A stretch of 64,000 nt of DNA, from positions 46,350,959 through 46,414,958 of the forward strand of contig OZ025252.1 in NCBI GenBank assembly GCA_964019135.1, read 5' to 3'. Shown here one piece after another: positions 1 to 64,000 of the stretch (within the stretch, counting starts at the first letter, position 1; each line of letters opens with the position of its first letter). The position numbers and the translations under genes are program-made. The notes beneath the pieces are model-generated. The model was not told the DNA's origin. It did not search any database and worked only from the letters and a program-made list of their open reading frames with translations. Source of the stretch: Arenicola marina (Eukaryota; Annelida; Polychaeta; Arenicolidae).

Positions 1-239
1 GACTGCGACCTCGCAGTGACCGCCACAACCAGCCGTCAAACATGACGAAAACTGGCCCTATCCTGTGGCTCTGGGTGGTCTTGACAACCCAGGTCTGTTT
101 CCATGGGCACCAAATGTAGTATTTCTGGTTCTAGGCCCAAATTGATGCAGAAAGTTCCTTACCCAACCTGGCGGGATTCGAACCGGCAACCCTCCATATC
201 CAGGGGAAACACCTAGCACATTAGACCAAAGGGAACTTC
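1..239 (-). repeat. tRNA-derived SINE, cut by window edge
   Basis: Read on the minus strand, bases 239 to about 165 look like a tRNA head. There is an A-box-like segment (TGGTCTAATGTGCTAGG, about 214-228) and a clear B box (GGTTCGAATCCCGCC, about 171-185) at tRNA-like spacing. An unrelated body (about 165 down to 1) follows, as in tRNA-derived SINEs. The head most resembles Glu/Asp-type tRNAs. It is not a working tRNA, because the acceptor stem does not close. The 3' tail lies outside the window or is lost. Confidence 0.6.
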
Positions 240-945
240 CCATTTGGCCCGAGGCTCTTGGTGTCCTTTACCCACTGAGCCTGGGCTGAGATATCACACA
301 TGAAACCCTTTTCTATTTGTATATGAAATGCATTTGCATCAAACATGTATCTATACAAAGACGTGTACAAGGTCAACTTAGAAACAAAAATTGCACAAAA
401 ATGCTGGAAATTGCTCCTAATTAAAACATTGATCATACCGGAAACAAATATGCCATAACTGTAGTTCAAATAGCCAAAGCCAAACCTGCTTGGAAATTCT
501 CTCAGCAACATATCCACTTTGTATATACAAAATGGATTACTGATAATTGTCTATTCAAGGACTAGACACATATCTGTCTTACCTGTGACAGCTAAATATC
601 ATTGTCTGATGGATAAATCAGTAAAGCTGTTTAGTGATCCAACAGATGGGCAACTACTGACAAATATATTTTACAATTTTTTTCTATGAAGTATCTATCT
701 AGAACAAACCTATCTTCATCCTACTATTGTACTACCGTATTGTCAGTACCCATAACTTAGATAGTGTAAATTTTACATGAACCTTTATTTACTATATTTA
801 ATTGAATCAATTTACCAGTAATACTGATGTGGGACGTACAGGCACAATAACATGTTTTGGAGGTACAAACATCTTGCCTTTCCTGTTTTCAGATGTGCTA
901 TGATGTGGCATTGTATGGGTTCTTTATTTATACTTATATTTACAG
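240..945. other. no gene recognised; possible MRPS5 5' part
   Basis: AT-rich DNA with no exon I can support. The N-terminal mitochondrial-targeting exon(s) of MRPS5 must lie here or left of the window. Possible splice acceptors at about 893 and 945 (TTTTCAG and TTTACAG) precede the first coding exon I can recognise. Confidence 0.5.
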
Positions 946-1041
946 CTTATCCAGTATCTTCAGTGCAGCCTGTGATACAGAACTGTACCATTCAGTCCTT
1001 CTGTCAACAACAAACTCGACATTCAAGCATATTCACCAAAT
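946..1041 (+). CDS. MRPS5: MRPS5 exon (N-terminal, start uncertain)
   Basis: Ends in residues TRHSSIFTK plus one base, then donor GTATGT. The IFTK end corresponds to FFTK in human MRPS5, just before LTADELW. An acceptor after TATATTTACAG gives a start at 946; another AG at 893 would lengthen the exon in the same frame. Confidence 0.6.
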
Positions 1042-4000
1042 GTATGTATTGATTTCACATAGTTTGGTAACCTGTAGGTGCCAGTAATGACATTTACAGA
1101 CATAACTGCTAGACCCTGTAAATGAATATTTTATGTTTAAAGTTACACATCCAGCAATATTTTTCTTGAAAAATGTAAAAACTATTTTGATTGGAAATGA
1201 TGTATTTATATTCTTAGCATAGAAGTACACCTATATTGTATGAAATAAAAACCCAGATATGTTGTTAAGCCTCTTTTTTGGCAAAATTAGTGCATCCCAT
1301 ATGAAAACGTGTGGCTTTCTTGTGTACTACCGGTACGTCATCGAAATATGCACATTGCAGCAGTTTTATACCTTTCATCATGCGATGACAGATCTACTTC
1401 TCATGAAGGTTACATTTATACAGTCAGACAATGTGTTCTAAATGTGTTTCCAAAATATTTCGAAAACCATAATTTAAGTAAAAAATTGCTGCATGAGCAT
1501 CTTTAAGCAACCTATTTGTCCATATACATAACCTTGTATCAGAAAAATAAAAATAAATGCTGGTACTTATAATTGCATCTGTATCACCTACATGTATACA
1601 TCCCTGTCTGTCTTCATTTATGTGATATGTGAATTTGTGTATGATTATATTTTGTGTGGTTTGACAGTGACTGGTGATGACTTGTGGAGGGGAGTCATTG
1701 CTGTCAGTAATGCTGGCAAGAAGAGGGGACGTGGCAAGAGAGTGGGCAGGAAGAAGACTACAAACCTAAACATTGGACAGTCTATTGGAGACGGTGAGGC
1801 TCATGATGCAGTGTTGCATTGCCTGTGCAACTTCTGTCCTTGTACTGTTCTCACTTCCTAGCAAGAACTTGGATGGAGCTGTCATTGCATTAGCCATTGT
1901 GCTGTCATTCAAGTGACCATTTTCTTTATTTCGCTGAATTGCATTATAAACTCTAAAGATTACATTGTAATATATAAATATATATAAATGTACTCCAACT
2001 GTTCTCTTTTTTAATTGCAACTTCTGTTTTACAAAGGGTGTGAAGCCAGGATAATGTAAGCATTTAGAGATATACAGTGAAAATGATATGTAATACCTCA
2101 CTTGTTATATAAAGTAGTTTTTCGCTATTTGAGAACCAGCCATCTTCGCGAATCTGGGTTTAGGCAATTAGCGATGACAACTAATGTAACCCCAATGATA
2201 TGTTTCATGTATGTGGTTGTCGCGTCCGCAGGGAGGGCGAACATCCTGTGGCCGGGTCTCAACGCCCCAGTGATGAAGAACAAAGAGGTGATGCAGCGCA
2301 AACAGCTTCCGGTAGACTCACAGCGTCAAGACCGCCTGGCGCAGCTGCGCGACAGCATGGGGCGTATCACCTACCCCAGCACGCCGCCCCTCATCAGGGG
2401 CTTCACCGGCGGCAGGATGGTCGGCTACCACTATGGGAAGCCGGACCCTATCGGTGACTGTACGTGTCGTACTGTGTATAATCAAATGTTTTAATTTTTG
2501 CTATGGTCTGGTTTTAATGGTTTAAATAGCGGTATGATGTCACAGGTGAGGAATGTAAGACCCCTTGATCGCGATTGGTTTGCCTGTTATTGATTATTGA
2601 TTATTCCCTAATATCGAAATACAAAAGGAATAATTAGCTATACAATGTCGTTACATTAAACTAATGGTGGTGCCATGAGTTTGCGATTCACGAACGAAAG
2701 TTTGCTCCATCTTACAGTCATTTACATTTGAATATTCGAGTACCACTGGCTGTAAACGTACTATGCAATGTCTGGTATGTGCATGTTTTCTAACAATTTA
2801 TTCTGATGTAATTTTCTCTTGTTTTTAATTCAGATAAATTTGAAGGTTTTGATTCAGTCCTTCTGGAGGTGCGTTTCCTGTGCTCGACTGTCTAATATGT
2901 AACAAATGATGGTAGAGCTTGTACATTAAAGTTACTATTTCAACAAAATATCAACAAGCCGGCTAATGAACCGATTAGTCTTAAAGTAACTGATAACGAT
3001 CGATTTTTGGGGCTGCCACCAGTAAAAACAAGTTACGCGACTTACCGAGTGCGACGCACGGGCTTCATATAGACTGATGCGCCAATTTTCTGCTTCTCAA
3101 CTCCTATGTTTACTTTTTATTGAAATACTAATCTTAACGTTAAATTAAAGGGGCAATGAAGATGAAATTAAGACTGAAGTTGAGAATACCTGACTAGTGG
3201 CATACGTTTAACTTAGGCATGTTATGTCCTGTTGTTTGTTTTCACAGCTCAAGCTAGTCACCAACATGACAGGCAATCTTGGGCGGAAACAGAGGTTCAC
3301 GGCCTTCATGATAGTAGGAAACGGAAATGGTTTGGCCGGTAAGTACCGTTCGTAAACAAGTTGGATCGCTAAGGCTGTGAAATATATGCCGCAATTTTTC
3401 ATTGAGTTAATTGAGCAATTAGGTTCTATTTTGTCAGTGTCATTGTTCCATATATTGAAAATTGAGGACATGCACAGACCCATTATGACACTGGCTGACA
3501 AACCGTGACTATCTTCCAGGTCTCGGACTGGGAAGAGGGACCAGGGTGTCTACTGCAGTGCGCGTGGTGAGTTTGTATTATACTACATTATTAAGGCGGT
3601 CAATACTTAATGTTCTTTTCACCTTTTCGTGTGAAGTTAATAGTTACGCTGACTATTTAAAGTGGTGTAGTTATTCTCCACGACACATCTTAAAATGTTA
3701 AAGTGCTTACATGTTTGCACCATTATGTCAAGGGTATCCGATGCCATCAGCGAGCAATATATACAGTGTCATTGTTTGGTCGACAGGCCAAGAACCGCGC
3801 GGCTCAAAGTCTGGTGTACGTGCCTCGGTTCCAGGATCACACAGGTAAAGAGGATATGCATATGGCATTGCGTCGAGTGCGAGATGGGTTTATCTCAGCA
3901 CAAGTCTCCAAAATCCTGCCTGAGCCTTTAAGCGAAGGCAGGATTTCGGAGATGCGTGCTGAGATAAACCCATCTCGCACGAGAAGCAATGCCATATGTA

Positions 4001-6162
4001 TTTTTTCGCTCGAATAGAACTTCAAACGTCGCCATTAAGTCAACACGGAGATCTAACGATGACAATGATACTCACAACTGCACCTAAATATTTGGTCGAA
4101 ATCATAACAGTGGCGCTCAATAGCACCTGTAACTAAGTGTTGCGCGCGACGTGTTTCCTTGGAGATATGACGTCGTCAAAGTGATTACGCCTCTGCGGCG
4201 GAGATAGGTCTAACGAACATATTGTTTTAGGCAAAATGGTATCTATTTGTTAAATGAACCTTTTGTTTTGGTAAATTGTGGCTGTATTTCTATAGTTGGA
4301 GTTCATATGATTAAGGTCTATAGATATTAAGTTTGGTTGGTTTGTTGGAACTATTTATGTAAATATCAGTTACGCGCACTGATACCGCGATAACCACTGA
4401 GTGACAAGATCTGTAACGTGAATGGCGGCAGCAAAACAACGCACGATTGGAAAACTAAAATGGATCTTACGCAGTAAGTTTCAGCTTTTAAGCCGCCGAA
4501 CTTCGCCACATAAACTAGTCAAACTGTAACATAATATGATAAAATCTCAATTTCTGACACGTATACCGGGATGGGTTTTTCCCGGAACTGGTGTCAACAT
4601 TGGCCACTGACAAGAGAGTGCGAGAAATGATAGTGTAGTTGATTGTAGGCATTTATACAGTCGCCCTTTGGCCAATTTTACCTTCGTGGCTCAACGGTAG
4701 CGCGATCAACTTCATACGTACATGTCTGCTTACATTCTCGGACCATTTCTTGGAGTTTACGCTCTTTAGTTTTTTAGCGGCTTCTTCGTCGTGAAAAGAT
4801 GTTGTTTGGGCTGCAAGAGACATAGAGATGACATTAAAGTATTAATTGGCCTTCCTCTTCATTTCAGTTTATCACAACATGTTTTCACAATATCACAGCA
4901 GTAAAGTGTTCATCCACAAGAAAGAGGAAGGTAAGCAGCTTCTTGACGCCTGTGCCTCAGAAAACATTATTTAGTGCTCATTTAATCTGCTATTTGTCTG
5001 GCTATCATTTGAATCGTATGTATATGTACCTACTGGATATCTATTTGAAGCGATTGGCCATTGGCATACATGGAACATGAAATCGCTGTCTGTAAAGGTA
5101 GCCGATTATGTAAATGTATATTAAGTCCACTGTTCTGTGTCTACCTTATTGGATGATTGAATGAAAATTCTTTTGTGTGATGGGCCTGAAAAAAAGACCA
5201 ATGCATCCATGGACTACCCGGTCACGACGCCGCGATATAGCTTACAATGCCATTCACGATGGATAACTGAAGGAAACCGCATCGTAGCTCGTGCTTGAGT
5301 TATCGCTTTGTTGCAGGATATGGTGTTCGGGCGCATCGCGTGATCAATTCTATATGTAAGATAATCGGCCTGAAAGACTTGCACTGTAAAGTGGAAGGCA
5401 GCACCAAGAACACAAAGTGTGTGACGCGGGCTTTCTTCGCGGCGCTCACCAATCAGGTGTGTACTTCACCCGTGTGTGGCTGCATTGTGTCCTGAGGCTG
5501 TGGGCTGTGAGAATCGGCTCGCGACGTGCTGTCTGTAATGCAAGGAAACACTATGAAAACACATAGTATGTACAACGTAATGATACATCTGTAATTGAAC
5601 ACTACTTTACCAAAAGAAATAGTACATAAGCGGCACCAAAGTGTATAGACCTTCCCAGGCCATATTCTGTGTTTTGAAGTGGCGTTCGGCTTCAGGTTTG
5701 AGGATGGATCTTTTGTTTGTAACGCATGTTTTGGGCACGATTTCCTTCCAAACCGTAAAAAGCTTATGTCTTTAACTTAAGGCTGATCCATATCCATTCG
5801 AGTTTCATCTTACTGAGTGCATGTTACATGTTTACGTGTTGTACCATTGCTAGGAGACTCATCAGGACCTCGCGGACAGACTTGGGTACCACGTGGTCCA
5901 GTTGCGTAAGGAGCGCGACTACTTACCGGAGACGCTTGCGTCGCCATCTAGCGGCGCAGTGAAGAAGGAAGTGTACAAGGCCGATGACGAAGACATTGAG
6001 ATGACATACGACAGACTCTACTACGACGGGAAAGTGGAATATCAGGCGGTGAGGAAAAACCCGCTGGCCAAGACTTATGGCTGGCGTAAAAAAGTGGAGA
6101 CTGTCCATAAGCGTAGGAACCAATTAGACGCACAGGTCTTGCGGCTAGCTGGGCTTGCCTGA
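946..6162 (+). CDS. MRPS5: mitochondrial ribosomal protein S5 (uS5m), ten exons, N-terminus missing
   Basis: A subunit of the small mitochondrial ribosomal particle; the S5 family helps shape the mRNA entry path and decoding fidelity. Ten exons chain in frame through GT..AG introns: 946-1041, 1668-1793, 2232-2453, 2834-2868, 3248-3338, 3520-3566, 3787-3844, 4868-4930, 5317-5456 and 5854-6162. Compared from memory with human MRPS5, matching landmarks in order are IFTKLTGDDLWRG, NAGKKRGRGKR, LWPGLNAPVMKN, the S5 core VGNGNGLAG followed by AKNRA, GYGVRAHRVI and ETHQDLADRLG. The N-terminal S5 fold spans the VGNG and AKNRA exons, the C-terminal fold the last two. The targeting peptide is not seen. 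Every exon junction keeps phase and no coding exon contains a stop, so the gene looks intact and active. The start of the first listed exon is uncertain. Confidence 0.93.
1668..1793 (+). CDS. MRPS5: MRPS5 exon with basic GKKRGRGKR tract
   Basis: Acceptor TTTGACAG, donor GTGAGG. Encodes LTGDDLWRG, NAGKKRGRGKRVGRKK and NLNIGQSIGDG, the lysine/arginine-rich segment typical of animal MRPS5, just N-terminal to the IGEG..LWPGLN motif. Confidence 0.92.
2232..2453 (+). CDS. MRPS5: MRPS5 exon with LWPGLN motif
   Basis: Acceptor GTCCGCAG, donor GTGACT. Encodes RANILWPGLNAPVMKN and then a polar linker ending GYHYGKPDPI. It is markedly GC-richer than the flanking introns, as expected for a conserved coding exon. 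Confidence 0.93.
2834..2868 (+). CDS. MRPS5: MRPS5 35-base microexon
   Basis: Acceptor TTAATTCAG, donor GTGCGT. Encodes only KFEGFDSVLLE plus a split first codon, matching YEDFDTRILEV of human MRPS5. It is easy for gene finders to miss, but needed to keep phase between its neighbours. Confidence 0.88.
3248..3338 (+). CDS. MRPS5: MRPS5 exon, first part of S5 domain
   Basis: Acceptor GTTTTCACAG, donor GTAAGT. Encodes LKLVTNMTGNLGRKQRFTAF and then MIVGNGNGLA. The VGNGxGxAG loop is the signature of the S5 N-terminal domain. Confidence 0.93.
3520..3566 (+). CDS. MRPS5: MRPS5 exon, S5 domain continuation
   Basis: Acceptor TCTTCCAG, donor GTGAGT. Encodes GLGLGRGTRVSTAVRV, the place of GFSIGKATDRMDAFRK in human. 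The strand-loop-helix shape is kept but the sequence has diverged. Confidence 0.88.
3787..3844 (+). CDS. MRPS5: MRPS5 exon with AKNRA helix
   Basis: Acceptor GGTCGACAG, donor GTAAAG. Encodes AKNRAAQSLVYVPRFQDHT, closely matching AKNRAVHHLHYIERYEDHT in human. The donor is followed 14 bases later by a foldback element. Confidence 0.94.
3845..4867 (+). other. MRPS5 intron carrying a foldback element
   Basis: A 1,023-base GT..AG intron between the AKNRA exon and the VYHNMF exon. It contains the nested inverted repeat at 3859-3998; the rest shows nothing recognisable. Confidence 0.85.
3859..3998. mobile_element. foldback / MITE-like nested inverted repeat
   Basis: Two 62-base arms, 3859-3920 and 3937-3998, are inverted copies matching at about 55 of 62 positions, with a 16-base loop between. 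The arms begin CATATGGCATTGC. Each arm also holds its own 25-base imperfect palindrome (3877-3901 and 3956-3980, GTGCGAGAT..TCTCAGCAC), so the structure is a hairpin inside a hairpin. It has no coding capacity. A non-autonomous DNA element is the simplest reading; target duplication is not clear. Confidence 0.7.
4868..4930 (+). CDS. MRPS5: MRPS5 exon VYHNMFSQYH
   Basis: Acceptor CTTCATTTCAG, donor GTAAGC. Encodes YHNMFSQYHSSKVFIHKKEE, matching the [20 protein letters not shown] stretch of human MRPS5. Confidence 0.9.
5317..5456 (+). CDS. MRPS5: MRPS5 exon, S5 C-terminal domain
   Basis: Acceptor TTTGTTGCAG, donor GTGTGT. Encodes GYGVRAHRVINSICKIIGLK and onward, with KVEGSTKN in place of KVSGSINM of human. 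This is the S5 C-terminal fold. Confidence 0.94.
5854..6162 (+). CDS. MRPS5: MRPS5 last exon
   Basis: Acceptor ATTGCTAG. Opens ETHQDLADRLGYHVVQLRKE, the counterpart of [20 protein letters not shown] in human, and runs to a TGA at 6160-6162. The acidic ADDEDIEM and the basic tail (WRKKVETVHKRRNQ) follow; the tail is longer and more divergent than in mammals. Confidence 0.94.
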   Translation, partial: ETHQDLADRLGYHVVQLRKERDYLPETLASPSSGAVKKEVYKADDEDIEMTYDRLYYDGKVEYQAVRKNPLAKTYGWRKKVETVHKRRNQLDAQVLRLAGLA

Positions 6163-6413
6163 TGGGCCTTGATAGTGACTCTGTGGGCTAGATGGATGAC
6201 TCTCATATAACAGTTCGGAAGCGTCCGAGCTGCGCGTGAAACTATCGAAAACATTATTGGAGAAAACGTGTCACTGTCATTTTGATACGTGTTTTCGGCA
6301 TTGCGACACATGTCACATATTCTTCACGGAAGCTAAATGGCTGCGGTGTTTGAAAGTAATGTGGCGGTATTCAGTGAAAATTGTTCGGTTAGCAGATTTG
6401 TAAGAATGCTTGG

Positions 6414-6419
6414 AATAAA
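6414..6419 (+). terminator. MRPS5 poly(A) signal
   Basis: A canonical AATAAA about 250 bases after the MRPS5 stop; further AATAAA-like hexamers follow near 6470. No other gene on this strand could use it nearby. Confidence 0.6.
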
Positions 6420-6429
6420 ACTTGGACGT

Positions 6430-6786
6430 ATCAGTGATGAATCAGTTTGTGTTTGTGATGACAATATAATAAATACATGTCATAGACTCATAGTTATCAT
6501 CATAATGTGATTTCACACCACCGGTTCACTTTTCAAATTTAAGACCGCTTTAAAGCAAATTCATGAAGTAATCAGTTCACGCGATTGAAAAATAGCTGTG
6601 CCTGTTCCACCTGTGAACCCGCTACAAGCACCACCGAGCAGCCACCTGCGATGTGTCAACGGCGTCGCTTATCCCGCATGATCACCATGTTTGTGGTGGG
6701 CCGGGGTGGCTCGTATTAATAACAACCGTCACTGGGACGTTTGCATTATGACCAACTTGTAATCCTGCCAGCGACGTTTTCCATTG
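6430..6786. other. spacer, nothing recognised
   Basis: Between the MRPS5 3' end and the TIR element. No exon, RNA gene or repeat I can support. Confidence 0.5.
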
Positions 6787-6792
6787 TCTCTT

Positions 6793-7158
6793 CCACAGGC
6801 GCTCAGATCTGCTGACAGAACCCCCGAAGTAAATAAACAACGCCCCCCTCTCAGGCACCGCATATAATAGAAAGAAAGGTACCGCTCTTGGTTTGCAGCG
6901 CCACAGACAGGCCCTCGCTTCAACTGGCCCTAGCGACCCACACACGACATTCACAACGCATCTATCACTTCGAATCAACTCATAGAAGTTTAACTCTTAC
7001 CACATCTACTTTCTGATGCCTGACATGTCCACAACTTAGCACAAATCGGACATTTTCCCAACAACTTGCAAAACAACAACACACTCGGACAGATCCCTCG
7101 ACCACTTTCGCCAGAAACGTGCCAGTGCGCAACTCAGAGTGAGCATTCCGGTGACGTC
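6793..7158 (+). repeat. left terminal inverted repeat
   Basis: 366 bases, inverted copy of 8488-8853. A roughly 90-codon open stretch appears in both copies because they are the same sequence; it matches no protein I know and is not taken as coding. Confidence 0.85.
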
Positions 7159-7572
7159 ACTGAAATCGTGTCACACATTGGGTTAGGGGGGCTACACCCC
7201 CATCTTCGCAAACAGGGGTGTGGTTCATAACATTTAAATATTTGTAGAGATCTCGAATTGGATTTTTGGTACAAACAGTTTAAGTGTTTTCGCCCCATTT
7301 TTTTTTAATCTGTAGGCACAAACAGTTGCCTGATGTCAAAGGTTGTTTTGCTGCTTGGTATAGGGCGGTTGTGGACACGTGCACACTATACAAACTTACA
7401 CGAAGAATCCATAATGTAAATAAATAGTCAGTGGACTTTCCCTCTCGAACATGATAATACTAGTAACCCCTTCATTTAGTGTCTTCCGGTGACCCACGAC
7501 CTATATATTTTATTGGAACTCCTCTGATCACGTGTCTGGGTATTTAATAAAAGATGTAAACATCAACAAGTC

Positions 7573-7920
7573 ATGCATGGCAAATCAAATAATGGAACAA
7601 TTGGAAACCGCGCTGGACCTAATCTAGGCGGCCATAATGTATGTATTACCCGCCAAGCAGGGATAGGCAAGACATTCTATTTGCGGCAAGCTGTACGTCG
7701 TCTTCAAGAACAAGGAGGAAAGAGTGGCTGTGACGGCCTCGAGTGGCATTATTTTGGAGCGGCTAAACAGCACCTGAGTGCCTGCCGTCAGAAAACTTGA
7801 AACTGCCCGCCAAAAGTGCCCGGCGTATCTGGCTAATACCCTCCTAATTATCGCAGATATAGTGATGCCGGGATATGGGACTTGGTGTAAGACGATAAAG
7901 AGTTCAGGGCTGCCAGGCAC
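7573..7920 (+). pseudogene. PIF1-like helicase fragment inside the TIR element
   Basis: A 76-codon open stretch (7573-7800) contains NVCITRQAGIGKTFYLRQAV, which fits the PIF1-family Walker A pattern ITGxAGTGKSxLL, followed by RRLQEQGGK. Downstream, out of continuous reading, VAVTASSGI resembles PIF1 motif Ia, and LLIIADIV near 7840-7865 resembles the Walker B region. The domain is degraded and far shorter than the several-hundred-residue helicase. PIF1 helicases occur as host genes and inside Helitrons and some other mobile elements. Here the fragment lies between long TIRs, so it is probably captured or a remnant of a larger relative. Confidence 0.55.
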
Positions 7921-8487
7921 AGAATACTTGAGACAGATGTAATCTTCGTTTAGGAAATTTCAATGATATAAATATATTTGGGATATTCTGGGAAACTGCT
8001 AATAATGCGATTTCACCATACATGTGGAAGTATGATTGAAATATTTATATTGCTTTAATTTCTTCACTTTAGTATATAGATTTATATGCAATAGTGCGGT
8101 CATATTAAATAAGCATTGGTATCATGCATACCAACTGCATGTGTAGTATAAAGTGTAACTAAATTATTTCAGTGCCACGACGCACGGCGTGACGTGTAAG
8201 AGACTACCGAGACTTGATCAAAGAAGTGGCCCCCCTTATACTCTTTACGGTGAAAGCTGTCAGATGAACTGAAATAATATCGATTATCTTATTTAAGAAA
8301 ACAAATAAGGAGGAAATTTGCAAAGACGCATACCGATACGTAATTTTTTCGAATGAAGACATAGTACAACAGCGCTAGAAGGCAGATTTATGTGGATTTG
8401 CCTGCGTAAAATTTAAACTGTTCAAATGCCCCCGCCAGAAATAAGTCACAGCCAATCACACGCCTTCTGCACAGGCCGGAAGTAAAG

Positions 8488-8853
8488 ACGTCACCGGAAT
8501 GCTCGCTCTGAGTTGCGCACTGGCACGTTTCTGGCGAAAGTGGTCGAGGGATCTGTCCGAGTGTGTTGTTGTTTTGCAAGTTGTTGTGAAAATGTCATAT
8601 TTGTGCTAAGTTGTGGACATGTCAGGCATCAGAAAGTAGATGTGGTAAGAGTTAAACTTCTATTGAGTTGATTCGAGGTGATAGATGCGTTGTGAATGTC
8701 GTGTGTGGGTCGCTAGGGCCAGTTGAAGCGAGGGCCTGTCTGTGGCGCTGCAAACCAAGAGCGGTACCTTTCTTTCTATTATATGCGGTGCCTGAGAGGG
8801 GGGCGTTGTTTATTTACTTCGGGGGTTCTGTCAGCAGATCTGAGCGCCTGTGG
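8488..8853 (-). repeat. right terminal inverted repeat
   Basis: 366 bases, inverted copy of 6793-7158, with only scattered differences seen by eye. It ends GATCTGAGCGCCTGTGG directly before the TCTCTT duplication. Confidence 0.85.
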
Positions 8854-8859
8854 TCTCTT

Positions 8860-9610
8860 CCTTCATTCGATACGCACTGGTTTCCCACGTTAAACGCAAT
8901 AGTCTTTCATGTTTAATATTAAACAGTACAAAGATTCAACAGATTCTCGAGGGGAGGGAGATATTCTTCAACACACATAGAGGTGATGGAAGAAGGCCTA
9001 ATACCCCACGTAGTATATGTTTAGTGACTGTTTCTCGTATGGTAGTGTTGTGCTAGCATGCGTACCCTTTCATTTGAAGTTCATTTAACTGAATTTAAGG
9101 TAAATTACGTTTCGCATCACAGGGAAGGCGTACATGTATGTTTAAGGGAAAAGGCGATATGCAAGTTGAATGACTTGTATGTATGTATGTAAAGGGTCGA
9201 CATCAGCAGTTCCCTCAAAAGGAGTGAAATCTCCATCATAACGTGCTGTTGCCTGCATTTTGAGGCTGCGGAGGGCCACACCAAATTTCACTAACTGCGC
9301 CGATTCCAGATGGGTGCAAGTGGTGGATTTTTTATATATTTTCGCAGCGCAGATGGGCTATTTGGTGAAACTTGCTCAAGGATTATAGACGCATGGTGGG
9401 AACCGGGTGGAGCCATCTAGATAATATCTAGATTTCACGTTAGAACAATTGTGAGAGGGAGCTAAACCTAATACTTAACTTATCCTCTTAGTTCGTCTGG
9501 TCTATATAATTAAGTATTAGGGCATATATCTGTTTTTGTGGTTGTGGCCATATCCAACAGCACACATTTATCATTTAATTGATGGGCGTAGAATTTAACC
9601 CTTATTTCAA
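8860..9610. other. intergenic, nothing recognised
   Basis: No exon, RNA gene or mobile element I can support; a short ATGT run lies near 9177-9190. Confidence 0.5.
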
Positions 9611-10220
9611 ACATACATACAACATAACAGAGATAACCCCGTATCAGCATACATACAACATAACAGAGATAACCCCATCAACATACATACAACATAACAG
9701 AGATAACCCCGTATCAGCATACATACAACATAACAGAGATAACCCCATCAACATACATACAACATAACAGAGATAACCCCATCAGCATACATACAACATA
9801 ACAGAGATAACCCCATCAACATACATACAACATAACAGATAACCCCGTATCAACATACATACAACATAACAGAGATACCCCATATCAACATACATACAAC
9901 ATAACAGAGATAACCCCGTATCAACATACATACAACATAACAGAGATAACCCCGTATCAACATACATACAACATAACAGAGATACCCCATATCAACATAC
10001 ATACAACATAACAGAGATACCCCCGTATCAACATACATACAACATAACAGAGATAACCCCGTATCAACATACATACAACATAACAGAGATAACCCCATAT
10101 CAACATACATACAACATAACAGAGATAACCCCGTATCAACATACATACAACATAACAGAGATAACCCCGTATCAACATACATACAACATAACAGAGATAC
10201 CCCATATCAACATACATACC
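9611..10220 (+). repeat. 36-bp minisatellite, about 17 copies
   Basis: Tandem copies of ACATACATACAACATAACAG followed by AGATAACCCC and a variable joint (GTATCAAC, ATATCAAC or ATCAAC). The joint changes unit length from about 33 to 36 bases. The joint variants are mixed along the array. Open frames on the minus strand reading MYVDTGLSLLCC simply follow the repeat and are not taken as genes. Confidence 0.95.
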
Positions 10221-13187
10221 AAAGCTTAGTCTAAACTGCATAGACGACGCGGTTTGGCGCATTGCGAACTGGTATTCAACTAGTTATGGCCTATACTTCT
10301 GCAGTAAAGACGATACATGAAAAGAACACAAATGTTATTCAGCAGCTCACTTCATCAATTTGAGCACATGCCAAAATAATACCCCAGGAGATCTGCCGTG
10401 TTTTATTACAATGTACAATCAGAAGCATACAGGCCTACGTCAATAAAACAAATGGTTTATCGGCAGTAGACGGTATAAACACCATTGCTGCCTCCATGCC
10501 GCCAAATGTATGAATGAAATAAGCTGACCCTTGCGTTATCTGGCCCTCCCCCCCCCCACCCCCCATGCTCGTATAAAGGGGGGACGTCTCGTAGGATATA
10601 ATTATATGTGCCAACGATATGGTTCGCAGATAAACGGAGGGAACAACCCTAAAGTGATTGATACCTTAGACAAAGATTGTGGGATCCGTAAGGTGTGCCC
10701 CCGCCTCTCGCTATTATTGTATCTGAACCTCCCTTTTTAAAAGCGACCCGTCTAGGCAGTTTTTCGGAGAGCTCACCCCCCTCACTCCCACATTTTGAAA
10801 TGTGTTGGACAGTGTGGAAAAGGCAGAATAACTAAAAAAAATTGATTTATTGTACTGGGCCAGCCAACTGATGCCGTGTCTCGTTGTAAATATTTAGATA
10901 CTCTATATTATTTCCAACAACGTTGCAATGGTAGTGCGGCTTTCTAACTCAGATTTAAAGCCTCTTTTGAAATATTCAATAAATTATTGCACCTATGTAT
11001 TACTACATATAGTTCTAAAGATTCTGGCTACGAGTTATCTGATGTAATAGACAGAGAGTACAGTAACAATGTTCAGCAAGGTAAGATAAAATGTGTAACT
11101 AGAAAGGTAATGCATTGCAAGCTGCTCACAAAAACGTGTTAACGACACAATTACAAGCACCTCAGAGAGTGTCAATATATAACAGATTCATTACGACCTT
11201 ATCCCTACCTATGAAGAACACGTCAGGTTAAATGGAGTACCATGTCCCATCTGGTCCCCCTTTGGCCGTTTATTCCATTTATCATATAATATATATGATT
11301 TATGGCACCAATTAATTCATCATTCAGATTTAGAAAGCCTTATATCTTGTCATCGCCTGTGGTAATGTGGTCTATCCTAAACATTAACTGCGACATTATC
11401 TTAAGCCGTGAAGTTGGTGATGTAGATATGTTTTTAAAACATTTTTGTTCAAAGAATGAAAGACTGTGCCCAAGATTGGAGCAGCTATGTTAACATGGTT
11501 AAAGGACAGCAGTAAACTTCGGACTTCAGCCACGTTTAAGACTCATAGAATCAAAGAGATATTATGCACTATATACCTTATGACGTTTCGAAGATCGCTT
11601 TCAAAATTTAGATGTTAGCGGACCATCGTTTCAAATACGCAAATGATCGATACACTATGGAAATATGTCAAGTAGGTCAATGAACCATCGTTGAAATAGG
11701 TCTATAAAACACAAATGTGTGTGAATCACATATCAGTCGAAGGCACGTGTTTCAACCAAATGGTCAATTGTAAATGTACAGTGCATTGAGCATTTTTGAC
11801 AGCGGTTGTTGACCTGTTTTGAAATAATGGTACTGCAGGTTGGTGTGTATGTTTATGCTTTATATATGCTACACTGCCCCATTTCCATATCCTGCGTATC
11901 CATGATTCACGGCCGGATATCCGGTAGACACGACCCTTCGTTGGTATGATGAACCGCCCTATGCACCCTGCATATAGGCTCAACGGAAGGGACAACAGTA
12001 TACGAAACACCTATCCCGGCAGCTTGCGTAGGTGTCAGTTATTACCACAGTGTTTAACAAAGATTACTGCGTTCCTCACAAATGTTAGAGGAACCTTTTA
12101 CCGAAATGGCGTCTGCTGAACGTGTTTAATGATGTAGACGTGGGAGATGGTATCGCCGGATGCAAAAGGGCGGAGAAGGCAATCTAGGGATCGGCGTCAA
12201 CTTGGACTATAGCTGTGTCAACTGCCGGTAGGAATGAAAGACGGTCGGCGCCACTAAATGTAGACGTCAATGTTTAGAGGGTTTACCAGGCGTGAAAAGT
12301 CTTTCAATTTTCCCGAATGTTATTACCTGTAGTAAACTTGCCGAAATGAATAAGAAAAAAAAAAGATCTGAGCTTGTCACAGAAATCCGAGCGGGGTTTT
12401 TGACATATGGGCCACTGATGCAGTACGACTAATATTCCGGTCCACCGCATTGCTTTGGGCGATATTAGAGGTTATTGCGCCATGCCCAGGTCGTATTGGA
12501 GCGGGTGACGGTGAGGTAGTATATACGTGTGTCTATATGTGATCGCCATAACGCATCCAGAGGACACTGGCGCAAGTCTTGTGTGCAAAGTCACTTCACG
12601 AGCGCATTACTGGAAATTTTATCGCTGCGAGCGTCTGTGCAAAAGTAAAACAGATGAGTCACCCAGGGGTGCCTACTGCGTAACCCTGAAGGAACAAAAA
12701 TGTAAATTGGCAAACCTTAAAGGGGTTGGATGGGACTGAGGCCCATGTGTCGGAGATGTTAAGAACACACATTTCAGGATCATAATACATGTGGCATTAT
12801 GTTCGTGGTGGGTCTATTGGCATATTGGGGGGACTTATTTGCATTGAGTAGCTTGAATTGGTATTGTATTTGGCGGGAGCAGATGACGCTAACGGATTTT
12901 CATCACACGAAGGGACTGCTATAGCTTCATTTGTGCCACTACTTTAGATGATCTGGCGGCATGGCTTGACCGCACGCCTATATATAGGCCCTACATGTCT
13001 CATATGACTGTGTTATACGTTTGTTTGATGACCGAAATAAACGTTTCATTTCATAAACCCGTCAGTTCTTAATTCAACTTTAGTTCCGATTTGAATTGGT
13101 TCGTTTTTGACAATGTCGTACTGGGTTCAAATGCACATGTGTTACTGCTGACATTATTGACATCATTATCTGTAAGCTGTGCAACTT
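10221..13187. other. intergenic, no gene recognised
   Basis: About 3 kb of AT-leaning DNA. The open frames are short, show no domain and have no exon-like splice flanks. AATAAACGTTTCATTTCAT near 13036-13055 may be the tail of a decayed retroelement. Confidence 0.45.
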
Positions 13188-13334
13188 CATTTTATTTCAA
13201 ATATGGAACATGTTATTTCAAATATGGAACATGTTATTTCAAACATGGAACATTTTATTTCAAACACGGAACATTTTATTTCAAATATGGAACATTTTAT
13301 TTTAAATATGAACCATTTTATTTTAAATATTATG
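13188..13334 (+). repeat. 21-bp minisatellite, 7 copies
   Basis: Seven tandem copies of CATTTTATTTCAAATATGGAA with a few substitutions per copy. Since 21 is a multiple of three, an open frame encoding FYFKYGT repeats results; this is a by-product of the repeat. Confidence 0.92.
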
Positions 13335-13348
13335 GTTTTTATTACCTA

Positions 13349-13366
13349 CGGATCTAAGCGCCTGTG
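13349..13366 (+). mobile_element. solo end related to the 6.8-8.9 kb TIR element
   Basis: GGATCTAAGCGCCTGTGG matches the outer tip of the right TIR at 8837-8853 with one difference. It directly follows the 21-bp minisatellite, and no second end is visible nearby, so it looks like a truncated or internally replaced relative. Confidence 0.5.
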
Positions 13367-13499
13367 GTCGGGCTGGGCGCGGCCAGTGGGTAGGCAGCGC
13401 TGGGATCGTGGAGCGGGCTGTGCCAGGGAGCCTAGCCTGAGTGCGATACCCACGACGGCTTGGTTGGCGGGCTCGCTACACTTGCGACAGGGTAAAGTG

Positions 13500-15780
13500 C
13501 GCTAAGATACATGCAATACATTTTTTCACGCGTTTTATATTTGTTGTGCTTGGGCGTGGCGCCACATTAATTGCACCACCAGTAAACAAACTGTTGTATT
13601 AAGTGCGTGTCTACTGACTTATTTGCGATATAGACTGATTACATAGAGCAGCGATGGTGTCACAAAGCGTGTGTAACAGCCTTAATTGTGATGTTGGTCA
13701 CTAAATATTACGCTTCTTTATCACGATTATCGCCAAATTTATAGTCTAACTCCAAGGCCAAAAGGCACTTCCAATACATTAATCCCAATATAATATGCCG
13801 TCAAAATCGAACCCGTTAAATATGACGCATTCAAGCATCAGCAAATAGTCAGAGGCGATCATTCGACATTTCGTGACGTAAATGTAGTTCCCTCATTTGA
13901 AGAGGTGGTGCGCTGTACGCATGGGATGGGCAGTCGTACTGTTTATTTTGTTAAGAACTCCGTTTCAAAACATTGCAGGTTTAAGCGCTATTCCAGATAT
14001 GATATTCAACACAGCGAACACCTACTGGTTACCCCGTTGCCCAAAATACAATTTCGTCTGAATATTTACGTGAGCCATTCACTTGCTTATATATAGCATG
14101 CATTTACGCCATTTGGCGCGCAACTTAAAGCTTTGATCGTTCAAAGTTGATGCCCGAGTTTGTACAGATTTCGTGACTAAAATTAACCACAATTACCAAA
14201 CTATGAGCCACATAATTTACACATCCCAAGATTGATTTAATATGTTTTTGGGGGGTATATATTATGTTAATTTTCAAATTAATTCCCCCAAAACCTGGCC
14301 TTTAATAACGACAATGAAAATGTTTGAAAGTATCCCTGACGTGTATTTTTAAAACAAAGAAAACAGTACTACATGTCTAATTACATTAATTTCTCCGCTT
14401 TTATCTCCAATGTATCCGACCAGCTCACATCAACGCCATAAGTAAAGTAGCTTTGGGCATTCGAAATTTACCAGAAGTCATTGTCCTGAGTATATCTCAT
14501 GGGAGGCTTCGACATATCGAGCTGCCAGATTCCACTCCTAGATCATCGCTGTCGCCGCACTTGAATGCACAGCTCATCCGGCATTTGAAAGTGTGTTATT
14601 GTCACAGCGAAGACACGTGCCACAGGGTGGACCTGGGACATATGGGGCCGGGGTCCTTGGTCCGCAAAGTGGCAACATTATATAATTGGCCAATCAGTGT
14701 AGTCCCAGAACGAATATATATTATTCACATGGCCCAATAAATACGATGCCCTAAATGTGTCGTGAGCCGTAAGTGGTTGTAGAAGCATAGTTCAGATCCC
14801 GTTTCGTTTTGCCATTATATCTTTATCTTTATCGTTCCTGATAATGATGATTGTGGCATGATCACTGTATGTGTATAGAAGAAAGGTGTAAGTAAGCACT
14901 AGTGATGCAACGTGTAATATAGTCGTGTTCCGGATTAACAAAAACGTGTATAATTCACATGTCAGGGCAATCTGGGATGGATCGGTAACGAGGACAGTTC
15001 TGGCGACCGACGTCTGGTGAATACATTTAAAAGCCTGCGACTGTCAATGTCACGTGGTCAATCTCATTAGAGTGTATTGTGCAGAGTCCCTAAGCTTGCC
15101 ACCTGAGTTGATTACACCCCATTCGGTCAGCCTGAAAGCCGGAATTGTGTATTCAAATTCCTCCTCATTTCCTCTTTCCAGACATGTTAGTTTCTTAATT
15201 ATATCCTGGTATATTATATCTATTATACCCCCGGAGCTATAGGCCCTAAGCCTCTGCGCTGGAGGTTGGGCCGATCTATCGTCATAATTAGGGCCTTATT
15301 ATATAGATATCATATAAGGGGACGATGATCCAAACTCTCTCATTCATGTTATCTAAGCCAGCTGACCAAGCACGCATTGGTGGGGCATCGATCACGCCAC
15401 GTGGTCTGGCATTGCGCAACTCTTGGCACAAAGGCAACAATGAATAGTATGGACATGTTAACCGATAATCCGTCTCTGGAGGATCCCGTGGCAACGGACA
15501 AATATCAGGTTGTGGCATAATAATGATGCATACCGGTATTAAATTGGTCTGCTGACTATCTGATCGCCACATGCACACCACTTGAAAATTTAAGTCTCTG
15601 CATTAGCACCATAATGCTAGCTAGACCCGAACAAATATCATTTTGTCCCACACTGTTCTGGATTTCAATATGCGCATGTATCGCAAGTTTCATATAATGG
15701 CATATTCGGCCTACTCATGCAGGTTAAGCATGATTGGTTATTTAATTACTTGTATTAATTTATGTTGAGGGTTGTAAAGC
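13500..15780. other. intergenic, nothing recognised
   Basis: AT-rich DNA; no coding exon or RNA gene that I can support on either strand. Confidence 0.5.
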
Positions 15781-15990
15781 TGTCTTGCCATAATCATTAT
15801 ATTGTATATTAATTGACGCATGTACCTTCTTGTCTTAAGTAATACTATGATTTTTGTGGGTGGCCCACGCGACAGCGACAATATGTCTTAGCGTGGGTCT
15901 CCTAGCCTGATAAGTTTTATGAATGTATTTATGTTTGATCGAGTTGTTATTTTGGTTAAATAAACGCAATTGAATCTGAATCTGAATCTA
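15760..15990 (+). mobile_element. possible LINE 3' end with GAATCT tail
   Basis: AAATAAACGCAATTGAATCT is followed by two more GAATCT units, ending about 15990. A polyadenylation-like hexamer followed by a short tandem tail is typical of CR1/L2/I-group LINE 3' ends. No coding part remains that I can recognise. Confidence 0.4.
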
Positions 15991-16189
15991 TGTGATTTAG
16001 TTTTGTGCACTTGTCTTTTAAGCATCACATATTGATAAAGTTCGTGGGCATTGTACTCAATATCTATACATGTATATATAATATATATATACATATATAT
16101 GTGATTTAATTACAGGCATATGTGTCTAGTGGTGTAATATAGAATATTTAAGCAAATAATGATAACACGATGACCTTAATAATATACTG

Positions 16190-16210
16190 CCCCCCCCCCC
16201 CCACCCCCCC
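16190..16210 (+). repeat. poly(C) run
   Basis: Thirteen C, one A, then seven C: one of many long poly(C)/poly(G) runs in the window. Confidence 0.95.
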
Positions 16211-17434
16211 ACTGGCGACGGTCCATCGCTGTATCCATGAAAAACCTGTATTTGTAACATCCAGTACATAAGCATTCGGGGTATTTGTGCTGTGTTATCT
16301 CAGCGTGTTGCTTCCCATCCTTCTCTCTGTGTATCATAACATCGTTGATTGAACCAGCCCACATTAAATAACAGACCGTTGTTTCGATCGTCAGCTTTAC
16401 TTACTTTACTATTACCGCCTAATGTCGAAGTACTCGTCAACCCCATCGCTGATATATATGTATCGTGAAAATCTCGCCCGAGGTTAGCACTGTCCCCAAC
16501 ACCAGACGTCCCACCGTATATCCGTTTACAGATAATTGGTACAGATAACAAAACGCGGTTTGTCTGCCTGGGAGATCATGATAAATGTGCACTATCATCA
16601 TGCATTTCTGATTTATGTACATATATATCTATATATATACAGGGATTCCCATTTTGCATTAGCCTGATCCGAACCCTGAATATCCCGTCCATTTGATCGT
16701 TTCTTTTATGTCATTCATCAGATGGGTTTTATATAGGTTTCATCAAGAAATTAATATGCTGACATATATATGAAATGCGCAGTAGTTGTGAAGCAAGCAG
16801 ATTCCCTGCGGCAATCTCCACAAATCCATCATCATATTAATTGCGGGGAATATAACTGTTAGGGTACTTCGGATAGCAAATTCTGACTAAATTTTACTTA
16901 TTTTATTACTTAGAGAATAAACATGTCTGTTTATACCGTACATAAGACCACAGGCTGGCATCTCGAATCTAAAGTTTGCGTTTATCATGTTCTTATATTT
17001 CGATAATTTGTCATTTTCTGGTTATTCGCTGCGCCAGAATGAACGATGACACACAGGAACGAGCGGCACGCTTATTTTGTTCGTGTGATATGAAAACTTT
17101 CGAAGAAAATACCGGGCGGCTGAAATGTGATGTAAAAGTTAAACTCTGTTGGCATAAATCTATTTGCCGTTAATCGTTCTGTTTAAAAAGAAACCATCAT
17201 CGAGAAAACCGCACATCGACAGTAAAAAACACTGATTTTCGCCTATCAGGCGGGTGGCGACATGTTCTGAACACGTGACCAGAGTTAGCCAATCACACGC
17301 AAGCGTACAGATTTTCATGGATACAGAGGAGCTGTGCGTCTTTGGAACAAGCTATCAGCTTAACACCTCTCATGAATTATGACAAGCGAATTTGACTTAT
17401 AAATTTGAACCATGGATGCATTTAAAACCAAATT
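16211..17434. other. intergenic, nothing recognised
   Basis: AT-rich, with an alternating AT patch around 16620-16640. No supported gene. Confidence 0.5.
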
Positions 17435-17735
17435 ATGTACTGTTCATCTGTTGGTTGTAACAATTCAAGTGCAACAAAGGACAGCAAACATAGGACATCT
17501 TTCTCCCGCTATCTACTAGGCGACCAGCAGCTTTTACGGCAATGGCTACACAAGATTGCTCGCGTGAGTATTAAACCTACCAAACATTTAAGAGTATGTT
17601 CCCACCACTTTGAGAAAAAAATGTTTTGAGGAAGATCTGTATATTAAGTATACGTAGGCAGAGGACCAAGCAAACCTATAGGGCTGAGGCAGAAGCCTAA
17701 AGCTGTTCCAACCATAATTTGCCATCACCATTCCC
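17435..17735 (+). pseudogene. THAP-domain fragment, frameshifted
   Basis: From the ATG at 17435 the product has the THAP zinc-finger layout: C3 and C8 (CSSVGC), SFSRYLL, the QW tryptophan about residue 36, and C55/H58 in VCSHHFE. THAP domains bind DNA and occur in host regulators and in P-element- and Harbinger-related transposases. The frame breaks in a run of seven A at 17615-17621; one frame over it continues CFEEDLYIKYT, the normal C-terminal end of a THAP domain. KPKAVPTI then appears near 17695-17720, a motif usual just after THAP domains. At least one frameshift plus stops mark it as decayed. No transposase domain follows, so it may be a transposon relic or a dead host copy. Confidence 0.7.
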
Positions 17736-17739
17736 TGCC

Positions 17740-19030
17740 TCCACCCCCTGCTGCACGGTATGCACATGGCCCGCCAATCACACGGCTGCTAGCTTCACGC
17801 ACCTCTCCTCCCTCCACCCCTCCCCACCACCCCTATGGACCGCCACCCCACCCACAATCACCCATACGGCCGTTCTGGTAGTACGGCCGTCCTGTCCATA
17901 CAACCTTCAGTGACAAGGAGTTTCTAAGAAGCTGTACGTATCAAGTTAAATTACACCATCGACTGCCGCTTCTCGGACCATAAGTCAAAGCAAAATTGGG
18001 CCCCCTGTCAACGATGACGATGGACCCCTGACTCCATTAAGGTAATTAAACCGCTTCGATGTTATCGCTTCCTGTGGTAATAGGCGTCTAAACCTACTGA
18101 TCCCTTCATCGCCGGTGAAGTCATCATCAGCGCGATGAGGCGGGTGCCCATGGCAAGTTATGTGGTCGTGCAAAAGTGCTTGGAACTTCAATAATGTATG
18201 ATTTAAAAAAAAAAGTTTACAGTTTAACTGGAACTGTAAATTATATGGGCTCGGCATTTCCCTTTAAACAGTCGCGTTGTTTTATGACATCTTACATTGA
18301 ATGCATGACATATCTGAAAGTTATCCTTGTGTATATAGGTGGGTGTAATAGCGACAGGTATTTCAAAGCTCACTGTACCGATGCCCCCCTCCCCCTACCC
18401 TTTTCACGTCCAACGTTTTAATGAATAATTTTGACGTGGTACATGTTTTCCGATCCCAGCCATTATCGTTCTACCGCTCGGGCAATAGCTTATATCCAGA
18501 CTATCGTGGACGGAAATAATCGATCCTCGGTTGTCAGTTGTTGTTTGTGTGCAGCCTCTCCCGCGCATCCTCTGTAGACGTCTTTGTAACATGGTCCAAT
18601 AGGTATGAGCTATTTTTTTCTGACGCCAGTTTCATTTAATTAACATGGTGCATTTCCCACAATGGAAAATTAGGCCGAGAATAACAAGACATATGCGTTA
18701 TGTACGGTGTACACCACCTAATCTGTGTCCTATAGGTGGTGCAACGTAAGATAAATTCAAGAGCACGTCTTTAGATTTACCTGTGTCATATGTTATTACT
18801 TCTTACGTGATGTTTTTAACGTTTGGCATCAGACCAATGGTACAGTAAACTAACGGAATAACAAAACCAGAAGCATTAATAATAGTTTTGCTGTAGTTCA
18901 TATGATATTAAATGCCAAGGATTAGCCTTTGATTCTATAAGGAGAATTATTAAGGCTTAAACAACGCGTGTATTAGCATTTTCACTCAGAATTAGCCAAT
19001 TGTACCTATGTTGCGCCCTTCGCCGTTCGT
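17740..19030. other. intergenic, nothing recognised
   Basis: Begins with a proline-codon-like C-rich patch (17710-17860) after the THAP fragment. Otherwise no gene or repeat I can support. Confidence 0.45.
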
Positions 19031-19061
19031 CGTATAATGTGCTGTCTACCGCACACTTGTT

Positions 19062-19087
19062 ATGACGAAAATTTTCAATTTTCGTCA
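19062..19087. repeat. short perfect hairpin
   Basis: TGACGAAAAT and ATTTTCGTCA flank a 5-base loop. It stands at the head of the repeat zone that includes the ATGT run and the AGGTCA array. Confidence 0.6.
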
Positions 19088-19122
19088 TATGTCGGTCGGT
19101 CGGGTTTGTTTGTCTGTTTCTA

Positions 19123-19124
<2 letters not shown>

Positions 19125-19158
<34 letters not shown>

Positions 19159-19184
19159 TGTATGTATGTATGTATGTATGTATG
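19125..19184 (+). repeat. (ATGT)n microsatellite
   Basis: About fifteen uninterrupted TATG/ATGT units. The open frame through it is an artefact of the repeat. Confidence 0.95.
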
Positions 19185-19286
19185 TCTGTTTCACGCAAAA
19201 GCGGAAAGTCTTCTTATGGCCTAACAACGGCATGCATCGGTTCGCAGTCTTCAGTACCTTATAGCCACGCAGTAGGGCTAGAACAT

Positions 19287-19325
19287 ACTCGTCACCCAGG
19301 TCAAAAGGTCAAAGGTCAAGGTCAC
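19287..19325 (+). repeat. cluster of AGGTCA half-sites
   Basis: Four AGGTCA hexamers in direct orientation within about 30 bases, with spacers of 2, 1 and 0 bases. This is the half-site of nuclear receptors. It sits inside what appears to be a dispersed repeat, so binding is not implied. Confidence 0.6.
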
Positions 19326-19769
19326 AGCGATTTTTTGAAAAAAAAAACTAAGAATGCATGTATCTCTGTTAATATTAAAGCTAGAGATTCCGGGTGAGTT
19401 GCAAAATGTGCTACACTTTAAGGCGCAGTTTTCGGGTATGTGCACTTTTTGATGCGTAATAGTCATTTCGAGTAAAGTGAGGTCGTACTTTTTGCGGAAA
19501 ACTAAATGACCTCTGTCAGTTTTCTCGCTTTTGGGCACATTTGCCATTAAGCTATCGCTATGATGTTCTAATATGCAATAGCAATATGAATTACGATGAG
19601 TTGTGTTGAATGTTAGAGTTCTCTGATGCGTCACGTGACGTCACGATGACGTGACTTTTGGTACTTAAAAAAATTCGTCAAAAATCAGGAAAAAATCCCA
19701 AAAATGAGTGAGTAGCATCATATTGTAGGAAACGTAGTTCCTCGTATAGCTGCAAACTAAAAATTCCGC

Positions 19770-20225
19770 CAAACTAAATTCCTGCGAATATTACGGACGA
19801 ACATTCTCGTAATGTTCGCTGAGTGTTCTCTCCGTGTTGCGTTACGGACGAATTACGAGGATGTTTTGCGAATGGTACGCTTGCACAAAGTAAATTTTGT
19901 TACGTTATATGCATTGAAACTTAGGGGAAAGCACACAGCGGCCGGTCTAGGGGGGTGAGGGGTGCGGGGTGGGCTCTCTAAAAAAAAAATAGCCAGCCGG
20001 GGGTAGGTGGAAATAACCGCGGATGTCCACCCAGGTAATAAAATAATATTCTCCGAATATTCTCCGAATGTTCTCCGAATATGCTCCGAATATTCCGCCA
20101 ATGCTACGGGAATATTACCAAAAAACATTCCGGGAATGTTTTTCAGGAAAGTTTTCTTAATATTCAGGGATTGTTTTTTTGCGAATATTACGAGCGAACC
20201 TTCCCAGAACATTAAACGAACATGA
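19770..20225. repeat. GAATATTC/GAACATTC palindrome-rich repeat
   Basis: Many overlapping TTCnnGAA and GAAnnTTC steps, with a tandem 12-base core TTCTCCGAATAT at about 20049-20095 and the near-palindrome AAAAACATTCCGGGAATGTT about 20121-20140. Both strands read alike, so the same peptide KNIPGMFF appears in open frames on both strands. The layout resembles heat-shock elements but more probably marks a decayed foldback repeat. Confidence 0.6.
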
Positions 20226-21203
20226 TGGCGCACTCACAGAAATGAAGCAGACAACTGTTTAACATTTTTAGCGTCTTTATTATTATATTACCGCGTGGTT
20301 GACAGGTTAATGCGCCAATATAAACTGCATAACAAGTTCAACGCAGTCATTATAATTACATGCACCTATATTTTTTACAAGCGGGGGGGGGGGTGGGGGA
20401 GGGGGAATGTTTTCGACTGTAACGGTCCGTAACATCCCCTTAAACAACCCCCCCCCCCTTGGATCCGCCTTTGCATTGCATCTACAAAATGTCTCTTTCC
20501 AATGTATTGCATCGTTGGAAAGCCCGACTTTTACAAGGCTTATCGAGTTTGCCAAAAAGTAATTGCATTCCTCGTACAAGTCTAAAGCAATAATGAAACA
20601 AAAGGGATTTTATCGCCTGGGTTCATGCAGGACACATTTTAGATGATCTTTACAACTGCACAGTGCTGGTACGAAGTGGGTTTAGAAGGATGTTGACGGC
20701 CTAAAGGGGTTAGCGGGTCTATATATGAAGGCTTAATTAAGACTATCAGCGCAAGATAGAGTTGCAATGTTTTCAAACCGTTAAACCCGCACAGCAATGA
20801 AAAATGGGGTGAGTAGATTGGCGTCCTCGTAGGCATGTAGTCTATGGGGCATGGTAACCGCTATACAACTTCTGCCTAAAGATGGTCGGCCGAGTTCACC
20901 GTAACATTTGACGGCAATAACCTGCGAGGTTATTGCGTCGACTTGGACAACCCGCCCCATGTCCCATCTGCACATGGCGGGCAGTGAACCAAACCGTCAC
21001 AGTTGTCATGCGTTAGCTCGAGATTTACAACTATCAGCTTTGCGACCTTTTTGAGAACAATTGCTTTAAATTATTAGATGATTTGTCGCATGGGCACAAC
21101 ATGGCGAAAAGATGATTGTCACCAATGCTCGGTGTCCGCTTGTTTCTTAACCCTGAAATGAATGTCGTGCAAAACAACTCTAATCAATAGTTATGGTTAA
21201 GGT
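20226..21203. other. intergenic with poly(G)/poly(C) patch
   Basis: Contains a G-rich patch near 20381-20405 and a C run near 20450. No gene recognised. Confidence 0.5.
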
Positions 21204-21911
21204 TTGCATATTTTGCATAGTACATTTGCAGCTTTCATTGACATTGAGAAAGCCTTCGACCGTATAGACCGAAATCTATTATGGCTAAGACCATTACAAT
21301 ATAACATAGATGGCAAGGCTTATTTGGCTCTCCGCTCTTTGTATCGTGATACACAAGCATCTATCAGGGTAAATGAATTATGTACACAGTGGTTTAATGT
21401 CAATTACGGTGTCCGCCAAGGTGACACCCTTTCACCCACGCTTTTTAATCTATATATCAATGATTTAGCTGTTCAACCGAAAGCACTAGATGGTGGAATT
21501 ATAGTTGGCAATGAAACAGTATCTATCTTACTATATGCTGATGACATTGTACTCCTGGCGGAAAGTGAAGATAAGTTACAGCAGATGTTAAGTTTTACAT
21601 GTGAATGGTGCAAAAAGTGGAAACTAAGCCTTAATATAAATAAGTCAGGTATTGTTCACTTCCGGCCTCGTAGGCGGAGACGAAGCATGTTTGAATTTTA
21701 TTTCGGGAATCAGAGAATATCGCTTGTCAGTAACTATAAATATCTTGGAGTCATATTTGACGAGCACTTGCTGTTCCTTGAGTGCTCTACGGTGCTAGCT
21801 GAATCTAGCGGGAGAGCCCTTGGAGGTATTATCGGTCGCTTTGTTACTATAAATATCTTGGAGTCATATTTGACGAGCACTTGCTGTTCCTTGAGTGCTC
21901 TACGGTGCTAG
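21204..21911 (+). pseudogene. LINE reverse transcriptase, broken
   Basis: Open for 235 codons from within the RT palm domain. It reads through motif A, the GVRQGD segment and the YADD catalytic box, then leaves its frame at the tandem duplication; the thumb-side sequence continues in another frame from 21881. Confidence 0.85.
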
Positions 21912-21955
21912 CTGAATCTAGCGGGAGAGCCCTTGGAGGTATTATCGGTCGCTTT
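21730..21955 (+). repeat. 113-bp tandem duplication inside LINE
   Basis: 21730-21842 and 21843-21955 are direct copies differing at one base (GTAACTAT versus GTTACTAT at the start). As 113 is not a multiple of three, it shifts the frame. The near identity implies a recent slippage or recombination event. Confidence 0.93.
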
Positions 21956-22477
21956 AAATCTCTTAAAAACGTGGGTTACGAAACGTTTACTCATCTTTAC
22001 CACGCAGGAGTTGTACCAATCTCTGACTATGGAGCTGGAGTATGGGGAATGGGTAGACTCGCTAAATGTAACTCCATTCATTACAGGGCTATGAGGTATT
22101 TTATGGGTGTTCATAAGTTCGCACCCATAGAGGCTATTACTGGCGACATGGGGTGGATGTTACCAAAGTACAGACGATATCTATGTATGCTACGGCTATG
22201 GAATGTTTTAGTGAAATTACCAGAGTATCGCTTACCGAAAATAATGTTTAATTGGGAATACGGACGAAAAGAAGGAACATGGTGTGGTGACATAGAGTCT
22301 ATACTAGACAAACTGGGGATGATTAATCTATTTGAAGCTAAGGAGGTATGTAATCTTGATGTATGTGCTACCCGTCTAACAGACCTGCAGAATATTGAAT
22401 GGAAAGAAAGCGTGCAATCAAAACCTAAGCTTAGAACTTACATAAGGCTTAAATATCACATCGAACCAGAGCCATAG
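21881..22477 (+). pseudogene. LINE ORF, middle part in second frame
   Basis: 198 open codons continuing past the duplication (SLKNVGYETFTHLYHAGVVP and onward), typical of the thumb and linker region after RT. It ends at a stop at 22475; the Cys/His region then resumes in another frame at about 22494. Confidence 0.75.
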
Positions 22478-22493
22478 CTCCGGCAATACCTGC

Positions 22494-22859
22494 ATGAGCA
22501 GGAGTCAGCGAGCCCTCCTCGCACAATTCAGGTGTGGTATTTTACCGTTGGAAATCGAAACGGGGAGATTTAGAACGAAGAAAGATCAACACTCTAACCG
22601 GTACAGGAGGAGGGAAGCGCATGAACGCTTATGTCGGATATGCTCATCCGGGGAGGTGGAAGATGAGGTACACTTTTTTTGCTGCTGTCGGGAGTGTAGT
22701 ACTCAACGTGAAAACCTGTATCGGAAAGTATCTCATCCTGATTTTATGGCCCTGTCTAACTATGATAAATTGACACATCTAATACAAAACTACTGGAAGG
22801 AGGTAGCGCAATTTTTAAGCAATGCATGGATGTCCCGGCGTAGTTTGTTATATAACTAA
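22494..22859 (+). pseudogene. LINE ORF C-terminal Cys/His part
   Basis: 121 open codons with ALLAQFRCGILPLEIETGRF and RLCRICSSGEVEDEVHFFC, the CxxC..H..C cluster common at the end of such LINE ORFs, to a stop at 22859. The 3' UTR of about 300 bases follows, with a pyrimidine-rich stretch at 22920-23010. Confidence 0.78.
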
Positions 22860-23189
22860 GACATAAAAAAACAACTTAAATTAAATTTAGTCAAATACTA
22901 TTATTGTATCGTATTGATTTATTTATTGTTTTTTTGTTCTTTTTCTTCTTTTTGTTTCTTTTTTCTTTGTCATTATTATTATATAATATATATATATATT
23001 TTTCTCTCTCTCTTTTTTGGCCGATATGCGGCAGTCCTAACACCATCAATCTCACAGTCACTTGTAAGCCCGGTAGGGCTGGGTGAGGAGTTATATTTTG
23101 TGTTTAACCGGTTGTTAATGTTATCAGTTGTATTCCTCATATGTGACTTAAATAAACAAATTACTTACTTACTTACTTACTTATGCTGC

Positions 23190-26100
23190 ATATGCTTCTT
23201 GCATGTCATATCACACTTAGCCGACGATCCACTATTAATTGTAACTAAAGGCAATATGTATGTTCGATGCAAGTGACGCGAAGTGACTGTATAGAGGAAT
23301 GTTAGTACAAGAGTATTTATTTGACTTTTAAAATGCCCAGGGTAAAATTATATTTGACGCGTTTGGTGGTTGTGGCTTAAACGTTTATAGTTCGCTTCTA
23401 TAAAATGCTAGGTTGGCACGACGAAAATTGGGCATCAGGGCTTGATGTATATTGTATATGACTTGAATTTTTTTATTGTATACAAGGGTAGTCTAATAGT
23501 ACATGATATTTTAAAATTGCACTCACAGAGACCGTATAACAAATGTCTCATGTTCTCGCCTACTTAGTGCCTGACATCTTTGCTAACATTTTTTTTCGTT
23601 AAATAACCATGGTTGGTAATGGGTTACTTGTTTTTTATTTCCTTCGTTAATTCCTTCTTCGATTTGAATTAATTTTAAATCAAGTGACATATTTCATATT
23701 TCTTCGTAACAGTACGAATAACGTTCACAATTATTACACATTACAGCAGACCCAGAAATAAATCAGACAATCATCATAATTTGCGAATGCACAATAAAAC
23801 GACAATCGAATTTTCACGGGTCTAAGTAATGATCTCGCCTCTTTAGAAACCGAAAGACTGCTACACAAGTCCGCTACACAATATATATTAGTTATAGATG
23901 AAGCAGTTCACTAGAGAAGTTGCAAATGCTACACTATCTTTTTCATATCTAACAAATACCTAGACGCCAATGATACATATATATAAATGTTTTAAAGACA
24001 CGACAAACGTGCTGCACAATACACTAGTTTACTTACGCGATAATCATGCCTACCAATGCATTTACCACATGGCCAACGGCGGCCTTAGACTTTTTAGAGC
24101 AAGGCGCATTGCAACACACGTGATACCAATGAATCTCAATACACAATGTTGCTATTTGTTACATACCTGCCGACCTATTGAATCGGTTTGTACTTATTGC
24201 ACTCTTTGCAAATCACTGTCACGAAGTAAGTAACGCCGAAGAAAACGTTGACGATTGTTAAGATATCCCCGCAGGACCATGAGAAAACTTAGATATTTAC
24301 CGGTCTTTAATCTATGGACAATCTCAGCTACATCAGCGGCTCACCCATAACACATTCGACCTAAACATATGCGAGACACTCCCTCGGCTGTATACTTAAA
24401 AACCTCGATTACCGATGGACGGCTTATTTGCCACTGGAGGAACTGATTTTTCATCACAAACTTGCGATCTAAATCCCTGCTCTTTATTCCGCTCCGGAGG
24501 CGGGGCGGTTCCCGTTTGGCCGTCGCTAAATCAACGCAATCCCTCCGAGCTGGAGCTACGCGGTCCTAGATCAATAGAGACTGACAACACTCCAAGTGCG
24601 CGGCTTAAGACTTCAGCATCTCCCTTCTGTGGGCAGCCGGTTGGAAGACCTGGCTATCAAGAAATATGGTTCGCTTAACTGAGTAAACAGAAGGGTTGGG
24701 GGCGGTTTAAATTACCATGAATCTTCATTATTGGACGGGATTGCGGTTAGTTGGGATTCACGGCGCTATTTCGGTGAAGTGGTTGAACCAGGGGGCGTGG
24801 CAGTGCTTCCCTGGCCTTGTTCTGTCCTCTAATTAATGCCTAAAGGGACCAAGCAGCCATACCTGTCTCCCTTTATCACATTTTGCTGCGACTCGGGTGA
24901 TCGTTCGCTGTTTATTCCTTGCTTGTAGCCTTGCGTGCTATAAACGATTCAGTCAAAGGCGTTAATGACTATTTATGGAATTTATACCGCGACGTGGCAA
25001 TTTTATCGTTAACAACGTCCCGTATGACAGAATGGGCGTCGACCTCTCTTTGCTTGAATATATTTATGTACAGCCGATATTTACTCCGAACTCGAAAACA
25101 TCTCATGGGGGTTGTTACGCGAAATGAAAATCCTAAGCCTATGCTTGAAATGGACTTCGAATATGCATGCATGTTACGTACCTTAGGAGCTCGCTTGCGC
25201 TCGCTATAATTCATCAACCACGAGGTTCAAATGCGGTGCATTGCCAGTTTGGCCACAACCCCTCCCACACGTTGCCCTTACCATAGCATGTTAAGAAACA
25301 AACACTTAATTTTGTTCTTCTTAATATGTATCACATGTTATTAATGGAAGTAATGGACGCGGCCGCGTGACGTCACACTTGTTCCTTATTATTCCATCGT
25401 AGGTCATAGTGTTCTTGTTCCGCGTTTGGAAACAATTCCTGTTTAGATCAAGGTGGACCTTAATATCTACAGATGACCTTGGGACTTTACTATATAAACT
25501 TACTCATGCTTAAGGACAGATGTACTTATATTTTAATGCATGTATCCCACACATTAGAAATTATGGCGGTTGAGCGAGAGATGAGTGTGTAGAATAATAA
25601 TGAATATGACGAATAGGACTGCATTAGTCAGTGGACGGCTGTGTTACCGAGGAGCAAAGGGAATGCAATTTGTACATGGACCCCGCTGGCCTCTACGGCG
25701 GCCCCCGTTGCTCTGTCCAATCTTCTCAACTCATATCCCGACATGGGACACTGACACAGATCTGTCGGATTCAGGACTTCCTCGCATTGATTACTGTCCC
25801 TTTGGAAGGCGCCATGGGGCCAGCGGACCGGCCAGCCCCAGAGAGCGTGTGGGTATCAGCAGGGTTACTGGCACTCATGGCAACCGCGTGTGACTTACTT
25901 ACTCTGCTTCCTTGGTTCAAAGTCCTTGCTGCTTTAGAAACATGCGCGTGATGACAGTGTTCGGAATATACCCGGGGCGGCGGGGGGAGGGGGGGGGGGG
26001 TACTACGCTGCTGGGTTTGGGAGGTTTCCGCGGTAAAGTCCCTTCGTTTTCACTTTGAAAAAAGGCACTCGGAATGGATCGCATGATCTTTTTTTGACCC

Positions 26101-28190
26101 GCTCTGTCAGACAGGTTTTTTCCCCCACGCAAACCCGCTGTATGGGCGCAAATCCCCCCCCCCCCCCCCTCCCCAACTCCCGGTCTCGCAACTCTGAAAC
26201 TATGAGTTAGTTCCTTTTTTTGATCCGAAACGAAGCTTTATAGGGATATATTTTTTATAACGAATGCTCTCTCAGTCAAGTTGTATCGCATAGCATTTTA
26301 GACTCTCAATTTCAAGTGATATCTGTATTGCGGAGCTAACATGCATAGAGGCTAAAGCGGCATATATCGATCGCTATAGGAAATCGTGGCGTCTACAGAA
26401 CAAATATGATACATTCATCTACATTATGTAGATGAGGCAATACTATCAGCAAAAATGTACACAGAAATATGGATTGGACATTTAGGCTTGCGGTCTGGCA
26501 AAGTGAAATGTATGAAACTAGTGACACCGGCCGCGTGTTCTCGAAATAATACGACTTGTTTGCCTTTTATATATATTGCAGGAAGTAGACCGATGATAAT
26601 GGTGACCCGAATTCGAGATGAACGACGCAAGCGCTTCAAGGAAGGAGAGATGTGTGAGCGTTGCCTAAGCGTTGCTTAACCTATCATAAAAATGATATGT
26701 ACAAAGTTGGGTTATATGTGAACCCAAGGTTCAAGTAATAGTGATGTTGTTCAGTGATGCATGAAGGTGGAATAGCTAGGATAATCCATGGTTTGAAACA
26801 TTATGAACCACCATGAACCGCCAAATATGAACCAGGGTTTCTAACCCTGGTACAGTGGGGGTTTAAGTCGACTGTATTTAAGCTTGTTAGATTCAAGATG
26901 TTGGCCAGGGTGATTCAATGGTATACTCTGGTAAATTGTTAATTAAGTTTCCACTGACTAAAACAGTTGTTCTTTGATGAGATCAATGCGGTCAAATTGC
27001 GTCATTACTAATTGGTTTGGCGGGGGTTACATCAACGTTGGGACGAAGTGAATGCAACAAGCGGCACTGCAACTAACCTACGCTATGACCTTTCAATCAA
27101 CCGCCCTCTTGTCCCATCTGCTCCTCGAGCGGAACACAATAGGCACCCCGATTGCATGCGTGCACCCAACCCGTGGGGCACGGTTTTATCTGGGACAAGA
27201 GCGAACGCTTAAAAATAACCCAACTAATCCGTGATATAGAACAACGCGGAGTCGGAATGTTTGATAGTCAATCACACTTTAAGGCCATTAAAACATCTTG
27301 GGTAAGGAGGATAATCTGTAGCGACGAAAATTGGAACTTTCTAGCCAGAGCACATTTAGGCACCCTGGGTAAAGATTATCTCTGCCTACACTACACGGCA
27401 ATACAAAGCTTCTTCATTCTCTGTAAATTTACTGTCTGAAGCGTTGCTTAAACGTTGTTCACCGCAGAGAATCCGAGTGACGTCACAATGCTTCGTTTTC
27501 GTAGGAAACGAAACAAAACTTAGTTTCTCAGCCGTGTTATCCCATCCTAACAATATTTCGTCATTGCGATGGCGCAAACGAATGAAAAATATGAGTATTC
27601 TCCTGTTGTCTATGGGCCAGATCTCTGAAGCACCTAGGTTTGATTTGGAAGTTTCTAATCCTCCATACCTGACATGATAGATTAAATCTCATACACTCTG
27701 AATTGGCAAGTTGAACCAACGATAATTCGGGCTACGAACCCTTCTCGCGATAAGCAAATATATAGGCAAATTGCAAACATTCCGGTGTGTGGTTCAGTTT
27801 ATCGCCAAAACCATTAGCTGTTAAATTCGCAATATTAGCCAAACGGGTTCCCAAGTCATGAGATAACATAAACCGAGGGAGAGGCCTGGGCATATGGGCC
27901 ATTGCGGCGGTTCTGTGGGCAGATATCCCGTGTGGACCTAGAGCAGCCGACGTGACGATAATTGCCACGTTGTAATAGACAAATCCAGGCTGTCAATCAC
28001 TCACTAACGTCACTGAAGCTTTTATCCAAACGTGTGGTGCGAAGAAGTCTTCCACGTGCGGACAAACAAGTCCGACAAACAAAGCAGCATGTCACCTTGT
28101 TGTCCGTTTCAGAGATGAGTATACCCTCACTTGTACCATCTGCTGTGATTGTCAATGTCCTACTCACGACTAAAGAAAAAAGACAAGCGT
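23190..28190. other. 5-kb gene-poor stretch
   Basis: No coding exon or RNA gene I can support on either strand. Holds poly(G) near 25985-26000, poly(C) near 26155-26170, and perfect TGACGTCA sites at 25368 and 27478. Confidence 0.45.
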
Positions 28191-28195
28191 GGGCG

Positions 28196-28260
28196 GGCTT
28201 AGCTCAGAGTGTTGATTGGTCTATTGTCCGGTATCGTTCGAACTCACTCCTACATGACAA
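28196..28260 (+). repeat. tRNA-like SINE head (weak)
   Basis: TTAGCTCAGAGTG resembles a polymerase III A box and CGTTCGAACTCACTCC a B box, at near-tRNA spacing. The strand does not fold into a full cloverleaf, so a SINE remnant is more likely than a tRNA gene. The body is not recognised. Confidence 0.42.
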
Positions 28261-28559
28261 CCTGGGCTGAACATTAATCTGTCGTCGCGGGTCATTCTCG
28301 CCGCGCCATCTGCCGGTCAGGGGGACACCGCCGTATAGGTTGTTGGGATTAATTTTACCTTTGGGCCTCACCCTTGAGGTCGTTTCCTGGTGAATTAGTG
28401 CCAGTGTAGTGAGAAAGGACCGCCGGCCCCCCAACGCAGGTCAAGAGAAGCTACAGGTCACGTGACCCATCAGTGCTAAATATGAAATTGAATTTCGCGG
28501 CATTGCGACTCGCGGGAGCCGAGTCGGTGGGTTGTTGGTTGTATATTCAGGACGCGTTA

Positions 28560-28800
28560 ACCACTTTTGGTCATATCTTGTCAATGAAAGAAGGAAGGGA
28601 GAGTAGAGCCATGTCCCCGGGGATAAATGACCCTTACTCTTTGCGAAGAAAGACATGGGATCTTTATCATGCGGCCCTCACAGACCTGGCCAAGGCTGGG
28701 TGCGAACCACCGATCCCCTTCCCCGTTAGGCTCTCAGGCGGCCAAAGCACTCCAGGCGAGCGGTCTAACCCCAGCCGAGTCGGTGTTACGGTTACGATGC
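28560..28800 (-). repeat. tRNA-derived SINE
   Basis: On the minus strand GGCTGGGGTTAGACCGCTCG (A-box-like, about 28756-28776) precedes GGTTCGCACCCAGCC (B box, about 28694-28708). The longer spacing fits Leu/Ser-type tRNAs with a long variable arm. A body continuing to about 28560 follows. Confidence 0.5.
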
Positions 28801-28809
28801 GAATTGTCT

Positions 28810-30230
28810 GATGCCATGTGGCATCAGATCGTCTTTGCAGAGAAGCATCGATTACACCTTGCAGTGGTAGGAACGAACAAGAGTACCGATTATAGAGCAT
28901 GTATGTGGTGAGTATCGTATGGAACGCCTGGCTGGTGGGCCGTTTCTGCAACGACAATTTGTGTTATGCTGATAAACTCGCTTGCTATGAAATATGAGTA
29001 GGCCATCCATTCGATGTCTCTGTTTCTTCAGTGTGCAGGCCAATGGGTTGGTTTGATACATCGTGTTTGTCGACGATAAACTAGCGGAAAGCTCTGTAAA
29101 TCGCGGTTGTATACTATTGATTCCCATAAATTGTTCTTTCTCGCGCAACTATCGTGTTCTTTTAACCAATAGAGTCATCCGTATATGAGCTATATTAATG
29201 TATTCTCCATAGATACGGCATCGTGTTGACCGTTGCCAGTTATATTTGCTACTGGACTTATCTCGTGCGCTATGTCGATGAAATATTCAGATGCTTCCAC
29301 ACAACCAAGCCGCCTACGGCAAATGATCAGCAGGCCATGGCTTTAGCAGATATATTTTGCATCAGTGGAAGCACTCAACCCACGTGAAGTGAAGTGAATA
29401 TAAATATGTGAATATGTGAAGGTCCCTCTCCCGTCTGTGATTTTATATTAAAGCTCATAGAATTTTATAATTCTAAAACAAAGGCCAAACTTACATTGAT
29501 GACGCAATTGCGAGGTTACTGAAGAATTTTTTTTCGGGAGAGAGGTTTAATCAGATTTTTTCGGTTTGCGACTTCATTGTGACTTTTGTTTCGTCTGCAT
29601 GACGTCATGTTCTCTTTAAACATAAAACACTGCCAAAAACAAAAATGCTGCCCCCTAACGGTTGCTTCGATTCGCATAACACAGCTCCGTTTGTCAATTC
29701 TCTTACTTTAATTCCACAGTAAAAACACGCCTGGAACGTCAGCCAAATAGCGGGCGTTTGGCACGTGATGTAGTCAAGCAGCAACGAACATGCCCACATA
29801 GTTTATAAAGGCTTAATAAATGCGGACACTTGGACACATTTATTGCGTGACCAGGTCACGTGATCCAGCAGTCTGACGCGAGAGCGACGTACAGGCAACG
29901 ATGGGATTAACCGCCGCCTAACCTCTTGCCGGACATTTTACGTAGCTTGTGCGATTTCTCGCTATTTGCCTACATCCTTATTGGAGACCTATCCGTGGCC
30001 ACAGCAAGCGCTTATAGCCTTAAATGAGACGATACGAAGATTATTTCAGGCAGAACCGGTTGTGTTCGGGTGGCGATAAATGGTTTAAGCTGCCTCCATC
30101 GCTGCCAGAGACTTCTCGATTCTGCTTATGTGACGTAGTCTGGGGGTGGGCCGGGGTTGTAGTATCCACATTATATTTGGGTGGCGAGAGGAGAGTAGAT
30201 GCCTCCTGATCGTTATACCCTTAGCCTGAA
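28810..30230. other. intergenic, nothing recognised
   Basis: No gene supported. Contains a perfect TGACGTCA at 29600-29607. Confidence 0.5.
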
Positions 30231-30234
30231 ATGG

Positions 30235-30482
30235 ATTATTTTCTTCGCCACTTGGTCATGATCTAAACCATATTCAGTGGACAAAACTCAAAAAATCAAT
30301 TTTAGGGATATGTGATGGATCCCTATCTGCCAAACGTGTTCTGCAGTCCGCCATGAGAGGTTTCGATTCAAAATGAACGCAGTTGTATATGTCATAGTAG
30401 GTGCTGCCTCACTATTTTCATCTGATCTCGGCTTGTCTTAATATGTTTAAGTATTTTAATAAATACATGTAATGAATGAATG
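30235..30482 (+). mobile_element. LINE 3' end fragment with AATG tail
   Basis: A 43-codon stretch from about 30233 reads HDLNHIQWTKLKKSILGICD and then GSLSAKRVLQSAMRGFDSK to a TGA at 30373-30375, like the C-terminal end of a LINE ORF. A UTR of about 100 bases, AATAAA and three AATG units end it. Only the last few percent of the element remains. Confidence 0.5.
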
Positions 30483-30651
30483 AAATAGATTTTTGCCCTT
30501 AAAACACTGCTAACGATTTTGTATGTCTAAATTGGGCGCAAATGTCAATTAGATATTTCTGTTAAAAAACCATCGGCGAGTGTTGAGCCAAAAGTGACTG
30601 TGTCGCGAATCGAGAGAACGCTGAATTAATCGTTATAAGATTACCTTCCGG

Positions 30652-31090
30652 CCCACAATCGTTGGACCGCCCACAGTCGTTGGATTGACCACAATCGTTG
30701 GATCGCCCACAATCGTTGGGTCGCCCACAATCGTTGGATTGCCCACAATCGTTGGATCTCTCACAATCGTCGGATCGCCCACAATCGTTGGATCTCTCAC
30801 AATCGTTGGATCGCCCACCATCTTTGCATCGCCCACAATCGTCGGATTGCCCACAATCGTTGGATCGCTTACAATCGTTGGATCGCCCACAATCGTCGGA
30901 TCGCCCACAATCGTTGAATCGCTCACAATCGTTGGATCGCCCACCATCTTTGCATCGCCCACAATCGTTGGATCGCCCACAATCGTTGGATCGCCTACAA
31001 TCGTTGGATCGCCCACAATTGTTGGATCGCTCACAATCGTTGGATCGCCCACAATCGTTGGATCGCCCACAATCGTTGGATCGCCGACAA
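30652..31090 (+). repeat. 18-bp minisatellite, about 24 copies
   Basis: Tandem GCCCACAATCGTTGGATC units with point variants. A distinctive variant (ACCATCTTTGCATC) recurs at 30817 and 30943, exactly 126 bases or seven units apart, showing a higher-order duplication. Because 18 is a multiple of three, long open frames appear in several frames on both strands (for example GDPTIV repeats). They lack start context and domains and are not called as genes. Confidence 0.95.
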
Positions 31091-31765
31091 CATATGTGCT
31101 TCCTTTGTCCTGCCGCAGGAATACCGAGCTATCTACACACTACGCACTATTTTCGATTCCTCTACGTATGCAAGCATACACGTCACGTGGTATCGTGGGC
31201 GTGCTCGATCATTTCAAGGATTGCAAATTGAGTTGGTGCTGGGTGCTCACTCTGTCGGCTGCAGGGACGTGGCGTTAGCCAACACCTTTTAGGGGTGTTG
31301 CAATATGTATGCGCACTGTCTATAGAGCACTGTCAAATGGGTAACGGTCGTTTATTTCGTAAATAGGATTATGTCGGTTTTGGTATGTTTACCGGGCGGC
31401 ATGAAGTGTCAAGCTGACGGCAGTGAGGCATTAATATGCAAGACGAATCTATTATTCATATCATATGCGATTGTCACAGTCCTACTTTATTTGACTTCCG
31501 CCAACAAACGAGACGCGATGAAATATATTGATACGTCATTATTTAGATAATATTCAATGTATCAGCAGTATATGGTGTCCAAGGACGCACGCAGGATGAA
31601 ACAAAGGAGGAGTGGGGGGGGGGGGGGAGTCCACTTCGGAGAAAGAGATGTGTCTGAAGAACTTAGGGCCACACCAAAACTTAAAGGACGCCCGTCGCAT
31701 TGCTAAAGTGGAGTACGAGTGTCACTAAACATAAGCCTCCACTCTCCAATGGTGGGGCAGGGGTT
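31091..31765. other. intergenic with poly(G)
   Basis: Contains poly(G) at about 31614-31627 and a small hairpin near 31279-31300 (CAACACC..GGTGTTG). No gene recognised. Confidence 0.5.
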
Positions 31766-31858
31766 GCCCCTGGCGATGGCGCGGGAGGCGGTGCCCCTGG
31801 CGAGGGCGGGGGAGGCGGTGCGCCTGGCGATGGCGGGGGAGGCGGTGCCCCTGGCGAT
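31766..31858 (+). repeat. 27-bp minisatellite, 3.4 copies
   Basis: Units begin GCCCCTGGCGATGGCGGGGG. On the minus strand the repeat reads as proline-rich SPGAPPPPP; no supporting gene structure surrounds it. Confidence 0.9.
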
Positions 31859-32717
31859 TCCTGATTTGCCCAATGAAGAATAACTATCAACTTTCAACGT
31901 TCAATCATTCGTTTATTTGCTTGTGACAAGGGAATCTGTAGTAATACAAGGTAATATGTTATATATAACTAAACCATGATGATTTATGACAAATGATTAT
32001 GGGCACTCAGCGACATCACTAATTTACATTTCTCTTTAAAATTACACATTTCTATTTAAAATATGCTTCGTTGTAATTGAGCCAATAGCAGTGAATGCTT
32101 GTTTAATTTCTTGTCGAGATGGTGATCAATAAACAAATAGCCCAACCCCTACGGGCGAAGGCGTAACGATGATGCCGCGTATAACGAACGCCTGTAACGT
32201 ATCAGTTCTTAGATGTTGGTATCAATTGTTAGGTGCTGCAGGAAATAAAAACATATGGATGTCCTCCCACAAATTTCGTTATAAACAACCACAACACGTG
32301 ATAGATGACTCCCTGTGGATCTTGACGTATCTGCTAGCGATATATACACATTACACCACTTACGAGAAGTATTATAATAAAATAATGATGATCTTTTATA
32401 ACAATTACTTACTTACACGAAGTATTACAATTCATATAAACACATCAAGTTAATGACATAACGTTTTTGCACAAGACGCGTTTATAGGAATGTACACTAA
32501 CCGTATTGCCTAATATAGGTCCCCAATCCAAATTATTATCCTAACCCCACCGCGAAACATAAACTGAACAATTTCAATATTAATGAATAAATGGGTAACA
32601 CATTTGGGTAATTACTCTGCGGAGTGGGGGCATAAAATCGTCCTGTTTGCTACCGACTCAGCAAGTAACACTTCAAGTTGGTAGGAATGATATTCGGCTC
32701 TGTCCAGTAATTGTATA
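31859..32717. other. 3' flank of prohormone-4 gene
   Basis: Probably includes the 3' UTR of the minus-strand gene. Candidate AATAAA hexamers on the minus strand lie near 31911-31916 and at 32718-32723. No other feature recognised. Confidence 0.4.
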
Positions 32718-32723
32718 TTTATT
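32718..32723 (-). terminator. AATAAA directly after prohormone-4 stop
   Basis: On the minus strand the stop TAA is followed at once by AATAAA. If used, it would give a very short 3' UTR; the next candidate is about 800 bases further, so usage is uncertain. Confidence 0.35.
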
Positions 32724-32917
32724 TTAGGCGAATCCGCTCTTGAGGAGGCGGGAGAATATGAAATGGACCTCGCCCCACGCGTTGGGCGGCATGTCGAAGA
32801 GCTTCTCAAGGACCTCTTCTCTGTTCCTGCGCACGGCGTCCAATGCCTTGCGCAAGTTGACGGCATCCTTGCTGGACAGGCCCACGCGGCGCCGGAAGTC
32901 ATCCACGGTCTGACTCA
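32724..32917 (-). CDS. prohormone-4 coding exon 4 (C-terminal region)
   Basis: Acceptor CTCGTTACAG. Encodes VSQTVDDFRRRVGLSSKDAV, then ALDAVRRNREEVLEKL and ends FIFSRLLKSGFA before TAA at 32726-32724. The SQTxDDF opening and LLKSGF ending recall the family's conserved C-terminus. RR pairs occur, but no peptide is predicted here. Confidence 0.9.
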
Positions 32918-35900
32918 CTGTAACGAGAACGTACGCCATATTGACGTCAACGAGACGTGGAACGAGATTGAGGCATACGCGCGGAAAACGGAAGCCACCT
33001 AGTGGTAAATCTGGTAGGTTAAAAAAGTGTAACACTCCATGTAACAGAAAAGAAAGGAAACGAATTGCTACAAGGTGGCCACAAGCACGAGATCAGAGAT
33101 ATAGAACAATGATAGAAGCAGGCTTTGACACCAAAAAGATGACCCTATATATATTGCAAATTTGGTGTAAACACCCACAACCATGACATCATATTTCAAG
33201 GATATCCTTAGTATCTCTATAATAGTCTACTGGTGCACTTGATTTGATTTAACTGGCATTGTAAGATGAACGCAATGAAATTACTCAATTTAATCAAGTG
33301 AATTTAATCTGAAGTTGACTACGTCTTAGTTACACATGTTTATTCAACGATGGTTGCAGACACATGTTTATCACAACTCAATAGTAACGCATAGGGACAA
33401 TATTTTTGATTAAGTCGTAACTTTCATTAAAGAGCCTCATTGACCTTGCATGGACAAATCCTTCCAAATATGTTTGTCAGCCTCTGACCATATCTGACGG
33501 TATGACCACAGGCCTCTCCTGTGCTTTTCTTACTTGTTCCATCGGAAGCAGACAAATGGGGGCAGGAAATTGCTTGTTTCGGGTACGCCCTGGACTGGGT
33601 CATAAATCTATCGCCTCTGCGGTATTAGAGGCAGACATGACACGCACAGAGCGCCACCTAGCGGTTGCGTCGCGGGAACGGCGCTGCAGACGCCCATGAA
33701 CCATCTTGGCGGATTTTCCGGCAGACGCCGTGGGACGCATCCGTCTTAGTTAGACTGTCGGCTGAGGGTGTCCGAGACCAAGTCGCCAGGGTCCAGACCA
33801 TCCTCAAGACCACTGCTCCGGACTTCGCCCCTCCCCCCCACCCCCCTCGACCCTTCATCCGCCACCCCTCCCTCCATCAACGGTCAGCTGCAGGAGTCCC
33901 GTACATCCCGTCTACCGACCACGGTCGAAATAATAACATCCTCACACCGAAAAATGCCATTGCTGTCGTCACACACCTCTCTCCTAGCAATGCCATGGCA
34001 ACACTCACCGCCTGTCCCTTTTGATTTATTCAAGTCAGCGCCAGTCGCGGCTAATCACTGGGCGCCCTCGCGATTACATCGCCGCGCCCTTGTTACGGTA
34101 GTAGGAGCACAGGACGTGGTGGCGGGGGTGGGGGGGGGGGCGGTGGCGCTGGTGGCGGTGCTGGTGGGTGTGTGGGTGAGGAGAGGGTAGTAGCGGTGGC
34201 AGTGGCAGAAGAATTTGTCAAAAAGAAGGACTGAGGGGGTTAAGGGACGGGACGTCGTATGATGTCTCCGTGTCCCGGTGGCTTGAGGACTGATTAGAAT
34301 GGAAGGTACATCGGGACTTCAAGGGGACTTCTTCAATCTTCGATGACTGGTCATCAGCCTTTAAGTCGCCATTGCCCCTCAACACCCCACTCCCAACCAA
34401 CCCAAGCGCCACCCTTCCAGGCCCCAACACTCTCAGCTCAAACCCCCATCAGCGCAGGGATGCTTGGGCAAAGGCGGCACGCGGAGGGATACATTTACAA
34501 GCAATAAGCGAGAATAACTGATTAGCGTGAAACTCACGTTAGACATCCCTGGATCAGCAATCATTAGTTAATCATGTTAGGCAAATTTTATGTAAACCCC
34601 ATTATTATATATATATTATCGTCATTTTCATATTATTTTTGCATATATTTAAGATTTTTTTATTATTTTAAGACTTCAATTTTAACGGAAACAAAACTGC
34701 GTACAGAACTTACGACACAACGATGTCATGTCTGTGTCATTGGAAACTACAGTAGAGGCAGCACTGATTGTCAGACTGAGACTCCTGTACTGCGGATCGC
34801 GTTATAGATAGACTTGCGGCTTACATGGACGCTGCGGCCCACACTGCACATCACACTATGGGAAAACACTGGGGAATATACTGAGACTAACACTGGGGTA
34901 ATAAATTGAGCGATGCATTGGGAAATGAATGCGAAGGAGCACAGAGCAATACAATGGGTGCCATTGTATTATTTGGGGAAGATCGTGACGGACGGATATG
35001 TCTGTATCACCAAAGATATGTGTGCATCACAAAGGCCCTATAGTGACATCGCTCTATCTCACGGTAACGACATTTCCGAATTAAGTAACGAAAAACTATG
35101 TAAAAGGAAAAGCAGCAAGCGTTATCAGGAAGAGCACGAGACCGACGGTCATGATATATATAACACGTGTCACAGTGTCCCAGGCACTGCCGAAAGTTCA
35201 GGACTGCTCTCCCAAGTCACCACCGAGCTGGTGCCCTTTCACCGACATCGCCGTGCTTTGTTAAATTGGCAAGGTCAGTCATCGACTTAACATTTATAAT
35301 GTATGGATGATTTCCCACCCGGCCAATTTCAACAGTGCCTGCGGCAAAAACAAGATGGTAGCCAACGTGGCCATGAGAGCACCAGCCGAACGCATGAAAA
35401 TTGCATAAGACTACAGAGCGATGATATCGGGTCAAGGACGTGTGGATAATTTCATTTTATCCGTCCGGTCAGGGTGGGCATCCAATGGGACGTCCCACTT
35501 CATTGTCTACGTGCGTCGAGGTAATATAATATTCCAGGCGAGGTACGAATATGATGAAAAGAAATTTATATGTGGATTGACACATCCGTCCATTGCAAAC
35601 CCTCCAGGGGTGAGGTCGTAGTGGGGTTGAGAGGGAGGGGAGGGGGGGGGGCGGGCATGTCCTGGCATGGGCACGTGTATTATTTATTCATGGCGCATCA
35701 AAGGGCGGCGGCTTCTGACGTCATAGGGCGTTGAGGGAGAGTAAGGTTTTCTATTCCTTACGCGTATTTTTCTACAAAAACTTTGTAGCGTGACATGGAC
35801 CCCGTAAGGCTGAACGCAGCCGACCGGTGGGAAGAAAGGGGCCGGAGAACAGTAGATTCATTTGCTATTACCCTACAACCCTGAAGTATGACCCATGCCT

Positions 35901-38900
35901 TGAAAGGCTTCCGACCACAAACACAGAGCGTAATTTCAGTCGTCAGATGCACCTAACAATCGAACAAAAAAACATCAGAAAGGTTAAAAATGCATGTTTT
36001 TTTATACACTTCGCGTCAGTTGTAACATAGCAAGTTAATTGAACTACAAAACATAGTGGCGCAGAGTTCGTTGCCTTGCCACGCCTGGTGGCGAGTGTGA
36101 AACGATGTTTCCCTGACAGAACGTCACCCAGGCTCGACATCACGCGTCTGCGGTTTTCAGTCTTGACTTGCCCTGCCTACTCCCCGGCCGCCACTCCATG
36201 ACCCTTATTTGGCTTTTTTGTCACTCCGCCTCCTCAGGTGACATAATGGAAGGTGCAGTCTGCCACCATTGGGAATTAGATGGAGCGCAACGGGAGGAGG
36301 AGGCGGGGGACGAGGAGGTGGAATGAGGGAGGAAGAGGGCAAACGTGAATGAGAGGGAATTGGTGATGACGCCGGCTGAAAGCGAACGCTGTAGTTGCCT
36401 CACATAATGGATCATCGCCTGCCGTCGCGGCCTCGTTCCGAGCGCCCCTGTGATCACCCCGGTGACGCCCAGCCAGCCTCGCAGTCCCTCGCAGCGCTGA
36501 CCCAGACTCCAGAACCACGGTGGCGAGTTGAGCGTCATTACACGATATGCCTTTTTGCAGTACACACCAAATCTGACTCCGGCGACCTCCGAGAGACCGC
36601 AGCTGCGTCTAGCTTCATTAGCCGCGGTACCAGGCGTGACAAAACTCCGTCACTATGCCATTTACATACAATTAGCCGTTTTTCCATCCACCCAGTGTCT
36701 CGCGTAGGCTCGTGTAGCAATTGTACCGGCCAGGAGACCGCGGCGGCCAAGCCGGGAATGGGCCAGACCACCGCAGAAGTGTATTTAAATGAAATGGAGA
36801 TTCCTATTAGCGGGTGATGCGTAATCGTTGAAACATTAACCGTACGTCTTAGTTTAGCGCACAAGAAATGGCCCGCGTAAAGGACGCTTTCACCTATATT
36901 GATATATATAGCTTGAATTAAATGTTTTTCGAGACCACCTTTTATTCAAGTAACCTTGGCAAGCACATTGGCCAGCATTCCTGTGGCGATAGTGATCACT
37001 CTTGTGGAAAAACGCGGTACTTCCCAGGCGGGACGGGTCCCACGGTGCCCAGCACCCCTCCAGGGGTTACGACGCGTGGGCGGGCGAGGTGACTTCACCA
37101 AGTCATTGACTCAAGGCCATGACTAAACAGACCAGTAAGCTTCTTGATCAAAATGAATCCCTCTCGGGGGAAACCCCAACCCCAAGCCACAAGGTCCCTC
37201 ATGGCGGCAGCAATAGTCCCGGGATACGAGGACACATGCAAGCCCAGCTCCAGGGAATTTCAGCGCCCTCTACGGCATTGACCCCCACGCTGTATCGAGA
37301 ATGAACAACCATACAGCGGTCACCCCGAGATGTCAATTTCTCATCATATATCAGATTGGACATACGGGAAAATCGATTGAGCTCTTCCAACCATGGTGAC
37401 GTGTCGTGACTGTGGCTGCCTCCGTGGTGGGCCTATTCTGGCAGGTTTCCGGGTCTCATGTTCATTTAGATAGTCGTAAATCTAAAGTGATGGCCCGTAT
37501 TTGCAATATTTCAATATTGGTCTCTTTCTTTCAATGGCACGGGAGGACGTTTGATTTGGGGGTGAATGTGGGGGAGGGGGTAAGCGGGGGGGGGGGGGCG
37601 GTGACAATGGACTCGAGGGGCTGGGGGTACCGGCCCAGAAATATGGCGACAATGCCGCTCCAAAGCTGCCATCAGTAGAATCTGGAAGGTTCCAAACTCC
37701 CGATCAGAGGGCTGATGACTCATTGTGGGGCGGGGTAAAACACAATCCTGCCCACCCCCCAGACACATATGGAGGTGGAGCTGGGGGTCACGGGGTGAAG
37801 GAGGAGTGCGGTGGGGCTGGGGAGTGGGGGGGGGGAGTGCAGAGGGCGTCACCTCCGCCCGTCCTACCCGATCCGGTCCCTCTCTCTAATGATATACCGC
37901 GGCAACCTGGATGTGTTTTTTGTCGATCATGCCCCAACTGATAAGCCTTTACGTTTATACCGTATATACTCACCCATATTTGTAACTGATTCAGTTGCTA
38001 AGTTGCCAATGGTTTACAATGCTGTTATAAAGCCTTCGATCACTAATCAATAAGAGGTATGTTGGCATGCCGACCTTGGTCACTAAAGGAGGGTGTAGTG
38101 CCGGCAGAAAGTTTACCATAGGACGAAATAAGAAAACTGAATAGGTGACCTGAACAAATGCTTGTATAGATAGTCGCGTCAAAAGGAAAGTGAACATTGA
38201 ATCAAGAAACATTGCATTGATAAGGAAGTATAAAATTATGACCCTAAGAAACATGCTCGTATCTTATTATGTAGAATCATAATGAAGTAAATTAAACTCA
38301 ATATGCGTGCACTTATAAAGGCAATTCATATAACTTAACACTAAACCTTGACTTAACAATATGTGATACAATACCATAATGGCGGTTGTGTTCGTATGTC
38401 ATACTGTAACTCACCTGCCAAGCCGTGAGCGATCTTGACTGGGCTCTGGCCACCGAACATGCTGGGAACGATCCACGCACTCTGGGACTCCAAGAAAGCC
38501 ATCAGATCCTCCACTGGTGGCCGGTTAACTGCAACAGTCGAGAGTGAATCCGTGAATCCGTAGTCAAGTGAAAAGCAGTCAGTGAAACGATAACCCATTT
38601 TCCTCTGCATTATTTTGAAACTTTGTTAATGGCGATTTATGTTACAAGATTTAAGAAAATTTTAGGGCAGTTTAAGAGGAATATATGGCATCTTTCAAAT
38701 ATATTAATCGTAGCGAAACCCCAACCATTGTGACAGTCGTAACATGCCATTTCACCTTTTATAACGAAAGTGTTTGCGAGTACCTAGGACACGTGATTGC
38801 TGTTTATGCGCCTCGAGGCGAACGTAATTTCCAGTTCAATTGATGTTTAACTCGATTTAAAGTTAGTAGCGACGCGTTCGCCACCTGCTGATTTGAAACA

Positions 38901-41900
38901 GTGTAGTGCACAAGCTATGAACATAGGAAGACAGTCAGGTCATTTATAAGGTCACGGTAACTCTGCGCTGCCTGTCACGTTATTTAAAGCTGTTAAAAAA
39001 AATCTTTCCCACGAGGAAGATAATAGTATAAGAGATCGGCACGGGCGCAAAATTCTCCGGCCGTCCCGTGCCCGCAACAAAGAACCAGCGGCTGTGTCTC
39101 ATGCCACTTTTTTTCTCGTGTCCGTGCCCGCCCGTAGACATCCCGTAAAGACCATGTGCCTTCGCGCATACGATATTATATGAAACTGTATCGGTCATGC
39201 ATATTTCTAATCTATTATAAAGCTTTCATTTCTTAACGAATTATCCACACCGGACATTGTATCCAGTATATATCTGGTCATTAATAACCATTCTATAGGT
39301 GGATCATTGTCAATAATAATCCGGGGCCCGAATGTTATACACTGTATCTATACCCATAATTTAAAAATAAATGATTTATCCAACGTAACAAAGCATCCCA
39401 CCATTAAACACCAGTAAAAGGAGTTTTCTGGACGACGGTAAAAATGCTAGCATTGCGATGTCGTGGATAGTCGACACACATAGCGACTGGTCTCCTATGT
39501 GTCGTGTTAAAGCGCAGCGTAAGGCCATGGGTCATGCCAGGCACGGTGCCACCCGGAATTCGATAGCCAGCGGAGTGCCAGTTCAAGTTGCACCGAAAAC
39601 TGTTGGCCTGTTTCAAAGTCCCACTTCCACAGTAATTGATCCTCTCAGACGGAGCTAAACTAGGTTAGAAGTACCATAATGACTTCTTTGCCCGTGTTCG
39701 CCTTTCGTATTCAAGCCGCAAAAAGCTCCGGCCCCGTATAGTTGACCAAGGTAGGAAATCGAATTTAGAGGCGCAGATTGGCGGCGTAATTGCGCAGACT
39801 AACGTTGTAAAAGGCATTGGTGGAGTAATCTGAAGTGACCAATAAGAATTTATTCTAGCACGGCCGTTTAGTCACAAGTTAAATGTCCCAAATGACCTTT
39901 CATCTGAAGTTCTATGGCATGCGATGTGACGAGAGGTCATCCATCTAGGAATTAACCTCCACTTCGGATCGACATTCCTCAGTTCCCATGGCGACATTCG
40001 ACTTCAGACCTTAATTCGATCCATTTTGTTGTTAAGCTTGTCGGGTCGGGGGATAAGGGACACGAACGACACTAACACAATTAGCATAACATCTACGCTC
40101 ACAAGCGAATTACTCTCGTCAATAAACAAGGACGTCATAAGTTGAGAGGAGAGGAGCCTGTTCTCGTCGTGTCACCATGTTGAACGCGAACGTTCGCATC
40201 ACAACCAGGGTTTCCCAAATGTGAGAATAATTCACGCAATTGTCAGTTTTGGTCCCCAAGCTACACATAGAAGTGCGCAGAAAAGCATAGATATACGAAA
40301 GAATAAATCGTAGATAAAAACAGGTAGGCTGCGTTAAGATTGATCTACATTGCATTATCAGAATGAAACTCTCTTTTGACTGTTCCCCTTTTGACATAAT
40401 AGCTGATCGAATCTGAAGGCGTGGATGGGTAATCAGTTTTGTTAAGTGTTAATTGGTATTTGTTACACGATGTCTTCGGCTGAAGAATAACTCACACAGT
40501 ACTCACACCCAGTCCGTAACTACGCGGAATGCGTGTGAGATGAGGAGTGTGAGGCCTTAGATCATACTCGGCAGGCACGGGACTCTGATTTGTCAGCATT
40601 TCAGATGAACTATTATATATTATAGATGGATTCTATTACCACAGTCAAATTTCTGACAGAAGTCAGCAAAATCAGCAATAAAAATCTAAACAAATAGGCA
40701 ATGAAAATCTGAAAAAATAGGCGGAGGTTACAATTATTCATGTTCATTTTCATATTATTTATTTATGTGTATATACGTACAGGCTGTGCACATATCCGGG
40801 TTCTCGTCGTAGCCATCGTTGCAGTCGATGTTGTTGTCGCAGACGTAGGCCATCGGGATGCACTCGTTCTTTGTCTTGCAGGGGAATGGCTTTTCTGGTT
40901 GATTGCACGGGTTGCCGGCAACTGTAACCAATGAATCATGCAATGTCGGTGTCACTGTGTTAAGATTAATCGAATATACGCGGGACTACTAGGGGCAGAA
41001 GTGCTAACACTGGTTTGTTCGTTCAATTAAGTCCAATTAAAGCCATATCTGAGCGACACTCTGCGCCAATGCCGCCCAATAGGGAACAGTTTTGTGTCGA
41101 ATCCCTCATTGTTACACACCTATAGAACACAGTGTGCCTCTGGATGACCCACACCATTCAGTACGCATTTGGCCCATACATAATTGAGGTTTGCATTAGC
41201 GCGTGAAACCACTTTGCCCCTGAGACGTGGCAATATCTGACTGATGTAAAAGAAAACGTTGCCATATTTGCAAGCTTTGGTGAGAAATGACAGACACCCG
41301 ACACAGTCCGCTGTTAATCATTCACGCCGAATCCCGCGATCGATTCGATAACGGAAGTACCGCGACTGAAGAGACGCAAACAATATGGCCGCAATGCCGG
41401 ATATGTCCATGACCGGTCTATAGACTGCATTGGGAGGCGGCCTTCACGGGGTGGAACTCCGCCAGCGACACGTCCGACAATGGACTCGGGCGATGGAGGG
41501 CTATTTGTCTTAATATTTGTCTCCCATTGGATTTGGGCGAATCACGCCCCAAGTGGCAATACCCGCCACCCACCACGCCAAATCCACGACTGGCATGAGC
41601 ATAGAGCCGGCAGAGAAATGAGGGGATCACTACATCGGCACCCAAAAAATGCCTGGCATTGTGTTTACGGCTACAATCAATCCCTCCACCTGCCGCCAAA
41701 GCTTTCCATACAGCGGGTGGGACGGGTGGGGGGAGGGAGGGGGCGGGGGAGTAGAGACAATGAGTGGGAGTACAGAGGGGTTAAACTGCTTTGGACGACG
41801 GGAAAGACTTACATTTTTTTTTGGTAGTCCAGAAGAATTGCCTATGTCCAATAATACTACCTCATGGTCCAATGCGGCGAAATGGCCCCCATATCGAATA

Positions 41901-43514
41901 TTTAGGCGAAACTGCTCAAATATTAAATTAAAATGTGAGTTTATCGCTATTTAGGCACGTCCCATTGCACACGTCGGTACTAAAGTGGTCGTAAAAAGGA
42001 GATTTTAGGGAGGATGACATCCAGAAAGGAAACTGCAACGCGATGAGCTCAGAATATCCTGCATTGGCTGAAGCGTTTTATCCATTTCAATTTCTGTAAG
42101 AGAGTCGCGATTTTCTCTGACAAAGAGCACGAACACTTGTCCAAAAATTGTGTCATTGGGGATTTGTGAATCGTCGTTCGCATGATATGGTCTCGAATAA
42201 ATCCAGTTAAAACTTTACCAACCGCTCGCCAAGCGCTCGCCACGCGCGTGCAAAGCGATCCCAATGTTTTCAGAGATTTATGACCTGTTATGGCTGCCAT
42301 GGCCTCTGGTTTTATGTCAGAAACAACATGTTTTACCGTCGAGGTGTTACTTCATGGCGGAACGTACATTTCTTTACACACTAGGGCAAGCCACACTAAG
42401 CAGGACATTTCTAAGTTTTATGTTTAATGGCTATCCCAATCCGTCCGGGAGCGAAACGGGGAAGCTGGAATCCGCGGCGTAGTAGGCCACGTCACGCGGC
42501 AAAAGGAAATCAAATATCAGTGAGACATGCGATAGTACTACCCTCTTCACACGGTTTTGTTGCCTTCTAATCTTTCGTGCTGCTGCAGGAGGAGGAGAAT
42601 TTTCTGGGAGAGACTAATGGGAGAAAGGGGTGAGGGGGTGTGGGGTCTGAGGCTGAGTGGCAGGGACATTCCGCAGGCGCGACTCTCGTGGATTATCTCG
42701 CCGCACGAGATGTCATGAAGATGACCGGTTTAATTAGCAGAAGGAAGATCAGATCAACGTCCAAGGATTTTTTCCATCTGGTTGACGTCAATAAACAAGG
42801 TTACCATCGCAGGCGTCTGCCTCGAGCCAGATGCGGACAATTACTGGTGGCACCGCAGAAGGCTGCGCAGCGACAGTGACAGTAGCGTATATAAATGGTA
42901 TGCTATGGATATACCAATAATGATCAATAATGATGTTTTTTGTGGTCTTGCTTATTCTTGGGACGCTATCAGACTACTTGCCAGTTGGAAATTACACTGT
43001 AAAGGGACCATAACGAGTTCTCAAAAAGAGGAACTTAGTATAATCAAACATTTAATCGAATAGAATAGTTGCATTGATGCTATCCAAAGCGAGAACACAA
43101 TATTATGTTTCATATCGGAAGCGAGAAGTGAAATACTGTGTACACAAGAGGGGATGGTGTTTTGGGCTGGCCGCAAAACCTGCCTGGTGACTCGTTATCG
43201 TAACCGTCCACGATATACCACTCAATCATTTGTGAGCAAGAACTTGTATGTGCGTCTAAATATATGGTGAATTAATAACTACGACTTTGACGACGATAAT
43301 CGATGTCGTGACCGATTAACATTGGTAACAAAAAAACATCATTGTCTGGAGTAACTATAGCGTGTCGCGTACCTTCGAATGACCGTTTCTGTTCCGGGTA
43401 CAGCTGTTCTCTGTTCCGTAGTAGGTCTGCCAGGTCCACCTTGAGAGCGGAGCACGCGGTGGTGAGGACAACCAGCGACAACAGCGCCAGGTCTACCGGG
43501 CGACGACCAGCCAT
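32724..43514 (-). CDS. prohormone-4 (IDLSRF-like) neuropeptide precursor, four coding exons
   Basis: A secreted neuropeptide precursor. Exons 43514-43373, 40921-40781, 38528-38415 and 32917-32724 join through GT..AG introns, all in phase 1, to 196 residues plus stop. In order: signal peptide (residues 1-23, core LALLSLVVLTTACSA); short peptide LKVDLADLLRNREQLYPEQ ended by K43-R44, a prohormone-convertase site; LDL-receptor class A module with six cysteines (53, 62, 68, 75, 81, 92) and acidic DCNDGYDE; then NRPPVEDL and a C-terminal region ending FSRLLKSGFA. This plan matches honeybee prohormone-4, where the peptide starts IDLSRF, followed by an LDLa module and RPPVEE. Here the peptide core is VDLADLL, so the IDLSRF name applies only by position. 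ATGGCT sits directly after a splice acceptor, so an upstream exon must exist. Confidence 0.92.
32918..38414 (-). other. prohormone-4 intron between coding exons 3 and 4
   Basis: 5,497 bases. Holds C-rich (33826-33850) and G-rich (34115-34200, 35630-35655, 36290-36330, 37555-37860) patches and TGACGTCA sites at 32942 and 35716. No nested gene recognised. Confidence 0.8.
37555..37845 (+). repeat. G-rich low-complexity region
   Basis: Runs of G up to about eleven, separated by short spacers, on the plus strand; capable in principle of G-quadruplexes. Since the gene is on the minus strand, its transcript is C-rich here. Confidence 0.7.
38415..38528 (-). CDS. prohormone-4 coding exon 3 (RPPVED)
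   Basis: Acceptor GACTGTTGCAG, donor GTGAGT. Encodes NRPPVEDLMAFLESQSAWIV, then PSMFGGQSPVKIAHGLA. The RPPVE(E/D) motif just after the LDLa module is the clearest family match. Confidence 0.93.
38529..40780 (-). other. prohormone-4 intron between coding exons 2 and 3
   Basis: 2,252 bases, GT..AG, with no recognised feature; open frames within it are short. Confidence 0.8.
40781..40921 (-). CDS. prohormone-4 coding exon 2 (LDLa module)
   Basis: Acceptor TGGTTACAG, donor GTACGT. Encodes one complete LDL-receptor class A module: NPC, FPC, NEC, YVC, IDC and DMC supply the six cysteines, and DCNDGYDE the calcium-binding acidic residues. One exon equals one domain, flanked by phase-1 introns, the usual form of a shuffled extracellular module. 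Confidence 0.95.
40922..43372 (-). other. prohormone-4 intron between coding exons 1 and 2
   Basis: 2,451 bases. Contains G-rich DNA near 41715-41755 and a TGACGTCA at 42783-42790. No nested gene recognised. Confidence 0.8.
43373..43514 (-). CDS. prohormone-4 coding exon 1 (signal peptide and peptide)
   Basis: The exon starts with ATGGCTGG right after the acceptor CATCCTGTCTTCAG and ends TTCGAAG before donor GTACGC. It encodes the signal peptide, the peptide LKVDLADLLRNREQLYPEQ and the KR site. The next base upstream is intron, so translation starts here or in the preceding exon. Confidence 0.92.
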
Positions 43515-44667
43515 CTGAAGACAGGATGACAGGCGGTACGTAAGAATGTGATGCTTTGACCATGACAATGGGCTATCACAAAGAACTGTGAATTGAGACG
43601 ATGGGAACCACTATCTTTGTAACATTTGGATAAACTGCTCACTGTGAAACTGAGAAAGGCCGCTGCATAAAACACATATATATGCACCTTGCTCTATGAA
43701 ACTGCAATACCGTTGTCTATGACAGTGGGAAGTTTTGGCGCCTGTGACAGTGAGATCCATTCCACTATAGTTCGTGACACTGGGGACCATGTTGATGTGT
43801 ATAGAGCACGCGAAGCACGGCGCATTCTCATATTCTGGTAACATATATGCATTAATTATTAACCCTCGCCCGCCATAATGATTGACGACGCACGGAAGTA
43901 GTTACAAAAAATTGAGCGTCATTCAGACGAGCGCACCGGAGACTAAACAGTTAGAGGCACAGCCATACGATCATACGGTGGTCCGTTATATGTCATGCAA
44001 TGCTTTGATAATGAGAACATCATTCGTTTAATACACCAACCGTAACACTTAAATTATACATACGCACAAACATCAGCATCAATAACGACATTAATAACGT
44101 CCGCAGGAATTGTCGGCTCTGTCCATCGTTTAACATAGGTTGATATGTAGCGTCTATTTGTCGATTAGCATTATGACAACAGCGTGTCGTCAGCCACACG
44201 CAATCCCTGTAAATGATCATAGCAACTCTGGTAGAGGAATATGAACTGACGGCTGCGTGGTAATTATAGTCCCCAGTAACGTTACATTTGTCATTAACGT
44301 TGAAAGCATCCGTGGAATCATGCCGATTATTAATGGTAGTTTTGTCGCTTCCAAAATGGCACCACTACAACCAAAACACACTTGTTTTCTTTTTGCATCC
44401 CTCCTATTTTAATACCCTTTTACTCTCGCATCCGAGCCTCAATGACAGCCACGCGGGGACGGGCATAACTGTACATTACACAGCGACAGCATCCACGCGC
44501 ACCACGAAAATAAGGCTCCCCAGGCCTGGAGAGCAGGCGTCGGTTACGCTGTCGTGAGAGGTATTTCTTTCCATGGGAATTGAGTAATTTGGCGTATCAT
44601 TACCACCCTGGAGTGGCGTTGACGTAATTATATTCCGGCAATTAGGTAATGTGTCCCGCTACGATAC

Positions 44668-44700
44668 ATATTATATATATATATGTATATATATATAAAC
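44668..44700. repeat. (AT)n microsatellite
   Basis: Alternating AT with one G, about 30 bases. Confidence 0.85.
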
Positions 44701-45657
44701 ACGTGCGCATTACTCCCATGTGGCAAAGAGCCATTGGTGGTAGTAGTTGACGAGTAAAGAGGAAACAAATAGCGCTCTGGCTACTCCGTAGTTGCTAGGG
44801 GGGTCGGAGGGTGGGGGGGGGGCGAGCCAGAGCGCTTTCCCCCAATTCTGGCGCCAGGTCTATTCCCTCGATGCCGGCCTTATGAAGTTAGGGGAGGCGG
44901 GGCTAGCCATGCGTCATCATGAAAGGAATGCCGTTGAATGGGTATGTCCGGTCTGGGGACTCGTAACCCAATTTGAAACACTTTAGCGGAGGTCCATAGC
45001 AGGAATGCCTCTCACAAAAAGCCATTCTTATGCAATCCACAACGCCTGGCGACCCCCTGAAGATTTGGGACCCGGAAAGGATCATGCCATGGGAATAATA
45101 CCCATAGTGGACCCCCCGCCCCCCACAATGTGCCCCCCCCCCCCGCCCACCAATGATACCACCTATATCCCTGCCGCCATATCCCCCACCCCTCCTCCCA
45201 TCACATCCCGGTACCGCTGCGTATTCCGTGGCGATGACCGTGTAAGCCATCACAGCCACGGTCACTTTTTAAGGGATCACAAAAGCTTATTCTTTGCTCC
45301 GGGGCCCCCTTGCCTCGATGGCTCCGACCGCCGCCTATTTCAGCTCGTGGGGTCGCCACCCACAAACACGCATATGAAAGCCAAAATGCTACGTAAGCTA
45401 TGCGATTCCCGTAGATTACATTTTTTATCTCTGAACATGCCGCGGAAGACGACGAGAAAGGCAAGACGTGGGGTCGCTTGGTGATCGCTGACACGGAATA
45501 GACGGGGCGGCTAACTATTACCAGGCACCGGGAAGCCAGGATAGAATGCAAGACGGTGACAGGGAGACATAAAAGCAAAGAAGAAAAGGGCGTGGTAAGA
45601 CAATGGCGCAGAAGCAACAAAAACGCGAGCGCGGGAAAAAAGTGATGTAGGAGTGAA

Positions 45658-45704
45658 GGAGAGGGAGAGATAGAGAGGGAGAGATAGAGAGGGAGAGATA
45701 GAGG
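45658..45704 (+). repeat. 14-bp purine repeat, 3 copies
   Basis: GGGAGAGATAGAGA units in tandem; a GAGA-type purine strand. Confidence 0.85.
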
Positions 45705-46379
45705 ATAAGAAACCACAGGTGACTTATTTGTGGAGACACGGAAAATCCTCTTCATAATAATTGGGTTTCCTTTGAAGCCCCGACAGGTCGCTTCTAGGCA
45801 TGACCCGCTAATCAATAAATGCCAAACACCGCGCAAAGGTTATGATCCCAGTAACAACATCCACGTGGTACTCGCCGCCGCTGATGACTGCCCCATAATG
45901 ACGTGGCGAATACCCACAAGGGGTATGCTGGAAGTAACGCCCAGAGCGTCCGGGGGGAATAGGACATAATAGTATAATTTTCGCTTTTGGCACACGGTAA
46001 ATAATTTGCTTAATGGTAGCTTTTACATTGTCATTAGCTCTGCAGATAGCTCTATGCCGTGGGCAACGGAACGGCGATATCTGAAGCTTCCAACCCGAGA
46101 TTTAAGCTCAGAGGCACAGCGCCGGTGTGGATGTCTACATGATATTAAATGAGCTGTCCATGATATTTCCTAGCGCTGTCACGGCTGTCCTGCACCAGGG
46201 GCCATGGCGCAGCAGGACGGGCAGAACCAAACTGACCTGGAGTGCCTCATTATCGCCCCCCGTTGGACCGGATGGTCAACGCTTTTGTACCCATTGTGTT
46301 ATGGTATCGGTCGGCGGAACTGCCGAGTCGCCGTGGCATTCTAACGAAGGATGCACAATGTGGCGATGGCAAGATGGAG

Positions 46380-46660
46380 AGGAAAGGGGGGAGGGGGGTA
46401 TGATGGAGGGGGGGGGAGGCTGAAGGTGAAGGGGCTATTGGTAATGGTGGCGTTGGTAGTGTTAGTGTCGATGGTTTAGGATTTGGGATGTTGAGATTGT
46501 AGTGGTGATGGGTCAGTGGCAGTTGAGGTGGTGATTGTGATGGTGGCGCCGATGGTGACGGTAGTGGTGTGGGTAGTGGCGGCGACGCTGGTAATGGTGG
46601 TAGCGGTGATGGCGATACTGATGATGGTATTGGTGATGGGGATGATGGTAGCCATAGATG
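46380..46660 (+). repeat. degenerate GGT/GAT triplet low-complexity
   Basis: Starts with G-rich DNA, then mixed GGTGATGGT/GGTAATGGTGGC triplets over about 220 bases. The proline/threonine-rich minus-strand open frame across it is a by-product. Confidence 0.8.
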
Positions 46661-47224
46661 GGCGCCGAATAAACTCGTCGGAATAATAGGGTGACTGCAG
46701 CTGATCATATTGCTCATTTGAGCAAATTGCTAAATTAGCCTACTTTGAACTAAAAATCGGCATACACTGTTAGACAATTCATGAGAGGTTACACTACCGC
46801 CACATTATGTCTAGTCACTTTAATTCAGATTTCAATGTATCTACACTGTAAGTCGACACAAGGAATTAATTTTAATCTCACACTTATTGTATATGGGGAA
46901 CATTTTTGACAAGTTGGAGTATGGCTTTCGGTATACATTTTCGGCTTTCTTGTGCTGCAAACATTTTCGTTCTCGCCATTTTGCGTGTGGGTGTAGTCAT
47001 TACGATACAACATTGTGTATGCATCTTTAAGCTGGGGATAATATGATGTTTGCGCGTCAGCTTGCAATTGTTGCCTATACCACTGACAATTGGCGTCATC
47101 AACAAAACACGATCTACGCGGCGAGATTTTGATTGACAATTTCGGGGACCAGGTCCCGGATGTTAGCGGCGGCTGGACCATGTTGACACGAGCCGCATGC
47201 GACAAGAGGGTCACATTAGAAACC

Positions 47225-47285
47225 CCTCGGGGGAATGGGGCGGGGGCGGGGGGTGGGGGGGGCGGGGAGGGGCGCCACCGGTCAC
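47225..47285 (+). repeat. G-rich low-complexity region
   Basis: Long G runs separated by single C, T or A bases. Confidence 0.75.
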
Positions 47286-48134
47286 ACAGCCCGGAGGGGA
47301 ACGACCCCCTAGGCCGGGGATACTTTGGGTTAGCTGGGGCTGGATTGGACTGAGCTGGGGATCGGATAGACATTCGTCCTCATTGGCCTGTGTGACGACA
47401 GCCAGAGAGCCAACTTGATGCCCTATGGGGCACGGGATACGCCGCTAGAGGGCGCGGAAATTGAGAGCCGCCGACCGCGTGGCCCAGGGAGACTCCACAG
47501 GGAAGGCCAATCAGTCCTGTGTCTGCTTAGGTGGGGAATGGGGGTTGGGGGTACACTGGTGACGAAGTGGGTGCGGGAGGAGGTGGCGGTGTGTTGGGGG
47601 GGGGAGGGGGTGGCGGGGTCTTGGAATAGGATAAGGTATAGATACATGGCCTTTGGGAATAGATTGCGAAATGGTTGGGTATCTTATATCAAGGATGCCT
47701 GGCATTAGGCGTCGTGTTGGGTGAAGAGGGGTGGGTGGATGAGGGGTGGGTGCGGCGGCAATGAGATTGGATGGAGATTCTGGAGCATATGTGATGGAAC
47801 CTTTGGGGCATTCGGCGGGAGTTAGGTGGGGTATAAAAATATATAAGGATAAAAGTTGGAAGGTCTATACAAAAATATGTGAGATTTCCCGGAAGGGCTG
47901 AATGACCCGTCAGGGGAAAATGACCCGTCACCTAACGCTTCAGGCTTCGAGCAAGTGAGTGCGGAGAGATCATGACGGTCGATACTCACTAACAAAACTG
48001 GCTTTGGAAGTTTTCAGGCGTCAGACATCTCTAACTAACTGTCGGGGAGCGCGTGGAGGGGTTCAAGGTTCAGGAGGCCATCGTGGCGCCCACATGGTGA
48101 CGTCATCCTGGGGCTCAAAGGTGTGGCGCTGAGG

Positions 48135-48215
48135 ACTCCCCCCCCCTCCCCTCCCCCGCCCCCCCGCCCCCCACCCCAAACGTCACCCCTCTCCCCTCCC
48201 CCCACGCCACCACCG
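48135..48215 (+). repeat. C-rich low-complexity region
   Basis: Poly(C) with CTCC and CACC interruptions; a similar block recurs at 48355-48425. Overlapping proline-rich frames are not treated as genes. Confidence 0.8.
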
Positions 48216-48999
48216 CCCGCCGGGGCCACTGTCTCTACGTCGCTTAATAATTCACTAACACTGATCCCGCCACGTGGCCCGACTGCTTCCTCCTCTGGCT
48301 ATGATAGCCTAACCCACTCTATCCATGTGAACCCCCCTCCGGGCCCCATCCCCTCACCCCCCCCCCCGCCCCGCCCCCTAACGCACACCCAATCCTTCTC
48401 CCTCTCGCCACCCGCCACACCCCTCCCCACGCCCATTCTCCCGCACATCCCAATCCTAAGGCCGTCCCCAGCCTGCCGGGCTCATATCGCCTACGACAAT
48501 TACCGCCGATATGTAGGCCTTCGGGGATATCTTTATGATGAGGCAACAAACACCAAAGCGCGTTAGGCCTAGAGCCAGCCCCCCGTGGTAGGGGAACCAG
48601 GTGACAGACATGCCGCACCAGAGTCGAGGGGGGGTGGTTGCGGGTGGGTATAAGTACAGGTGGGTGTGCAGTCCTGACGTCTACAACCACCACCAGAACG
48701 CGAGTAAAGGTTCTTAACAAACCAATTATTGACTCACCCCCAAAACGACCATTCTCTGATAGTCGATCACCTTTTGTGATCACCCTACCTAGGAGGCCCG
48801 TTACTGCGGGAATGACACACCTGGCGCCTGACACTCGGGATCACAACTAATGGACTTTTCGTCGAGGGGCACTCACTCGTACCGTTCATTATGGTAGTTT
48901 GAGACTTGATGTCGCAGCTGCAAATCCACCTCGAAACTTCCAAATGGCGGGGATATAAATGCAAGTAACAATTATGGGAGAAATGCTCACATATATCTG

Positions 49000-50700
49000 T
49001 AAATTGTGTTGAAAATTAGGGATTTAATTTAAATTACAGACCGAAACCTATAACATAAGGTATCATGACGACATATCACTGATGTAGCAGAAAATCGATG
49101 TGTATTGTATCATATCACCTCAGCTCGCAGGCCCTGAGATTAATATTACGCAGGTGGATTATGAGAGATGGCGCTGTGAACAGAATTGAATCATATATCA
49201 GGTTTCACCCTTGGCTGTATAGACCATGAAGGAATCCCCGCCAGAGCCATGAATAGGCATTAAAAAGTGGCGCAGGTGTCACCGGTACCAAGAACTATGC
49301 CTCGGGGAAGGCGCGAAGGTGAAATCCGAAATGGGACTTTCCAGGAATAACATCGCTATACCCATAGTCATTACCGCAGGACTTAATCGCCAATACATCT
49401 ATAATTTAATTATTTCATTCGGTATTCAGTGATATGCGTTCATAATGGCACCGCATCCCCCAGCTCTGGGTACAGAGGCACTCTTTTACAGCTTAGAGGT
49501 CGTGAAATCGCTTTATCCCTGGAGAGAAAGTTATCGCCGCCCAGGACATACGTGTCCCGGGCAAGAAGACAGAAGGAACCGCGACTTAAAATGGCTCAAA
49601 GCTAATGAATTATTCGTAGCATGTACAGTCCGAATGAAAAGGGACAAAGAGCGGCTTGCCGCCGCCACCCATTTTATGCTTCTAGCTTAGAAATGAACCA
49701 TACTGCCCGAATATAGCCATAAAATGGGACATATATCATAAGGTGAACACTTAGCCAGCTGCATATAAAACTCCAATTTCGCTGAGACATAAAATGATTG
49801 ACGCAGCAGGTTCCACATGACCATTTCCACTAAGAAACGTCCACACACTGTCTTCTGTTCTTTTGTCCCATGTTTCTTCGGCTGTTGAATAAGTCACGCA
49901 TGTTCGTCAATAAACTAGACCCACGGGATGAGTTTTGTAGCGTATTAATGGCGTAATGCGCTAATTGAATGTTGTCTTTATCTTAATTTCTCCCGCGAGT
50001 AACACGCTCAACACCCATGCTACCTCCCGGCCTGGATACCGAATGGAAGGAACATGCCAAGGAACATCTTCCTTCTCCAAAACGTTGCATTGCATTGTAT
50101 CGCTACGGCAGATTGGTGGCATCGATATTTACAAAAGGGCAACAAACAGAGGTATAAACGGTAGACAATAAATGTCTGTCACATCAGGTATATAGAAATA
50201 AGCGGGATGATTACAAGCGATGGTTCACAAGCTATTTTTAACATGTGTGATGAATCTGGATTACGCCCTGGTCAATATTTATACGCTTTATTTCTTTATT
50301 CCGCCTTCGCTACTCTTTTTAACTTTCAGTTTCAACTATGGCACTTATAAATACATGGGAGTCTGTCCAAAGTTAGAGGTACGTTTTATAATACGATTGT
50401 GAGGTTACCAACTTGTTCACATTTGGATGGAGAGGGGTGAATGGGTGTTTTGAAGTTAAATCAAACTTGATAAAATAAGATTGGGTTGATACCTGTTCTC
50501 CCCGTCCCTTGATTTGCAAACGTAGCTGCATTTTCATACCAATGGCTTATCTGTATTTACGCCTAAATTAGTTATCTCTCCAATGGATGGAGTGAGTAGG
50601 GGCGGCGGAGGGGTAGGGTGGGAAGGGAAGCGTCAGCGCCAACATTTCCTGGCGCCACCAGCCTGTGTGCTTCATGACGAATATTGCAACATATGAACAT
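49000..50700. other. intronic stretch, nothing recognised
   Basis: AT-leaning DNA within the putative first intron, with no exon or RNA gene I can support. Confidence 0.45.
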
Positions 50701-50759
50701 ATCGAGTGTATGGTTAGGATTAAGGTTTAAACGTGGCCCGTGTCCTCCTCGTTGAAGCC

Positions 50760-50930
50760 CACCACCCATTGTAAGGGCGGATAGCGGGTCTCATCTTAGA
50801 CAAACATAACTCATGGCACGGTGCGGATCGAACCAGAACTTCCGGGGACGATCCATGACCAGTCGGGCAGAAGGCAGAGGCCAAATCGATGCCTGCCTTA
50901 ATATTAAATGTGCCACACATATGTACGGAA
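50760..50930 (-). repeat. possible tRNA-derived SINE
   Basis: On the minus strand TGGTTCGATCCGCACC (about 50818-50833) resembles a B box, with CCCGACTGGTCATGGATC about 35 bases upstream as a poor A box. Weak; recorded because other SINE heads occur in the window. Confidence 0.33.
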
Positions 50931-51130
50931 AGCAGGTAGTGAACAGCTAATATGATAATCATGGTGTATGCCCCAGCACTGGCATACAACACCGTCTCCC
51001 TTTTCCATGCGCTTTCTGTCTGTCTCTTGCATTTCTTCCCTTCCCTATCTATTAGTCTACCTTTGTCTTTCTGTCCCGTTGTCCAGCTCCTCATCTTTAC
51101 GCAGCTCTCCAGTTTTATCTTTATCTACCT

Positions 51131-52340
51131 CTCTCGCTCTGGTTCTCTCGCTCTGGCTCTCTCGCTCTGGTTCTCTCGCTCTGGCTCTCTCGCTCTGGTT
51201 CTCTCGCTCTGGCTCTCTCGCTCTTGTTCTCTCGCTCTGGTTCTCTCGCTCTGGCTCTCTCTCTCTGGTTCTCTCGCTCTGGCTCTCTCGCTCTGGTTCT
51301 CTCGCTCTGGCTCTCTCGCTCTTGTTCTCTCGCTCTGGTTCTCTCGCTCTGGTTCTCTCGCTCTGGCTCTCTCGCTCTTGTTCTCTCGCTCTGGTTCTCT
51401 CGCTCTGGTTCTCTCGCTCTTGTTCTCTCGCTCTTGTTCTCTCGCTCTTGTTCTCTCGCTCTGGTTCTCTCGCTCTGGCTCTCTCGCTCTGGTTCTCTCG
51501 CTCTGGCTCTCTCGCTCTGGTTCTCTCGCTCTGGCTCTCTCGCTCTTGTTCTCTCGCTCTGGTTCTCTCGCTCTGGTTCTCTCGCTCTGGCTCTCTCGCT
51601 CTTGTTCTCTCGCTCTGGTTCTCTCGCTCTTGTTCTCTCGCTCTTGTTCTCTCGCTCTTGTTCTCTCGCTCTGGTTCTCTCGCTCTGGCTCTCTCTCTGG
51701 TTCTCTCGCTCTGGCTCTCTCGCTCTGGTTCTCTCGCTCTGGCTCTCTCGCTCTTGTTCTCTCGCTCTGGTTCTCTCGCTCTGGTTCTCTCGCTCTGGCT
51801 CTCTCGCTCTTGTTCTCTCGCTCTGGTTCTCTCGCTCTGGTTCTCTCGCTCTTGTTCTCTCGCTGTTGTTCTCTCGCTCTTGTTCTCTCGCTCTGGTTCT
51901 CTCGCTCTGGCTCTCTCGCTCTGGTTCTCTCGCTCTGGCTCTCTCGCTCTGGTTCTCTCGCTCTGGCTCTCTCGCTCTTGTTCTTCCGCTCTGGTTCTCT
52001 CGCTCTGGTTCTCTCGCTCTGGCTCTCGCTCTGGTTCTCTCGCTCTGGCTCTCTCGCTCTTGTTCTCTCGCTCTGGTTCTCTCGCTCTGGTTCTCTCGCT
52101 CTGGCTCTCTCGCTCTGGTTCACTCGCTCTGGTTCTCTCGCTCTTGTTCTCTCGCTCTTGTTCTCTCGCTCTTGTTCTCTCGCTCTGGTTCTCTCGCTCT
52201 TGTTCTCTCGCTCTTGTTCTCTCGCTCTGGCTCTCTCGCTCTGGTTCTCTCGCTCTGGTTCTCTCGCTCTGGCTCTCTCGCTCTGGCTCTCTCGCTCTGG
52301 TTCTCTCGCTCTGGTTCTCTCGCTCTGGTTCTCTCGCTCT
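51131..52340 (+). repeat. 14-bp minisatellite, 86 copies, with higher-order units
   Basis: Tandem CTCTCGCTCTGGTT with three main forms: A (GGTT), B (GGCT) and C (TGTT). Reading the forms in order gives three consecutive higher-order units of 16, 15 and 16 monomers: 51229-51452, 51453-51662 and 51663-51884, each ABABABCAABCA(A)CCC. They are preceded by a partial unit (51131-51228) and followed by a scrambled part to 52330. No stop arises in several frames, so long Ser/Leu-rich and Arg/Glu-rich frames cover both strands; these are not taken as genes. In the sense of the host transcript (minus strand) the RNA would be purine-rich (GAGAGAACCAGAGC). Confidence 0.97.
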
Positions 52341-52344
52341 CCCG

Positions 52345-55300
52345 GTCTCTCCCCATTTCTCGCTTTCTGTCCAGCTCTTACTCCATCCCCTGCTTGCCCC
52401 CCAGATTGTTTGTGATGTTAGTTCCATTATCGATTCAGTTAAGCTCGACTAAGTGTTTCACGCGGAAATGGACGCATCAGACGAATCGCAAACGTTACGC
52501 AATAAACCCGCCAAAAAAATAGCCAGTTTCGACACACTCTGCAAAAGTGCGGAAGTCGCGTAACTGAAGTTAGCCATGTTGAAAGATCGGAACCATTCGG
52601 AGTTTATTTATAATCACATTTGGCGACAAGGAGGGCCTTAAGTGGTAAATGCAATCACAGCGGTGGTCAATTTGCTCAGTCGGCAGCCTCTTTAGCCGTC
52701 ACTAATACATCAACGTGCGGTCGCTAAACAAGACCGAGCCGTGGCAATGGAATAAAGAGAAATTGGGGCGTGGGACTTGGGGGCAAAGGCCAGGCGGGGT
52801 GGTGGTGTTAGGGGGGTGGCATAGACCAAGCGAATGGAGGGGAGGCGGGTCGGAGGGTGTAGAAGCCGGTGACATAGATCACGAAAGACTGGCCTTGCGT
52901 CGTCGGCCTGATCTGGCGGGAGGGAGGGCGCTCTAAGCCCAACGTATAGACCCAGAGCGAAATCAAAGAGACCTTTTTGTGTCTGAACCACAGCTGGTCC
53001 GAGACGGCACCGGAAGAGAATAGAGTCACGTGGGGCCGCCATTATTGACCCCTAAACAAAATTATCGGTCCCGGGACATAATGCCCTCCTGGTCCACGCC
53101 ACTAAATATAAATATCCGGATGTCCGTCTGTAACACGGTTACAAGCATAGATGTCCCCTGTGCATATCTATATTGTGGCCTCGGACCCCCATGCACAATG
53201 ACCCACTTTAGGCGATGTGAATACATAGATATTAATTACGTCTGCGAGCTCCGCCCCCAAATCGCCATATTAACCTATGTACCGTCTGATTATTGCAGAC
53301 ATGCCTTCATCCCGTATATGTCTAGATGTGCCACCAGAATAGATTCAATGTCAATGTGGTTGGTCGGGCAAAGGTCGCTGATATGTCACGCATGGTACCT
53401 CGCTTGCAACATCATAATGAATATTTTCCCACACATCTATGTGTTAAATGGAACCTACATTCTTGCTTACCTTCCCCTCTGATCAATACGTACACACCAG
53501 TCGCAACGATAGGTGGGCGAAAATTGTATGAACATATAAATATATCATTATTATATAAATAGATAACAGGAATCAACCGATTATGAAAGGATACTGCTCC
53601 AAACTAAGATCCATGAATGGGACATTGAATGATTGGTGACAATAGTGGCATCCCATGGACACCAGAACAACTGAACGGATTAGTCAGAGAAGAACGCTTG
53701 AACCTGTAAAGTCATGATGGCGTTAAAATTGTACATGGGCAAGTAGGAGAAGCAGAAGGTTCCTTCATTATACTCTTTGAGGATCTTTATCGCGTAGAAT
53801 ATGGTGGCCCCGTCGGGACACAAGAGAGGGAGAGAGAACGACACAACTCCATATATTACCGCCGATTTGACTGTGGGTATTATCATACAATCCCCGTGGA
53901 AGCGGCCATTACACGGAGCTACAAGTTGTATATATGTTAAAACTCTTTGCTTTGATGCGCACGTATGTGTCTGTGACATTAACTCAAGGGATTCATGATA
54001 AGTATTCCGGCGTGTCCTCTCTGGACCCAGTCGGAATGCTGAGGGGGCATTTCATTATAATAACAAGAGCCGTGGGAGATTGCCAAACACCATGAGTATA
54101 ATTTGGCGTACAATTATACGATATAACGCAAGCATATAATATCGATGCCTGGCCACAACATGTTTGCGCCGGATCCCATTGTAAACAATGAGGCATTATT
54201 TAACACAGCAACAGGCATATTGTCTGTAACTAAGCGTTTATCGAATAGAAAGTGAGACATATTAATTAATAAGCAGCTTTCAAATAAAGGTATTATGAAC
54301 CGCTCACACGTAGTTATAACATATACATTTAAAAGTATTAGCAAACATCTGCAGGAAAATATTAAATAACAGCAGTAAATTAAAATTGGTGAGTAGATGC
54401 GCGGCGGGTGGGTCGGGTCTCCTGTGACTGGCTAAGGTTTTCTCATCGCACGGATTGATGCGTTCAACGGGCGTAATCCATAGTTTATTGTCATGTTGCG
54501 TAATATGGACAGAAGCTTTTCAGAATTGTCACCAACGGCAATAAAACGCCACCATGGTCTTTTGAGACTGCGTCCCCCCGGATGCAATAAAAGCACAGAG
54601 GAGTCTTATTTGACGGGAATTTAAGCGATCGAATGCATTCCCATCTGGGAATTGTCCGAGTTGCCGAGGTAATCATTCGTGGGAAGACAATGCAGGACTT
54701 TGTGACTGGGTTTAACGGCGATGCAATAAAGGGGCGCTGAGATAAAACAGATGAAATTCAATGCTTATCTTTAGCGGTGCGAATATCATTCACTCCCATT
54801 GGCCCGGGGCATTCCCTGTGGGTTTAATAATATCAGGATATTGCTCTTGGAGCCTCAAAGACCCTTTTGTAATGCCTGCCACGGAGATGAAACACACGAT
54901 TGACAGAGCTGGCATATATATGAGGTGCTCTTGAACCCCAAGGTTGGCCGAGGACCACGAGATGTCAACCTAGAATATTGTGTTTTTCCATGACATTCAC
55001 TGGATCTGTCACGTTATAAACAATAAATAAAAAAAATCGTTCAACCAGTAACCTGTCGTTGGGAAAATGAATATGGTAATTTCCATTAATAAAGCAGCAG
55101 TCGTGTTTCCTGTAAATACGGAAATAAAATACTATATACGTGTTATTAATACGGCCACCGAATATTATCCGAGACAATTATTATGCACAAATGAACACGA
55201 TTGACGCGGTATGAATGACAAATGTATTTATAAAGTAACAAACAACAAAGGATGGTTCAAACCATTAAACAAGAAACAAATGATGAAACTACATGTGAAA

Positions 55301-57600
55301 ATAATTTAAAAAAAACGTATATACTTTATAAGGAAGGTGGTCATGCAAAATATTAACATTTTAAAATTAGACCATTCCATATATACAACATTTTTTTATT
55401 CGAAGAGGGTTTATTTACAGTCGGAAACACTTTGGCCGCGACTGTGTTATCTTCTCATTCATCGGTGTTAGGATTGCTAACATTTTTGCATGACATTGGA
55501 TGAGTAGGTAAAATTTCCAGTTGTCTATTTATTTTAAACCAATAAGAAGGCAACAATATGACCGTGACCTTTTGGTATCTAAGAACGCGGGTGTAAATAA
55601 ATATTCATCATTTGTACTTGGTGCTAGAGGATACGCTGTTGTTATGTTGTTCATCAAGATATTATGATTTACAATTGGGCTGAAATCATGCATCAGAGTA
55701 GATAAATTCCATTAAGTTTGATTGCATTCACGTAACTACCATTGTTCATTATGATCCTGGCCTTAGGGCTCTGACGATTCTGTGGCCCTGCTTTCCCAAT
55801 AGAAAGAGCTAGAAATGAGCGAGTCCCAGTTTCCGCTCAGCCATGTCTGCGTGGAACACAGTTGCAATAGAATAGCCTGCAACAGGTCATCAGTCTTTCT
55901 CCCTATGATTCGCAAGGACAGCTGCAGCGGATGCGAAAATGACGTATGACCGCACATCACGTATCAATTATCAATCTAATATATATCTACAAAATACTGG
56001 GTGTCTCATGGACCCGTGTTTGCAAATTACCCCCTGAGATCCTATAATTTACAGATTTTTTTCGAGGCATATGTCGGCCGCACTGCTGATACCCGATGTA
56101 TGTATGGTGTCCATGATGTGAAAACCTAGTCGTGGGCTTCGTGATATGCTCGGGTGGACTCCTCGACTGATTAACGCAGGTGTGGTAACAGATACATTTA
56201 TTTGTACACTTACACGATTGAGAGGAAATGAATTAAAAAAGGGAATAAACAATAAAACAAGCCAAACAAACATACTAATTATCCTTGACATAATTAGTGC
56301 AACATTTCCTTGATGTTTGTATAACCAATACCCAGGCTTCCCTTATGAATGCATTTTTAAATTGGGGTTACTTTATCACATACATTAACATCGGCATCTG
56401 GTTTTGTTCATGATTTTGTCTACCTTGAATGTTTTGACAACAGACGGTGTAGTTTTTGCCACTTAATGAATCACTTAAACATTTCGAATCACGCGCAGGG
56501 GCTGTCGGTGCAGCGCCAAGCGACAACAGCACGCGAGTGCATCTAGGCTGCAGACGTCACATTACTTTATACAACATTTACTCGCATTTAATTTTTACGG
56601 AGCAATAATATATGATATTTTTCGCTTGCATCTTTTTTTAATAGAGATATTTGGTACAATTACTCATTTGCAAACGTATACATTAAGTTATTCAGCATTA
56701 CGCATTGCGAACAATTTATCGTTTCTATAGTTTAGGAATATAGCAATAAGCGGCAGTTAAAAGACGGTTAACCAATGGATCTGTAGAAGTCCAATATATA
56801 TCTTAATAAGCTAGAAATTAAAATAGTGTCTAGGTCCAGGAAAATAAGACGCTAAATATGACATGCACACTGAAAAACATCACGATGCCATGACGATGAC
56901 TGGACACTGAAAACAATTCATAACAATTATTTTATAACCATGCGGCTAGTCTGTTTATGGGACATTGATGTCGTCCGGTTTCACAGTTAGAGCTCATTGA
57001 TTGCCAATATATGCCCTTCTCTCAGTCGTCCGTGGTCTCGTCTACTTCCTATATTATTTAGTGGCATTGCTCGTGTCCATTGTGTTTTGTTTCGTTGGCC
57101 GCAGGACTCTATTGTTCATGGTGTCAGGCGGCCCTGACCCTTCCCCCTTATCCAAACTAAAACAGTCCATTATTGAAGTGTACGACATTTATTATTCTTT
57201 TGAATATATCATTCTGTGTACATAAATGTATAAAATGTGAGAGGATGTATTGAATGTGAACATGGATGAATCATGAAACATGAACAAACACCCGTGCCTT
57301 CCTGTTCCTCGGCCTATGCTACGATACATTTGTGCTCATATACTGGAGAAAGGAATACTGAGCTTCATAGATTTCAGGTATATTCTGATATATAGATATG
57401 TCATATACATATATATATCCACCTATAATAAAAGTGCGTTATCCTACGGCTAGCCATATCGCGCATAATGACCAAAAATACTCAAAAGTGGTCAAAGAAC
57501 TCATCCCAACTGGCTACACATTAGCGTAAAAAAAAACGTTGTCATTTAGAGCTCGATGATTAAAATACAAACTTATTGAAGGTCGAGATAGCTTAAAGAA
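52345..57600. other. intronic stretch, no gene recognised
   Basis: About 5 kb, AT-rich from 53.9 to 57.6 kb. No exon on either strand that I can support; open frames are short and without domains. Confidence 0.45.
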
Positions 57601-58052
57601 AATGGCAGCATCATTATAACATTATAGCCCCCCGCCCCCCGCGATCGCCACATATCCTGCCGGAATTGACACCACTTATGGGTCCCCACAAATCGCTATG
57701 GCAAGCGGCAATGTAATGGAATATGTTAAGCGATATTAGTGGTAGGATAGTATATATATAGTAAAAGCCTTGGTCTGATAAATAGAGGATGGTAGTAAAG
57801 AGGGGAGAGAGGGGGACGACTGCAGTGCCACCTATCGGGCGGGGAAGGCGATGGCCCTACGGGTGCACCCGTATTGTTATAATGTGATGGCGGGCATTGT
57901 TTGACCTTGACAATAGGTCTACAGTGCATTCATCGTCGGTGCCATAATATACATTTATGGCTATAAATTTACCACATGTGGCGCCCAGTAAGCAGCGAAA
58001 CACGGGAACCGTGTCGCATAAAACGACCCATAGCAACGCCAGCACAATGCCT

Positions 58053-58067
58053 CCCCCCCCCCCCCCC
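58053..58067 (+). repeat. poly(C) run
   Basis: Fifteen or so C in a row. Confidence 0.9.
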
Positions 58068-60060
58068 ATCCACCCCACTCATTTATATACACCCCCGGCC
58101 CTCTGCCGCTCCAGGCCCATTCCTGAAGTAAGAATGCCTAGTCAATGTGACATTAATGCCGACTGATATCGAACATTGCTTCCCGTATGACCTGACATCA
58201 CGAAACGCTTAGCTCCCCATAGGGCGCCGTAACTAAAATACATACCGCGTCCTCCAGGTTATAACAGTTAAATACGGACGGTTCTTCATGCTTGTGGCTT
58301 CATGTTCATGTAAAACTGAAAAACATTTTTCATGGTTTTTTTGTGCCGTTTAAACGGCGCCCGAACAAGATGGGCCATTGGGAAGATTTCTGCCTCAATA
58401 CCGGGAAAATGGCCAAGTGAAATCCGAGCGTGACAACGACCTAACCTGCCGAGGTTATTATAGATGTCATGGCAGGAATGGCAATGTGCATCGCGTGCTT
58501 GACGTGTCCCCGGATAACAACCAATTATGGAGGGGTCCGGGGAAATGGGGGAGGGGGTGTCAAAAGATACCCCCCCCCCTACCCGCATCCGGCCCTCTGC
58601 TTCCTTGGCCTATACTATGATATATGTTGGCCTGTCCTGACCTACAATAAATCAGTTGGTCAGCTGAGGGTCAAGTATTCTTCGTGAGGCGTTCTGAACC
58701 TCAAGTGCTGCTCACTAGCGTCTAAATATCATAGACCGTAAACATAAATTACGACATAGACATTCCATCACGGCTTTGGGTAATGGTATGCTCCGTGTAT
58801 TACACGCGGGAAATAAGAACAAATCATCCATAGCCTATTCAATTTGGCAGGAGCTGCCAATTTACGCCTCGGTGTTTCTTTCCCCATTCTTGAAGTCTTT
58901 GAATAATTCAACAGACCGTTTTGGCTGCGAATCGATATCCACGCCATAGGTCTAAATGACTTCTTTACGTAGGCCGGCACCCTGCCCAGTGACGCAGGTG
59001 CAATTATTGATGGCGGCACACAGAAGCTTTTTACAAATTCTGAATGGACCCAGGAAACAGGGGCATAATTAAGGGTTATGCTGTCCCCAGCTATTAAGCA
59101 TTCTACAGGGGCCGTTTTGCACCCTCTAACCCGCCCTCGCCATCCAACAAGCCGTTAAGAAAGTACATCCATCAGAAAAACTGATGCGATCGGATACGAT
59201 TGTTATCTTCTCTTTTCGCAAAATCAGCTTACGCTCTTATCTCGTTGATAATTACATTCAGTAATCGTTTGTAAATTCAGGCTGTTTCGGTTGTTTTTGA
59301 AACCGAGTTGGTAATGTATCATAGAAATCGTCTGATGAGTCAAACGCGATGGTGACCTTTAGTAAATTATTAACGGACCAATCACATGCGTTTCTTGCCA
59401 TCTCGCCACCATATGCTATGGGTCTACGTGTGTCGCTTAATTCACTTCCGCTGATTATACTGCCACAATACCAATGAAACCCATTTACTGTGACGTTATA
59501 AGCGACACTAGCTATTATCACACTCACAACGTTATTGGAGCGCAAATAAAGAATGATCACAATCGTAAAAACTCAAGTAATGCTCAAGTAATTAAGTGCA
59601 CGTGGAGAAAGAAACCACCTTTCATCCACGACAATATACAAGACAGATCGCCCACACGTTTTCTTTGTAACTGTGAACCTTCGTACTCTTTTAATGGGAT
59701 AACAGCTGCGTGATTTCACCTCTTCCCCCCTCCCCCGACCTCCCCGATGAAACAAAACTCTGTTCGTCCGCGTCAGTGGCGACCAATGACATATGTGGAG
59801 TCTCATTTTAAAGGTAATCAATTCTGCCGAGTGATGCGTCAGCCAACGCCGAGTCACTGTCTTAGCCTAATAACCCAGCGCCAAGAGGCACATGGAACCA
59901 TACAGGGGACCATACTTGGGCATAAGCCGATTTACCCTGACACCGTGAAATGCTACGTAAGCAGGGAGACACAGGCTTACGTTGCGTCTACCGCTGGCGC
60001 TTGAATAATATATCTCAGAGAAGCATGAATGGGAATAATAAGAGACGACGAGTCGGCGTA

Positions 60061-60228
60061 TCATCTGTCGCGGCGGCAGTCACCACAGTCATCTGTCGCG
60101 TTGGCAGTCTCCACAGTCATCTGTCGCGTCGGCAGTCACCACAGTCATCTGTCGCGTCGGCAGTCACCACAATCATCTGTCGCGTCGGCAGTCACCACAG
60201 TCATCTGTCGCGGCGGCAGTCACCACAG
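60061..60228 (+). repeat. 28-bp minisatellite, exactly 6 copies
   Basis: Units TCATCTGTCGCGTCGGCAGT followed by CACCACAG, six in exact register; the first and last units share the CGGCGG variant. It lies about 400 bases downstream of the proposed first exon of prohormone-4, inside its intron. Confidence 0.95.
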
Positions 60229-60633
60229 TCCTCATTGCAAGCGAAGTGCTCGCGTGGAAGCGGCACGTGCGCGGCCCAATACAATATTGACGATTAAATA
60301 AGATAACCCTTCCCGTGTATGTTACATGCAATGGATCGCCAGGCCAACAACCTGTGTGCGTCAGCACTGCTATTGTATATTTTAACATGGTGTGACATGG
60401 AATACATATTGCCAAATAGTAGATGTGCCTAATAAATAAGACATGATTCGAGAGTATTTCGTTGCATATGCTATGATAAAAACACTCCAACGATCATCAT
60501 GGGATAATACGAGGACTTAATTCATATGGCAGGAGACGGGCAGCGATTGGCTTTCTTGCGTCACCGAGCCTCTGTGGAAACCTAAATGCTTTCGGTGAAT
60601 ATAGAGGGACTTTACACCACTGGGGATACATAC

Positions 60634-60970
60634 CTTCATCGTGTCTTTGACGGGGAGGTCCGGATGCTTCAGTAACAGCCTCGTATCTCTCGTACTTGTG
60701 TCCTTCTTGTTGGTCAATCAATAGAAAGTTATATCGGACGGCTTTTCTCTTGAGAATCCAACCCTTTGTTTGCACGTTTGTGACCAGAATGGTATGTGAA
60801 GTGTTTTCCCGTGACTGATGTAAGTAAGGAGAGGACGGCACCTAGATATCCTAGAGGGTGGAGTTCGTTGCGGAGTGCCCGGTAGTGATGCTGCTGCTGC
60901 CTGTCCGTCTGTCTGTCCGCCTAGGTGACCGTGTCCGTCGCTGGTGCCGTCCCGTCTGCCGTGTGGAGTC
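60634..60970 (-). other. putative first exon (5' UTR plus ATGAAG) of prohormone-4
   Basis: On the minus strand about 330 bases contain no ATG until CACGATGAAG, which abuts a strong donor GTATGT (60633). ATGAAG ends in phase 0, and the only strong acceptor known to need a partner, at 43515, begins ATGGCT in phase 0. Joined, they read Met-Lys-Met-Ala-Gly-Arg-Arg, extending the signal peptide by two residues. Both ATGs have A at -3, and the second (AAGATGG) also has G at +4. An in-frame TGA upstream closes the frame. The link is inferred; another gene starting here cannot be excluded. Confidence 0.55.
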
Positions 60971-60996
60971 GCGCGCACCCAGGGAACTTTCTCAAA

Positions 60997-61005
60997 CTAT
61001 TTAAT
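60997..61005 (-). promoter_or_regulatory. possible TATA-like element for the first exon
   Basis: On the minus strand ATTAAATAG lies about 30 bases before the GC-rich start (about 60970) of the ATG-free exon. Such AT-rich hits are common by chance. Confidence 0.25.
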
Positions 61006-61029
61006 CTCTGCGAGCAGGAACCGGAAGTG

Positions 61030-61610
61030 GCGACATTGTGTGGGTGGGCCCTTTAGGTGGGATATAGGGTCGGGGGAGCGGGACCAGGGGTGGGGAGGGG
61101 GTGTGTGGTTCGGTGTGTGGGTGAGTGTGCGTGTGTGGTCGGAGGGGAGGGAGGCCAGAGCTGTGACGGAGAATAGAGAGGTGGTAGGAGAAGGGGGTAG
61201 CGCTGGCACGGGGAGGTGGTAGGGCGACTTTGTAGGGGCGCGTGAAAGGGTACCTCGTGATTGGCTGATCATCAGACCGGCGAAGGTCTGGTGCGTCGAC
61301 TGGTAGTTGTTGTAAAGGGGTGGAGGGATGGGCGGGTGAGGAGGAGGGGGTGGAGGGATGGAGGGATGCGTGGGTACGGGGAGGTGGGTGGTGTGGTGCG
61401 AAATGGGGTGGGGCTTCGGTGAGGAAAGTGAGGACGCATTTGGTTGGAGAGGTAGAGCTGAGGCAGATGGGAGACCAGTGGGCTGAGAGGAGGGTGTGGG
61501 TTAGGGAGTGGGAGGAGCAATGGGTTGGCGCGGGTAAGGGAGTAGGAGGGGCGATGGGTTGGCGTGGGATTAGGAGTAGGAGGAGCGATGGGCTGGCATA
61601 GGCTGCCTCG
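61030..61610 (+). repeat. G-rich low-complexity region upstream of first exon
   Basis: GGGTGG, GGGATGG and GGAGG steps over almost 600 bases, strongly strand-biased. It lies just upstream of the putative minus-strand transcription start. C-rich frames on the other strand (proline/serine) are not coding. Confidence 0.7.
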
Positions 61611-61619
61611 ACATGGTGC

Positions 61620-62370
61620 CCATAATGAGCGGGACTGGTGCCGGGCATATTATAGCATTCTGCGGACACAGCATTGCAGAACGAAAGCGGGAATGTCCAC
61701 ATTGGGCTAATTTGCAATGGGTGAGGATGTTACGCATGCAGGCGTAGGAATATTGACAACTGTTGTAATATATATGCCGCAGATATTGCGCAGGACGATA
61801 TTTCAAAAGTCTTAAGCCCGTTAATGCTGAGTTGCTTCAACAAACCATCGTATGAGCGGCAGATGGATAGGCAAAGTCACCAACCTTTGTCTGTTCAGAT
61901 AAACCAACCGGAAAATGCGAATCTTACCATCGCCCTGAAGAGATGTATCGCTTAAGGTGCATGGCCAAATGCAGGGGATACCTAGTAATAGAGGAGGTTT
62001 ATTACTGGAGAGGGCGCGAGAGGGCAAGGGGTGGCAATACCTAAACCGCGTAAACTGACGCGGATACATTAGCATGGGTAATTTACCTGGGAGAGAAGAG
62101 CCCGCCACAGACACCACGGACCAAACCGCCCACGGTTGCCAGCGGGTCATAGACAGAGGCCAGGCGCCCGGCTGATGGCGAGGGGGCAAAAGACTCTCTT
62201 GGGGTCCGGCCGGGATTGGCTGGGTGTAGGTAAAGTGGGTATGAAATATTAATGCTGGCCATCGGAGAGAGGGACTCAACACTCAATGAAGTGGGTTGGG
62301 TGAAGCGTAGGGTAGATGAGGGCGTAGGGTGGGTGGGAGGGAAGCCGGGTGATGATGGTGTGTGTGGCGG
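61620..62370. other. no gene recognised
   Basis: Open frames on the minus strand here are low-complexity and unsupported. Confidence 0.4.
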
Positions 62371-62504
62371 GGGGGGGGGGGTTACAGTGTTAGGGAAGGG
62401 GGGTGAGGGGAGGATGGGGCTCGTATGCCATGGTTGAAATGGGGTGGGATACCATTGTTGTGGGTCGAAACGGGGGAAGGGGAAGAAAGGAAAGGCCATG
62501 CATG

Positions 62505-62627
62505 GCTATGTGGCGGATGGGGAGCCGGCTTGGGGATGGGGGCATGCTATGTGGCGGATGGGGAGCCGGCTTGGGGATGGGGGCATGCTATGTGGCGGAT
62601 GGGGAGCCGGCTTGGGGATGGGGGCAT
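62505..62627 (+). repeat. 41-bp repeat, 3 identical copies
   Basis: Three exact tandem units starting GCTATGTGGCGGATGGGGAG. The lack of differences implies a very recent expansion. Confidence 0.95.
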
Positions 62628-62649
62628 TTCCACAGGCTGTTTCACGCCT

Positions 62650-64000
62650 GGGGGTGGGGGGGGGGGGGAACGTGGATGCCACAATTATGTGACAGCCTGA
62701 TGTTGCCCTTCGCCTTCACCGTCTACCATGGTAACCTCCCGCCTCCGCCACCCCCCCCCCCTCCCCACCAACAACGTGCTGCTGCCTGCACCGACCAGTG
62801 GGGCAAGCCCACACCATCCACCCGAGGGTGACGCTGCCGCAGGGTACTTGGGAGTCAGGACGGCGATGACGGGCTGAGGTGGGAGTCGAGTATAGGGTGG
62901 GATAGGATGGAGTGGTATGTCTCAATATAATTGCAGTGGCAGTAACGGAGACGTCTATGTAATAATCTACTGTGCGTAGGTCAAAACAGGAAGTCTGGCA
63001 TGACTCGTTGTCGAGAACTCGTAGCCTACAATTTGTCTGCATTTGTCTCACTTGTCTTCTTCAATTCCAATAACGGCCCTTTTCAAAATAATATACGTCA
63101 TGAAAACGCGATAACAGATAGAACAGCCAACCGGTCAAGACAGATCCCTTCCTCTAGCGCCGAGCCCCCTCCCTTTCCGCGACCCCACCCTTAAACAGCT
63201 TGTCTTCGAATCAATGGTAAAACAGCGATACGCTGAATTCCAAAATTAAAATATGCAACGCCAAACCCACCCCGCTCCACAAACCTTCCTGTCTCACAAA
63301 TCCAAATCGAATCTTCTGGCCATAGATGCGGCTCGGTGTTGCCGGTAATATCCAATGTGTTTTTCCCCCAGTACAGTAACGGTTAGGGTTGTATGACACG
63401 CAAACCACTTATTGGTCCTTGCGTGCTTCGTTCCAATGCGCTCTGGTGCCTTTCATGTTCTTTTGTTGTGATGCGTATCCGCATAAATGACATGACATTT
63501 GAATGAATCGAACCAAAACGTTACATGCAGAGCCTATCGATCCATATTCACATATAAGAACCCAATGCATAAATTATTGTCGGAAACGGTAGGCACGAGC
63601 AAAACGTGAGTCGTGCCCTCTCATGGAAGAACGACATACAAATGCGCTTCACTCGATGCAATACGTTATAACGTTGGCTGCAACAAGCCAATGTTTCAAC
63701 GATTTGTGTAGACGACTAGAAGACTAGAAGTTTGCCACGCATTGTAAGTAAGTTTTAACGCATCTATCAATGAACTTTACGACGTCAGAATTGTCAACTA
63801 ATTAGCGTGGAACATTTTAGCCAATCAGCGTTGAGATGATCATATGGTATTATCTGCAAGTCAAAAGTCGATGCTACGCAAGCTACAGCTGTTAAATCTA
63901 CATCTTCGTGGCCATGTTGACAAATGGACGAAGCACATGGCTGGCTTGTTAATGACCCACCCGTTTCACCACGTGTGAACAGTTTTTTTATGATGTGTAC
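62650..64000. other. window end, no gene recognised
   Basis: A poly(G) patch (62655-62670) and a C patch (62745-62765), then unremarkable AT-leaning DNA to the end. Confidence 0.45.

Follow-up and report, generated by a model that had tools for sequence, protein, structure and literature searches.

Prohormone-4 has a family of its own in PANTHER, and NRAP-1 is reportedly a secreted protein that changes the gating of NMDA-type glutamate receptors. In the parts of the literature covered here, prohormone-4 has counted as a neuropeptide ever since work on the bee brain, with a link to foraging and an occurrence in cone snail venom. For molluscs it is described among the protostome families (PMC6425005); it has also been reported in lobster (PMC4018349) and crayfish (PMC5141488), and is tabulated for a ribbon worm (PMC7460313). 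According to the sections covered of PMC8398477, the precursors combine a signal peptide, a short peptide with a dibasic end, a single LDLa module with six cysteines and a long cysteine-free C-terminus. The bee peptide IDLSRFYGHFNT was sequenced from brain, and the oyster peptides MSVDFSRL and PYLLS were detected by mass spectrometry (PMC8398477). Ants have IDLSRFYGHINT and IDLSRFYGHFNT, and an IDLSRF-like peptide is visible in ant brain imaging (PMC10194420). The peptide of Conus victoriae prohormone-4 is IGFPGFSTPPR (PMC5100318), and one cone snail class seems, from the passages covered, to encode no mature peptide (PMC5450551). In crayfish, a cut at KR could yield a mature peptide of 178 residues (PMC5141488). 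The literature passages covered, including those of PMC8398477 and PMC5100318, name no receptor for prohormone-4.

A gene of this plan lies in the 64,000-nucleotide stretch of the Arenicola marina genome analyzed here (the window), where it runs on the minus strand from 43514 to 32724 in four coding exons. All three introns are GT-AG and in phase 1, the donors being GTACGC, GTACGT and GTGAGT and the acceptors ending in AG, and the joined frame gives 196 residues plus a stop, with the start and stop codons at the exact ends of 32724..43514. The join is a splicing prediction made from the DNA; with its phase-1 introns and single open frame, it agrees with the four exons and 196-residue precursor proposed in the initial annotation. 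The layout proposed there is likewise recovered from the translation and the Pfam search: a start resembling a signal peptide, then LKVDLADLLRNREQLYPEQ with KR behind it, a single LDLa module, RPPVED and a C-terminal tail.

Exon 1 (43373..43514, minus strand) contains the start codon, a signal-like segment (residues 1-23), a 19-residue peptide (24-42), KR (43-44) and the first residues after the cut, and ends at a GT donor. The signal was recognized by hydropathy (peak of 3.08 inside residues 9-17) and by inspection, which predicts cleavage at A23|L24; a Pfam hit to HTH_26 at residues 12-32 (E 0.14) fell below the cut-off and was rejected. The predicted peptide LKVDLADLLRNREQLYPEQ is the translation of exactly 43389..43445 (minus strand; codons 24-42) and is ended by KR. 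Its computed monoisotopic mass is about 2312.25, it occurs as a single copy within the window, and the Gly that amidation would need in front of KR is absent. Exon 2 (40781..40921, minus strand) encodes the LDLa module with its acidic calcium-site pattern CDNNIDCNDGYDE and six cysteines (residues 53, 62, 68, 75, 81 and 92); this is the sole Pfam domain above cut-off in the precursor (PF00057, residues 57-88, E = 1.9e-6). Exon 3 (38415..38528, minus strand) carries the FNRPPVEDLMAFLES block, with RPPVED at residues 97-102, and exon 4 (32724..32917, minus strand) the C-terminal part, which ends in LLKSGFA and the stop. Directly after the stop stands AATAAA (32723-32718); a scan of 531 bases (32200-32730) for AATAAA and ATTAAA gave no other instance of either. 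The bases 5' of the ATG (CCTGTCTTCAG) are acceptor-like, and a non-coding first exon is possible. Rfam gave no match at gathering score within the window.

Among the best 60 of 78 PDB matches of the whole protein (phmmer), the top one was 8v14_A, an “NMDA receptor auxiliary protein” (E 1.9e-15), which from the depositors' molecule name is taken to be NRAP-1. Residues 49-110 align in a single segment scoring 59.6 bits, which runs from before the LDLa module through CTAFNRPPVEDLMAFLES, and it continues beyond the module into CTA..RPPVE..AFL. Within the same 60 matches, those to the LDL receptor, the VLDL receptor and LRP end by residue 95, and those to enteropeptidase heavy chain, none stronger than about 1e-6, extend past the module to residue 113. 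When the mature part alone was searched, LRP2 (3.4e-17) ranked above 8v14 through a sum over 37 repeats among the matches listed; its best single repeat reached 21.2 bits versus 59.0 bits for 8v14. With an E-value limit of 10, a search with only the C-terminal 102 residues did not recover 8v14, and their two PDB matches (best E 0.06), whose names resemble designed repeat proteins, were taken as chance.

The bee precursor, for which we used a provisional sequence, matches 8v14 at E = 5.6e-41 over bee residues 31-193 (163 residues), a span that starts shortly before KR, includes it, and ends at the GF close to the bee C-terminus. The first seven residues of 8v14, which possibly belong to the construct, do not align with IDLSRFYGH. 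The strength of the 5.6e-41 match speaks for the soundness of the provisional bee sequence, whose peptide agrees with the printed IDLSRFYGHFNT (PMC8398477). Because of this match, prohormone-4 and the 8v14 protein, taken as NRAP-1, look like one family at the sequence level.

A profile built from two sequences, provisional bee prohormone-4 and 8v14, scored the whole annelid precursor at 82.9 bits and its LDLa-free tail (residues 113-196) at 19.8 bits, the best shuffled tail reaching 4.6 bits among the 753 listed out of 1000. In global alignments of the same tail, the score against provisional bee was reached by 0/5000 shuffles and that against 8v14 by 2/5000 (z 4.0); the tail appears only weakly like 8v14. 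A six-frame search of 4741 frames covered the window and 24 of 26 fetched loci (two mitochondrial loci were excluded, and some loci overlap). In it, exon 2 alone matched profile positions 4-50 (2.2e-12), exon 3 positions 37-64 (E 0.055, a weak match) and exon 4 positions 89-161 (E 0.0019). Exons 3 and 4 rank behind many LDLa exons, yet their profile positions stand in the expected order, and the regions matched by exons 2, 3 and 4 are collinear with the gene. Exon 2 was the top match at 45.5 bits versus 35.3 for the next different exon among the tested loci, which hold a part of the genome's LDLa exons. The matches of the annelid and provisional bee sequences to 8v14, the profile scores and the collinear exons leave the initial filing of the gene with prohormone-4 well supported by sequence. 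The precursor has the short peptide with a dibasic end, the single six-cysteine LDLa module and the long cysteine-free C-terminus of the family, and its similarity to provisional bee and 8v14 covers the LDLa module, the RPPVE block and the tail. Similarity to 8v14 thus extends outside the LDLa module, with the tail alone weak or unfound.

Compared with provisional bee prohormone-4, identities are 8/18 in the signal, 4/15 in the peptide, 18/39 in the LDLa module, 11/20 in the RPPVE block, 4/19 in the rest of exon 3 and 18/64 in exon 4. The corresponding values for 8v14 are 19/38 (LDLa), 10/20 (RPPVE block), 5/19 (rest of exon 3) and 10/58 (exon 4). By these alignments, the LDLa module and the RPPVE block following it are the best-conserved regions of the precursor. 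The earlier remark that conservation is stronger in the module than in the peptide is borne out (18/39 versus 4/15 against provisional bee), and homology to an NMDA receptor auxiliary protein offers a candidate reason. The second half of exon 3 is about 13 residues shorter than in provisional bee and 8v14; since the gap lies inside a single exon, it does not reflect a splice error.

The initial annotation also described the core peptide as changed. This stands insofar as the annelid LKVDLADLL lacks the arthropod core IDLSRF and keeps V-D-L in the 19-mer, and we do not class it as an IDLSRF peptide. Reading it as a conserved core altered in this animal is weak, as molluscan sequences printed in the parts covered of PMC8398477, PMC5100318 and PMC5450551 have themselves lost the bee motif. 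Aligned from residue 1, LKVDLADL and oyster MSVDFSRL share 3/8 residues (BLOSUM 15), values matched by 0.63% (identities) and 0.07% (score) of 100,000 shuffles. Against bee IDLSRFYGHFNT, the annelid peptide shows 2/12 identities and a score of 6 at offset 2, matched by 10.1% and 0.66% of shuffles, and one identity with a score of -10 from residue 1. These alignments were picked after the sequences had been seen, which makes the shuffle figures generous. On this comparison, the annelid peptide fits better with the oyster than with the bee peptide, and the most fitting reading is that of a lophotrochozoan form that has diverged, as opposed to an abrupt alteration of a fixed core.

In the A. marina assembly (867 Mb, 762 contigs), our search returned 118 matches, of which four are the prohormone-4 gene itself. 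No second copy was found in it, as none of the other matches spans residues 144-196. Paralogue candidates on contigs C3 and C12, two of the four next-best matches, each lie amid several LDLa stretches and were set aside; LDLa modules are very common across this genome. A putative NMDA receptor partner is present in the same genome: GluN1-like exons, with 54-65% identity to a stretch of GluN1 (provisional query), occur on contig C1 at two neighbouring places that lie about 26 kb from each other. In collections of viral and of prokaryote contigs, 8 and 115 stretches fitted a search pattern, with 0 confirmed relatives, as expected for an animal gene. As a separate observation, the mitochondrial contig (15,942 bases) has its protein genes on a single strand, arranged as cox1, cox2, atp8, cox3, nad6, cytb, atp6, nad5, nad4L, nad4, rRNAs, nad1, nad3, nad2, which corresponds to the annelid ground order and points to an annelid; cox1 was identified via Pfam, the other protein genes were recognized by eye, and the rRNAs were placed by gap and tRNA-Val.

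We consider it probable that a protostome prohormone-4/NRAP-1 family exists and that this gene is its annelid orthologue, a homology read from sequence. We infer that the main product of the gene would be the protein made of the LDLa module and the C-terminal part, with NMDA receptors as its site of action and the peptide secondary. The signal peptide would direct the precursor into neuronal secretory vesicles, where a prohormone convertase may cleave after KR, so that the peptide of 19 residues would be co-secreted with the remaining 152 residues, the LDLa plus C-terminal protein. The LDLa module would fold with calcium at its centre and, together with RPPVE and the C-terminal part, may bind NMDA-type glutamate receptors and alter their gating as NRAP-1 reportedly does, the short peptide being a fast-changing propeptide or perhaps a minor second signal. 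Extended to prohormone-4 as a whole, across insects, molluscs and annelids, the proposal that this family equals the NRAP-1 family, with a secreted NMDA receptor auxiliary protein as its ancient main product and the name-giving peptide as a drifting by-product, seems to us about evenly balanced between true and false.

A classical neuropeptide precursor, in which the 19-mer or two shorter peptides would act at a receptor of their own and the LDLa module would aid only folding, sorting or processing, is the less likely but still sizeable alternative. It draws on the recovery of the bee peptide from brain, of the oyster peptides by mass spectrometry (PMC8398477) and of an IDLSRF-like peptide in ant brain imaging (PMC10194420), as well as on the V-D-L kept in the annelid and an oyster fit that beats most shuffles in an alignment chosen post hoc. 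The annelid peptide, however, is unrepeated and lacks a Gly for amidation, and among members printed in the passages covered the peptide is variable (PMC5100318) and in some seemingly missing (PMC5450551). Weak conservation of the peptide also makes it improbable that both products are active, the peptide at one receptor and the LDLa protein at NMDA receptors, even if KR is kept in the annelid, provisional bee and 8v14 sequences. There is very little to be expected from an unrelated secreted LDLa protein, or from exons that are not joined: the abundance of LDLa modules in this genome and the enteropeptidase alignment past the module would allow it, but the similarity reaches beyond LDLa and across introns, the four exons form one open frame, and exon 2 leads the profile matches in the tested loci.

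With the LDLa plus C-terminal protein as the probable main product, the new point is that prohormone-4 is homologous to an NMDA receptor auxiliary protein; the change in the peptide is expected variation. We found no paper linking NRAP-1 with prohormone-4 in the open-licence literature searched; protein family databases may already unite the two. The homology suggests a concrete, testable role for the LDLa part, which may outweigh the name-giving small peptide in importance; if prohormone-4 is NRAP-1, NMDA receptors are an immediate target for tests. According to the passages covered, a neuropeptide survey of Platynereis retained only precursors without other Pfam domains (PMC3890597), and an annelid prohormone-4 would therefore drop out of it. 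If the proposal is true, catalogues filtered in this way would miss such annelid proteins.

Among described systems, the NMDA receptor auxiliary protein of 8v14 shares with the annelid protein the LDLa module followed by CTA..RPPVE..FL, KR at the same place and the tail; the exon 4 part is only 10/58 identical, and for the annelid protein receptor action is a prediction. Honeybee prohormone-4 (provisional sequence) has the same order of signal, short peptide, KR, one LDLa module, RPPVE and a tail end K(S/T)GF, whereas the annelid peptide is without IDLSRF, exon 3 is about 13 residues shorter and exon 4 is 18/64 identical. The cone snail prohormone-4 and prohormone-4-like forms are, like ours, lophotrochozoan with a diverged peptide, but come from venom glands; in the passages covered (PMC5450551), some carry a peptide more than once and others seem to have none. 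Oyster prohormone-4 follows the same plan, and its MSVDFSRL resembles LKVDLADL position by position, although the oyster precursor has two short peptides, both detected by mass spectrometry (PMC8398477).

At the 3′ end of the prohormone-4 gene, an AATAAA motif on the minus strand (window 32718-32723) lies immediately 3′ of the stop codon, and this adjacency suggests a very short 3′ UTR. Other coding traces in the window comprise an exon for the mitochondrial ribosomal protein uS5m (2087-2491, plus strand; PF21251, E 2.3e-13) and a reverse transcriptase remnant (21201-22859, plus strand; PF00078, E 5.3e-24 at 21201-21908), inside which a 113-base stretch is directly duplicated with copies matching at 100% (21733-21955). 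Across a 14-base tandem repeat of about 87 copies (51130-52340), all six frames stay open for more than 300 residues because of the repeat itself; these ORFs are artefacts of it.

Elsewhere in the genome, a GluN1 stretch matched two adjacent GluN1-like NMDA receptor gene pieces on contig C1 (64430078-64432107 and 64456312-64458163), separated by about 26 kb and perhaps representing a tandem duplication; one match of the first piece contains an internal stop.

LDLa matches at many places in the genome sit in intronless open frames of about 1000-1300 residues. Both frames that were run through Pfam, at loci L020 (1259-4600, contig C8) and L022 (617-3925, contig C18), combine LDLa with LRR and a 7tm_1 region, the latter slightly below the Pfam cut-off in L020, while a third, L021, was assessed by eye only. 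With many further match rows besides these two, the family looks expanded in this genome. In their LDLa, LRR and 7tm_1 architecture, the L020 and L022 frames resemble the snail receptor GRL101.
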